The notes under the pieces are model-generated. The model did no database searches. It was not told where the DNA came from and worked only from the letters and a program-made list of their open reading frames with translations. The position numbers and the translations under genes were made by a program. Of a stretch of 64,000 nucleotides of DNA, positions 1 through 64,000 are shown one piece after another. Position 1 is the first letter of the stretch, and each line of letters starts with the position of its first letter. Source of the stretch: Chloranthus sessilifolius (lineage: Eukaryota > Streptophyta > Magnoliopsida > Chloranthales > Chloranthaceae); NCBI GenBank assembly GCA_021018995.1, contig CM037593.1, positions 4,306,088 through 4,370,087 on the forward strand. Reading direction: 5' to 3'.

Positions 1-223
1 TGAGAGACTTGCTTCAGTTGAAGCACGCATTTTACCTGCACCTAGAGTAAGTAAAGTGACGTATGCGATTTCATCATTCCCTAGTTGCCACCTCTGCTTT
101 TGAGTGCTTTATAGTGATGTCTGTAAATTATCCTTATGGGTTAATGTGCAGCTCAAATACCATGACACTGGTAGAGAGAAGGATTGTTTGCCTCAAGTGG
201 GTCAGTGGAATATGATGAACAAG
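1..223 (+). pseudogene. Argonaute fragment, two exons (PAZ-PIWI linker)
   Basis: Exon 1-46 reads ERLASVEARILPAPR and is followed by a GTAAGT donor. Exon 152-223 has an AG acceptor, reads [20 protein letters not shown] plus MMNK, and ends at a GT donor. Both strings are the conserved linker between the PAZ and PIWI domains of plant AGO1/AGO5/AGO10-type Argonautes, the small-RNA-binding slicers of RNA silencing. The next expected exons (MID domain, early PIWI) are missing; the gene resumes at 4128. The intron is retained, so this is a DNA-level copy and not a processed transcript. No start or stop, so it is read as a captured, non-functional piece. Confidence 0.88.
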
Positions 224-813
224 GTATTTTGTGCTTTAAGTTTGTCTTTTCAATTTAATGTGTATTTTTTATTTAATATAAAATAAAACTGAGAGTAGGT
301 ATCTGAAATCGATCAACTTTTAAGTTAGTTATTTTATTTTATTATTATTAATTTTTTTTGAAACTGGTAAGTTTTATTCACAGAGGGTGCGAATAGAGGT
401 ACCCAAGGGAAATAAGGTTTTATGTCAGACAAGAAAGTAGACTAAGGTGCAAGCTGGGATGAAGTAGAAGCTGAAAGAAGAGTGAACTAATTGAACTAGG
501 AATAAATCAGTGATGGAAAAAATTTACCTCATATCTCAAAATTTGGGAAATTAAGCTATCGGAACTGTGGCATGACTCAAGTCAGATCTCAAGAAGGCAA
601 TAAGGCGACTTTAGAAACATCATAAAAAATGGCTAGTTGTCTTTGCTTTTCCGAAGTCAAGGTTACTTAAAGGATTATTCTTGAATCATAATTTGATTGT
701 TAGAATTTAGGGATCTTCCATTGATCCCAATTTCCATAAATTACATCCAGTACCTTTAGATTTGTTTTTAGTTGTGATTTGCCCTACTATGTTATTATAT
801 AGAGATCAAAATT

Positions 814-947
814 TCTGTTTTGTAGTTATCTCAGAAGACATGGTGAAGGATGGGTATGAAGATATAATGAACATTGACATATCAGCAGTTGCCATTGACA
901 TGATGAAAAGGAAATATGCAGAAGTTCCTCAGTTGAAATGTATCCTC
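814..947 (+). pseudogene. METTL13-like methyltransferase exon, copy 1
   Basis: After a TTTTGTAG acceptor (exon from about 826) the frame reads EDMVKDGYEDIMNIDIS, then [18 protein letters not shown]. This matches the early part of the SAM-binding fold in plant METTL13/EEF1A-lysine-methyltransferase-like proteins: the acidic residue at the end of strand beta-2 (NIDIS) and the YEEIPQLKY segment. A possible GTATCC donor follows at about 942. The catalytic core that should follow is absent. Bases 814-913 recur exactly at 4984-5083. Captured exon, not a gene. Confidence 0.75.
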
Positions 948-1555
948 GTCAAATGAAATCTTGTTGTTGATTTCAAGTTGTGTTGGAAACAGTCTCATAA
1001 ATGCACAGAAGCGCGATGATAGGATGGTTTAAATTCTGCGATCAGCATGTCCTTTAGGCCAAGTCCCATCTACAGATGACCTGTCACTTGGACATCTCAG
1101 ATTGATGACAGTGCGTGCCATATGTATGTATAGTTGGTCCAACAACCACAGCTGGTGCTTGGTGCTGAGTCTCCTGACACCTACTCTGATTCCTATATAT
1201 ATGTTTACATAGGTGTGCACATGCATGTGTGTGTGTGTGCATGCGTTCACATAATCACGTTGTAGCTGCTAAGTCACATTGGGACCAGAATTGGCTGAGC
1301 TGGTTTCCAATATTGAGTAATCTGTAAAGTAATGTTAGCACTGTCTTTTTGCCCTCATAGGAAGCAGGGAAATGCTAACAAAATTGTGTGTATCAAATTA
1401 TTTCATTAATTTTTCTAACAAACAAGGTTCACATAATCACATCGTGACTTCTAACTGCTAAGTCATGTTAGAACCTGTAAACTTATGTTGGTAATGTCTT
1501 CTTGCTCTCATAGGAAGCAGGGAAATGCTAAAAAATTGTGTTGTATGACAGGAGG

Positions 1556-1929
1556 GATCAGAAAAACCAGATAAAATCATTAGTTCAAACTTGAATTTCT
1601 CTGGGAGGCTTAGTTCTGAGGCAAGCAATGGAAACACTGATGTTTATATTAATGGCCGAGAAATTACAAGGATTGAATTGAAAATTCTAAAGGTAGACCT
1701 ATTAGTCCCCTTAAGCTGGAACTTTGCTCTCTCTCTATAGATACGATATTGTTTGAAATTTTATTTATTTCAATCTGTTATCAACGTGAAATAGAGATTG
1801 ACAGGTTATGTAATGTTTTTTTTCCGCTTTAAAGTGCAATGTCCACGTGGAACACATTTCTGGGTCTATGATGATGGTAGCTATGAGGAGGAAGGTCAGA
1901 ATAACATCAGGGGGTACATTTATGAAAAG
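1556..1929 (+). pseudogene. XLG (extra-large GTP-binding protein) fragment, two exons
   Basis: The first part (about 1556-1691) reads on to [18 protein letters not shown] and TRIELKILK. The second (about 1834-1929) reads [19 protein letters not shown] then [13 protein letters not shown] and ends at a GT donor. Plant XLG proteins carry this motif pair, NGREIT-R-EL and (G)VQC..-HFWV-DGSYQEEGQ-N-G-IW-K, upstream of their G-alpha domain. The G-alpha domain itself is not seen here. The order and the intron position between the two exons fit XLG genes. A hAT MITE is inserted 10 bp after the last donor. Confidence 0.75.
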
Positions 1930-1947
1930 GTACAGACAACTATCACT

Positions 1948-2339
1948 TAGGGATTCAAGCTTCGACCCGAAACCGAACCAAAAACCGAGCGAACCTAACA
2001 TGCCTGAAACCGATTGGACCGATCTGCATCAATCGATTCTCGGTTCGGTTCGATTTTGGTTGTGACTAGAAAAAATCGTAACCGAATGTGTAGGATGAGA
2101 AAACTGAAAAAATAAAAAATAAAACCCGTAAATAACCGAAAAAATACTTTAAAATAAAAATATAACAAAAAAAATCGAAACTGAACCGAAAAAACAGAAA
2201 TATTTTTGTTTCGGTTGTGGAAGTTTGGAATTCGGTGCACCGAAACCGATTTCATTTCGGTTTGGAATCGGTTTATATTGAACTGACCCAAAAACCGAAA
2301 AAATGGGTTTCGCTTCGGTACATCAAATTTGCATCCCTA
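1948..2339. mobile_element. hAT-type MITE with 8-bp duplication CTATCACT
   Basis: This 392-bp element is bounded by exact 8-bp copies CTATCACT (1940-1947 and 2340-2347), the duplication length of hAT elements. Its ends are TAGGGATTCAAGC and, inverted, TAGGGATGCAAATTTG, an imperfect terminal repeat. The inside is a low-complexity run of AACCGAAA/TTCGGTTT words. It sits in the intron just after the XLG donor. It resembles the MITE at 63588 only in the TAGGG end. Confidence 0.8.
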
Positions 2340-3117
2340 CTATCACTATAGGATGCAAATTTTAACACCACAAAGAATGTTAATGCTAGTTCACGTGTCC
2401 ATAATGGATCTATAAAGTATAATCCTGTGTAAAATTGTTTGGATATGGTTTTTGTCAGACAGCAACACGGATTTGACTTTAGATACTGACAGGAACAGTC
2501 TGTGATAATGCAAATCCTCTACCTCTTGGTGTTAATTCTCTCTATTTAGGTGACCTGATGTGGCCTAATTTTTGTTTTCCTAAGTAGAATAAGGCTGTTG
2601 GAATACCTTATCAGCGCCACTCTGATCATTTGTTTACTTCTATGTATGATAAAAGGTTGGAGGGAGGAACTTACTATACTCTATTACTGCTGATTCTGGA
2701 TAATTGAAATACAAGAGAACTTTGAATTCTCGTCAAATGTCTTATAGTTGATGAAACTTAAAAGTCAAATTCTTTCATTTTGTACATAACTCAATATATT
2801 TCTTTTAGTTACCCCTGAATAGAAGATAAATCAATTGGGAAAAAGAAGAACAAGTTGCTTTTGTACATGAAGTTAAGTGCTTATCCATTTTCTTTCACTT
2901 TCAGTGATGGATACAGAGTAATTAATGTGGAGATAGTATTGGGTGGAGGAGGTCCTCACTGGTCCTCTTTAGCTTTTAAGAGAACCAGTCTTACAAAGCT
3001 GTTTCCTTGCTTTTCTATGCTATTATGGATTTTTCTTGTGTGTTTTTTTAAAGTATATGAGTGGATGTTACCATAGGAGTTTGACTGATGCTGTTTATCC
3101 TCCTATTAATATAATAG

Positions 3118-3194
<77 letters not shown>

Positions 3195-3734
3195 ATCAAG
3201 GTGTTATCTATGACATCAAGAATCTGAGTGAATAACTCATCTTTTCAAAATTTGTGATTTTTTTGGGGGTATTTGAATTCAACTGGGTTCATAACCTCTT
3301 TCATAAAAAGACACCTTTTGCTTCTTATTCCCTTGCTCTTGTTCTTCTTCTTTGTGTATTTTTTTTCATGGGTTTTTCGTGTTGCAGGTACAACAGTGGA
3401 TTCTGGAAGTATAGCTCTAGAATTTGGCTTGCGGTGTGTAGATCGAAGCAACCCGACCCTCTGTTTCGTATCACAGTGTCTTATTATTGATCTGTTAATT
3501 TTAGTTTGAAATTCAAGAATTTTTATGGAAATGTGAATAATTTTTATTGATTTGTTAAATTTTTTGGAAATGAGAGTGAACTTAATATTCTGAGACTACT
3601 TTACACGAGGATGATCTGCTAAAGAAAATAAAGGTACTTAATTTGTACTAAAAGCTTGCTTTTATATGAGTTTTTTTTAGGCAATTAGGAATCATCATCT
3701 CTTAAAGAAAACCCACAAAATCATCATGTCTCAT
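2340..3734 (+). other. Unidentified coding-like pieces inside the Pack-CACTA
   Basis: From about 2497 to 2700 one frame reads NPLPLGVNSLYLGDLMWPNF, then one stop, then NKAVGIPYQRHSDHLFTSMY and DKRLEGGTYY; the composition is protein-like but I do not recognise the family. Around 3387-3490, after a TTGCAG acceptor, a frame reads TTVDSGSIALEFGLRCVDRS. It could be another exon. Separating them is mostly AT-rich DNA with a TA microsatellite. These are listed because they look like exon debris, not because a function can be given. Confidence 0.35.
3116..3191. repeat. (TA)n microsatellite
   Basis: About 38 TA dinucleotides in an uninterrupted run. The length is likely polymorphic. Confidence 0.95.
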
Positions 3735-4127
3735 TCATAGGTGTACAGAGATCAGAAACAGTTGCCATGGGTGATGTGATTATTCTGACAATGAGTACTC
3801 TTGATGGGTGGACTTCTGCTAATATAAAACTTCTAAAGCTAAGGTAAACAGTTGCACATCCTCGAAATGAATACTGTGCACTTCCTCGAAATGAATACTG
3901 GTTATTCACATCTGATAAATTGGATACTGTGCACTTCCTCGAAATGAATCCCCATACATACTTTTATATTTTTTCCATTTATTTTCCTTTCATCATCATT
4001 TCCACCAACAGATTTTTTCTTATTCAGGAAAAATGATGGATAAGAGTACAGGAGATATAGCAGCAGACCAGTATCATTAGTACAAGGTAGAGATTTTACA
4101 TGTTGGCTTATCATTTATGAGTTATAA
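3735..4127 (+). other. Unidentified exon-like stretch and short direct repeat
   Basis: After an AG acceptor near 3740 a frame reads GVQRSETVAMGDVIILTMST then LDGWTSANIKLLKLR, protein-like but not assigned. A roughly 20-bp phrase (tactgtgcacttcctcgaaa) occurs in this stretch and again about 50 bp later, a small direct duplication. The rest to 4127 shows no gene. Confidence 0.3.
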
Positions 4128-5374
4128 ATGATCCAAGATTTGTTTAAAGTCTGGCAAGATCCTGTGCGAGGAACTGTGACGGGTGGCATGATTAAGTATG
4201 TTCTTCTATGTTTTGTAATCTATGAAGTTGATGGATGATTTTTTTTAGAAACCTAATTAGTAAGACTGGTTTAAATAAGCTTATATGTTTTTTATTATTT
4301 TTGTCCAGGGAGCTTCTTATATCTTTCCGTAGAGCAACTGGACAGAAACCACAAAGAATCATATTTTACAGGTACATCATATCAACGATGTTCTTTTTTT
4401 AGAAATGAGGATCCTAATGATGCTATCATTACTCTCTTTGATTGGTTTAGACATAAGCTTAGTTACCAAAATCATCAATTTTTTTGAAAAAAACTTGTTT
4501 AGACACTTTTTTTGCATTGAATGTCGTAAACACGTTTAAAACGGGTCTTTTTAAAAAAACTCATATTTAAAAAAAATTAAGATTTTTATGATTTAAATGC
4601 GTATTTTTACGAATTTTTCCTTAAATGTTTCTCATTTTTTGTCAAAATAATACTTATTTTTTTAATGCTTTTTAATTATTTCCATTACTTTTTCCCAAAT
4701 GCTGTCACATTTTTTCTCTTTTAAAATTTTTGCTTTTCGACTTGGTAACGATGTACATAAAGATGGGTGATGGGTCCTATCTTTGGTGCATGCAACACAG
4801 CTTTTATTTAGCTTGTGGTTCGTACCTTCTTTTGTACCAAACAATGGTTACACAGTATCATTATATAAGTCCAACCACACTCTCGAATCATTCCTCACAT
4901 CTGTTTTTATTCTAATTTGCCTATCTTACGCTGCAGAGATGGTGTGAGTGAAGGGCAGTTTTATCAGGTCTTACTGTATATCCTCTGTTTTGTAGTTATC
5001 TCAGAAGACATGGTGAAGGATGGGTATGAAGATATAATGAACATTGACATATCAGCAGTTGCCATTGACATGATGAAAAGGAATTTTGCTGGAATTTTTC
5101 ACAGCCTTTTTTTTCCCAAACCCTGACTTGATCTCTATAGTATTATCTCCCAAAGTAAAGACAACATTTCCAATATCTTTAGAATGTGACATATTGAGTT
5201 GTTTCTTGTTATTGACTTCAGTTCTTTTTTACCTTCAGGCATGTGCTTCTCTTGAACCTAATTATCAGCCTCCGGTGACATTTGTGGTAGTACAAAAACG
5301 CCACCATACAAGGTTATTCGCGAACAACCATTCAGATCGCAATTCCGTTGATAAGAGTGGAAATATATTACCTG
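4128..5374 (+). pseudogene. Argonaute PIWI-domain fragment, four exons, interrupted by foreign exon
   Basis: Exon 4128-4195 reads [20 protein letters not shown] (+MIK). Exon 4309-4371 reads ELLISFRRATGQKPQRIIFY. Exon 4937 to about 4978 reads DGVSEGQFYQVLL. Exon 5239-5374 reads [20 protein letters not shown], then [20 protein letters not shown]. Splice sites and phases agree with a plant AGO1/5/10-type PIWI domain. The DG in RDGVSEGQ includes a catalytic aspartate of the slicer site, and the RHHTR block follows as in the family. Expected residues YELDAIRK after QVLL are missing, replaced by the methyltransferase copy at 4984-5083. The end of PIWI, with the last catalytic His, is absent. Probably from the same source gene as 1-223, with the MID region lost between them. 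Confidence 0.88.
4984..5083 (+). repeat. 100-bp exact second copy of the METTL13-like exon
   Basis: Identical base for base to 814-913, including the TTTTGTAG acceptor and the codons for EDMVKDGYEDIMNIDIS. The copy starts and stops abruptly and lies inside the interrupted Argonaute PIWI exon. Identity over 100 bp points to a recent copying event, for example filler synthesis during break repair using the first copy as template (inference). Confidence 0.95.
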
Positions 5375-5911
5375 GTAAGATATGATTCTTAATTGATTGA
5401 AAGAAGATGACATTTAGTCCTTTAAAAAATTGATTTTTGAGATGTGATTTATGCTGTTATTAATTCTGCCTCCTTGGTAACTGATGGAGCATGGAATTGG
5501 GAGGAAGATTAAAACTAAATTTCCCTAACTTCAAGGACTTGAGAATCACTTATATAATATAGAAAAGAGAAAACTTGAGATTACCGTAATCCCACTACAC
5601 CGTGTCTCTATTTTGTAGGTCCCGAGACCCAACTCAAGTAAGGAATAAAAATGAAAGCTGAAAATCACGATAGGAAATTTTGTGATTCGTGTTTCACGTG
5701 ACACACTTTCGACTATCTTTGCTCTCATATTTCTTCTCCTACTTCTCGAGATGTTAAAATCTCCTCCATATCTTTCTAGAATCTCAGATAGTATCGAAGA
5801 TTTAATTGCCAGCTGTCTTGGAATTTTGGCCCTTTTTTATGTTGAACAAATATAGCCACAATCTTATAGGGAGTCAGCTTTCTATCTTAATATAATTCCT
5901 GCTGATTTTTT

Positions 5912-6160
5912 TTAGAAGCCACACAAATCCCCCATATTTAAGATCTCTTTTTGGGCCTTATCTATGGCCTTAAAGTTCTTGAGCCTGCTCATCTTAGTCT
6001 TTTCCTTGTACTGCAACCACCTTCTAATGAAAGCCCTTGGGTATGTATCCCCCTTGAAACCTCCATGTGTCCTCAAATACAGCAATAATCCTCTCTGTTT
6101 TTCTGCATTCACTTCTTCATTTGAGTAACAGAGTGCTATCTTCCAAGACGTAAGCAACAC
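5912..6160 (-). pseudogene. Unidentified gene fragment, C-terminal exon
   Basis: The minus strand reads SNEEVNAEKQRGLLLYLRTH, GGFKGDTYPRAFIRRWLQYK, EKTKMSRLKNFKAIDKAQKE and ends ILNMGDLCGF with a stop. Basic, hydrophilic and clearly protein-like, with no transposon features. I do not recognise the family. It runs against the other fragments in this element, which are all on +. Could be a terminal exon, or an exon with chance read-through into its intron. Confidence 0.5.
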
Positions 6161-6400
6161 AAATTAATGTATAGTTGCATAAGCATAGTAAGTGCCTTCA
6201 ACAGAAAGCGGACACAATTTTATTAGCTCAATTTTAATATTAATGCGTTAGCTAAATTTTGCTAGTTTTCCCATCTATAATCATGCTTCATACTAAATGT
6301 AGAGTTCTCTCTAAATTAATTGCGAGGCTGTAGTGGATTCAAGATCTGCCATCCTACTGAGTTTGATTTTTATTAGTTACCCATTGGATTCTGTTTCTAG

Positions 6401-6632
6401 GTCTATATGAAACACACTCTGTAGACCATGGTTGGTTTCTTAACTCTGTAAGAGATAAAGGGCTCCAGGCTTTCGCTACGACATGTAAGGATCTTCGGGA
6501 GCTTCGGGTTTTCCCCTTGGATACCCGGGAAGACAGCGATGGACCCGTTTCGGACATGGTTCTTGTTGCGATTTTCGAGGGATGTAGGAAGCTCCGATCG
6601 ATCCTCTATTTCTGCCAGCAGATGATTAATAT
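6401..6632 (+). pseudogene. AFB4/5-like auxin receptor fragment (LRR region)
   Basis: One open frame from about 6430 reads [13 protein letters not shown], then [40 protein letters not shown] and [10 protein letters not shown]. This is the leucine-rich-repeat part of the TIR1/AFB F-box auxin receptors; the REDSDGPVS insertion is most like the AFB4/AFB5 branch. In the full protein this LRR solenoid binds auxin and Aux/IAA degrons. Only about 65 codons are present and the F-box is absent. The piece runs into unrelated AT-rich DNA after QQM, so it is a captured fragment. Confidence 0.85.
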
Positions 6633-6854
6633 GTCAGAATATGTTATGCATGTTTCTTTTGTAACACTGTAGCAAGAAAAAATGGGAGTCATTACTTGTA
6701 CACATAAATTTGTTGTGAATGAAATTGCGGTGTTGTGAATTAAAATTTATTTTTCTGAATGAGCTTTGAGCTAATGTAAATGAAAATGTGAGTATGTAAA
6801 TGCAGGTTATGGATTTTCATAAAAAATAAAAAAAAAAAATACAGGTTATAGCAT

Positions 6855-6975
6855 TTTTGGAGCAAAAAAAATTAAATAGCATTAAAAAAAATTAAATAGC
6901 ATTAAAAAAAATTAAATAGCATTAAATAGCATTATTGGAGCAAAAAAAATTAAATAGCATTAAAAAAAAAATTTA
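6855..6975. repeat. Short tandem A-rich repeats
   Basis: Units of about 20 bp built on AAAAAAATTAAATAGCATT, repeated five to six times with slippage. Lies just inside the CACTA subterminal region. Confidence 0.8.
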
Positions 6976-7303
6976 TTGGAGATCACTTATTGGAGACGGC
7001 TTTAAGCAAGCCGTCTCCAATAACATTAGATCACTTATTGGAGACGGCCAAAAGCCGTCTCCAATAATAAGAGATGACTTATTAGAGACGACTTTAAGGT
7101 GTCTCCAACATATCTTTGGAGACGGCCATATGCCGTCTCCAATAACCTTGACTATTAGGGACGGCTTCCATTTGGTCTCCAAAGACAATGGAGACGGGAC
7201 TATTTGAGACTACATGGAAGCCGTCTCCAATACTATTGGAGACGACTTAAACACCTTTGGAGACGGCCAAAAGCCGTCTCCAATAAGCACATTTTTTGTA
7301 GTG
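6965..7303 (+). repeat. CACTA subterminal repeats and right terminal repeat
   Basis: At least four palindromic pairs of TTGGAGACGGC and GCCGTCTCCAA with short spacers, near 6989, 7035, 7113 and 7256, then CATTTTTTGTAGTG at the end. In En/Spm-type elements such arrays are the binding sites of the TNPA-like protein. The outer element (12660-13062) has different motifs, so the two belong to different families. Confidence 0.85.
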
Positions 7304-7309
7304 TATTGA

Positions 7310-7943
7310 TAAGGAAAATGGTGCTAAAACTCAGAATAGTGGTATTGCAGTCACTACAACTGCTACAAGCTATTCCAATGCAAGAGATAAAAGCCCCGTG
7401 GCAGGAGAGATGACCCATTATAGTCGCTTAACAGAAATAATTGAGTTGACATATTCCGAGCAACTCAAGTATGTATTGTTCAAGTGTGATTGGGTTGATG
7501 TAACAACACAAGGCAAAGGTATTATGACCGACGAATTAGGATTCACATTGGTAAATTTTTCAAGATTATTGTTCCCTAGAAATCAAGCAATCAATGAACC
7601 GTATGTGTTGGCATCTCAAGCTAAACAAGTTTTCTATGTACAAGATCCAACTAAACCGGATTGGCATATCGTCGTCAACAATAGACCTAGGGACTTATAT
7701 GAGATGAGTGCACAAGATGATTCATTATTAGATAGAGACCCTTATGGACATCAACTACCAAATGACATTGAGAATGGCGATAATGATGTTGTCAATTGGG
7801 TGAGGAAAAATGAGTCTGGTGTAATTGTTGATGCACCTCCGCATACTCAAGTTGTGCACGACAAGCTCCTTCAGTCAATGTCATTGACGAGGGAGATGGA
7901 TCACATTAATGATGCTTCGTTTACCGAAGATGAGAGTGTATAA
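7310..7943 (+). CDS. CACTA transposase (TNP2-type) C-terminal part, DUF4216
   Basis: The frame is open from the Pack-CACTA boundary (DKENGAKTQNSGIAV...) through to the stop at 7943. Diagnostic phrases are GEMTHYSRLTEIIELTY, LKYVLFKCDWVDV, DELGFTLVNFSRLL and LASQAKQVFYVQDPTKPDWH. This is the DUF4216 domain at the C-terminus of plant En/Spm TNP2 transposases, followed by the usual acidic tail (NDIENGDNDVVNW). The catalytic RNase-H-like domain and its DDE residues are upstream and not in the window. Reading starts within the domain because a younger element interrupts the gene; an internal Met at 7398 is not a natural start. Confidence 0.9.
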
Positions 7944-9190
7944 TTCTTCTTTTGAAAGAAATAACATTGAATCTAATTCGACTCGTGGGATGGTGACTGG
8001 CTTGTATTGTTATCGGATTACTGTTGCTGTGGGTTAATGCTATAAGATGTGAACATAATATTGGACAAAATGATATATATGTACTGTTGATCCTCGTCAC
8101 ACGTATTACGACATTACTGTTGTCTTCTCCAATCTTTGATGTAAGGTGTGTTGATGTGTTACTTTAGTTGTTAAATACTCACGGGAAGGGCTGTTTTGAC
8201 ATAAATAATACACATATATTTATATAGTTTTGAGGGCAGGATTAATTACAGCCCTCAAAACATGCAAATCACAAACAATTAATATATAGGGATGGGATTT
8301 GACTTATAGAGAGTTTCATGCTGAATATTCTAATTATATTTACCATTGCTATAATACTATGGTTATAGACCAGGGTTTAGGATTGGTAGGTATGCAAAGA
8401 AATTCTGTGCTGATTTGGTTTAGTGTCAGTGTGTGTGTGTGTGTTTTTGATAACTAATGCACCAAAAATAAATTATCCTTCTTTCTCTTTGATAATTGAA
8501 TATAGTTGATTAATTGACTTGGTGGAAAATTTGAAGTAAATAAAATTGTTATAGAGAATTGTTGGAGGGGGCTCTATTTATAAGCACAGAGGAGCTATTG
8601 AAAAAAAATTGTAGTATGCCATGGCATAGTGAGTATGTCATGGCCATGATATACCTTAGTTGGCGATGGTATACTTTTTAAATCACATAGCTTATGTGAT
8701 TTATATATTTTCCATGGCATAAACATAATCACTTATGTGATGTGATAGCATCAGTTACAACACTGCATGTAATTAACTATAATTTTCGACATTCACATTA
8801 ATGAGTTAATTCTCCCCCTTGTTATTAACTTCACAACTGCAGTACTACACTTCAATGTAGTATCCTATTAAAGTAACTCCACAAATATGATGATGACATC
8901 AATATAATTAAGATGTCACCATCGGCTGCCTAGCATATGGAATTAGTTCATGAAGCATCACTTTGTTCTTGGTCCTCCCAACATTAGAATGCTCTAGTTT
9001 CTGTTTCCAGCGTTAAAACAAAATGATAAATGAGTCTCTTTCTTTTCCACACCTTCTAGCTGAAGACACCATGCTCAGCAAGAGAATGCACCTTCCCCTG
9101 TCAAAATCCCACCCTAGACACTTGTTGAGCGCTCATGTCTTCCTTCATGCATGAGACATACCAGGCCCTCATATATTTAATATATGTGAC
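7944..9190. other. CACTA interior without genes
   Basis: AT-rich DNA between transposase and hairpin. A short (TG)n run lies near 8430. Around 8615-8720 there is a cluster of ATGCCATGGCAT-like palindromic words and repeated CACTTATGTGAT. No coding region is supported. Confidence 0.5.
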
Positions 9191-9586
9191 TCTGTTACTA
9201 GGAGCAGCTAATAAGGATAAAGGTTGAATAGTTTGCCATAGGTACTGGAGATCCTTTGATTCTTCCCCATTTCTTTTTTATGCCCATGTAATTAGTGTTT
9301 GGTGTTAACAGCTCCCTTATTGCTGGCATAGGCCTAAGTCTGACCATTTTCCGAATTTTGAAGCCGGTACTTTCCATTGACCTGATAAAAATATTTTTTT
9401 TTTCCACTGTTGTAGATTTCTCCGCTCCCAAACATAAAAATAAAAAATCTTCAGTCCCATTTGCTGTACTCATTGAAGCTTTTTCATTAATTCGGAAAAG
9501 ATAAAAATTAAGGAATGTCGCTTGAGGAAAGATAAAATATCGAACTATTGATATTAGTGGTCCGAGAGAGTTGAAGAAATTAATGA

Positions 9587-9984
9587 GGGAGCTACAACTT
9601 GCACACTTGAATTGTATCGTGGCACATGAGTTAAAAGTAAGACTTGATATTTTTTGGACCTTGTGCCACGTGGAACACCATCTAAGCCGTTGGATTTGAA
9701 GGCTATGATGTACAAATATTTGATGCCAAAGATTGGCATGAAACACGAGCTCTATCATCTGATTCAACATAGTCAAATCCTATCATCTAATTTAATGGTT
9801 GACTGTGCTAATCATATGATAGAGATAGTGTTTCGTGCCAATCTATGGTGTTAGATCTCTACATCATTGCATTCAAATAAGATGACTTAGATGGCATTCC
9901 ACATGGCACGGGTCCCAAAATACAAAGTCTATCTTTTTAACCCATGTGCCATGGTACAAACTTCATGTGCAAGTTGTAGCTCCC
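9587..9984. repeat. Long inverted repeat (foldback element), arms about 190 bp
   Basis: 9587-9778 pairs with 9793-9984. GGGAGCTACAACTTGCA at the left equals the complement of the right end. The pairing continues through GTGCCACGTGGAA / TTCCACATGGCAC and ends near a small loop around 9785. Mismatches are scattered at an estimated 15-20 percent. A transcript would fold into one long hairpin. The inner words (GTGCCATGTGGAA, ATCTGATTNAA) recur in a dispersed family at 23.4, 27.4, 30.0, 41.6, 45.3, 52.6 and 55.7 kb, so those may be single arms of the same kind of element. Confidence 0.75.
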
Positions 9985-10147
9985 AATTTATAATTAAGTC
10001 AGGAATTGATGTTGGGGTTAAATTATTCGAAAAACTGTTAAGAGTCGTGAAAAGTAAGAAAGGAGTAGGTTTTGGAATATTGAAAAAAAATAAAATTTTC
10101 TAGTATTCATCTAATTAATCTATCATACGATTGAAACATGATTTATG

Positions 10148-10288
10148 GTGTGAGTACTTGTGCTGAAAATCATTGATCGCTTTGAATCACTTTTTGCGAT
10201 GTATTTGTTTTATAAGTTGTGATCTATCACCGTTCAAATTTTCTGGTGTGAGTACTTGTACTGAAAATCATTGATCGCTTTGAATCAG
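10148..10288. repeat. Direct repeat of 43 bp
   Basis: The phrase from GTGTGAGTACTTGTGCTG to CGCTTTGAATCA occurs at about 10150 and again at about 10245 with one base changed. The remaining DNA to 11180 shows only weak traces of the dispersed family (for example 10480-10580). Confidence 0.8.
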
Positions 10289-11181
10289 ATGATTGTTTTT
10301 TGGGCCTAATCTTTGGCACAATGGGTGGTCATGAGACCAGGGGCGAACCAACAAATGGTCAATTTTTGTTTCGCTTGGAACACATCTCAACAAGTGACTA
10401 GAAAATTAGGTCGCCCGCATCACCCTCAAACCAAATTTTCAGGTCACTTTTTGCGACGTGTGACATGAGGATTAAAATTTGATTGTCTGATGGTACACTC
10501 ATCATTTTCAGTCTCGTGTGTGAAAGCTTGACTCCCAAAAAAATCTCTATCGTCTGATTGAACACATACTACATGGCTTGATCATCATGTATACTTTGTG
10601 ATTTGTTTATTGTCATTAAAAGGTTTATGGTGTGGAAGATTGGAAAAAAAAAAAAAAATCTCTATCTTGTGATTCAATGCAACATTTGACTCCTTCGCGT
10701 TCAATCATATAAAGAAGATAATTTTTTATTTTATTTTTCAATCTTTTCTAGATCTTTAGATTATGGTTTTTAAATCACAATTATACTGGGTGAATCTAAA
10801 TGTCAAGTGTCCTAAACAGTGACTCAGAACTCAATTGGATGAAGTTGACCGTAACTTCCAACTTTGCTTCTTTTCCTATCAATTTGATATCAGCTTTATA
10901 TTTTTATATTTCTCAGTTACTTCTATTCATGTAAACTCTGTTTCTATGCATGGATAGATCACTCAATTTGTTATACATGGATAGATCACTGAATTTATGA
11001 TGGGTTAAATTTTCTGTCTAGGGATGAGCTTTAGTGTTTCTGCTTTCATCAAAAACTTTTCCAAGCCATACGCCAGATTCTGCAAAATCAGTTTATAATC
11101 CAATCAGGTCTGATGCACATGCTTTTGATAAGCCCAAAAGTGATAAAGATAAATCTTGTTTGCCATTTACCTTGAGGCGCA

Positions 11182-11490
11182 ATGGCCACAAGTAGGCCTA
11201 GCATCAGACACTTCACATCCGTGATATCATGCCTGAGGGAAAAGCCTGGCCGTGTCCGAGGCTATGGCTTGGGCATGACCCCCACTAGGCTGTGGGGCTC
11301 ATCTTCTGGCCATGGCGGGGTCTCAGCTGATTTGTTTGCTGGAATGCAAGCGAAAGTGACAGAAATTGAGGAACAGATGAAGCTTAAAGAGGCTAAAATA
11401 GCACGGAGAGATGCTGAAGTAGCTCGGGTAAATGCCGAGGTAGAAGAGCTTAAGAGCATTGTTCAAATGCTAGTTTTGCAAGCATGTATG
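11182..11490 (+). CDS. CACTA TNPA-like protein, C-terminal exon
   Basis: The frame reads ...KPGRVRGYGLGMTPTRLWGS then MQAKVTEIEEQMKLKEAKI and a run to EELKSIVQML. The G-R-V-R-G-G-G-TP-(K/R)L phrase followed by a coiled coil is the usual C-terminus of plant transposase_24/TNPA-like proteins encoded beside TNP2, which bind the subterminal repeats. A possible donor lies near 11487, with a TTCTGCAG acceptor near 11620 opening a short last exon. The true start is not evident; the frame upstream of 11182 is unclear. Expression is unlikely given the broken element. Confidence 0.65.
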
Positions 11491-11639
11491 ATTATTTTTT
11501 ATTACTATAGTTGTAACAAATTTGTTACAAATTAAAAATTAAAATATTCATTCTGAAAGAAATTTATAGTTTTTTTGGCCTTATTAAAAGATTTAATTGT
11601 TTGTTTTTTTATTCTGCAGGCCCTCGGTAATAATTGAAG

Positions 11640-12239
11640 TGCTAGAAAATCTAGTAGAGCAAATAATTTATGGTAAGAAATATAGTAAATGTTAGCTTTT
11701 GATAGTACCCTTAAAAGTGGACTCTATAAGCTTCACTTTTTATGGTATCCGATCTCTTAGAGCAAATAATTGGTTAATAAAAAGTGCAATTTATATTTTT
11801 TCATTTGCAATTTTGGTAATGAATTTACAATAATTTTGACTTTTCAAATTGAATGCCTTGTAATATTAGTGTTTTTTTCTAATTCAGATTTTTGTTGGAC
11901 CTTTGGAAATGGATGGAGAAGAGGATGTTTGGCTTCAAACTTTGGGTTCCCCTGGACAATTGGCGAATTGGTTAATCTATTTTCACTTGATTGTCGATCT
12001 ATTTTGCAATACTAATGGATAGTTTAATAGTATCAGGTCCTGTCTAGTAGGGGGTGTTGCCGATATCAGGTCCGTTTGGTGTTAAAAATGTTGAATGGTA
12101 ATAAGATGATACTCATCTCCGTATAGAAATCTGATTATGAGCCTTCTTTTATTTCAGTTTTTTTCTATATAATTTTTTAGAATGATGATTTGATATTATT
12201 TTTTGGAATGATTTTATAGTGGAATGAAGTGCCCAATGA
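11640..12239. other. CACTA interior, nothing recognised
   Basis: AT-rich sequence after the TNPA-like exon. No coding frame, repeat or RNA gene could be supported. Confidence 0.5.
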
Positions 12240-12660
12240 ACCCAATTTCTTATATGGTGCTACAGGTTTAAAATTAAAAAGCTACATGCTAAAAAATTTC
12301 AGGTTTGGAATGGTTTTATAATGGGCTTTTTTGGAATGAAGTGCCCATTGGTGTTACAGGTTTAAAATTAAAGTGCTACAGGCTAAAAAAAAGTTGCAGG
12401 CTAAAAAACTGCTCCAGGTTTAAAATTTTAAAAAAAAAGTGCTACAACTCATTTCTAGAAAAATGCTATAGGTTTAAAATAAAAAACAAAAGTGCTACAG
12501 CTCATATATATGGGCTGATTAAAATAAAAAGGTGCTACAGCTCAAATATGGGCTCAGATCTGGGATGCTACAGGTTTAAAATTTAAAAAAAAAAGTGCTA
12601 TAGCTCATATCTAGGATGCTACAAGTTAAAATTTTTTTTTTAAAAGTGCTACAGCTCATA
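12240..12660. repeat. Degenerate tandem repeats with GTGCTACAG
   Basis: About ten units of 30-60 bp built on GTGCTACAGGTTTAAAATT or GTGCTACAGCTCATAT, with A/T runs of varying length. The apparent frame at 12305-12586 is only the translation of these repeats. Confidence 0.8.
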
Positions 12661-13062
12661 TATCTGGGATGAGCCGGTTTAAAAAGTCGGGAAATTATTT
12701 TTTTTCAAATAATCTTTACCGGCGGTTTTATACTGCCGGGAATTATTGCCATCAGAATTGTTTTACCGGCGATTTAAAACTGCTGGCAATTATCAAACCA
12801 TAATAATTGCCGACAGTTCTAAACTGCCGCGATCAGCAATTGGTAAGGGAAGTGGAGGGGTGAGATTTGACATTTTACCAGTGGTTTGGAAAATATTTTT
12901 AGTGCCGACAATTACAAACCGCCGGGAAAATCGCAGGTGAATGCTTTCCCGACGGTTATTTCCTCGGCGGGTTAGTAGCTGCCGGCAAAATATTCAACGG
13001 CAGTTCCCTCATTTTTCACCGGCGGTTCTAAACTGCCGTTAAAAACTACATATTTTGTAGTG
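12660..13062 (+). repeat. Outer CACTA subterminal repeats and right end
   Basis: Repeated CGGCGGTTTNAAACTGCCGG words in both orientations, ending AACTGCCG...TATTTTGTAGTG. These mark the right terminus of the outer element. Confidence 0.85.
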
Positions 13063-14891
13063 AACCCACCCTTCGGTATCTTATACCCTCCATCTTCCCC
13101 CTTCAACGAAGTCAAAATCAGGTCCGATCGTATATTCACCGCCATACCGCCCAAGAAAACCGCCAATCCCACCAAAAACCTACCCCAAAACCACCACCCG
13201 GTTCCGCTATAATCGCCGTAGTGCGAGATCCATCATGCTTACAGGTAACTGCTAAGGACGTTGAAGATGAAGCCCATTAAGGTGACTGAAAGAGGAAAAC
13301 TTATAGCGGATTTCCGGCGCGGGGTTTTAAGTTAAAGAGGGTAGATTGGTCCATTTTAAAAAGTATACCCTTGCAAGTGCACAAGTTCCATTGAAGTACG
13401 ACGAAATCAAGGGTGTCGTACCCACAGGGAAGCGAGTAATGCGATTAATTTTAAAAGAATGTACAACCTAAGAACGTACCTAAGACGAGATTTGTTTGTT
13501 ATGATTTACCACTATACAATGTAATAATAATAAAAATTAAAACAAAGCTATGCAAGGACGAAATATGACAAATAAAACAACAATTATGAGATGATCAAAG
13601 ATTCCGCTAACCTTAAATATATACTTGTTCTATTAACAATCCATACAATTTTATATCAACTTATTTACCATCTTTTTACTACAAGCATAATGAATCGAGA
13701 AAAATGCAATTATTAATTCGGCATGTAATATCCTAACACTATGACGCATTTAACAGCAACATGAATATGCGGAAGGTATAATGTATCACAAATGATAATC
13801 ACAACAAGAAAATTCAATTGTACGACATTCTAAATCGGTCTACAAGATCAATTTAGATGGAATACTCGTTTATTATCGCCGATCTATAAGATCGACTACT
13901 ACAAATGAGCATTCGATAAAAATACAATAAGCTCACACTGAAAGCAGTACGATTCAATAATATTGATAAGAATTATAGGATTGAAATTAAATCAAGTACT
14001 CATCTTACGGTAGTTTCCTCCTTAAATGAGGGGTTTAGCCGCTCATACTTGACTCGTACACAACACACGATATCCAAGTCATCAACAAACGCTCCTTTAA
14101 TTATCAAAAGTTGGATCTTTTAGGAAAAGATCAAAACCTTACAATGCCTTGATTCCTAATTACAATCTACTAATTAAAAGCGAAAACTAAAACTAAAATA
14201 ATGGAGAGAAAACTAAGAATTTCCACCAAGTAAACTCTCTCAAACCCTAAACATAACATGGTTTATATAAGGTGCGGATAAGAAAACTTTCATAAAAGGA
14301 TCAATCGATTGAAATTCAAACTTCAATCGATTGATTTCAAAATTGAATTTTGGCGGATTAACTGAATTTGAATTCAATCGATTGAATTACATATCTCAAT
14401 AGACTCAATTAGTTCAAATTCAAATTTAAGAGGGAATAGTTGTCATCAACTCAATCGATTGATTATGACATGTGATATCTTTATTCTCTTGGTTTTTGTC
14501 GGATCAATCAATTCTCTTCACGAATTTTGATGTTTTCGTTGGCTCTATAGGCCAATGCTTCTATGTAGTCTTTAATTACGCTCAATTATACTCCTGCAAG
14601 ATCCAACGATTATGAATACCTGAAATCACTAAAACTACGCAACTGCCATCAGATAGCTTTCATCGGATGGTTAAGTGTCGGTATTAGAATGCGAAATATA
14701 GTCATATTTCGGCACATATCATAGATGCAGGTGCAGTGAAAGTAGTAGAAGATGAAAATTGAAATTAGCATTAGAGAGATCGGAATTGAGTGGCTTTTAC
14801 CGAAGGGGAAGAGGAGGGTGAGCGAAAGGGTTGGGTTCTCCATCAGGAGCCATGCGATCGTTGGATGAATAGAAGGCTCACCTGCAATCAT
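13063..14891 (-). pseudogene. DET2-like steroid 5-alpha-reductase, disrupted
   Basis: DET2 reduces the steroid A ring in brassinosteroid synthesis, at the ER membrane. On the minus strand 14891-14722 reads PSIHPTIAWLLMENPTLSL, LLFPFGKSHSIP and FYYFHCTCIY. After the solo LTR, 13346-13063 continues with PL, then [29 protein letters not shown] and [18 protein letters not shown]. These match plant DET2 in order (PTIAW-ME-PTL, YFHR-IYPL, WVSHY, IN-SD, GGY-IPRGG). The LTR split the IYP codons; its TAGAT duplication restores CIY-PL when subtracted. Stops also lie near L and Y-L of the second part, so it was decaying or partial. The C-terminal third (FELVSCPNY-GE onward) is cut off by the outer CACTA. 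Confidence 0.85.
13347..14721 (-). mobile_element. Solo LTR (LTR-retroelement fossil), duplication TAGAT
   Basis: 1,375 bp, starting TGGTCC and ending ATATCA on +, flanked by exact 5-bp copies TAGAT (13342-13346, 14722-14726). Orientation is minus, judged by the conserved LTR-end phrase near its left edge (cgtacccacaggg) and by similarity to the fossils at 31436 and 61203. It holds several AATCGATT palindromes at about 14310-14465. Probably gypsy-type. No internal region remains. The perfect duplication suggests moderate age. Confidence 0.75.
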
Positions 14892-15461
14892 GAATAGCAG
14901 GGGTAGGTGACTGTTAAAAGCCCTTCAAAGGAAGAAGAAAATGGAGAGAAAGCCTCAGTATGGACGCCTTGTTAAAAGCCTCTATTAAAAGAAAAGAAAT
15001 ATATGGGCTTTTTTTATAGCCATTGTAAAAAACTCAATGTATTTTTCATACCTTAACACTAAAATAAGACCTGCAATTTGAACAATAGAATACAACCTTC
15101 GATTACTCTGAACCGAATGAGGGTTGAGCTACATAAGACTAAAATAATACCTTAATTTGAATAGGAGAATACAACCTTTGATTACTTTGAACCGAATGAC
15201 CATCCTGTAAAAAAAGCTACTGTTGAGCCACATTACTTTTATTATACGCGTATTAAATTAGCAATAAAATAAAACGAACGTGTCGTAAGACTACAAGATT
15301 TTGATGTTCTTGATTGATGATAGCTTTGACCCTTTGTTCAATTGATTTTTCAGATTGACAAATTCGTTGATAGAAACTTAGATGGGATAAAAATTACATG
15401 TTGTCGATGAAAACTAATTAGGAATTCCTCTTATTTTTGGGCCTCTTAGGCATTAAGAGAA
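14892..15461. other. Intergenic, nothing recognised
   Basis: AT-rich. Two near copies of a phrase (gaatacaacctttgattac...gaaccgaatga) at about 15080 and 15165 form a small direct repeat. No gene seen. Confidence 0.5.
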
Positions 15462-15730
15462 GGGATAATTAGAAAAACAACTTTGAAAAACAAATGTTTT
15501 AGCAAAACAACCCCGAACTTAAACGTTTTAGAAAAACAGTGCTTTCACGATTTTCAGAACTTCAAAAATCCATGAAAACACCTTTTTAAACTCATTTTCT
15601 TAAGAAATCGGTGCTTTCACGGGTTTTTGAAGTTCTGAAAATCGTGAAAGCACTGTTTTTTTAAAACATTTAAGTTGTGAGTTGTTTTGCTAAAACGTTT
15701 GTTTTTCAAGGTTATTTTTCTAAAGTGCTC
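15462..15730. mobile_element. Mutator-like palindromic MITE, 9-bp duplication
   Basis: 269 bp, nearly wholly palindromic: AACAGTGCTTTCACGATTTT in the left arm faces its complement in the right. Flanked by exact 9-bp copies TTAAGAGAA (15453-15461, 15731-15739), the duplication length of MULEs. Encodes nothing; a transcript would be a long hairpin. Confidence 0.85.
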
Positions 15731-16599
15731 TTAAGAGAATTGAGTGATTTTTTTACTCTTTTCTTCTAGAATGCATCGAAGGATGTCTTAAATCTGATGG
15801 CTGACCTTACCCCACTAAGGGCCGTCTGGTCAATCGAATCCCAGCCTTCAAAAGTGTGTTATAGACCAATCTCCACTCAAATAGGGATCTGGCCTGAAGA
15901 CTCTCTTTAAAAATTACACCATGCCTTTCCACTTGTTATGCCAAGTGGACGAAAGTGGGCCAAAAAAACACTCATTGGTGGATCTAAACAGTGTGCCACA
16001 TTATCATAAAGTGGACAGTCATGGCATAATTTGTTGAAAGGGGTCACAGGAGTCCCCTCAAAAGAAAATTGTGGGAAAAAACAGGGCCCCTAAGGTCTGT
16101 TTGATGGGTCGTATAGCTTTTTTACTCGAATCCGTTGTTTGGAAAATAAATTTAAGCTTAGGCCCAGTTTGATAGCAACTAGAGGAAATTAAATCAATTT
16201 CCTAGCTAATTTTCTGAGAAATGATTTCTTCTAGAAATCGATTTTCAACTGTTTAATTACTGTGCTTGATAAATGACTTTCATTGGAAATTGATTTCTCT
16301 TATTTGATTAGAATGCTTGAAAAAAAAATTGAAAATGAATTTTTAAGTTTAGATAATATATTTTCTACTTTTATAAATGTAGAAGTTAGTTTGATGAAAT
16401 ATTTAGTTAGAAAAGAAAAAAATAATTTTTTTTTATTTTTTTATTGAACGTTAAAGAGTAATTTCAATAAAAAATCACCCAAGATATTAGAGCCAAGCGA
16501 GATACTCGGACAAAAGGCCAAAACAAGCCAGCGAAATCTCAACCAGCACAATACAAAAGAGGGCAAAAAAAAATTCTATTTAGAAAAATGCTTAACTTA
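15731..16599. other. Intergenic repeat debris
   Basis: Includes a phrase of MITE type near 16095 (taaggtctgtttgatgggtc) and another near 16150-16260. No ends or duplications could be fixed and no gene is supported. Confidence 0.4.
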
Positions 16600-17400
16600 T
16601 CACTTTGTATTGCACTAGTTATAGATTGACTTTTTTTTTTTATCAAAATCATAATCAAAGTTAAATATTAACCAATAATTTTTTTAAGGATATTCTATTA
16701 CATTACAAATTAATACCATAATAATCACTATTTATTATAAAGTTACATAAGTCATAGTTTGAAAAGTCAAACTTAAATAAAAGGTCAAACTTTGACCAAA
16801 CTTAAAATTTTGACAATAAAAATATGTAAAGCTAAATAATAAAGTTGTAAATGATAGTATCTGCTTTAAAGTTATACGCTGAAAGGAAGTTAAATTTTTA
16901 AAAAAGTCAAACTTTGACGAAATTTTAACTTTGACAGAGAGAAGCTTTTACAATGTACCAACAAGTTATAAAAGTCTAACTGTAAATTAACATAACAATA
17001 TTGATATACATCGTTAGGTTACACTAGTCAAAATTTGATTAAATATCCACTTTTAATAAAAGTCAAACTTTGATCAAATGTAAAACTTCAATCAATAAAT
17101 TTTTTTAAGACTAACGTACAAAGTTACATAGTAAATGCTAATATGTAGTAAAATGTTACATGTTGAAAGAAAATAAAATTTTTAAAAACAATCGATCTTT
17201 GACCAAAATTTTTAACTTTGACTAATAGAAAATTTGACAATGTACCACTAAGCTATATAACAATATTCATATCTATTGCTAGGTTATACTAGTAAAAAAT
17301 TTGACCAAATATCAACTTTTTAAAAAGTCAAACTCTGACTAAATATCAAAAAAATAAAAATAAAATTTAGTAATATACTATAAAATGATAAATTAATTAA
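16600..17400. repeat. Two diverged tandem units of about 370 bp rich in AAGTCAAACTTTGAC
   Basis: The order of words (ttacaaattaat, gtcaaactttgacc, gctgaaaggaagt/gttgaaagaaaat, gacaatgtacca, cgttaggttacactagt) repeats once with about 370-bp spacing from 16690 to 17320. Very AT-rich and non-coding. Confidence 0.65.
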
Positions 17401-17404
17401 ATGA

Positions 17405-18300
17405 TAACCTCATTGGAACTACAAAAGTTCGAGAAAATCAGATTGTGTTACGAAAGGATGGGGATGACTGTTTATCTTCCCAGGCTTCCCTAGGGTTTGA
17501 ACACTAGGGAAGGATCACCCTCTACACAAAGCACCTCAAGTACAAGTTTCGGTGCTTGATGATGCAGGTTTTTTTTTGTTACAAAAGCCCAATTTATTGT
17601 TTGGGGATTTTTAGAAAACAATGATTAAGACCAATTGGGCAATCATTAGAGAAGTTCAATATGTTTTTTGTTGTTGGGCCTTGCTATCCAACTCCATTTT
17701 TGCTAATGGATGCATTAGGGCTCCTTAACTAATCCTTGTCGCCATGGGGGTTACTGTCCCCTCCTTTTTGTCTTCCGTTTTCCTTTTTTCTTTCCTTTCT
17801 TTGTCTCTCTTTCGAGCCTCTCGCTTGTCGTGACATCAATTGTAGCTTTATAATTCAATAAAATTACAAGTTTAGTGATGAAAAAGGAAATGAGTTTTTT
17901 AAAAAAAAATTAATATCTTATATTACAAAATATTTTAGAAAAAGAGATTATCACAATTTTTTTGTTTCCCATAAGACATTTAGTCAACATGTGAAAAACA
18001 TTTATGGTTGAAATTATAAGATTACCATTCTATTAAATGTGATATAACACAAATAATGTCACATATTTAATTAGGTAAAATGGTGATTCAATAATTTCAA
18101 CTATAAATATTTATTATATGTTGATCAAATGACTTTTTGGGGGTCTTAATGTGTCAATATTTTTTTTATAAACTTTCTAAAATAATATAATATGCTAAAA
18201 ACTTCTTCAAATAATCTCCTTTTCCTAATTTTCTCTATTATTTTCTAATGCTAGGAAAGCCTAAAATAAATAACCTAGAAAAAGAGGTGCAGTGCCACAG
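17405..18300. repeat. Duplicated segment, copy A block 1
   Basis: Aligns with 43990-44900 nearly throughout, for example tccctagggtttgaacacta, tacaagtttcggtgcttga, and gctaggaaagcctaaaata near 18250. Small indels separate the two. The last part also matches 55210-55330 (copy C). Marks the start of the larger duplicated block with GLP1. Confidence 0.85.
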
Positions 18301-18618
18301 TAGAACAGTCTTAAATACACATAGTGTCGGATCCAAATATGTGGTCCAACTTGCTGCACCCAACCCGATCGAATCCAACTCACTTGCAACACCCGATGCA
18401 TATGGACGATCAAATTTAAAGTAGGGGACTGATTTTTGTGGGACTTATGGCACATCCAAATTGATGGGCCTAGATACACTTATTATGACACACCCATATT
18501 GATAGGCTTAAGTGCACTTATTATGGCACACCCATGTTGATGGGCTTAAGTGCACTTAGGATACGATCTTTTCTCCGTTTTATGATTTTTTAGATATTTA
18601 TAGTGTTTAAAAATGTCA

Positions 18619-18780
18619 CACTACAAAAGATAAGGCTATTAGCAGCAGTTTTTTACTATAAAAAATTGCCGCTATTAACAAAAAACCTATTTAGACTATT
18701 AGCGACAAGGGTATTAGCGGCAATTTTTTGCTAATAGCGATTGTTTATGGCTGGTGCTAATAATCTTATTTTTTGTAGTG
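18619..18780. mobile_element. CACTA-like MITE, copy 1
   Basis: 162 bp, ends CACTACAAAAGATAAGGCTA and TAATCTTATTTTTTGTAGTG, inner word TTAGCGGCA. Same family as seven other copies in the window. Duplication not certain. A similar site without the element exists at about 19880-19940. Confidence 0.8.
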
Positions 18781-18894
18781 GATCACTTCATGATAAATTT
18801 GGCCGTCAAATGGTTTTTGGGTATCTAGCCATCAAATCTTGATTGGGCCAAGAATTGATTGTATGATGGCTCAGCATCTATGTGACGCCATGAT

Positions 18895-20190
18895 TGGGGT
18901 GAAAATGAAAATCGCAAGGGTACAATGCCCATGCATCCGAGCGATCTGACCGTCTGATTCGTTAGGTGCATTTACTGGATGCATATTTGGTGCATATTGT
19001 ACGGGGTGCGTAGGGTGTAAATAAGTAAAGTCTATTTTTTGCGCCATCTACGCATAAATCCGAGCAATCTAGCCATTTGCTTGGTCGTATGCATTTACTG
19101 GATGCAGATCTGGTGCATATTATAAGGGGTTCACAAGGTGTAAATAAGTAACATCTATTTTTGGCACCATAATACCCATGCATCCGAGCGCTTTAATCGT
19201 TTGATTGGTGGGGTGCATTTACTGGATGCAGATCTGGTGCATATTGTAAGGGGTTCGCAGGGTGTAAATAGGTAACGTCTGTTTTTAGTGCCATAATGCC
19301 CATATATCCGAGCGATATGACCATCTGATTGGTGGGGTGCATTTTCCTGGATGCAGATGTAGTGCATATTGTAAGGGGTTTGCAGGGTGTAAATAACTAG
19401 CGCCTATTTTTTGCGCCATCTACACCATGCATTTGAGCGATCTGACCATCTAATTGGCGTAGTGCATTTACAAGACGCAAATATTTCAAGTCAGATTTTG
19501 TAAAGATGCACCGCTTTACTATTGTAAAAAGTCTTCAACCCTTCGTGTTTCAAATTCGGAAAGAAACTCAAGATGCCAATATTTTAAATGCTAGGAATGT
19601 GGGTTTTTTAAGTGGCGGGATGGAACCTCGGGGAATACAAATCCATCGATAAAAAATAATTAGAAAAAGTTCGTAGAAAATGACGATATAGTGAAAGTCA
19701 CCATCGAGATAGAAGAACTCGCAAAGAGGTTCAAGGTCACTACCTTCATAAAGAATCAGGGAAAATTCTGATCGTCTAATGATAAATCTTTTCGTCTTAG
19801 AAAAAACTCATTAAATTCCTTTCTATGGTGTTTATTTTGGAAAATTTTGAATCGCGAGATTAATTTCTCGTTTTTATGATTTTCTAGATATTTGCAGTGT
19901 TTAAAAATGTTACTACCTGATAAATTTGATCATCTAATAATTTTTGGGTATCTGATTGTGCATCTATTTATGGCGCCATCTACGCCATGCATCCAAACGA
20001 TTTGAGTGTTAGATTCGCGAGGTGCATTTACTAGATGCAAATCTTGTGCATATTACAAAGGGTTTGCAGGTTGTAAATAATGACTATTTTTTATGCCATC
20101 TATACCATGCGGTCGATCGATTTGACAATTTGATTAGTGGGGTGCATCTATTCGATGTAGATCGGCTGCATTTTCTAACAGGTGTCACAG
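18895..20190. repeat. Tandem repeat, about 122-bp unit
   Basis: Five units start near 18931, 19051, 19173, 19303 and 19427, each with CATCCGAGCGAT, GGTGCATTTACTGGATGCA and GGGTGTAAATA phrases. Two more, more diverged, follow an unrelated stretch at about 19970 and 20100. The minus-strand frames here merely translate the repeat. Confidence 0.85.
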
Positions 20191-20600
20191 GGTGCGAATA
20201 AAGGTCTAATTTGATGTCAACTACATTATTTAATGATAGTGGAGTGGCATAATTGTAAATTTTTATAATTTTCTAATATTAAGAGGGGCAAAACGGTAAC
20301 TTGTTAGATCATCTTACCGCAAGTTACTTTTAAAATTGCGGCTTTGTTGCCCAAGGTGTTTTATGGACACAAAAATAATAATTTGGGAGTGCAGCGGAAA
20401 TAGGCAAAGTCAGGGGATTAGTTATAATTTGAAGATGAGTCAAGGGGTTATTGGCAATATGCCCTAAAAATTAAGTGGATGCTTTCTACGCTGTGTAAAT
20501 AATTAGTCGGTGCATTCAGCGGTCAAAAGAAATTTATTTTCCCTAACATAGAGAGTTTGTTCTTTCAGCGATTCGGTAGGTGCTAATAAGAATAGAGGTA

Positions 20601-20710
20601 CATTACAAAAAATAAAATTATTAGCTGCAGTTTTTTTGCTATTAGTCAAAAGACTAATAGAGTAGTCAGCATTTTATGACTTGAGCTAATAGACTGATCT
20701 TTTTTATTTT
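20601..20710. mobile_element. CACTA-like MITE, decayed copy
   Basis: Begins CATTACAAAAAATAAAATTA with TTAGCTGCAG, and contains a partial inverted end (gctaatagactgatc). Right terminus not clear. Lies just downstream of the GLP1 3' end. Confidence 0.5.
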
Positions 20711-20776
20711 ATTTTTTTTACCACCCTACCATAAAGAGTCAAAACACATCATATTCATAAAACACAGACAATCACC

Positions 20777-20782
20777 TTTTAT
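20777..20782 (-). terminator. Likely poly(A) signal of GLP1 (AATAAA)
   Basis: TTTATT on + equals AATAAA on minus, about 105 bp after the GLP1 stop, in a block conserved at GLP2 and in four relics. Confidence 0.45.
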
Positions 20783-20886
20783 TGTATAATTATTGCAAGA
20801 TACACACAAATAGCATCCTTATTTAAAGGAACTAATTGAAAAAGAAAACCATAGAATCATAGGTTGTCTGTTCTTGGCCGTTTTCT

Positions 20887-21780
20887 CTAGTTCATCCTGA
20901 ACTTGGCCTGCAGATCATCTACTATGCCCCTGTCCAGTTGGAAACCCAGGGCAAGAATATCGTCGGAGATGGGTGGGTTCGACCCGAAAACTGCTTGGGC
21001 TATGTCGATGCGACCCGGGTTTTGGCTACCGAACGAGGCAAAAGCTACGGCATTGTCGGGACCCACATTTAATTGGAAGTGAATGAGACCTTGGGGGAAC
21101 ACGAATATCTCTCCCTTCCGAAGGGTCTTCGTAAAGAGTCTGTTATCGGGGTTAGAGGTAACGAAGCCCACATAGAGAGTGCCCTCAACGAGGAGAAACA
21201 TCTCCGAGGCTAGTGGGTGGGTGTGTGGTTGGTTGAGACCATAAGGCTCAAAGTCGATGCGACCCATGGCGACACCAAGAGTGTTGATCCCTGGAAATTG
21301 GTCCACAAATGCTAGTGTGGCAGAAGCCTTAAGCCTGTTTGAAGTATTCCCTGGCTGACCAAGCCCTGAGAACAAGAAATCGTTGGCAGTCACGTCCCTT
21401 GGGTTCTTGCAGATTCGCCCGTTCACCAACACTACAAAAGAGAGAGAGAAAAGAAACAATAAAAAAATGTGTTGAGATCATGATTTTAAATATCTGGCAC
21501 CGAATTTGATATAGGGTGAAATCGGCCAAATATGTGGCTGATATGCATCCAATAGGAGCCAATCATAACACAAAAAAAATTCCCTTTGGGCCATATTTTT
21601 TATTATTTTAAGTTATAAATATAATATTTTAATATTTTAAAACAAAAGAAGTAAACATTTACCATCAGGGTTCTGGACAGCAACACAAAAGTCCTGCAAC
21701 AGTCCAGGATCAGAAGCAAAAGTAAGAGAGGAAGAAAAAGCTAGGACAAGGAGACCAATCAAAAAGATTTGAACACCCAT
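20887..21780 (-). CDS. Germin-like protein GLP1 (exons 21780-21663, 21431-20887)
   Basis: Predicted 220-aa secreted cupin of the cell wall. Exon 1 (118 nt) encodes a signal peptide [19 protein letters not shown], then [17 protein letters not shown]; a GT donor and TTTTGTAG acceptor bound a 231-bp intron; the 545-nt exon 2 starts [11 protein letters not shown] and ends at a stop after KFRMN. Two Cys (DFC, RIC) can form the germin disulfide. Germin box 1 is [20 protein letters not shown] and box 2 [18 protein letters not shown], giving three His and one Glu of the manganese site. One N-glycosylation site (GNTSN). Where most family members have PRATE it has PLASE. Members may be superoxide dismutases or oxalate oxidases; activity cannot be read here. 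Intact, and paralogous to GLP2. Confidence 0.95.
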
Positions 21781-21866
21781 TTTGATGCTAACACTTAGCT
21801 AGAGTCTACAGAAGAAGAGATGCTCAATGAAGAAGGTAGTGTGGCTTTTGATGCTTAGCAAGTTTT

Positions 21867-21876
21867 CTATATATAG
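21867..21876 (-). promoter_or_regulatory. TATA box of GLP1
   Basis: CTATATATAG on minus, about 90 bp before the ATG, after a GA/CT repeat. The same promoter layout occurs at GLP2, so it is conserved between the copies. Confidence 0.7.
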
Positions 21877-21889
21877 AGAGAGAGAGAGA

Positions 21890-22790
21890 TTAAGGAAGGT
21901 AGAGATAAATGTAAGTGAGATGCATTGAAATGGTAAATGAAGCCAAGTCAATCTATGTTTGTAACGTGTTTATGATCCTTACTGCTACACCACATTAATA
22001 AATGGATTTTATAGTAATTATTATTACTATTATTATTAGGGATCCGGTTTCGTCTTCCAAGATGTTGTGGGCTCCATGTGGCACCCACTGACATTGTTTG
22101 AATTGGGTGCCACCCACTGCACTGGGGGATGGGATAATTTGACAAAAAAAATCACAAAATATATATTTAAAGCTTCGTCAAAGTTTGATTAATTTCACGG
22201 TTCAAATTTCAAGGCCTCAAAAATACATGCTCGTGATGAAATCTCAAATTTTTTTTATTCTTCTTTAAATATGATCTCAGCAAAGCTCATGTGCTCTATA
22301 CATCATCAATTTGGTGTCTTGTTTGGAGATTTTCCTCAATCTTTGAAGACGTTTGTGTATCCTCCAATGACAGATGGAAGCCTTTTTTCTATTATTATTA
22401 TTATTATTCTTAATTATATTATAAAAAATAAGACTATTAACAGTGCTGCTATTAGTAAAATTGTTGTTATAAGTTATGCGGGTATCAGAAAATGTCTTAG
22501 GAGCAAGTGCCCGTGAAACACATTATTTTTTAGTGTTATTATTATTATTATTTTAGTTAATTTGAGAATAAGACCGATAAAATATTCATATGTTATAAAA
22601 TGCACTGTCGGTGTCAAAGCAATCATTTCTTCGACTTAAAATAGATGGCAAATAAGGTCTACAATCATTTCTTCTACTTGAAATAGGTGGCAAAAATAAG
22701 ATCTACTGCTTCAAAGATTCTTGCTATTTAAATAATTTATAAATTAAACGTAAAGGTTAACGCAGTGACTTATTCTAATTAAAGGATACT
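21890..22790. repeat. Upstream region of GLP1: shared block with MITE and ATT runs
   Basis: Up to about 21980 it matches the GLP2 upstream region (agataaatgtaagtgagatg). ATT microsatellites lie at about 22018-22038, 22390-22408 and 22540-22553. A CACTA-like MITE relic spans about 22419-22533 (AAAAAATAAGACTATTAACA to ATTATTTTTTAGTG). From 22585, phrases such as cactgtcggtgtcaaagcaa match copies B (49850) and C (56535). Confidence 0.6.
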
Positions 22791-22799
22791 TACCTGCCG

Positions 22800-23005
22800 T
22801 AGTGACAAATTCTTAGCCAGTGGCGGCTAAGGATGGTGGCTAAGGACTTTCTTCTAGTGGCGGCTAAGTATGGTGGCTAAGGATTTTCAGTATGGCGGCT
22901 AAGGATTTTCTTCTAGTGGCGGCTAAGTATGGCGGCTAAGGATTTTCTTCTAGCGGCAGCTAAGGATAAGGATGGTGGCTAAGGAGTTCCTAGTGGCAGC
23001 TAAGA
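22800..23005. repeat. Minisatellite of GGCGGCTAAGGATGG units
   Basis: Four to five units of about 45 bp (ttttcttctagtggcggcta, then aagtatggtggctaagga). Copies B (about 50440) and C (about 57760) have the phrase once, so the expansion happened in copy A. Confidence 0.85.
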
Positions 23006-23009
23006 AAAA

Positions 23010-24260
23010 ACGTTACACTGCACAGAACCATATGAACAAGAATCCTCATCAAACCCCTAGCCGAGAGGACCAATATTACCTATTCAGGTTGTCGGAAGCT
23101 ACAGAGAAATCATTGCCCTCAAGTTTATGATGATAATGAGCCACCATGGCCGGCCAATACCGATACGTATAGGCGGTATATATCGGTTTTCTAGTTCACC
23201 AAAATGTAGCAGCCCCAATACGCGTATCGACCAATTCATAGCCCTGACTTTTTATGGGAAACCAACGAATTCAAGCCTCTTTGTTGTTTGAGAGCTTGGT
23301 CTAAGGCGCCGGTTCAATAGGGTGTTGCAGATCCCAAAAATTGAATTTTAAACTCTTTGGCACACCACATCACACTCAAATAGATTTTAGGGACATATTT
23401 TGAGAAATTTTGACATGTGGAATAAAAGACTTACTCTCTGATGGATGAGGCATGATCTCAAGATCCCTCTGTAGATGATCCCGGAGAAACATTATCTCCG
23501 TCATCTGATCTAGAGGAATGAACGAATTTTAAGAGGTACAAAATGTTAGTACTTTCACAATAACTGCGTTGGTGCGTTTAGCGAAACCAAACAAAGCAAC
23601 CGGCTGCTGCTTTTTGTTTGATGTAACAGCTTATCAATGCAAACGGGGCTGCTTTTATTTAATTAGACTCCTTGGCAATGGTTATTTGTCAGCCACATTT
23701 GGCATGCAAATGACACAATAAATGTATTCAATGGACGGTTAGGATCGTCCAGAACTCTATATCCATGGATGCAATTACCTAGCATACGTACACCATGTAC
23801 TCCTTCACAATAATAATAATAATAATAATAGAATAGTCACAATTCACTATTCATTAATATGTTTTACAAAAAAGGCTTTTATGTCCACGGATCAAAACCT
23901 CGGGTTACCAATTAATATCGTTCTACCTCCAAAATGATATTTATTGGACGATATGTATTGGTATCTGTCATACAATTGAACAATACGGTATATTAAATGT
24001 ATTGTATCGTTCAGCTCAGATATATATCGATATCGAACGAAATTTAGATCCATATATATGTCTATACGTATCGATCTAGTCGTATCGGACCTTTACGAAC
24101 TTTTACCTCAGGTACGTGGCTCCCCCCTTAAATAGGTGAGTGCCTTTATAATTTTGGTTGGTGCAAATAGATGCACGTTTTTATGTTGGTTAGGCAAGAG
24201 TATTGGTTTTTTATGTTGGTTAGGCATGAGTTAGAAGATTTTTGATCGTGAGGTGTGAGA
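23010..24260. repeat. Duplicated segment, copy A block 2
   Basis: 23040-23145 matches 50640-50735 and 57965-58060 (agccgagaggaccaatatta). 23345-23525 is a dispersed family copy (FAM-A: a GACATGTGGAAT phrase, then CTCAAGATCC, then ATCTCCGTCATCTGAT). 23930-24110 is rich in CGATATGTATCGG-like words (dispersed family FAM-C). An AAT run lies at 23812-23830. No gene. Confidence 0.65.
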
Positions 24261-24380
24261 AAGGAAGGATTTCGGCCTTTCGGGGGCTTAGTTTCTAGGT
24301 TCTACCAAAAACCACTATTGATGTTTAACTACCAAAGGGCTCGGCTCAACCCCGAACTTGGCCCAGGTAAGGTTGGATTT

Positions 24381-26610
24381 TGTAATATCCCTGATATTTT
24401 TTACGTATTTTCGTTTACTTCGGTAAGCGTGCCCAAAAATAATTATGGGATTTTCTGGGCTTTTTGTTTAGTTTTGGTTATGATGAGGGAGATGACCAAA
24501 GGACTTGGTTATGAGATGTGTATAAGTCAGGAAATCGATGATTTACACAATAAGGTTGGTATTTGTGTTTAACGCCGGAAGTTTTACAAGAATAAATGGA
24601 TAAGTAGTAATTAGAAATATCTAGATTTTTATTAGGTTTTGTTTTGTATTATAAAGAGAGATTTGAGAGAATTTACACTTCTCTCTTTCGGTTGAAAGTA
24701 AATTTGCAAACCAATTGCCTTGCTTTTGATTTTTAGATCTTGAGAGAGTGAGAGCTCCTCTTCTCATCTCAACCATTAGTTTATTTTATGCTTGAATTCG
24801 GATCAGTTTGGGCTATTGGAAGAGAAGGATAGAGGAGAGGATGTCACTATGTCGATAGGATCTGTGCAATGGAGGAAGGTTTATGATGGGCTGAATTGAA
24901 GCTTTTAAACCTTCGATCTTAGAAACTTGTTCCGGTGCGTGAATCGGTACAATGGGATCAACAGTTTAAGCTAAAAGAGGTAAGCCTTGAAACCTCCTTA
25001 TGTAAATTTGTTGGGTTTTGTTAGAATTTTAGATATGTATTCAATATAAAAGATTGGATGGCTGTGTTGAAACTAAGGAAAAAGAATCCGGGCATGTCGA
25101 ATTAACAGCCACAGAACCTGAAGAATTCGACTGTCGATTTGAAAATCGACTATCGAATTTGGAATTCGACTGTCGATTTGGAAATCAACAGTCGAAATGA
25201 GTTTGGCTGAGATGAGCGAAATTCGATGGTCGAATTTGAAATCGACCATCGAATTTCAAATTCGACCAACGAATTTGAATTCGATGGTCGAATTCTGTCC
25301 TGCTTATGGCTTTTGAAAGTTTTGTTGGATTTTTATTCTGGAAGCTTTTGGGTTGATTTTTGGGTTTTATATTAACACAGAGAATGTTAATATATGTAGG
25401 TTTTGACTATTGGGAGTCCTTGAAGAGGACTGTTTGTGCTAGACTTAGAAACTTCTTGGTTAAGGTAGGGGAACCCAAATTGTTATTTGCATAAATTTAT
25501 AAGCATAAACTGTTTTCGGCAATTTCTTTTAGAAGCATTAATTTTGGAAATTCTGTCATACACTGCATAAATAAAACTTAGAATATATGATACAAATCTG
25601 AAAATTTAGAACTTTGTTATGACTAAGAACTTTGAAATTTGAACCTCAGAACCTCAGTTAAACTTCGAATCAGAACTTTGAAAAATCAGAAATATGTTAT
25701 AAATAATAAGCTTTGATATGTGTTAGCATTTATATTTGATTTAGGGTTCATAAGTACGATGCCTTAGATTCTACCAATCGTGTTGACGGTATTACTTTGG
25801 CGCAAGTTTCCCTCATGGTGTAGGGGCTTGTTGCATTTTCAAAATGGGTTCATGAACGACGATGGTCAATAGGGTTTTCCCATCGGTCACGTAGTCCGCT
25901 CTCATGCTATAGGAAATTTGGGAGATAAAATTAAGTTATAAATTTAAGATAAGAAGCATGCTAAATCAGAACACTTTGAACACTTTAGATTATATTATCA
26001 GTTTTGACTCAGGATTAGAACTGGAGATTTAATTTGAAAAACATCATTGAAAAACCATATTTGATCTGATTCCGTCTTTTGAAAACCTTTACTTATAAAG
26101 AAATGCAAATAGATTTGTTTCCTCTATTGAGCTTGGCTGTTAGCTCACCCTCGACTATGCATCACATGTGTTGAAACTGACCTTGGGTCAGAGGATCCGG
26201 AGGACTCCGATTATATTTCCGAGGAGGATTTTGACATACCAGCTGAGGAGTTCTTTCCGTGGTCTTAGATCCTGTGTTTTCTTTTGGTATTTTGTCTGGA
26301 TATTATTTTAGAATATTGGGCCCTAGGCCTTTATTTTGGTTCTTTTGGTATCACTCGAGGAACCATTATTGTTAACCACTATTTTAGGTGATCGGATTAG
26401 CCATCACCGGTGGTTCTTCTTGGTTCCTCACAGTGATATATTTAATTTTGTTATATAAAGCTTTTGTTTTTTTGATTAATAATGTTGCCTCTGTCTTTAG
26501 ACCTTTGTTTATGTTGTCGGCTTCTATTTGTTACGGCTTATTGAGAAATCAATAAGTTGATGAACCGGCCTTTCCTATACCTTAGGGATTGGAAAAGTCA
26601 GGTCGTCACA
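24381..26610. mobile_element. Solo LTR (gypsy-type fossil)
   Basis: 2,230 bp from TGTAATATCCCTGATA to GGTCGTCACA, a terminal pair common in plant LTRs. The flanking repeat unit (ggttggattt / cggcttaaataaa) is continuous in other copies of the same unit, which fixes the boundaries. Flanking 5-bp copies are imperfect (GATTT, TACTT), suggesting an older insertion. Inside are short TTCGACNNTCGAATT-type palindromes (25120-25300). No internal coding region remains. Confidence 0.75.
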
Positions 26611-26614
26611 TACT

Positions 26615-27340
26615 TCGGCTTAAATAAAATGCCTGACCGCGACTCGACTTTCTATCTGGGCCGGGTTCAGGCCTCATTTTTAACATACAAAAAAAAGACT
26701 TAGGCCTAAATGAAAACTTGGTGCCCGAAAAGATCCGGGTTAAGCCCCGGCCTAATTCCTGATCCTGGATGAGAACGAGTATTATTTCTTACAGTAAAAA
26801 ATTAATCGGGCCAATCAGAAGCTCAACCCGAACCCTAAATTCCGTCCGTAACGTGGAAGTTGAGAAATACGAGGACTTAAAGGGGACGGAGATCTACATG
26901 CGCCTCAGAGTCTACGAGGGCAATGACTTGCACAACGTATTTCACTGTTCGGTTTTGTCAAATAGACGAGTTGCACCCATTCATAGCTCATGTTTAGCTA
27001 GCGGTCTGAACAGGAAGGTGTTAAGCCCGGCCTAGCTATACCCGACTCGCAATGGGCCAAGTATAAGCTAAGGTAGGTAAGCCCGATATATAAATGGGTT
27101 GGCATGGCCTGGCACGATTAGTGAGTCAAGCAGGATATGGGCTAGTTCCAAAGGCCCAATTAAAAATAGGCCCATTTAAGCCCTACTTAAACCCGACCTG
27201 AATCAATCAAATGAGTTCTTTTATATAGAAATTTATGAGCCAGCCTACGGCCGACGTACAATGAGTCCGATAGCTATGGTAGTTAGGCCTGATTCATATT
27301 GACTTGGCCCAGCCCGGACTGATTAGTAATCAGGCGCAGG
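26615..27340. repeat. GC-rich dispersed unit (FAM-B), copy A, second part
   Basis: Phrases gggccgggttcaggcctcat, acgtggaagttgagaaatac, gacgagttgcacccattcat recur in order at 51600-52440, 60030-60730, 60840-62770 (split) and 62860-63990. The first part of this copy is 24260-24380, left of the LTR. Any open frame here, for example 26769-27035, is not conserved between copies. Confidence 0.85.
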
Positions 27341-27384
27341 AGGTGGATATGTTCTTTCTCCAAGAGACTCGATTATAAAGTTAA

Positions 27385-28445
27385 CACATATTACACTCAA
27401 ACGTGACTTTAGGGCCACATTTTTGAGATCTGTACCATGTGGAATAGAAAATTAATCATTTGATAGTACAATCATAACCTTAAGATCCTTCGTGCGAAAA
27501 ATTGTGGTGAAACACGATCAGCATCGTTTGATTTAAAGTAATCAAATTTATATTGTGAATCTAATTTTAGATTTCATGGGATATTATTTGTGCAGAAAAA
27601 GCAGCTATGCCTATGATAGATTATTTTTTATTTTTTGGCTGCCTTACGTGATACATATCGGTTTGCCAAAAAATCGATACGTATCGCCGATATGTATTGG
27701 TATCAGCCGATTTTTTATACCTTAGTTGTCAATATGATAGGTCATATATTAAGCTAAAAAGGGCCCATAAATCATACTCATTGGGAGATCTGAACTGTTC
27801 GATTTTTAAAACGCACATAAAGCATCACACTCGTCAATTTGGTAGCTTGCTTGAAAACAACAGAACTTTTGGACTCTCTGTGACATTTCTTCAGTGGTAC
27901 ATATGCTAATCTTCTGTTCTCTACTCCATTTTGAGGGAGCGGAGGCCATGATATCAAATATCGGCCGATATCGATATGTATCGGCGATATTTATCGATTT
28001 TCTGGCTAATCGATACTTATAGGCCCTGATACGTGTATCAACCAATTCGTAGCCCTGAATTTTTATGGGAAACCAGCGAATTCATAACGTCTTTGTTGCT
28101 TGCTTACTAATATTTGTGCATAGCCCAAAGCGATAAGATTTTGTAGGAGGAAGATTGACCCATGCACCGCCCTTGGTGCATGTTCTAGGAACCGATACAC
28201 ATGGTGTAGGAGGGATATATGTATCATCCGAAATGTATTGGTTTCAGACTAGACCAGGTCAATACATTGAATGTATCGACCCATATATTTTTATACCCAT
28301 ATATTTTTGTATGTATCAGCTGATACATACCAATGTATCGTTTGAAACCGATACGTATCGATTTTGGTGTTAGACGATATGCACTGGAAAACCGACATTT
28401 TAATCCAATGTCGCTCAATCATGGCAACTTGAAACCTAGGTATGA
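27385..28445. repeat. FAM-A copy and FAM-C block, copy A
   Basis: 27385-27545 is a FAM-A copy matching 52510-52690. 27650-28060 and 28180-28420 are dense in CGATACGTATCGG / TATCGGCCGATA words (FAM-C). From about 28300 it aligns with 53310-53650 around a MITE present only in copy B. No gene. Confidence 0.7.
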
Positions 28446-30010
28446 CAAACATCGCCGACTTATTCAAAAAATTGGTGATAGTCTCCAATTTTAAGTATTT
28501 CAATGTATTCGGCGGTTAGTCGACCAAATCGCCAAATCAGCACTGCGTCGGCGATGAATCGGTGAGTCGGCTTTTTATTTGAGAAAACATAAGTTCCAAA
28601 AACCTGATTTCTAAGATGAATAAAAAATAAAACATAAGTTCCAAGGTTAGGACTTTTTATTTGAGACAAGACAGCATTGACCATTGTTAAATTCTGGCGA
28701 TGGTCGACTCTCACATTCTCCCTTTGGCATTTTTTCTTCTTGATCTTTTCTTATTTGCTTCTTTTCTTCTTAAGACTAAAATGCTTAAAGAAGCTACAGA
28801 GCCTAGTTGCCTACAGCCTAGTAAGTAGCCTACAGTCTACAACTCTACACTTACACAATTATACGGCTAACGAAGTTAAGAAGGTATCGCCTACTAGTCT
28901 ACAGGCTCTACAAATTGCAAATTATTGTAATATAATATCATATAATATATTATTATATTATATAATAATATAATTGTAATATAAGAAGCTACAGCCTATA
29001 GCGGTAAAACCTACTAGTCTATAGGATCTTCAATTTGTAAATTATTATATTATATTATATTATATTATAATATAATATTTCAAACTACTATTAAATTATA
29101 TTATAATATAATATAATATAATCTATAGCACATTTATAATATAATATATAGCACATTTAACTTTTAATAAATATTATTTTCTTAATATCATTTATTGAAA
29201 AACTCCACTTGACAGTTGACAATGATAATTATTTTTTTCTCTCATGTATATTTCTAATTTTTTCTTAATTCCTAACTTTTCTTCGAGGTTCCCTAATTTT
29301 ACTGAAGTTTTTTTACTTTCCCCATGCCGATTTATTGCGGACTTGACAACTTGTTACCATGCCTTGCGGTTTGTCTACTCATCTCTTATTATACACTTAG
29401 TAAATGTGTACATCAGCCTAGACGGCAAGGTATCAAAATTGATATCAGTATCGGGTATCAGTTTGCTAGAGACTACTGATACAATTCGGCCAATACCGAT
29501 TCGTATCTGCCTAATTTTAAAAAGAAAAAGCAAAAGAGTTACCACTACAGTTTTAGGAAAAAAAAAAATAGGAAAAGGTCGGCATAGTGCTATAGAAGAT
29601 GAGTCAATAGAGAAAGTAAGACCTTATATAGATTTCAGCTAGTCTTATAGGGTTTGACATGTTGTCATCATAAAATAATAATAATAAAAGGTTTGACAGG
29701 CTAGACTACTGACAAGATGAAGGAATTTGGCTACTTTTTATCAATTCTATCATGTTACCATTTCCTTGCGTTATGTCCCTTCACTTTTTTTTCTTTTTTT
29801 TTTTTTTCATTTAGAAGCGTGTATATATATATTTTTTCAAAACAAAAGGGTACCTTTGTTCTCGCTTGCGCATTTTCTGTGAGCATCCACGTTCTAGACC
29901 CTTAAAATCCGTTAATTGCTTCAGATCAGCTAATGGAGATTGTTCTTCAGCCCTATCTTCTACACAATCGATCTTTTTATTCAATGTGTTACAAAGCCCC
30001 AAACAATGCT
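28446..30010. other. AT-rich insertion, no gene
   Basis: 28780-28900 repeats CTACAGCCTAGTAGCCTACAG-type words. 28920-29150 is almost pure TATAATATAT. 29365-29425 matches 53652-53712 (tttgtctac...cagcctagacgg), so 28446-29364 is extra in copy A. 29430-29510 is another FAM-C trace. The frames at 29244 and 29811 show no family. Confidence 0.5.
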
Positions 30011-30014
30011 CTTC

Positions 30015-30185
30015 AATCATATGGCACACATCACGCTCAAACGTGATTTTTAGGCATTGCTTAGGGATTTGGGACACATGAAATAACAAATGACCATCTA
30101 ATAGGTACACCATCATCTCAAGATTCATTTTGGATAATATCTTGGTGAAACACAAACTCCATAATCTGATCCGAAGCAATCAATA
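30015..30185. repeat. FAM-A dispersed repeat copy
   Basis: Same word order as other copies: catatggcacacatcacgct, ggacacatgaaataac, ccatctaataggtacacc, ctcaagattc, gtgaaacacaaactccataa, tctgatccgaagcaatcaat. Confidence 0.8.
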
Positions 30186-30336
30186 GCTCTAAAAGGGTCT
30201 AATACATGGGTGCTTTCAGAGAATGCATGAGCGCTAATAGAGATACCCAAAATAAACTCCCTAATACTCTCCAAACTTGCCCGGTCAATATCTGACACAC
30301 TGGCAACTCTATACAAGCAACCTCCTACCTGGCTAA

Positions 30337-31280
<944 letters not shown>

Positions 31281-33224
31281 TGGTCACAAACAAGTGTCAG
31301 AGTTTAGCATGGATAGATTCAGCACATAACCAGTTCTAGTGATAAGGGTGTTACTTAATCTCCTTTTGTCCAAATGGTCAAACCTCCAGCTATTACTGAG
31401 CACATAAATCATTGAAAGTTCATGATGTGATGTTTTACTCGTAAGTGCACGAATCGGTTTGTATATAGTGGGTGCGGAGTACGAGATCGTTCCCACGAGG
31501 ACTAATTTTGAAATATCTAAAAGAGACAAGCAATTCTAGAAATCTACTAAGATCTAACAGTATTCTACCAGTTTTATGATTTAAGCGGTTAATGAGATGG
31601 TAATTAATGACTACAAACTAAAATTCAATTGATAATTCAAAAGGAAAGGTAAAGATGATGATAAAGATGAAGATACTAAATCCTCCCATCTTTGGTCCGT
31701 TCTTCCTATAATATAAATCTAAGGATTAAATTATGAGATATTTCATTGGTAACAAACATCTTTTATGGAAGATCAATGGTCAACACCCTAATAGGTTCCA
31801 CGTTGCATCCCTGCAATCAGGACTTAGATGATTTTCATATATATAGATCTGGGATCAAGGGCATGGCTAGGCACACATGATCTCAGGTTCAATTAAAAAT
31901 CATCCCCAAAGTGGGTGAAAATTCCAACAAGAATACAACTTATAAATCTGAAATCAAGGGCATGGCTAGGCACACTTTATTCAGATTAGGGAGTATTTAA
32001 GATAAAATTACCATTACAGAACCAAGATCCAGGGCATGGCTCGGCACACTCGATCCCAGAACATGATCGTACTTAGATCCACACGATGAAAGCAAAAAGA
32101 TCATAACAATGATTGGATAAAATTACCGTCACAGATCTGAGATCCCGGGCATGGCTCGGCACACGCGATCCCGGTTAGTGGCGGGGATTTCATCCGTTCA
32201 TGATAGCACAACAACCATAAAATAAAATCTCATATTTTAATCCTAAATTTATATTATTAAAAGTACATCCCTCGGATGGGAATCATTAGATCCCCATCCC
32301 TATAAATTTAGCCACACATACTGTAAGTAAATGACATAAATAAATAAATACGGGAAAATAACATTAATTAAAATTACCTCAAACTTCAAAATAAATTACG
32401 TTGATCCACAAGTATGATGATCTTCAGAAACGAAATTAATGCAGGAATAAACTTTGAACAAAATTTAGGAATGAATACTGAAAAATTAAAGGGAACAAAG
32501 CTCTCAAAAGAATAATAAAATTTCCCTATTTCTATGTCTAACTATGAAAAATAATGGCTAAAAACTAAGAATTCTAAAACTAAAACTCTCTCCTAAAATT
32601 AATTCTATCTAATTAATTCCTATGTTATTCCCCTCCGAAGTGTTTGAGTTGCTTTAAATTGACCCTCGTCGCGGAAGTCTCCCAAGCCAAACTTTTAGGG
32701 TCGATTAATCGACCAGGGAGGGTCGATGCATCGAGCCGCCAAAAAGTCCCAAAAATTAGGTTTACGGTATCAGTTTCGTGTCAGACTCTGACTCTGCCTC
32801 GATTAATCGACCTATAGGGTCGATGCATCGACCCCAGAAATCCGTGAAATTCAGCACTTTTTCTTGGTTCAGACACTGCTTCGGTATTTCGGCCATAACT
32901 TTCTGTCCCGAACTCGGATTGAAACGATTCTTGCGCCGTTGGAAAGCTGACGAAAAGATCTACAACGTTCATGTTTTGACAATTTCGTAATTCTACCATC
33001 TTAAAGGTCCAAATTTAGCCGCAAGTCCCACCAAGTTCTTGATTACCCAAAGTTGCAGTGTTTTGACATTATATTCAGAATTCTTGGACTGTTTTCTATA
33101 CTTGGCTTGTATTTACCTGAAACACTTCAAATCTAATCATTCTCATCAGATAGCCTTCATCGGACAGCTAAATATAGGTATTTAGGGGTGAAATATCATC
33201 ATTTTTCAGTACTCATCATACCCC

Positions 33225-35240
33225 CAAACCTACACTTTGCTAGTCCTCGAGCAAAGCAAACTAAAGAAAATAAATGCCACTTTCGTAGGGAACACGATTG
33301 CACTTAGCATGTGCAACAAGCCTTTAAACCCCTAGGTGATCCTAGTGGAGGAGTTGTGTCTCCTGAGGGTTTACAGTGAAGTTACCCACAAACTTCAATA
33401 TATTTTTGAAATCATCGATAAAATTGAGTTTTCAAAACATGATTTTGATAACATATATACCATTCAAAAACAAATCATTAATCAATTCAACATGCAATTC
33501 TCAATTTTAAATAACAATGTTATACTAATCATACTAATATCCATGCAAATTAGTCTAATGCTCAAATCGTTAGATAGCTCATCCATTCATGCCTAAGTGT
33601 GTGCATAACCAAACCGAATTCATTCATCTCGAACTAGTTCAAACGGAAAACCGTTGGATACATTGTTTTGACTCAATCCTCACTTTAGGTATACTCTCAA
33701 AATATACGATAGATAGTGGATAGTTTTCGCACATATGTGAGAGGTCAATACAAAGCAAATAAAAAGGTCTCACATGATAAATGAAGCACGATGCAATCAA
33801 TGAACAAAAATAAATCTCATAAAAAGATACTTGTATATCCTAAGCATGTCATATCAAGTGTCATAAGTATCACATATTTACTCTCCACAAGACAGTTACT
33901 AATGCAAGATCAGATCATGAAGGTCTTTTTAGGGTTTAATGGGGCTCAGGAAAGGGTAAGAGAGAATTGGAAGTTGGGATTCAAAGTCTCTGAGAAATTG
34001 GAAAAGAAACACCTTTTTGATTTTTTTTCTATTTCTCTTCTTTTTCTTTTCTAATCTCTCACTATTTTTCTCAATTTTTCTCTATTTTTCTCAACTTTCT
34101 TTTTCTCTTCCTTTTCTTGAAGCACCTCAGATTTTTCATTATTTTTCATAATTTTCTTTTTCTCTCCCCTTTTTTTTTCTTTTTATTTTTGCCACACTCT
34201 CAGTAAACACCACAACTCAGTATCTCTCCACTTACTCTCTTTTCGTTCACTCTCATCCCTCGTTCCTAATTTCTCAGAAATAAAAAGGGTAAAGCTGAAT
34301 TTTCAGAAATGGTGAAGGGTTAAAGGTTAACGTGGCTTATCAAAGAATGTATAAAGGTAAATTTTTCAATAGGCTCAAAGGGGTACTAGAAAGATAAATT
34401 TATTTGAGGTAGGACATTTTAAGCACAAACGAGCCAAAGATGGCCTTCAATCATATCCTTAAAAGATAGTAACTTTGCCTATTTGTCTTGAGTAGATATA
34501 CAGTACATTCTAACATAATGATATAAATTTGATTTCATGCAAAGTCACAAGTCAAAATGAAGTGTATGAGATTATACAAAATAAGTCGTATTCAAATAAA
34601 ACTCCGAATTTATATATTCACTCATCAATGACGGGAAATTAGCTCTAAAGCTCATTGGGTTTAGTCTCCACTAAGAACCTAAGATTCAGCATTCAAAACA
34701 GTTCATCGATTTCTAAGTCTTAGCTTGGTATCAGTGTAAAAATTCTAAGCATGAATATCAAAATTATCCACAACATATCACATTCAACTTCATCATCTTA
34801 GATACAAGTAATCAAAATATGACACTAGTATTCTCAAAATTAAATTCACATGCATCATCAACTAAAGTTTGAAAACAATCGTAAAATAATGTGCATGATG
34901 ACTTCAAAATTTAATTTTTTTTTTTTTTTTTTCAGATAAAACATATAAATGACGCAAAATAATTAACCATACCCCCAAACCTAAAGATGACAATGTCCAC
35001 ATTGACTGAAAGAAGTAGCGTACCCCCAAACCTGTTTGAAAAAAAACCCCAACACAAAGATCAGGTGCAGAGAATATGTGCATCAAATTGAAACATGACA
35101 AAAAATATATTGAAGGGAATATGGTTGCACTATTGAGGGAATTAAAAACAATCTAAACAAAATAAAATAAAACAAAAAGAAAAGAAGAAAAAAAACTAAT
35201 AAATCCTAAATCCTAAATCCTAAACTAAACATGAATCCAA
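33225..35240. other. LTR-fossil interior, non-coding
   Basis: AT-rich, with a pyrimidine-rich tract at 34015-34260. No coding similarity seen. Confidence 0.5.
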
Positions 35241-35245
35241 CTCTG

Positions 35246-36880
35246 TTAATCATTGGCAGGCGGACCCATCCACCTCGGATCACTTAAATTGATATTCATA
35301 GGCACAGGGAACAATTTCTCCCAAAGATCAAGGGGAAATTGATGAGGCACCGCCGATTGTATGGAAGGAGGTGGGGAGGCGAAAGTAGGAGATGAAGATG
35401 GGGGAGATGGTGACAGCATCACATCAATTATCTCGATATCAGTATTGAAGCATGGTAGAGGAGAATTGGAACGATTTACCTTCTTTCTAGATGGTTCTCC
35501 CCAGTAAGGAATGATCATCGGATCGAGGTCGATGATTTCAACATTGTTGGACACAAAAGAGACCGTCCGATGAGAGCGGCGCTCCCGCTTTTTAGCAGTC
35601 TCCTCCATCTTTGATAATCGTGCTCTGGTGAGATATAATCTTCGTGCCATGAAAAGGATTGTGCAGAGTTAATGAAAAGTGAGCCTAAAGGTGAATATAA
35701 AGGGAAAAAAATATATAGAGTTGGAGTAGGAGTCGAAAGAGGTGTCCTCCAAAACAGAAACAATGAAAAGTGTGGCAGTACGCCTAAGAGAGTCCACGGG
35801 CGTGAGAAAAGTGGCAAATTAGAGTTCCAATAGGAGTACCGTCGCAAAAAAACAAAAAAACCAAAAATCGGTGGGGTCGATTAATCGATCCCTGAAGGTC
35901 GATGCATCAACCCTTTGGGGGTCGATTAATCGATATTGGGGTCGATGCATCGACTCCCAAAAAAAAAAAATTTTTTTTTTTTTTTTTTTTTTTGAACATA
36001 GGGTCGATTAATCGATCCCTAAAGGTCAATGCATCGACCCTTTTGGGGGTCGATTAATCGACATAGGGGTCGATACATCGACTTCCTAAAAAAAATTTTT
36101 TTTTTTTTTTTTTCGCAAACATTGGGTCGATTAATCGAGTATAACCCTCGATTAATCGACACCATCTTGGCAGAGAGTTGAATTTTTTTTTTTTTAAATG
36201 GCATTTTAATGGTGCTTTTCAACTACTCTAAAGGCAACCGGTAATTTGCAAAATTTTGGCAATCCCACACAGATTAGAAAACACACTTTTTCATTGATAA
36301 ATACGATGATTACAAGGACACTTCTGATTTGACTCCTAAAATAAACAGCCTAAACAAAAGAAAGAAAAATAACACAAAATAAAAAATCCTAATCCTAGAC
36401 TAATCAAACTAATCATCTCCATCCTCCTCGGCCTGACGGGCCCTGGCGCGCATCTCATCATAACTATCAGGCCACATGCGCTGCCCGATCTGATGGAGGA
36501 AGGAACGATCATAGTGGCTACGGCGCAGGAGTGCACCATGTTGTCACTGCTGCTCCTCTTGTAAAGAGTGAATTTGGGCTTGGAGCGAACCCAGCGACAC
36601 ACCCTCCTCAGGTGGCTCAGTATGACCCGGTTGGGGAGCATTGGGGAGCCAATGGTGCATCAGCAGGGGCATCAGGGATATTTCCCAAGAGACGCATACT
36701 GCGGTTCCATTGGGACGCACCATAACGATAGAATGCAAGGTCCCCGATATCATCATCCCGGTAGAACGGGAAACGAAGGAAATTAAGCAACTTCATAACA
36801 TAATGGGGGAAGTAGACCAACGGGGCTTCACCAGTTGAATACAATGATAAACGGGGTTCATGGGGGAAGTAGACCAACGG
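35246..36880 (-). other. Coding-like remains inside the LTR fossil
   Basis: Two minus-strand stretches (about 35246-35650 and 36410-36877) have protein-like composition, the first basic at its N-terminus and Pro/Ser-rich later, the second with a coiled-coil-like Gln/Glu stretch. Similar extra reading frames of unclear role occur in plant gypsy elements of the Tat/Athila type. Between them (35870-36170) lies an array of TCGATTAATCGA and TCGATGCATCGA palindromes with T runs. Fossil, broken. Confidence 0.4.
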
Positions 36881-36890
36881 GGTTCATGAT

Positions 36891-37345
36891 AAACTCTTGA
36901 AGATTATGAAAACAGTATTATAAGTATAAAATTAGCTGACTTGAATACAATGATATTGCTAGATAATTCTTCTATTCAAATAGAATCTTGCATTGTTTCC
37001 TAGGAATATGATTTCAGGTTGATATTGCATATAACAGAATTGTTAATTGTCGAGCCAGCTACAATTCAAGATGCATATACTAAGTCATCCTTTCATTAAT
37101 ATTTATCAAAATAATTTTTTTTTTTAATCAATAAAGGAGATGACTATATTAAGAAACCTCAAAAATAAATTGCAATTCTACTAACCAGAGATGAACACGA
37201 AAACTCTAGAAGTGATGTAAGCATTAAAAGAGTGTGTTATCTTTGTTTCTAGATCTAAAACTAGAACAGGTAATGAGGGTTTATCCTAATTATTACTGCA
37301 TTTAACTTGAAAACAAACAACATTCTCTAATCATGATATTCCTAC
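36891..37345. other. Intron-like DNA beside the LPD exon
   Basis: AT-rich, and continuous with the donor side of the exon at 37346. The next LPD exon was not found. A short duplication ending at the LTR fossil edge (ggggttcatgggggaagtag, near 36850) marks the break. Confidence 0.4.
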
Positions 37346-37470
37346 CTCACTTCCAAATGCTACGTAGACATCACTGAATTCAAGCCCAATATAACCACTT
37401 CTTACAATAGCTATCCAATCTGGAAAAAATTCCAGCTTGAGTGCATGATCACTAGTAATTATAGTTTTGC
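37346..37470 (-). pseudogene. Single exon of plastid dihydrolipoamide dehydrogenase (LPD)
   Basis: 125 nt with a CTGCAG acceptor and a GTAGGA donor reads [24 protein letters not shown] and [18 protein letters not shown]. Plastid LPD (E3 of pyruvate dehydrogenase, FAD/NAD oxidoreductase) has the same phrase at the start of its NAD-binding Rossmann fold, where the glycine motif is normally G-SGYIGLE; here the first Gly reads Arg. Flanking exons are not seen within about 400 bp left or 1.5 kb right, so the exon is isolated and probably captured or left over. Confidence 0.8.
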
Positions 37471-38517
37471 CTGCAGACCATCATCCAACAGTATACAATA
37501 ACCCTGTTAGAATCAACATAGAACTAACAAAATATTTAATAAAATGAGAAAATTGGTTCCAGAGAAGCACATAAAGTAGTTTAAAATAACTTTCTAGGGA
37601 ATAGTGGTCTTGAAACAGAGGCCATGAATTTGACAACTTAGTGCTCTAACACTTTATGTCTATATCATCCTTCTCGTCCTCTCTTTCAAAAATAGAAATA
37701 TCAAAAAAACAAAGTTAGTGCATCTAATTCTATCCACTTTCCTAAATAATGGTGTTAGATTTCATAACACGGAACTATGTGATCTAGCACCAAACACCCC
37801 ATTTCCCTTAAAATTCACCAACTCAACATCTAAGGCTGCGTTTGGGTTAGCTCTTTCGCTCATTTACTGAAAACGGAGCAATTATAATTGAGACTGTTAT
37901 TTAGTCTTTTACTTGGTCAATAAGAGAAATTGAAAATAACCTCAGGATCAGCCGAATTTAAAGGCATGAATGCAGATCTCACTGAGAAGGGTTTACTACC
38001 TTTGTTGCACCAAATCCTATGGTCGATTCGGTTGGGGTTTATTCTGACTAGATCAAGTAGCCCAGAAAATTCAAAGAATTCCTCAATTTCTACCTCAACA
38101 AGTCTACGTCTGAAGTCGATGTGCCATTAGGAATTGCCTCCAAAATTGGAGATGCCTAAGAGTTTGGAGTTCGGGTTTACTGCAGCGTGAAACAAGTTAG
38201 GGAATTTGAGGTGAAGACTGAGATCGGAGCTAATCCATTCCAAAAGTGTATATCATCACCCTTGCCAAGAGTGAAAGAGATGTGGCCATACCTGTAGTAT
38301 TAAAAATTACCCAGTCACCTAGGACGAATCCATTCCAAAAGTAGACCATGTAGTTTATCAATTTATTGCGGGAGAAAAATCTCATCCTCTAAATGATGGG
38401 ATTTATACATTGTTGGATGACTTGTCAAAGCGATTGGAGCTTGAAGTGTGCATAGATATATATAGCAGACCCAAAACAGTATTTAAATAATAAAACTATT
38501 GAAGAAAACAGAGACTT
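37471..38517. other. No gene recognised
   Basis: A MITE-like phrase lies near 37835 (aaggctgcgtttgggttagc). A stretch with mixed codon character (37930-38300) could be exon debris but matches nothing I know. Confidence 0.35.
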
Positions 38518-38520
38518 TGG

Positions 38521-38885
38521 CTGCGTATGGCCTAGCTCTCTGCTAGCTCCAGCCATAGCAGAGTTCACCTGTTTTAGAAGGTTCCCATCCTCTTTGCTAA
38601 AATCATGCTACCTGCTTTAGCAGGTACCCCTTCTCCTTAATAACTTCTTGCATAGCAAGATTTTATGCAAGATTTACCAATTCAGCAGTTCCACCCTCAT
38701 CTATACTCACTCCTTGTTAGAGCAGATTTTATTTGCTCTGGTAGGGAGTTAGTAGAGAGCAGTGAGGTTGCTGCTAGAGCAGGTAAATCCTTCTTCGCAG
38801 GGAGTTAGAAAAGAAAATGGGAACCAACTAAAGGAGGTGAACTCCGCTGTGGCGGGGGATAGCAAAGAGTTATGCCATACGCAAC
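38521..38885. mobile_element. MITE with GGCTGCGTATGGC ends
   Basis: Left GGCTGCGTATGGCCTAGCTC and right, inverted, GGTTGCGTATGGCATAACTC form a terminal inverted repeat; the arms continue for about 60 bp with GAGTTCACCTGTTTTAG-like words. TTT flanks both sides. A half copy lies at 49927-50085. Confidence 0.7.
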
Positions 38886-38889
38886 CTTT

Positions 38890-40202
38890 ATATCCATAGA
38901 ACCCACTCTTCATTAGAATGAAAGGCAATGGAGAATGATCGTTATATACCATGCCAAATTAGAACAATGTTTCTGACTCATGCAATCAAATACACCATTC
39001 AGTTACATCCAAATTAAGGTTACCTAAGTATATTATAATCCATTTTTTAAGTTAAAATTTGCAGTTTGTAATAGACAGAATAGTATATTTCTTGAATACA
39101 ATTGTATTCATACTTGCAGATTCCAAATAATAGCTATGAGCCAATGAATATGGAAGTTCCAATGTTAGCATAAGCAGTACAATTCATTCGAATATACTCA
39201 AGGAAAAATATAGCATACAATGCGAGTGTGACAATAATATTATTCTGCATAACGCATCCCATTGAGTCACTAATGATCAAATTTACATCGTCATCACTTT
39301 GGAGCAATGACTTAGTTAAAGAACATATTAGGATACCATCATCATTTTTGCAATAGCATTGCAATGGGCAGGCTAGGCTGGGTTTGGTCCAGGCCTGAAA
39401 TAACCAGATTTTTTAATCGGGCCTAAAAAACCAGCCAAGCATGGCTTTAATGATTGTACCTAAAATGTCAGGTCCAGGCTTGCCCAGAAATGGTACAATC
39501 TATGAGAGCCTAATTGGCTTGGGTTGCCCGCCAGCCAGCATGATTATTTTCTAATCCCATCTTGGCAATTTCTTCTCTATTGGTTCTAAGATTGTTAGTA
39601 GTCGGCTCTGGCTGGAGGTGCTCTTTCACTGACACAACAAGGCCTTAGGACTTTCTAGCGAGCCACCTGGGATCTCTCTGGGGCAAACCAACTCACTCAC
39701 GAAGGAGTTGGAAGACAAGGCCCCATTTTGGGGATCTCTTTCGGCTGCCATGGGGTTGTGCCCCTTTAGTTTTTGGCTAGCTCCTTGCTAAGCCATAGCC
39801 TTCACATTGCATTTATTTTTTCCAAAAATTAACCATCATCGATAAAAAAAAAACTAACACAGGAAGGAAAAAAATCAGTAAAGAGAATCATGAATTTGTA
39901 AAATAAATATTAGAACATCAAAAAATATTTTAATCTTATTTTTATTTTTTTCTCCGAATTTTTCCCCGAACGGGTTGAATTTTACTAGATTTTTTCTGAT
40001 AGTCAAAAGGCTATTATCTGATTCAACAGTTGATTACAATACATCAATATGACAAGTATCATGTTTTGCTCCAATCTTATGCACTAGAGCTCTATAAATC
40101 ATAAACTCCAAATCAGATGGCCCAGGTTACATTTTTTTATGTCACGTATCACTAAAATACTAAGTCTTTCTTTAAATTCAGTGCAAGGGAAACCTTTCCG
40201 AG
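38890..40202. other. Intergenic, with GC-rich FAM-B-like trace
   Basis: 39365-39540 has gggcctgg/cccaggcc words like other name-list repeats of this genome (caggctaggctgggtttggt). No gene supported elsewhere in the stretch. Confidence 0.4.
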
Positions 40203-40696
40203 CAGGGCCGACCCTGAGATTTTGGGGGCCCAAGGCAAGCTCCTAAAATGGACTCCTCTTTCATATTAATATTTTTTTACAAAAATTGTCATAATTTTTT
40301 TTTTTTGGCAAATAAAACAAATACTCATTGCTTTTAGATTACAAATATCTCCATATTCCATCTATTGTTTGTAATTTGAAAATGCAACAAACAAATTAAC
40401 GAAAGTTTATATTAAAAAAAAATGCAACACAAAAAGAGAAAAGCTAAATAGTAGAACGTACTCGACGGATCGAGTAACCCAACCAATAAAATTTTAACAT
40501 TTTTTATTACTTTAACTACTATTGAATCTTTCACTGTCATATTTTAGCACTTTAACCGTCTTAAAAAATTCCAAAACTAGGTTCATTGGATAAGTCCCAT
40601 TGAATAGATCAAAATTGACAAGTCATTTGCTAAAAATGGAACTGTAACGAGCCAGAAATCGCTATTTTAAGTTAGGGTCATTTAATAAGAAAATTT

Positions 40697-40785
<89 letters not shown>

Positions 40786-41063
40786 ATAGGAGTCTATTCA
40801 TTTACTTGTTTAAGCACCTCAATAACGACTAGAGCATGGACAAACACGATTTTTTATGATTTTATCTGACTTTTATTAGGGGAATCTGCAGCACCGCTGT
40901 CTTTCCTATTTGATATTTGTCCAATTTCCTATGAGTCCTTGATGTGTAGCTTCAACGGTCTTAAACCCAATACAATCTAAGAAAGTCTATGGTTACCTGT
41001 AGCTAAAGCAAACCATGTCCGCCGGTTACCTGTAGCTCAGTCAAACACACACACACACACATA

Positions 41064-41434
41064 TATATAGGAAAAGGTGTTCATCCTCCCATCGAGGACG
41101 GCCACCGTCCTCCAAGCTTCCACATGGAGCTCCACATGACATCCAAAAATATTGTTTCGATGGCACGTGGAGCTCGGGTGCATTGCTTAGATCATCTTTG
41201 AAAGAAAAATAATTGAAAACTCATCTCCACCGAGTGTTTTTTGAACCGTGAAATGTGGACCAATGAAACCGATCAAACTTTGACTTGTGGTTTAAAATTT
41301 ATTTTTTTAATATTGATCTAAACCGTCTACCTGTGCTCCACGTGGCACCCAAACAGTGTTTTGGGTGCCACATGGAGCTTCATGTGTATCTTGGAGGATG
41401 GTCACCATCCTCCATTGAAGGACCTAACCGGCTC

Positions 41435-41438
<4 letters not shown>
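41064..41438. mobile_element. Inverted-repeat MITE
   Basis: Left part (cgaggacggccaccgtcctc, cacatggagctccacatgac) faces the complement of the right part (ccacatggagcttcatgtgt, gaggatggtcaccatcctcc). Bordered by TA-rich tracts on both sides, consistent with insertion into a TA microsatellite. A related phrase occurs near 22070. Confidence 0.65.
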
Positions 41439-41471
<33 letters not shown>

Positions 41472-41514
41472 TACCTCTAAACGCGCCCACATCCCATACC
41501 CCTTGAAAACCATT

Positions 41515-41700
41515 GAATCCTTCAAATCATATGATGGAGATTGTTTTTCACCCATATCTTTCTCTCCATAGATCTTGATATCATGGTGCACCTATCAAAC
41601 AGTCGGTTTGTGATTCAACGTGTCATAGATCCCAAAAAAAGGCCATAAAATCACATTTGAGTGTGATGTGTGTCATATGATTCAAAAATTTTAATCCAAC
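41515..41700 (-). repeat. FAM-A dispersed repeat copy, inverted
   Basis: Reads the family word order on the minus strand: acatttgagtgtgatg, gattcaacgtgtca, atcttgat, catatgatggagattg on +. Confidence 0.75.
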
Positions 41701-43099
41701 CAACCAACCAAAATTAAACCAAAGCTAACATATAGAGATCCTTTGAGGCCTAACAAATAAGCCCAACCCAAATTGATTCCACATTGGTCAGACCCGACCC
41801 AAACTTGCTAGACCCACACAACCCAACCAACCTAACTTAATAGAATTGAACCGATCTTGGACCCATCTGGCCCAATCGGGCCCTGACCCAATCTGGCGCC
41901 ACCAGCATGCCCTTCTTCTTCCTACACAAACCTCCCCATTAATGGGGTAGGGTTTGTACTTTGTAGCACAGCTACCTACCCTCACTCAATCCCTCTCATC
42001 TATAAGCCGTCCGGGAAAGCACCATCGCCGGTGGACGACCCAAAAAACATCAAAATAATGCATTCACTATAAATACCAAAACAAATTTAAGATTCTAATA
42101 GCCATAAATACCTACAAATGGGAAACTAGTTTAACTTTAATTCCACATGATGAGTGACTGTCATGTTCTACCAAAATTAGATCCCATAGCCTCTTGCTCC
42201 AATGATGTCTTGAAAATCCATCACCTAAATATATTAACTTACTTAGAGAGAAAACCAAACACATCATATGCATTTTCCAACCCAACCACATCAGTTAGCT
42301 TTCCAACCAACTAAAACATATACTCAAACACTTCAACTACATCCACCTTCACAACCCCCCTTGATGTCCACTTATTCCCCATTGGAAGAATATAAAAACC
42401 CCACAAGACACCTCATGGAGATATTTTAATTGAAGAATTTAGTAAACAAAATTTTATATTGATGGAACCTTAACTTGTACAATAAATTTAACAATTGGTA
42501 ACCCAAATGGACCTTGCAAATCTGAAAGTTGAAGACCCAATTTCCATTGTAATTCTGCAACTCAAAGACATACTTCTCTTTTGATAGCCTAAGAATCAAA
42601 GACCCAATTTTCTTTAGGAAGCTGAAAAGACCTAAATCTAAAAGCCACTATAAAACTTATTACAAAATCTGCAATTTCAAAACATCCATCATCACATATC
42701 AATCTATATTTTACAACTAAAGGTTAATAAAAAATATCAAATTAAACGCACAAGCTTTCAATTTCAAATGACAAAATAATAAATCTCAAAGTTTTAACAT
42801 CACTACATACTTACTACCGAGAGTGGACAGTGGAGAGAGAGAGAGAGAGACCCTAGACGGCTGGAGCCTGGAGAGAGAGGTGCTGGTGAGAGAGAGAGAG
42901 AGAGAGGAGGGGCTTTGGAGAGTGGAGAGGCGCTGGAGTCTAGAGAGAGAGGTGCTAGAAAGAAATGGGCCTATATAATACATATTTTTTGTTTTTATAC
43001 CTAATTTTTTATATGCAAAGTTGACTTAGAGCCCCTACAAATCGGGCGGCCAAGGCAGCCGTCTGGCTAACCTTGGTCCAGGCCGGCCCTGACTACAGG

Positions 43100-43975
43100 C
43101 CCATTCTCCCATTTTGAGGTTTCTTATGGGGTCCTCAGCCCGTCATTGAGCTCCTTTTCAATGAGCTTAATGAAGAGATGAGCAAGGGCGTGGTCGGGAT
43201 TTTCTTCTAGTGGGGACTAGTGATAGTCGATAAATGTTAGTAATTATTTTACAATAGACTAGGATTTGGGGTCTGGTACATAAAAGGAGGTTGTATGAGA
43301 AGCCTATTATATACATTTCCAACAATTACATGAGGCTTTAGCGTCCACTCTACTTTATGTGGCTCTCCCCCTTGGTATGAAGACCCCATTAACAACCTCA
43401 ACTAAATTATAGAACAAAGGAAAAAAAAAAAGAAAAAAAAAACAAGTGTGTTGAGGTTTTGTAACATTCATGAAGGGGATGGGCCAGTTGAAAATCTAAA
43501 ATGATGTCTCATATAAGAAAATAAGGGCCGAAACACAACATATTCATAAACCACACACAACCACCTTTATTTATTAGAGCAGTAGACAGACAAATTGTCT
43601 GCTTGTTTAAAGAACTTATGGCCCTGTTTGGCAACCCTTTCCAAAGACGCACTTTCCAACTATTGTAAAGAAGTGTATCACATTTTGTTTCTCAAATGCC
43701 GCTTCTCAAAAAGGTCTATCATATACTGAAAATGGTATTGTATGAGAAGGAGCATAAGGTAGTTTATTCATTTTCAGCTATAAAAATAGTCAAGTCCTTG
43801 GGGAAATATGTTATTGACCAAATCATCACACGATTAGTTTTTCATTTCATTGTGCACATAGCCCAAAAAGTAGAATATACGCATTATAGGTGTCACAGGT
43901 CTTTGGATCACTATTTTGATGAGTACCTTTAAATCTACCTACTAAATCTTTGAGTTCACCCACGCCGCTGAAACA
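43100..43975. repeat. GLP-flank relic unit 1
   Basis: 43100-43480 matches 45625-45985 and, in part, 56180-56330. 43525-43620 resembles the GLP 3' UTR: catattcataaac, ccacctttatttatta, then cttgtttaaagaact, as at 20745-20835 and 46975-47070. No GLP exon follows at higher coordinates; instead a phrase ggccctgtttggcaaccctt begins an unrelated stretch. Confidence 0.6.
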
Positions 43976-44930
43976 CATTGATTATATTGAATTGGACAAT
44001 GGAGATTATTTATCTTTCCTAGGGTTTGAACACTAGGGAAGGATCACCATCTACACATAGCACCTCAAGTACAAGTTTTGGTGCTTGATGATGCAAATTT
44101 TTTTGTTTTTTTTTTGTTACAAAAGCCGAAGTTATCGTTTGGAGATTTTTAGAAAACAATGATTATTTAGGGTCATTTTATGACCAGCTGGGCAATCATT
44201 AGAGAAGTTCGATATTTTTTTGTTGGTGGATCTTGCTATCCAACTCCATTTTTGCTAATCGATGCTTTAGGGCTCCTCAATCCTTGTCGCCATGGGGGTT
44301 TCCAGTCCCCCTCCAATTTGTCTTCCGTTTTCCTTTTTTCTTTCCTTTCATTGTCTCTCTTTTGGGGCCTCTTGCTTGTTTTGATCTCAGATGTAGCTTT
44401 ATAATTTAATAAAATTACAAGTTTACTATTGAAAAAAAAAATGAGTTTAAAAAATAAAAAAATTTAGCGTCTTATACTACAAATTTTTTTAGAAAAAGTG
44501 GTTATCACGATTTTTTAGATTTCTCATAAGACATTTAGTCAACGTGTGAGAAACATTTATAGTTAAAATTATAAAATTATCATTCTATTAAATGTAAGAT
44601 AACCCAAATGATGTCAAGTATTTAATTAGGAAAAAGGGTGATTCAATAATTTCAACTATAAATGTTTATTACATGTTGATTGAATGACTTTTTGGGTACA
44701 TTCTTTTGTAATTTCCAATCATCCTTCCTTTCACAAATCACTTTTTGGGATCTTAATGTGTCAACTTTTTATTTTAAAACTTTCTAAAGTAATATAATAT
44801 GCTAAAATTTTCTTCAAATAATCCCTTTTTCCTTATTTTCTCTGTTATTTTCTAATGCTAGGAAAGCCTAAAATAAATAACTTTCTTGGAAAAAGAGTTG
44901 CAGTGCCACGGTAGAACAATCTTAGATACA
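43976..44930. repeat. Duplicated segment, copy B block 1
   Basis: Aligns with 17405-18300 (tttgaacactagggaaggat, gggcaatcattagagaagtt). Separate small indels in each copy point to old duplication. No gene. Confidence 0.85.
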
Positions 44931-44932
44931 CA

Positions 44933-45130
44933 TTTGGCGTAGTACCCCACAACTCTTCTCCTAGAGTAGGTTTTAGCAAGGAGTTTGCTTTTTCACTTAA
45001 AAAGGCTCCGCATTAGCGCTATTGCGGGTAGCTGGTTTACCAAATGCTTTCGATCCGAGGAACTCCCCTCCAAGGCTCAACATGGCTCTTAGACCTCAGG
45101 AAGCTATGTCAAACACACTACCACCGTACA
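44933..45130. mobile_element. Probable MITE, shared with 55343-55545
   Basis: The left phrase tggcgtagtaccccacaac and the right phrase gaagctatgtcaaacacact are weakly inverted to each other, and the inner tctagcaaggagttt phrase recalls the MITE at 38521. Present in copies B and C at the same position, so older than their split. Confidence 0.4.
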
Positions 45131-45249
45131 ATCACTTCCCAAGTGTATATTTCATGTGACTTTAACAAATCCAATTGAACCCGTGAAAGTCCAATACTTG
45201 TGGGTATCTGGCCCCACAACTATAAGAGTTGAAACCAACCCTTTATCAT

Positions 45250-46500
45250 AGCATACCTCAAACTTTGTTCACATTCACTTTTTGGAATGTATGCCACATG
45301 GAATCAGCATCTGAACGTCAGGTAATAGTCCATGATCTCAAGATCTATTGTGTGAAAATTTGAGTCAAAAAATAATCTCCATCGCCTGATTTAAAGCAGT
45401 CAACAGATTTTTCCTTTGTTTAGGTGAGGTGGTTGTAACATAAAGTGGTGTGGTAGTGACACCAGCCTTTATTTATTATACCAAGATGACAAACAAATAA
45501 AATGCTCATTTGAAGAAAATTTAGCTGAGGGTTTTTTTTTTTTTTTTTTTTTGGATAAATAAGTTGGGTTCGAACCTGCGACCGTGGTTGCAATATTGTC
45601 AAACTTTCACATTGTTATAGGTCCAAGCTCCCATTTTTCTGTTGAGGTTGGTTATGGGGTCCTCACCCCTTCATTGAGCTCATTTTCTGTGAGCTTAATG
45701 AAGAGATGAGCAAGGGGGTAGCCAAGATTTTCTTCTAGTGGGGACTAGTGATGGTTGATAAATGGACGTAATTATTTTATAGATTTGGGGGCTTATGCAC
45801 CATAGATTTGGCGTCTTGTGCATAAAAGTAGGATATATAAAAAGCCTATTATATACATTTCCAAAAATCACACCAGGCTTTATCCCCCCTCTCTGCTCTA
45901 TGTGGCTCTGCCCCTTGGGATGAGGACCTATTAACAACCTCCCCTAAATTATAGAACAAAGGAAAAAATCCTAGAGTGTTTTGGTTCTTTAACATTCATG
46001 AAGGAGTTGGGTCAATTAAAAATATAAATCAATGTCTCATATAAGAAAATAAGAGCTAACAATGTCTCATATAAGAAAATAAGAGCTGAAATACAACATA
46101 TTCATAAACCATAGACAACCACCTTTATTTATTATAGCAGTAGATAAACAAATGGTCAACTTGTTTAAAGAAATTAAGGCTATGTTTGACAACCCTTTCC
46201 AAAGAAACACTTTAATTTTTAAGTGTTATAAAGAGGTGTATCACACTCTGTTTCTCAAATGTTGCTTCTCAAAAAGGTCTAACACATGCTAAAAATCGTG
46301 TAATATGAGAAGAAGCAAGACACAGCTTGTCCATTTTCAACTATAGTGATGGTCAAGTCCTTGGTGAAATATGTTTTTGACCAAATATTTTTCTCTAGAA
46401 AAGTGCATTTTGGAAAAGGGTTGCGAAACATGGCCAAACTGACGATGAGGAGTGCTTATCGGCCAATTTTTATCATCTGATAGTGGGTGACTACAATTAT
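45250..46500. repeat. FAM-A copy and GLP-flank relic units 2 and 3
   Basis: 45255-45415 is a FAM-A copy. 45440-45525 (cagcctttatttattatacc) and 46085-46175 (ccacctttatttattatagc) look like GLP 3' ends without coding parts. 45625-45985 repeats 43100-43480. The same order (FAM-A, 3' relic, flank) recurs in copy C at 55675-56330. On the minus strand a B-box-like GGTTCGAACCC at 45567-45577 is followed by a poly(A) run. Confidence 0.6.
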
Positions 46501-46705
46501 AATTAATTTTTTTCTTTTATTCTTTAGTTTTTGGTGAGATTCGATTGCTACTTCGGTGATGTCGTTTTGACTCACTAAAGTTGAGAAAGAAAAATAAGAG
46601 GGATGATGACATTGTCATCTTCATAACTAGGTGGATTAAGAATGAAGAAGAAGAAGTTGGTGCTCCGTGCCCGTGCATATTTTCTTGAAAAATGATTAAA
46701 CATAA

Positions 46706-46856
46706 CACTACAAAAAATAAGACTATTAGCGGCATCAAAAATTGCCATTGTTAACAGCAAAATTGTCGCAACTAGTCCAGTCGCTATTGAAACAACAAAT
46801 TTTTTTGTTAATAGCAACAGTTTTTGGTGGCTCTAATAATCTTATTTTTTGAAGTG
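46706..46856. mobile_element. CACTA-like MITE, copy in block B
   Basis: 151 bp, CACTACAAAAAATAAGACTA to AATCTTATTTTTTGAAGTG. Copy C (about 55200) lacks it at the corresponding place. Flanked by ATAA on both sides. Confidence 0.85.
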
Positions 46857-46998
46857 ATAAGCGAGTGTTCTCCGCACTTTGTAAATAATAAGTCTAAAAA
46901 GTTACTTTCCCTGATATGGGAGAGTTTGTTCTTTCAGCGATTCCGTAGGTGCTAATAGTAATAGAGGACCCGATAAAGAGCCAAAACACAGACAACCA

Positions 46999-47006
46999 CC
47001 TTTATT
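46999..47006 (-). terminator. Likely poly(A) signal region of GLP2
   Basis: TTTATTTATT on + equals AATAAATAAA on minus, about 115 bp after the GLP2 stop, at the same relative place as in GLP1. Confidence 0.45.
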
Positions 47007-47119
47007 TATTATTATTATTATTACAAGATAGATGCGTACACACAAATAGCATCCTTATTTAAAGAAACTGAGTGAAAACGAAAACCATGGAATCATGGAT
47101 TGTCTGTTGGCCGTTTTCT

Positions 47120-48917
47120 CTAGTTCATCGCGAACCTGGCCTGCAGATCATCTACTATGTTCTTGTCCAGTTGGAAACCCCGGACAAGAACATCATCGGA
47201 GATAGGCGGGCTCGACCCGAAAACTGCATCAGCTATGGTGGTGACACCCGGGTTTTGGCTACCGAACGCGGCAAAAGCTACGGCATAGTCGTGACCCACA
47301 TTTAATTGGAAGTGAATGAGACCTTGAGGGAACACAAATATCTCTCCCCTCCGAAGGCGCCTCCTAAAGAATCTGTTATTGGGGTTGGAGGTAACGAAGC
47401 CCACGTCGAGAGTGCCCTCCATGACGAGAAACATCTCCGTGGCTCGTGGGTGGAAGTGTAGTGGGTTGAGACCATAAGGAGCAAAGTCAATGCGAGCCAT
47501 GGAGACACCAAGAGTGTTGAGCCCTGGAATTTGGACTACATTTACTGCTGTCACATTAGACCCAACCCTGTTTGAAGTATTCCCTGGCACATCAAGCCCT
47601 GTGAAGAAGAAATCGTCGGCATTCACGTCCATTGGGTTCTTGCAGATAAACCCGTTCACGAGCACTACAAAAGAGAGAAAGAGAGAGAAAAGAAACATTA
47701 AAAAAAAAAATTGTTGAGATCATGCTTTTAAACATCCGGCACCGATACATCTAGGCCGATATGTATTGGGTTAACCCCGACTTGATTGATTCGATGTAGG
47801 TTGAAATCGGCCAAATATTGGGTCATATCAGCCTATATATGGCTGATATGTATCCAATATGAACCTATCATAACTCAAGAAATGCACTTTAAATCGGCTG
47901 GTTTGGCCAATTCCTATCCGCTATATCCGATGGGTATCAGCTTCAGACCCAATATGTATCCGTTTCAAAAAAGGTTTGTCAATTTTATGACGCATGTAGT
48001 GCACACCCACTAAATTGATAGACACACCGCAAGTTCGTAGGAGTTGGTGGGGTGCCACCGGCTACATATTATAAATGTCAGTGGGTGCCTCCAACTATAT
48101 ATTATAAGAGTCAACAGCAAGCAACCGATACTTGTTATCAGTGGCTTGCCCCCAACATGAATATATAACAACCCAGATGGAGGAAGATGATGAGAGGGTA
48201 AAAGTGGTTGTGGGCGTGCCGCATGGGCAAGGGTTGTAATTGGCTCATGGTTTGGTTGTCGAAGGAATTTGGACATAAATGATGGTTTCGGTGGACGTGC
48301 AGGTGGGAAGGAGTGATGAGTAAGGTACCAGGATATGTTGCAGTGGTCGTGGTGGCAGGTGACCACAGGTGGTGGTGGTGGCTTTTCGGGGAGCCGAGAT
48401 GGAGTAGCTAGTGGTGGAAAGCATTGCAGGTGATGGTGGTGAGCCATAGAGGATGTAATGGCTAACAAGTGTGGCATGTGGCGATGGTGGTTGTGCACTG
48501 TGGAGAAGGAGTCGTATCTCATTTATATATAGAGGGGCGCAAATAAAAAATGGTTCCTGTATTCGTGCCGACTTGTTTACTGAAAGCGCCCACCTAATGA
48601 TATATGGCAGTGTGGTGCGTGCTAGCACGCTTCCATTGAGGTAACCATAAAAAAATGGTGAAACTTAGGGTCCACTCCTACTTATTGCTCAGCTTATAAG
48701 GTGTAACTATCAGTGGCCTAACTTTTCAATGTGTGCAAATACTGGGGCCCTATTCGTAAACTCATCAAAGGAAAATTAAGAAGGAGATGCGAATATTTTT
48801 ACCTTCGGGGTTCCGGACAGCGACACAAAAGTCCTGCAACTGACTAGGATCAGAAGCAAAAGTAAGAGCAGAAGAAGCTAGGACAAGGAGAACAAGTAGA
48901 AAGATTTGAACACCCAT
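47120..48917 (-). CDS. Germin-like protein GLP2 (exons 48917-48803, 47664-47120)
   Basis: Predicted 219-aa secreted cupin. Exon 1 (115 nt) encodes signal peptide [18 protein letters not shown], then [19 protein letters not shown] donor, TTTTGTAG acceptor; exon 2 (545 nt) starts [11 protein letters not shown] and ends KFAMN-like (ARFAMN) and stop. Germin box 1 is [20 protein letters not shown] with the standard PRATE; box 2 [18 protein letters not shown]. The metal-binding three His and Glu, the Cys pair and GNTSN site are present. The 1,138-bp intron is five times that of GLP1, enlarged by a FAM-C block (47735-47975) and a GGTGGT-rich stretch (48010-48640). Both genes read intact; differences concentrate in residues 60-80 and around box 1. 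Function in the wall (SOD-like or structural) is inferred from the family. Confidence 0.95.
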
Positions 48918-48996
48918 ATTGATGCTAACACCTAGCTATAGTCTAGAGAATAAGAGATGCTCAGAAGGTGGTGGCTTTTGATGCTTAGCAAGTTTG

Positions 48997-49006
48997 CTAT
49001 ATATAG
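48997..49006 (-). promoter_or_regulatory. TATA box of GLP2
   Basis: CTATATATAG on minus about 85 bp before the ATG, beside a short GA repeat, with aagtttgctatatataga matching the GLP1 promoter. Upstream sequence to about 49080 also matches. Confidence 0.7.
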
Positions 49007-49199
49007 AGAGAGATTAAGGAAGGTAGAGATAAGTGAATTATGTAGATGCATTGAAATGGTAAATGAAGCCAAGTCAATCGAATTTTTTATGTGTTTATGA
49101 TCCTAACTACTACAGGGAGGATGGAAGCCTTTTCCTTATTATTATTATTATTATTATTATAATTGTTGTTGTTTTAGGTAAGTAATTGAGATTAAGACT

Positions 49200-49845
49200 C
49201 TTAAAATATTCATATGTGAAACTGAATATAGATGCTTCTGTTGTAGATGATAAGGTTTCGTTTGAGATTATTTGTCGAGATGAGAGAGGCAATATTATAA
49301 AGTGTGTTTATGGACCTTTGAAAAATAATGGTATTGTTGGGTGCGAAATTATGGCTATTAAGCAAGGTATCCAACTGGCTAGAGATCTTAATTTTCAGAA
49401 ATTTTGGATTGAATCAAATTCTTTGCAAGCAATTGATTTCATCAAAAAGAAGGTGGACGCCCCTTGGAGATTTTGAAAAATTTGTAAAGAGATTGATAGA
49501 CTTTAGGATCATTTTCAAGAGTTTACACTCTCTCATGTTCGTCGACAAGCTAATGGATGTGCTGATTTTTTTGCTAAGAAAAGTCTTAACTATGTCTCAA
49601 CCATTCGATGGGATCCTATGCCTGAGGAAATCCTTGAACTTCATAGAAAAGACCAGATCCTTATTTTTTATTGTGAACAAGTGGGATCATAACTAAGGAT
49701 ATTTCGAGGGGTGATGGCGATGCCGAAGCTCTTCAACATTTTTAGTTTATTAATTCTCTTTTGTAATCTTGTAACTCTTTTTTTTTTTTAATAAATAGGT
49801 GAGGACCCTCCAACCTCAAGCTTACTGATCAAAAAAAAAAAAAAA
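49200..49845 (+). mobile_element. 5'-truncated LINE (L1-type), RNase H tail
   Basis: The frame 49186-49476 reads VKLNIDASVVDDKVSFEII, CRDERGNIIKCVYGPLKNNG and EIMAIKQGIQLARDLNF, the plant RNase H (RVT_3) domain found at the C-terminus of L1-type LINEs; the first Asp (NIDAS) and Glu (CEIMAIKQG) catalytic residues are visible. It shifts frame near 49470 and continues (LTFSHVRRQANGCADFFAKK-like, second frame), so it is dead. The 3' end is GGTGAGGACCCTCCAACCTCA and a poly(A) of about 15. Copies A and C lack it at this place. Confidence 0.8.
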
Positions 49846-51590
49846 GATGTCATGTCGGTATCAAAGCAACCATTTCTTCTACTTGAAAGAGAGGGCAAAT
49901 AAGATCTACCGCTTCAAAGATACTTAAGGCTGCATATGGCATAGCTCTCAGCCAGCCCCTGTCATAGTAGAGTTTATCTGTTTTAGCATGTTTCCATCTT
50001 CTTTGCTAACATCCTTCTATCTGTTGTAACAAGTAGCCCTTCTCCTTAATAACTCTTTACATAGCAAGATTCTCCTTAAATTGCGTAAGTAAAAGTTTAT
50101 GCAGTGACTTATTCTAATTAAAGATAACAATGAGATGAATTTGTCTAAAATGAGTATACAGCAGAATGAATGTCAGCCACATGCCCCATGGACCTTGAGC
50201 TATTCTAAACTGGATTACCATGCAGTTTAAATGTTCCAAGGTGCAATGCAACACAGGGTAGACAAATTCTTTGTTAAATAAAGTTTGTGAAGGTGGTTAA
50301 CTAACTTTGACTTATTCTAGTTCGAGATAATTACGAGATGGGTAACTCTACTTGTACCCACCAAACCCCTAAAAGAACCTACCTGCCCCAATCAAATCAT
50401 CTACTAGTAAGGCTAGCTGTATAGGCCTAGCCAGGATTTTCTTCTGGTGGTAGCTAAGGATGGTCGATAGTTCTTTTTTTTATTATTTTTAATTGGTAAA
50501 AAATGAAAATATGTTAAAATAATGCACTGAAGATGAACCTTCTAGCCACGGATTGAAGAAGTCAAATAATGCCAAAAGAGACCCTACTCAGAGCTCACCC
50601 CTAAATCCGAACCATCCGAACACGAATCCAGATCAAACCCCTAGCCGAAAGGACCAATATTATCTATTCAGGTTGTAAGAAGCTACTGAGAAATCATTGC
50701 CCTCAAGTTTATGATGATAATGAGACAAGATGACCGGCAAATGTTTATAGCAATGTTTTTAAAATGGGACCGGACCGGCCAGTTGAACCGGATTGAACGG
50801 GAAACAGACTAAGTTGCAGTCCGGTCATATATAATATTGTTATTTGTCTTGTGAAATCACTTTGAACCTTTAAATCAGCCGGTTTGACTGCTAAATCGCT
50901 TAAACCAACCGATTATAAAACCGTCAGTTCTTAATATATATGTATAGCCAGAGAATCGAGAATTGATTAGGGAATCTCTTTAAAATCGGTGCAAAAGATA
51001 TTTGGTTTGTGATATATATCACTGATAAATTAGTAAAGAACACATGCATAAAAAACGATTGACTGTCTTGAATACTTTATAGCTATTTTACTATATATTT
51101 GGGGACTTATATTTAAAAAAAGTAATATAAAAAGTATATTTTATATTTGTTCATAAGTTATGTGGCTCGGCCCTTAGATAGGTGGTTGCCTTTAAAGTTT
51201 GGTTGGTACAAATAGATGCATCCTAAGTATGATTCACAAGTTTTATAGGGACGACAAGACATTTATAATAAATATTGGTCACAAGTCAATGGCACGTTTT
51301 GGCAAAGTATCGGTCTTTTGTTTTGGTTACTAACTTACTCAAAAGAAAGGCCAGCTTTTTCCTCAGAAACGGAAAAAAAAAAGCAAAGAAAGTTCAGCTT
51401 GGGAATATTTTCAGATGTTCGGTAACATATAATAAAACAAGGTAACTAACACAAAAGACCGATTCTTTTATGTTGGTTACTAACTTACTCAAAAGAAAGG
51501 CCAGCTTTTTCCTCAAAAATGTAAAAATATAAATAAAGAAAGGTCAGCTTGGGAATATTTCCAGATGTTCGGTAACATATAAAAACACAA
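49846..51590. repeat. Duplicated segment, copy B block 2
   Basis: 49850-49920, 50090-50140, 50440-50735 match copies A and C (for example gagaccctactcagagctca in C, ttgccctcaagtttatgatg in A and C). 49927-50085 is a half MITE like 38521. 51290-51410 and 51470-51590 are direct copies of one another (ggccagctttttcctcagaa), a local 150-bp duplication. No gene. Confidence 0.7.
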
Positions 51591-52440
51591 GGTAGCCGCT
51601 CAAAGCCCGACTAGAATCTGGCCGAGCTCAGCCCAGCCCGAATTATTTTAAGGGAAAAGGTTGTGCTAGCCCAACCCAGCTTGAGTTCGATTTGGGCTAA
51701 ATGAAAAGCTGGTGCCCAGAAAGACTCAGGCTAAGCCCGGCATGATTCTAGATCCCGGACGGGAACGAGTCTTACTTCTAATAGTAAAAGCCTAATCGGG
51801 CCGATCAAAATCCCAACCCTAACCCTAGATCCCATCCGCAGCATGGAAGTTGAGAAACGCGAGGATTCAAAGGGGGAGGAGATTTGCGTACTCAAAAGCC
51901 CATGTATTCCACTGTTCGATTTTGTCTAATACACTACAAAAAATAAAATTATTAGCAGCAGTTTTTTGCAGCCAAAAAGTACCGCTATTAACAAAAAAAC
52001 TCTTAAAACTATTAGCGGCAATTTTTTTGTTAATAGCAGCGGTTTATGGCTGCGGCTAATAGTCTTTTTTTTTAAGTGATATACGAGTTGCACTCATTCA
52101 TAGCTCATGTTTAGCTAGCGGCTTGAACAGGACGGTCTTAAACCCGGCCCAGCCATACCCGACCCACAATGGGCTAGTTAATTATAAGCTAAGGAAGGTA
52201 AGCCCGACATATCAATGGGTTGGCATGGCCTGGCACAATTAGTGAGTCAAGCGGGGTATGGGCTAGTTCCAAAGGCCCAATTAAAAATAGGCCAATTTAA
52301 GTCCTACCCGAACCCGTCCTGAATCGATCAAATGAGTTCTTTTATATAGAAATTTATGGGCCAGCCTACGGCCAGACCTACAATGAGCCCAATATGAGCT
52401 AAGGTAGTTAGGCCTTATTCATAATGAGCTGGCTAGGCTC
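51590..52440. repeat. FAM-B unit, copy B
   Basis: Same word order as 26615-27340 and the 60-64 kb array. Interrupted by the MITE at 51932. Confidence 0.85.
51932..52078. mobile_element. CACTA-like MITE with ATA duplication
   Basis: 147 bp, CACTACAAAAAATAAAATTA to CTAATAGTC...AAGTG, flanked by ATA (51929-51931 and 52079-52081). The unoccupied form gtctaatagacgagttgca is present in other FAM-B copies (for example 62610), which confirms the boundaries and the 3-bp duplication. Confidence 0.92.
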
Positions 52441-52509
52441 GGACTGATTAGTAATCGGGGGACCGGGGCCAGATATCAGCTATCTCCAAGAGACTCGATT
52501 ATAAAGTCA

Positions 52510-53320
52510 CGTGGCACACATTAAGCTCAAATATGACTTTAGGGCCATATTTTTGGGATTTGTGCCATGTGGAATTGAATATTGATCATCTGGAGGTATA
52601 TTCGTGCATGGCCTCAAGATCCTTCATGTGAAAGATTGTAACGAAACACGAACTGCATCATTTGATTTAAAGCAATCAATAATTTTTGGAATGAGATTTT
52701 GGGATGGGCCTCTTTTCAGGATTCCGTGGGCAAATTTAAAGCTAACCTAATACAATTTTATCACACTTCTGTCTCCACCAAATCTGAAAGCGGATAAATT
52801 CAAAGTTGGCACCTCTAAACTAATTTTGTAATGTCTTCAAAATTTCATATAAATGCCTTATACGGGATAGGCTCCTAGATGGGGTCTGTTATCCTTTGTA
52901 TCTACATGTTGTAGATGGAATCCCGGTTTTACATTTTGGGTAACGGTCAGGTCCAACTAGTTAAACGTGATTTCATGTTCAACTGAATTTAGAGCCATTG
53001 GATAGCATAGAATCTTGACTTTTGCGATTTTCATTTTATTAAAATCGTAGGGGTTTGAGTAATAAAATATCCCAGCTCCCCCATTTCTTATTTTCAAGTT
53101 GTTTTGCAGTCTCGGTTGTATATATTTATAATGCGCCATGACAGCCCATTTAGAGATAATCTTAAGAGCCATGAGTGCCCCAATATCAGGCCACATGGCA
53201 CATGCTTTTAAGCAATCTAAGTTGTCAATATGGTAGGTCCTACATTGAGCTGAAAAGGACCCAGAAATCGTACTCATCGGGCCGGGGGCCCAGAAATCAT
53301 ACTTTCGGTTGTATATATTT
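52510..53320. repeat. FAM-A copy and FAM-C-like flank, copy B
   Basis: 52510-52690 is a close FAM-A copy of 27385-27545. 52690-53200 shows no gene. 53205-53320 aligns with 27720-27800 (gtcaatatggtaggtcctac). Confidence 0.65.
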
Positions 53321-53329
53321 TTGTATGTA

Positions 53330-53487
53330 CACTATAAAAAATGAGATTATTAGTGGCAGCCAAAAGCTGCCGCTATTAATAAAAAAACTGCCGCTAATAA
53401 TCTTAATAACTTTTAATAATTTTTTTGTTAATAACAGCAATTTTTGGTTGTAAAAAGTTGTCACTAATAGTCTTACTTTTTGTAGTG
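53330..53487. mobile_element. CACTA-like MITE in block B
   Basis: 158 bp, CACTATAAAAAATGAGATTA to TAGTCTTACTTTTTGTAGTG. The matching place in copy A (about 28310) is empty, so it inserted after the A/B split. Confidence 0.85.
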
Positions 53488-53648
53488 ATATTAGCCAATA
53501 CATACCAATGTATCATTTGGAGCCAATACGTATTAGAGGATACATATCGGTTTTAGTTTTGGACGATACGTATAATGATACATACCGGAAAACCGACATT
53601 TTAATCTAATGTCGCTAAATCATGGCAAGTTGATACCTAGGTATGAAG

Positions 53649-54133
53649 TGTTGGGGTTTGTCTACCCATCTCCTATTATATGCTTAGTGAATGTGTACAT
53701 CAGCCTAGAGGGTCCATGTGGGAAAACACCCTGTGAATGCATCACAGCCCAAAAGTCACTTAACATCATAAAATTCTAATGGCCGTTTGGATATTGTGTG
53801 TGTGGGAAAACACCATGTGAATGAAAGTCACTTATCTTCACAAAATTCTAATGCCCGTGTGGAAATTGTGTGTAGAAAACTATAAAATAATATCTAAAGT
53901 GGAGAAATACCCTTTTAGGGTTTAGAAAAGAGAGTGAGAGGGAGAAGACACAGAAGAGAGAGACACTATAAAAACTACATTCTTGCTATTCAAGAAACTT
54001 TATAGATAGGGCAACCTAAACCCTAATACATTTCTACTCATTGTGGGACTAAACCCACTATGCATACCTCTTATGCATATATACGTATCGAATGTCACTC
54101 ACTAACATATCATAATACATTATATCTCCAACA
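53649..54133. mobile_element. Possible copia-type solo LTR
   Basis: 485 bp bounded by the inverted hexamer TGTTGG...CCAACA, with a TATA-like ACTATAAAAAC near 53965. No primer-binding site follows and no duplication was confirmed. Its first 60 bp also match 29365-29425, so the call is tentative. Confidence 0.35.
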
Positions 54134-54419
54134 CCCCTAGAGTTGAACATCCTCAATGCTCAACTTGCCAATGATAGAAAATGCTCCATAATCATCTCTC
54201 CCTTACATTTATAAGACACAAAAAAAGACCATGAGATCAATAAAAAGGGCTACTTATCATAGCAGAGACAGATTGTATCGGGAAGATAGATTTTTGACAT
54301 TATGGTGGTGGCTAATGAGGTGGTGGATTCCAGGTATAAAAGCAAAATTTCAGGTTTCATCTTCAAAGTTGATATGGAATGGCCTATTATATGCATTTCA
54401 AAATTTTGCCCATCAAGGT

Positions 54420-54765
54420 GTGTTGCCTTGATTGCTCGTTTATCAACGGACGACTAGAATTAATCGGTCATATAAGTTATTGTACAAGCATGATTTTTTT
54501 TATCGGATGCCACGAGCTTTAATCAATGGTCGATCGGATGCTAGTTGACGGTTCAAATTGAGACGTGTTGCCTTGATAGCTCGTTTGTCGACAGATGGCT
54601 AGAATTAATTGGTCGAATAAGTTGTCGCACCAGCATATTTTTTCGATTGGATATCAGGACCTTCAATCTACAATTGATCAAGAAATAATAGGCAGTTCAG
54701 ATTGGGATGTGTTGCCTTGATTGGTCGTTATGAACGACCGGATAAAATTAATTGGTCATCCAATT
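54420..54765. repeat. Tandem repeat, about 145-bp unit, 2.3 copies
   Basis: GTGTTGCCTTGATTGCTCGTT occurs near 54420, 54567 and 54708 followed each time by agaattaattggtc-like words. Non-coding. Confidence 0.85.
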
Positions 54766-54979
54766 GGCCTAAGTAGCTTTGTCGGGCTCAGCAAGCTCTT
54801 CTAGAACATCCTCTTTGTTACTCATCAATGTTATGTGAGTGCCCATATGGGCTTACCACTTGCTGCGATTGGGCATGGGAGGAGTTCTCGATGGGGACTG
54901 TATTGGCACTTGAGTTGTGATGGATTGTCAGAGTTGATTGGGTCCTTGCTCGTGTGCAAGCAACTAGTCTTCACTCGAT

Positions 54980-56560
54980 CCTTTTCTTTTTCTTTTTTTA
55001 AGTTTTTTGTGAGATTTGATTGGTACTTCAGTGATGTCATTGTTTTGACACACTGAAGTTGAGAAACTCGCCGAAGATGGCGTCGTCATCATCTTCGTAA
55101 CTAGGTGGAATTAAAAAGAAGAAGAAAAAGAAGAATAATAATAATCAAAAGAAGAAGTTGGAGCTTCGGGTGAGTCCATATTTTCATGAAAAATGATAAA
55201 ACATAATATGATATGCTAAAAGTTTCTTCAAGTAGTCCCTTCCTAACTTTCTCCATTATTTTCTAATGCCTCATGGAAATGCTAAAATAACTTTCTTCGA
55301 AAAAGATGCGGAATGCCACAATAGAGCAGTCTTAGATACACATTTTGCGTAGCACCGTGCAACTCTGCACCCAGAGCAGGTATTACCTACTCTAGCAAGG
55401 AGTTTACTTTTTTCCTTAATATAGCTTCACATCAGCACTATTGTGGGTAGCTAGGTTACCAAATGCGCTTCCGAGCCTAGGAGCTCCCCTCTAGAGCTCA
55501 ATGCGGCTCTTAGGCCTCAGGGAGCTATGCCAAACACACTACCGTCACACGATCACTTCCCAACTGTATTTTCATGTGACTTAAAGTGATCCAATTGAAC
55601 CGGTGAGAGTCAAATATTTGCAGGTTCTAGCACCATAGCGATAAGGGTTGAAACCGACCCGTGATCATAGCATACCCACAAGCGTGGTTCATATTCACTT
55701 TTTGGAACGTATGCCACGGAATTGGCATCTAACCATCGGATAGTAGTCCTTGATCTCAAGATCTATTAGTTGGGAGATTGGGACGAAAAATGATCTCCAT
55801 CGTCTGGTTTAAAGCAATCAATTGATCAAGCACTACAAAAAATAAGACTATTAGCGGCAGTTTTATTAACAAAAAACTGTCACTATTAGTCCTGTCGCTG
55901 TCAAAAACTATTGCTATTAGTCTTGCCGCCACCAAATTAAAATTGCCTTAACAGCAAGTGCCGCTAAAACACCTTATTTTTGTAGTGAAAATAATGTGGT
56001 AATAAAACCAGACTTTATTCATTATAGCAGGATGACACAAAAATAGTACGCTCATTTGAGGAAGATTCGGTTGAGGGATTTTATTTGTTTTTTATCTTTT
56101 TTAATTTTTTGATAGGTAAGTTGGGATCACACCTGCGAACTTATAATTGCAATATTGTCAAACATCCACACTGCAGCAGGCCCAAGCTCCCATTTTTCCC
56201 ATGAGGTTTCTTATGGGGTCGTCACCCCTCCATTGAGCTCATTTTCTATGATCTTAATGAAGAGATGAGCATCGGTGTAGCCGGGATCTTCTTCTAGTAG
56301 GGATTAGTAATGGTCGATAAATATTATTTAAAAATTTTATTATTTTTAAATATAATCTAAACAATGCATACGTGCTGATTTATCTGTTATCGATTTGATG
56401 TCTTATTGCTAATTGGAGATTTTCCCCAATTGTCCTCCAATTGTTTTTGTTTTAGGTAAGTTGTTATTATGGTTGTTAATATGGTGCATTTCAGCCCGCC
56501 TAAGCCCGGCTATAAAATATTCATATCTAATAAGATGCCCTGTCGGTATCAAACTAACCA
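54980..56560. repeat. Duplicated segment, copy C block 1
   Basis: 54995-55200 matches 46520-46700 (cttcgtaactaggtgga); 55210-55545 matches 44800-45130; 55675-55830 is FAM-A; 55995-56075 is a GLP 3'-end relic (cagactttattcattatagc); 56180-56330 matches 45625-45780. No GLP coding sequence. The order relative to copy B is partly rearranged. Confidence 0.7.
55831..55987. mobile_element. CACTA-like MITE in block C
   Basis: 157 bp, CACTACAAAAAATAAGACTA to CACCTTATTTTTGTAGTG, at the junction after the FAM-A copy. Copy B lacks it at 45415. Flanks AAG and AAA. Confidence 0.85.
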
Positions 56561-56658
56561 TTTCTTCTAGTTGAAATACAAGTCAAATAAGATTTAATGC
56601 TTCAAAGATAGTTAGTATTTAAATAATATATAAATTGTGCCAGCGAAGGTCAATGTAG

Positions 56659-57381
56659 GGGTTTTTTTGAAATTGTATAAAACCCCCTGAGTTATGTCTA
56701 TTTACACTATACCCCCTATTTTTATATTTCCTTTACAAATACCCCCTACCGTTAAGTGACAGTTAATTAAGCGTCATTTCTTCAATTAAATGACGCATTT
56801 GCCCTTACTTAATATTATATATAAAATAATTATTATATTTTTCTCAACTTTGACTGTATTTTAAACGGTGGATAAACATCATATTTTGGCCAAATTTTTT
56901 GGGTGGAACATGATTGATCTCCTCTAAGTTGCCTTGTTACTTGATTTTCAATTTGGATGTCCATGATACCCAGTTAGTTCGTAACAATGATAGGGTCGGG
57001 ATGGTACAAACAGGGTAGCATTTCAACGCTACCCACGAGTCAAGCGAGCGTCATGGACATTCAAATCGAAAATCAGGTAACACGACAACTTATAGGAGAT
57101 CAATCATATTCCACCCAAAAAAGTTGGGCAAAATCCGATATTTTTCCATCATTTAAAATGCGATTAAAGTTGGGAAAAATACAATGGTCATTTTATATAT
57201 AATGTTAAGTAAGGGCAAACAAATCATTTAATTAAAAAAATGACTCCTAGTTAACTGTCATTTAATGGCAGGAGGCTATTTATAAAGGAAACATAAATGT
57301 AAGGGGGCAAGTGTAAATAGACATAACTCAGGAAGTTTTATACAATTTAAGCATAACATAGGGGGTATTTGCAAAAAACCC
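56659..57381. mobile_element. Mutator-like element with TIRs over 200 bp
   Basis: 723 bp. The left arm (gggtttttttgaaattgtat, cctgagttatgtctatttac, ttgcccttacttaatattat) pairs with the right for at least 210 bp. The flanking 9-mers TCAATGTAG and TTAATGCAT agree at 6 of 9, compatible with an old MULE duplication. The middle (56900-57130) is also partly self-complementary, so nearly all of it folds back. Encodes no transposase. Confidence 0.8.
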
Positions 57382-57389
57382 TTAATGCA

Positions 57390-58150
57390 TGGACTAATTC
57401 GATGAGACAAATTTGACAATGAATGAGAAATGATATGAATAAATGTCAACCGCATGCTCTGTTGACCTTGACTTGTTGGCACGGATTACCATGCAGTTTA
57501 AAGTCTGTGTATGTCCCAACGTTCATGCAGCACGCAGCTGACATGGTTCAGTTCATTTTTACAATGGGCGGACGGCTCATTGTAGACAAATTCCTTGTTA
57601 GTTCAAGTTTGTGAAAGTGAGTAACTGACTTATTCTAGTTTTAGATCATTACAAGAAGGGTAGCTCTATTTGCACCCACCAAAACCCTAAAAGCACCGAT
57701 CTGCCCATTTTTCAAATCATCTACAAGGGAGGTTAGGTGCATAGGCCTAGCCAGGATTTTCTTCTAGTGGTGGCTAAGGATGGTCCATAGTTCTTTTTTT
57801 TTAATTTTTTATCGGTAAAAATCAAAAATATATTAAAAAAGAGCAAATCATTACAAAGCACATAAAAATAAACCTTCCCGCAACGGACTGAAGAAGCCAA
57901 AGAAGGCCAAAAGAGACCCTACTCAGAGCTCACCCCTAAATCAGAACCATCCGAACATGAATCCAGATCAAACCCATAGCCGAGAGGGCAAAGGTTATCT
58001 ATTCAAATTGTCAAAAGCTACAAATAAATCGTTGCCCTCAAGTTTATGATGATCATGAGCCTTTAAAGTTATGGTTGGTGCAAATAGACGTATCCTAAAC
58101 ATTACTCACAAGTTTTATGACAACAAAATAGTTTTATGACATTATTCTGG
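57390..58150. repeat. Duplicated segment, copy C block 2
   Basis: 57420-57660 matches 50140-50340 (gaatgtcagcc/aaatgtcaacc, ttaccatgcagtttaa). 57730-58060 matches 50430-50735 closely. No gene. Confidence 0.8.
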
Positions 58151-58154
58151 ATAT

Positions 58155-59742
58155 TGGTCTCCAATCCCAACTCTTTATGGTCTTAATGGATCCTCTCTAA
58201 CTATATCGGAGTTAGTAATATTTGAACTTGTTGCCTCCCAAAATGCTCTTCATGAGCTTGAAAAAACGTTCTTAAAATAAGGGATGAAGCTAAGAAATCC
58301 ATCAAGTTTATTATTGGCAATGGCACGAAAGTCAAATTATAGAAGGATCCTTGGTTGAGGGATTCTCCTCTCATAACTAGGTTTAGAAGAAGATTTGTCC
58401 TCCAAACTGAGATTGGTGAAGACGCGCTTGTGTCAGATATTATTCAAAATGGCGTTTGGCATCTTCCTGACCCTACTACATTGCGAATGCAACAAGTTTG
58501 GGATCTTATTCTGTCACATGAATTGTCTTTAATTCCTATCTAATAATGATGATGTAGTTGTTTGGTCGGCTAGTGCCTCTAAGAAATTTTCAATTAAATA
58601 GACTTGGAACTCTATCAGAAACTCAATTGCTAAAATTGGGTGGGATAAATTTATATGGAATAAATTGACAATCCCGGCCATGAACAATAAACTCATGACA
58701 ATTGAAAACCTCAATAAAAGAGGGTTGAATATTATCTCGAGATGCGTTTTATGTTGGAAAGAAGCTGAAGATAATGATCACCTATTCTTCAAATGCACAT
58801 TCACTAGTTGGATTTGGCGTTCGACTAGAGCTAATATCCGATGTAGTAAAACTGAATTGGGTAATTCCCAAGAGGAGGTCGAGGACCTTATGGAACGATG
58901 CAAGGGAGACAAACTATTGAGTTGTTCTGCTAAGATTTATTTTCTTCAGTTATATGGCACTGTTGGTAGGAACGAAATAGCAGGATCTTTGAAGGAACTT
59001 GCATCCCCCAAAAATCTTTACTCAGCAAGATTATGGAAGAGTTTCGATTAAGACTGAATGATGTTCTCACTACAAAAAATAAGACTAATAGCGGCAGTTT
59101 TTTATTAAAAAAAACTGCCGCTAATAGTCTTAATTTTTGTAGTGTTTGCTCACCAAACCAATCAAGTCCATTTGTACGAAATGGGTACGTCCTGCACTTG
59201 AGACGACAAAGCTCAATGTTATTTCTTCTTATTGCTCTGGTAAAGAGGGCATTGGTGGTTTGATTCGGGACCATGATGGCGAATTTCTTGGTGATTTCTT
59301 CTCTCCTTTTAACAAAAGAAATGCTATTACAAGTGACCTTAATGTTTTTTTATAGGGCATTCTTTTTGCGATGGATTTAGGCTGCATAAGACTTCAAGTG
59401 GAGACGACTTCGAGAATTGCTATACACTCTTTCAAGAGTGAATTTCTAAACCCTTGGCAATATTTGGGTCTAATAAGAGATATCAGAGGTTTATTTAAAG
59501 GCTTTCATCAAATCTCCTTTTCTCTTATTAGTAAAGAATGTAACAAGTGTGCTGATTTTATTTCTGTTTTAGACATAGATGCTAGCAATGTTGTTAGATG
59601 GAATAGTGAAGATTTCCTTCCTCCGTCTTTTACCTCTCTCTTGAGAGATGACTCTTTGATTTCTAATCAGTTGTAATCTCTAAGTTTTTTTTTTTAATAT
59701 AGGGTGAGGTCCCATCAACCTCAAGATGGCTTATCGAAAAAA
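58155..59742 (+). mobile_element. 5'-truncated LINE (L1-type) with zf-RVT and RNase H remains
   Basis: In order: 58290-58510 (PWLRDSPLITRFRRRFV, a post-RT segment); 58560-58830 the zf-RVT region (IWNKLTIPAMNNKLMTIENL, CVLCWKEAEDNDHLFFKCTF); 59150-59675 the RNase H domain (GGLIRDHDGEFLGDFFSPF, GILFAMDLGCIRLQVE, ECNKCADFISVLD). Several stops and frame changes, so dead. The 3' tail GGTGAGGTCCCATCAACCTCA and short A run match the LINE at 49200, one family. AGTTTTA flanks both ends approximately. Confidence 0.85.
59068..59144. mobile_element. Minimal 77-bp CACTA-like MITE inside the LINE
   Basis: Almost only the two arms: CACTACAAAAAATAAGACTA...GGCAG and their inverted copy to AATTTTTGTAGTG, with a loop of about 10 A/T. 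Flanks TCT and TTT. Shows that the ends alone were sufficient for mobility in trans (inference). Confidence 0.9.
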
Positions 59743-60738
59743 GTTTTAATAAATAATATAAGTCATGCCACGTTGTGGCAAAGTCATGATTTTTAATCTT
59801 GGTTACTAACTTACCCAAGAAAAGGCAGCTTGTGAATATTTCCATATGTTAGGTAAAGTATGAAGACTTTTGAAAATTTTGTGAGGTATGAGAAAGGAAG
59901 GATTAGCTTCTACTTAAAACCTTGTTTGATCTATGGCTATCAATGGGTCGGGCTCAGCTTGAACTTGGCCCTCTCTCGGGTAGGGTCAGAGTTCGGCTTG
60001 AATAAAAAGCCTAAGCCCGAATGCACTTGGGCCGAGCCTGGGTCAACTTTGTATCCAGCCCAGGTTCTGGCCTCATTTTTAAAATAATAATCAAGCCGCT
60101 CAAAACACTGCTCAAATCTGGTCTAGCTCAACCAAACTGAATTATTTTGAATGAAAAGGTCGGGCTAGCCCAACCCAGTTTGGGGTGAGTTTGGGCTAAA
60201 AAGAAAAAGTTGGAGCCCGAAAACACTCGGGCTGAGTCCGACCTGATTTTAGATCCCGACAAGGATGGAGTCTCATTATTCACAATAAAAGGTAATAGGG
60301 TCGATCAAAAGCCAAGCCTATTGACTGCCCCAGTTTGATGCACAGGAGAAATGATAATGATGAAAAATAAATAGAATTGAAATATTAAACATAAATCTAA
60401 AGAAGGAATACAATCAATGACCCACTATCGAGCGACTGACCCGAACACTGGCTCACGGCTTACCACCCGTCCTCAACGTGGAAGTTGAGAAGTACGAGGA
60501 CTAACAGGGCATGGAGATCTGCATTCAGAGTCCACAAGAGCAATGGATTGCACATTGTATTCCAGTGTTCCGTTTTGCCTAATAGATGAGTTGCACCCAT
60601 TCATAGCTCATATATAGCTAGCAGTCTGAATGGGCCGCGTTTAAGTCCAGCTCGCCCAGACCCAACCCGCAATGGGTCAAGTATAAGCTAAGGTAGGGAA
60701 GCCCAACATATAGATTGGGTTGGCATGGCCTGCATTTC
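59743..60738. repeat. FAM-B array, unit 1
   Basis: 59780-59880 matches 51300-51440 (ttggttactaacttac). 59940-60738 is a FAM-B unit with an extra 150-bp segment (tgccccagtttgatgcacag to gacccgaacactggc) not present in copies A and B. Confidence 0.8.
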
Positions 60739-62771
60739 AAGTGCTTAGTTTCTAGTTTCTACTAAATACTTTGTTTGTTGTATAACTACCAAAGGGTTGG
60801 GCTTAGCCTGAACTTGGCCCAGGTAAGGTCGGATTTCGGCATAAATAAAAAGCTCGAGCCTGAGCCTCGCTCAACTTTCTATCTGGCCCGGGTTTAGGCC
60901 TCATTTTTTACATATAAAAAAAAAAATAAGCGACTCGCTCAAAGCCTGAATTGAATCTGGCCCAGCTTAGACAAGCCAAATTATTTTAACCGTGTAAAGG
61001 TAATTGGGCCAATCAAAAGACAAGCTTGTTGACTGCCCCAGTTTGATGCACATGAGAAATGGCGATGATGAAAAATAAATAGAAGTAAAATATTAAACAG
61101 AAATCTATAGAGGGGAGACAATCAATGACCCACTATAGAGAGACTGACCCTAACACTGGCGCACAACTTACCAGTCGTCCTCAGCGTGGAAGTTGAGAAG
61201 TGTGATGAGTGGTGAAATATGATGATATCTCACCCCCTAAAGCCTATATTTAGCCATCCGATGAAGGCTAGCTAACAGATTTATAAGGATTTTAGTGTTT
61301 CAGAAAAATCTGATCATTGCATGCAATTAGAAGTATAGACTTACACTAAAACACTAGATCAAATGGAATGTTGGGCCTTGAACTTTCATTTGAATTTGAA
61401 TTTCAAATCTTGAGCAAAGGACTTATTTAAGCAAATTTGGAAATTAGTTTTAGGAGTCTCCCGTTGGGGATCCTTTTATTTTCCTTAGCATTTTTAGTTT
61501 CTTTCAGTTTTTCCCTTTTATTTTTCAAGCATTGTTCTTTCAATTTCTTAATTTTAGGTCCTAGATTAGTTTATCTTTTGCATTTGAAAAAGGATTGTAC
61601 CAGGTAAGATTAAAGCTTTTGTGGATTTTGTTGAAGCTCATTACGATATTTTAATGACATTTTTAATTTCTGTCTTTATTTTGTTGTTTAATTTTAAACA
61701 CGAGTAACTAAATCTTTTTGAGGATGAGAATCTAATGAACTCCATCCGAGGTATTCAGTTATTATAATATAGATCTATGGTTGAGATATTATCTTGTAAT
61801 GAATGTCTGATTTTTAATTGCACTAATATCTGATTGCTATTTAAGATGTGGATGCTAATCATGCTCCATGATCTTAGATCTACAATAATTTTTTTACTTT
61901 AATCCTCTTTTATATTGCACTTGCCCATCTCAGGGTAAATTCTAATTACTGTCTGAGGTATGGATATTAATCATACATTCATGGGGTATTAATCATACAT
62001 CTCCATGACCTTATATCAGTACTGTAAAATTTATTCGGGGATCAAATTCTGATTGTCATCTAGGGTATGAATGTTAATCATACATCTCCGCGATCTCAGA
62101 TTTGTAAGGTAAAATTTATATGAATCTAAGATATGGATGTTAATCATACATTCATAAGACGCTAATCATGCACCCCCTTGTGCATCCTACGACAATATTA
62201 TATTTCGACAAATAGATCCGTATTTTGTAAATGATAAACCAACGATGGAAGGATTTAGTAACCAAATTCTCACTTTTTAACATATGTTTCATTCCATATT
62301 ACTGATTAGTATTATTTTGTCCATTAATTAAACTCTCAGAATTATAAACTAGTTTAAATATTATGTTAGAGATGTGGTAGTTCTTATGTTGATCACTGTC
62401 TCCTCTTTTAAATTTTTTGGCAAATCCTCGTGAGAATGATCTCGTACTTCGCACCCACTGACCATATCTCGATTTGTGTGCTTGCGAGTTTAAAACATAT
62501 TTAAAATCACAACGAAGTGCGAGGACTTAAAGGGCACGAAGATCTGCATAATCCTCAGAGTCCACATGAGCAATAGCTTGCACAACGGACTCCAGTGTTT
62601 GATTTTGTCTAATAGACGAGTTGCACCCATTCATAGCTCATGTATAGATAGCAGTTTGAACGGGCCGTGGTTAAGTCCGGCCCGTCCAGACCCAACTCGC
62701 AATGGGCCAAGTATAAACTAAGGTAGGGAAGCCGAACATATAAATGGGCTGGCATGGCCTGGATTTCGATT
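60739..62771. repeat. FAM-B array, unit 2 (split by solo LTR)
   Basis: Starts at GCTTAGTTTCTAGTTTCTAC (60741) and has the same extra segment at 61025-61170. Resumes at 62515 with the shared phrase gaagtgcgaggacttaaagg. About 720 bp without the LTR. Confidence 0.85.
61203..62513 (+). mobile_element. Solo LTR (gypsy-type fossil)
   Basis: About 1.31 kb, starting TGATGAGTGGTGAAATATGA, related to the LTR of the 31436 fossil (same start and the same CGTACTTCGCACCCACTG-type end phrase). AAGTG on both sides (61198-61202, 62515-62519) is the likely duplication, with one or two bases of doubt at the right end. Inside, four copies of a phrase like TATGGATGTTAATCATACAT (61860-62180). Plus orientation. 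No internal part. Confidence 0.75.
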
Positions 62772-64000
62772 GCTTAGTTTCTAGTTTCTACTAAAAACAC
62801 CTTTTTTGTTGTATTACTACCAAAGGGCTGGGGTCAGCCGAACTTGGCCCAAGTAAGGTCGGATTTCAGCATGAATAAAAACCCCAAGCCTGAGCCTAGC
62901 TCGACTTTCTATCCGGGCCGGGTCCAAGCCTCATTTTTAACATATATATATATATATATATATAAACAAGCATGTCGCTCAAAGTCCAACTCGAATATGT
63001 CCCAGCTAAACCAAGCCGAATTATTTTAAGGGAAAAGGTCGTGTTAACCCGACCCAGTTTGGGTTTGGCTTGGGCCTAAATGAAAAGTTGGCGCCCAAAA
63101 AGACTCGGGCTCAGCCCGGCATGATTCTAGATCTGGGACGGGAACAAGTCTTATTTCTTACAGTAAAAAACTAGTCGGGCCGATCAAAAGCCCAACCCTA
63201 ACCCAGCCCGTTGACTGTCATAGTTTGATGCATAGGAGAAAGGATAATGACAAAGAATAAATAGAAGTAGCATACTAGACATAAATCTATATAGAGGAGA
63301 CAATCAATGACTCACTATCGAGCAACTGACCCGAACACTGGTGCACACGGCTTGCCAGCCGTCTGCAACGTGGAAGTTGAGATGCGCGAGGACTTAAAGG
63401 GCATGTAGATGTGCATGCGCCTCAGAGTCCACAAGGGCAATGGCTTGCACAACGTATTCCACTGTTCCGTTTGTCTAATAGATGAGTTGCACCCATTCAT
63501 AGCTCATGTTTAGCTAATAGTCTGAACGGGATGGTCTTAAGCCTGGCCCGACCATACCCGACCTGCAATGAGCAAAGTATAAGCTACTAGGGTTGTCAAC
63601 GGGCTGGGCCCTACCCGGATAAGAAACGGGCCCGAGTTCGAGCTTCAACGTGTAAGGCCCGGCCCGGCCCGTTTAGCTGAGATCCTTAAAAAAAAAAACT
63701 TGATTTTTTTTTTAAAAAGGTGAGAAACCAAACCCGAACCAGCCCAAATAGCTTATCGAGCCGGGTTCAGGACGGGAAATTCTAAAAGCAGGCTGAGCCT
63801 AGCCCGGCCCGGATAGCTAAACGGGTCGGGTGAAAAAGCCGGCCCGGCCCGTTGACAGCCCTATAAGTTACAGTAGGAAAGCCCGATATATAAATGGGCG
63901 GGCTGGCATGGCATGGCACGATTAGTAAATCAAGCGGGTACCAAATTAAAAATAGACCCATTTAAGTACCACTCAAACCCGGCCTGAATTGATCAAATCA
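62772..64000. repeat. FAM-B array, unit 3 (runs off the window)
   Basis: Starts GCTTAGTTTCTAGTTTCTAC (62772), has a TA run at 62943-62963, the extra segment at 63200-63350, and a hAT MITE at 63588-63863. Frames here are not conserved among units, so no gene is called. Confidence 0.85.
63588..63863. mobile_element. hAT-type MITE with 8-bp duplication
   Basis: 276 bp, TAGGGTTGTCAACGGGC and its inverted end GCCCGTTGACAGCCCTA, a 17-bp terminal repeat with one mismatch. Flanked by TAAGCTAC and TAAGTTAC (7 of 8). Interior GC-rich (CCCGGCCCG words). Other FAM-B units are uninterrupted at this place. Confidence 0.9.

Follow-up and report, generated by a model that had tools for sequence, protein, structure and literature searches.

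A CACTA element of Chloranthus sessilifolius with pieces of five unlinked host genes between its ends

The stretch of 64,000 nucleotides analyzed here, referred to below as the window, begins within a CACTA element of 15,451 bp (window -8147 to 7303), which holds pieces of five unlinked host genes, all of them in sense orientation: an AGO1/AGO10-type Argonaute (AGO), a methyltransferase, a presumed extra-large G protein (XLG), a GH1 beta-glucosidase and an AFB4/5-like auxin receptor (Table 1). We consider it likely that this is a transposase-bearing, now defective member of the CACTA (En/Spm) superfamily that transduplicated host DNA in the course of interrupted gap repair and subsequently spread to four loci. 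The initial annotation, which had described a CACTA element with pieces of several genes, is confirmed in this observation.

The right end proposed at 7303 is real: GGAGACGG/CCGTCTCC subterminal repeats and a CACTA terminus are followed directly by TAT. A matching TAT was expected to the left, and extension in the host assembly indeed reached it, just before the left terminus at window -8147 (L006:1853); this terminus reads CACTACAAAAAAAAAGACTT, and not CACTACAAAAAATGTGC, the 17-mer that had been predicted. CACTA...TAGTG termini are present at both ends, as are the subterminal repeats and the flanking TAT duplication. All named fragments lie inside these ends; the possibility that they lie outside was looked at and is not the case. 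The whole element sits inside an older CACTA element and interrupts its transposase gene, as the sequences on the two sides of the insertion join to one transposase region.

Table 1. Parts of the element, captured pieces and copies (window coordinates unless a chromosome, C, is given; TSD, target duplication)
Feature	Position	Strand	Details
Right part of CACTA element	1..7303	+	7303 bp of 15,451 bp
Left part of CACTA element	L006:1853-10000 = window -8147..0		8148 bp; left end and degenerate tnp2 transposase
AGO piece a	-217..281 (window part 1..281)	+	two exons preceding PIWI part; parent C12:16532758-16532181, minus strand, 96-98%
Low-copy repeat, ~112 bp	275..387	+	bridges AGO and methyltransferase pieces
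Methyltransferase piece (presumably METTL13/EEF1AKMT4-like)	382..979	+	parent C1:83863943-83863345, 96%
Presumed XLG piece	977..2608, blocks 977-2472 and 2468-2608	+	parent C12:114298284-114295470
Filler, 20 bp	2609..2628	+	no source found
AGO 42-bp piece	2629..2670	+	100% identical to C12:16529385-16529344
GH1 beta-glucosidase piece with (TA)n tract	2668..4125	+	C12:5746126-5744688 (91%), C12:4930897 (90%), others related
AGO piece b	4126..6377	+	PIWI exons and introns; parent C12:16528988-16525916, 93-96%
Second methyltransferase copy, 106-118 bp	4984..5101	+	in place of ~774 bp of AGO; in one of four copies compared (window copy)
AGO piece c	6380..6444	+	65 bp; C12:16534303-16534239, 94%; further upstream in same gene, out of order
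AFB4/5-like auxin-receptor exon	6437..6625	+	parent on C3 near 51686901-51687092
Right-end module	6640..7303	+	GGAGACGG/CCGTCTCC subterminal repeats and CACTA terminus
TAT target duplication, right copy	7304..7306	none	
Window copy	C10		TSD TAT
Copy	C2:158520549-158535983		TSD CAG
Copy	C13:7237768-7245491		TSD AAG
Copy	C15:23352577-23363461		TSD AAT

The left part of the element encodes the Pfam domains Transpos_assoc, Transposase_21 (8.9e-64), DUF4218 and DUF4216 of a tnp2-type transposase. In the window copy, Transposase_21 is spread over two frames and no single intact frame exists, so that we read the transposase as broken. For a second, TnpA-like gene (Transposase_24), which like an intact transposase frame belongs to an autonomous CACTA element, a Pfam scan of the window copy, covering the plus frames first and later also the minus frames, gave no match, while an extra stretch of the C2 copy has one (4.1e-9). 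The minus frames of the window copy yielded no plant-gene match either, their one match being NapE at E 0.044, under its cutoff. By its termini, 3-bp duplication, subterminal repeats and tnp2-type transposase, the element belongs to the CACTA (En/Spm) superfamily. The name Pack-CACTA, under which it was initially annotated, fits insofar as gene fragments lie between CACTA ends; yet Pack-TYPE elements are defined, in the relevant part of PMC8903248, as lacking any transposase match over 250 bp, and because of its degenerate tnp2 transposase the element is not a Pack-CACTA in this published sense.

The initial annotation had counted at least four unrelated host genes, with introns and exons; there are five, none at its original locus, and alignment within the same genome found parental or closely related loci for each. 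The four AGO pieces stem from one chromosome-12 gene, with which pieces a, b and the 42-bp piece are collinear. The Argonaute identity holds, given a Piwi domain in the window (Pfam, 2.5e-9) and the match of a peptide joined by eye to the AGO10 structure 7sva (2.2e-77), comparisons that do not tell AGO1 from AGO10. That these exons stand at their original locus is ruled out, the parent with its PAZ, ArgoL2 and Piwi exons being located on chromosome 12; weaker matches to the AGO region also exist, for example at C2:179744873 and C10:18176014. For the methyltransferase, a peptide put together by eye from exons of the 96% identical chromosome-1 locus matches Methyltransf_11 (7.6e-6) as well as PDB 2pxx (2.9e-9), while single exons or frames give weak or unrelated matches; we take it to be METTL13/EEF1AKMT4-like, as had been suggested. 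The putative XLG piece, likewise named before, shows 94-99% identity to a locus whose G-alpha domain lies immediately past the main block, and its peptide has no match in the PDB; ~1.08 kb of the parent, including the G-alpha exon, is absent between the two blocks. The beta-glucosidase piece had been left unnamed; its donor is one of a cluster of related loci. The auxin-receptor piece, also recognized initially, matches the TIR1 structure (5e-18), and 189 bp of it align at 93% identity with an AFB locus on chromosome 3. An AFB tblastn on six AFB loci plus 1.5 kb of flanking sequence found no match; the parent exon was located by a separate search. Further copies of the low-copy repeat are found at C2:42365936, C12:27826709 and C12:16395840 (96-97%).

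Four copies of the element carry AGO pieces, each flanked by a perfect and different 3-bp duplication. In the segments compared, the copies differ from each other by 0-2.4% substitutions and from the parents by 2.8-5.6%, which implies that capture preceded spread. Since the divergences of the individual pieces from their parents overlap, they do not resolve the order of capture. In the window copy, the second methyltransferase stretch has 4 bp inserted at one of its edges and shares GAA at the other, while the C2 copy retains the replaced AGO stretch, along with ~87 bp extra. This patch is 98% identical to the element's own methyltransferase piece and 97% to the chromosomal gene, so that either may have served as its template.

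For seven junctions computed against the parents, five share at least 3 bp (3, 3, 3, 4 and 4) and the others 2 and 0 (the latter at J8), where a random junction reaches 3 shared bp with a probability of 0.063; J1, however, lies in a T run, where sharing comes easily, and J10 and J12 are without base-level resolution. One further junction carries the 20-bp filler. Judging by the scars that each process is expected to leave, we favor gap repair with template switching over the remobilization of tandem insertions, because of the junction microhomology, the short fillers, the repeated return to one donor and the AGO gap that a single copy has filled with methyltransferase sequence. The ancestor would have been a member of a high-copy CACTA family with the AFB piece already next to its right end; this piece, which numerous other elements also have, is probably older, although a right end lacking it was seen in one sister only. 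Some 7 kb of the AGO gene may then have been taken up downstream of the transposase genes, and breaks within this stretch would have been repaired by copying other loci, namely the repeat, the methyltransferase gene, XLG and the beta-glucosidase, with template switches at short microhomologies, as in interrupted gap repair after excision. Finally, the patchwork would have moved between its ends to the four loci, its copies losing different internal stretches.

In the published model for Pack-CACTA elements (Catoni et al., 2019; as given in the relevant parts of PMC8903248 and PMC13317346), two nearby CACTA copies lose their inner ends and move together with the DNA between them. Such an event could at first have enclosed a contiguous AGO stretch or joined the family's left part to an AFB-bearing right module, and some linkage is possible, as the candidate repeat source at C12:16395840 lies ~130 kb from the AGO gene. 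Nevertheless, donors lie on C1 and on C3, those on C12 occupy three distant places, the repeat has its candidate sources on C2 or C12, the AGO gene was used four times, and no internal terminus is left, the terminal 8-mers being absent inside the element; we therefore regard this origin as unlikely. Even less probable is that the fragments were put together elsewhere, for instance within a different transposon or at a rearranged locus, and then acquired as one piece. Further partial copies of the repeat and of the methyltransferase piece do occur on C2, C6, C12 and C14, but a search with the whole cargo (40 of 2809 candidates scored) placed the strong AGO matches in the C12 parent and the four CACTA copies; among the candidates scored, no mosaic was seen elsewhere.

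Argonaute is a component of gene silencing, and the cargo might act if transcripts of the fragments gave rise to small RNAs damping the parental AGO or AFB genes and thereby helped the element escape silencing, much as miR820 of rice CACTA elements acts on OsDRM2 (PMC3459959). Sense 21-mers common to element and parent are indeed numerous (AGO 1351, XLG 949, GH1 426, methyltransferase 327, AFB 31). However, all pieces are sense and have 0 antisense 21-mers in common with the parents, and of the 86 inverted pairs in window 1-9000, the 25 longest include no hairpin of captured gene sequence. Rfam gave no match at the gathering threshold for window 1-7303. Selection on the AFB fragment was also considered (readable frame in 10 of 16 sequences, 9 used after dropping L034), and the codons reveal no consistent constraint among element copies: relative to the window copy, nonsynonymous changes have the higher per-site rate in five of seven element pairs and synonymous ones in two (L033 and L038), whereas every comparison with the parent gene gives a higher synonymous rate, among the 18 pairs listed. 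The upstream parts of two AFB-type copies had no Pfam match (L027 on one strand). Hence, the siRNA effect suggested initially finds no special support in the sequence, and such an action appears very improbable. Most likely the element has no host function. That the family serially collects mostly sense fragments by interrupted gap repair, and that the AGO lineage was favored because its transcripts serve as decoys or siRNA sources and so damp an AGO1-type gene, seems hardly credible.

How DNA transposons gather unlinked gene fragments is an unsettled question, and an undiscovered mechanism may remain, according to section 7 of a 2026 review (PMC13317346). Multi-gene CACTA elements are already known, and the Chloranthus element is an unusually clear record of the stitching. 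The 5.7-kb soybean CACTA Tgm-Express1 likewise has exons and introns from five unrelated genes between its ends, and a single transcript joins them as spliced exons, but no transposase is mentioned in the pertinent part of its description (PMC1947982), whereas the Chloranthus element has 15.45 kb, transposase domains, four copies and traceable junctions. Pack-TYPE elements, of which maize Pack-CACTA hold the most distinct loci, also combine fragments from several loci between CACTA ends, as described in the section concerned of PMC8903248; unlike these transposase-free elements, the present one has a broken transposase and junctions fitting template switching over tandem insertion. CACTA-like elements of Chenopodium combine transposase-region domains with captured Neprosin and AP2 fragments, for which the authors cite the mechanism of Rubin and Levy, yet these lie in the 5' region before ORF 1, at least in the part of the report concerned (PMC8978399), and not 3' of the transposase region and from five donor genes. 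Rice CACTA elements with silencing-gene sequence carry miR820, which targets OsDRM2 and has a precursor stem similar to an OsDRM2 intron, according to the relevant part of PMC3459959; here, in contrast, the donor is an AGO gene, with neither such a hairpin in the pairs inspected nor an antisense piece. Maize Helitrons gain several gene fragments stepwise in one element, as outlined in part of PMC3288121, but are another transposon class, without the CACTA ends and 3-bp duplications seen here. Among the titles and abstract openings searched, none reports that a CACTA or Pack element captured an Argonaute, which does not prove that no such case exists. Because a single assembly contains the donors, the junctions and several copies, one of them with a patch of its own that postdates capture, the models become testable base by base, and the AGO cargo provides a defined case in which to ask if a captured silencing gene makes a difference to its transposon.

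The family is found at no fewer than 39 other places (94-98%). The sister element C6:101267881-101283012 (TSD CAA) holds pieces of other genes, namely DXP synthase, DUF707 and cystathionine gamma-synthase; in the two elements with proven ends, eight of eight genes are sense. A sister from C13:13096658, for which no right end was found, adds kinesin, RRM and kinase pieces, again in sense; its SOSEKI match (E 0.083), also sense, was excluded from the count. A strict sense-only rule is refuted by the antisense DUF247 piece of a sister at C9:57225699, and with 11 of 12 in sense, the bias is a tendency in a small sample rather than a rule.

The gene fragments lie within a real CACTA element, as the initial annotation held, and this element is larger than it described. 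Taking window base 1 as G000:C10:4306088 (chromosome C10 of the host assembly) and counting leftward positions as 0, -1 and so on, we searched 40 kb upstream of the window for CACTA ends. The leftward extension proposed there led to a left end at -8147 (position 1853 of the assembly stretch L006), which is preceded by the matching TAT. Its subterminal repeats are those also present at the right end (7303), where TAT follows; the whole unit measures 15,451 bp. Its left half contains matches to Transpos_assoc, Transposase_21, DUF4218 and DUF4216, and we read its transposase gene as broken, because the Transposase_21 match is split over two frames. For Transposase_24, the second CACTA gene, there is no match in the window copy. 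Given this transposase sequence, the label Pack-CACTA does not hold; the element is of a known kind, a CACTA with transduplicated gene fragments, and its value lies in being a readable record of its own assembly. A 1.1-kb portion of the transposase region recurs in at least 39 other places at 94–98% identity, with scores computed for 40 of 697 candidates.

The element's own flanks are also CACTA-derived, the left one matching Transposase_21 and DUF4218, the right one DUF4216. When joined with a single TAT, they align to the transposase region of the inner element at 69–72% identity, with one alignment block spanning the insertion point, so that the 15,451-bp element sits inside an older CACTA relative. 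This outer element appears to extend from -14447 (its left part in stretch L007) to 13062 and to be flanked by AAC at either end; without the insert, it would be 12,056 bp long, with ends of the CCGGC/GCCGG type.

From left to right, the cargo consists of Argonaute (AGO) piece a, a repeat, a methyltransferase piece, two XLG blocks, a 20-bp filler, 42 bp of AGO, a beta-glucosidase piece, AGO pieces b and c, an AFB exon and the right-end module. The captured pieces contain introns and were therefore copied from genomic DNA. AGO is identified by matches to Pfam Piwi and PDB AGO10, and AFB by a PDB TIR1 match and its parent on chromosome C3. The captured G-protein piece, which we take to be XLG, has a parent with a G-alpha domain just past the main matched block. 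For the methyltransferase, the joined exons of the C1 parent match Methyltransf_11 and PDB 2pxx; frames or exons searched singly yielded only matches that were weak or unrelated. The beta-glucosidase is identified by GH1 exons adjoining the matched stretch on C12, the GH1 exon inside this stretch being recognised by eye. This piece also harbors a (TA)36 tract (3119–3191), and related loci have TA tracts here too.

AGO piece a, the 42-bp piece and piece b lie on a single strand in the order that they have in the gene, as if an AGO stretch of about 7 kb had been enclosed first and interrupted afterwards; piece c comes from upstream in the gene and is out of order. The seven exactly computed junctions have 3, 4, 2, 3, 3, 0 and 4 bp in common, the first lying in a run of T and the one counted as 2 bp showing GGG in the alignment. 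Among 200,000 random junctions drawn from five donor or sister sequences, 6.3% shared at least 3 bp. The 20-bp filler lies at the XLG–AGO junction. Moreover, in the window copy alone among four copies, methyltransferase sequence replaces about 774 bp of AGO; over 106 bp, this patch is 98% identical to the element's own piece and 97% to the C1 gene, with an extra ATCC at one edge and a common GAA at the other. Microhomology, filler and patch are what gap repair with template switching is expected to leave behind. The tandem-insertion model predicts none of them, and no inner terminal 8-mer is left in the element.

The other three copies of the mosaic, on C2, C13 and C15, are flanked by perfect 3-bp duplications (CAG, AAG and AAT, respectively). 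The C2 copy is missing some 2.1 kb of the transposase region, though its cargo is nearly complete; it contains Transposase_24, within about 1.55 kb that it has in common with the C15 copy and that is missing from the window copy. In the C15 copy, XLG (window 1166) passes directly to AGO piece b, the middle being absent, and the C13 copy retains the left part, a transposase stretch in inverted orientation and the sequence from AGO piece b onward. Substitutions amount to 0–2.4% between copies versus 2.8–5.6% between copies and parents, the latter computed for the AGO-b, methyltransferase and XLG parents and three GH1 relatives.

The AFB piece probably was gained before, or separately from, the AGO mosaic, since AFB plus right end (window 6434/6437 to 7302/7303) is matched at no fewer than 16 places beyond the four copies. 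At the protein level, it has 36 genome matches: the four mosaic copies, six presumed genes with long open frames and a further 26, of which 18 lack a stop codon. We found no consistent constraint on AFB codons in the element copies. Stretches L027–L039 show an AFB4/5 exon fragment beside the same CACTA right end, and two AFB-type copies on C9 have, close beyond their right end, sequence that matches an XLG exon at 75%.

With parents oriented by their match and coding strands taken from domain matches and reading frames, the element shares many perfect 21-mers with the parents in sense orientation; in antisense there are none. The 25 longest of 86 inverted pairs in window 1–9000 include none formed by captured genes, and Rfam has no match in window 1–7303. 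These results weigh neither for nor against a regulatory effect on AGO or AFB. The second full-length family member, on C6, lacks AFB beside its right-end module and carries short sense pieces of DXP synthase (Pfam 1.1e-4), DUF707 (Pfam 0.0021, below cutoff) and cystathionine gamma-synthase (Pfam 0.0025, below cutoff; PDB 2.1e-6). A sister from C13:13096658 onward, its right end not recognised within the 6 kb examined, carries kinesin, RRM and kinase pieces, each in sense (L048, C13:13103500–13109500), and one at C9:57225699 an antisense DUF247 piece (L070, C9:57221700–57223300). Capture of gene pieces thus seems to recur in this family, with most of them in sense (11 of 12 pieces, a small sample).

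Coordinates of further CACTA-related features
Feature	Position	Length	Remarks
Sister element	C6:101267881-101283012	15,132 bp	TSD CAA
CACTA-ended element	51932-53487	1,556 bp	ATA both sides
Smaller stretches with similar CACTA ends	18619-18780, 55831-55987, 59068-59144		flanking triplets do not match
XLG-exon match outside AFB-type copies	L031 2795-2931 (reverse-complement orientation) and L036		near-identical copies

Elsewhere in the window, the minus strand has two open frames that are related to each other (20887–21477, 196 aa; 47120–47719, 199 aa); judged by eye, they resemble germin-like (cupin) proteins.
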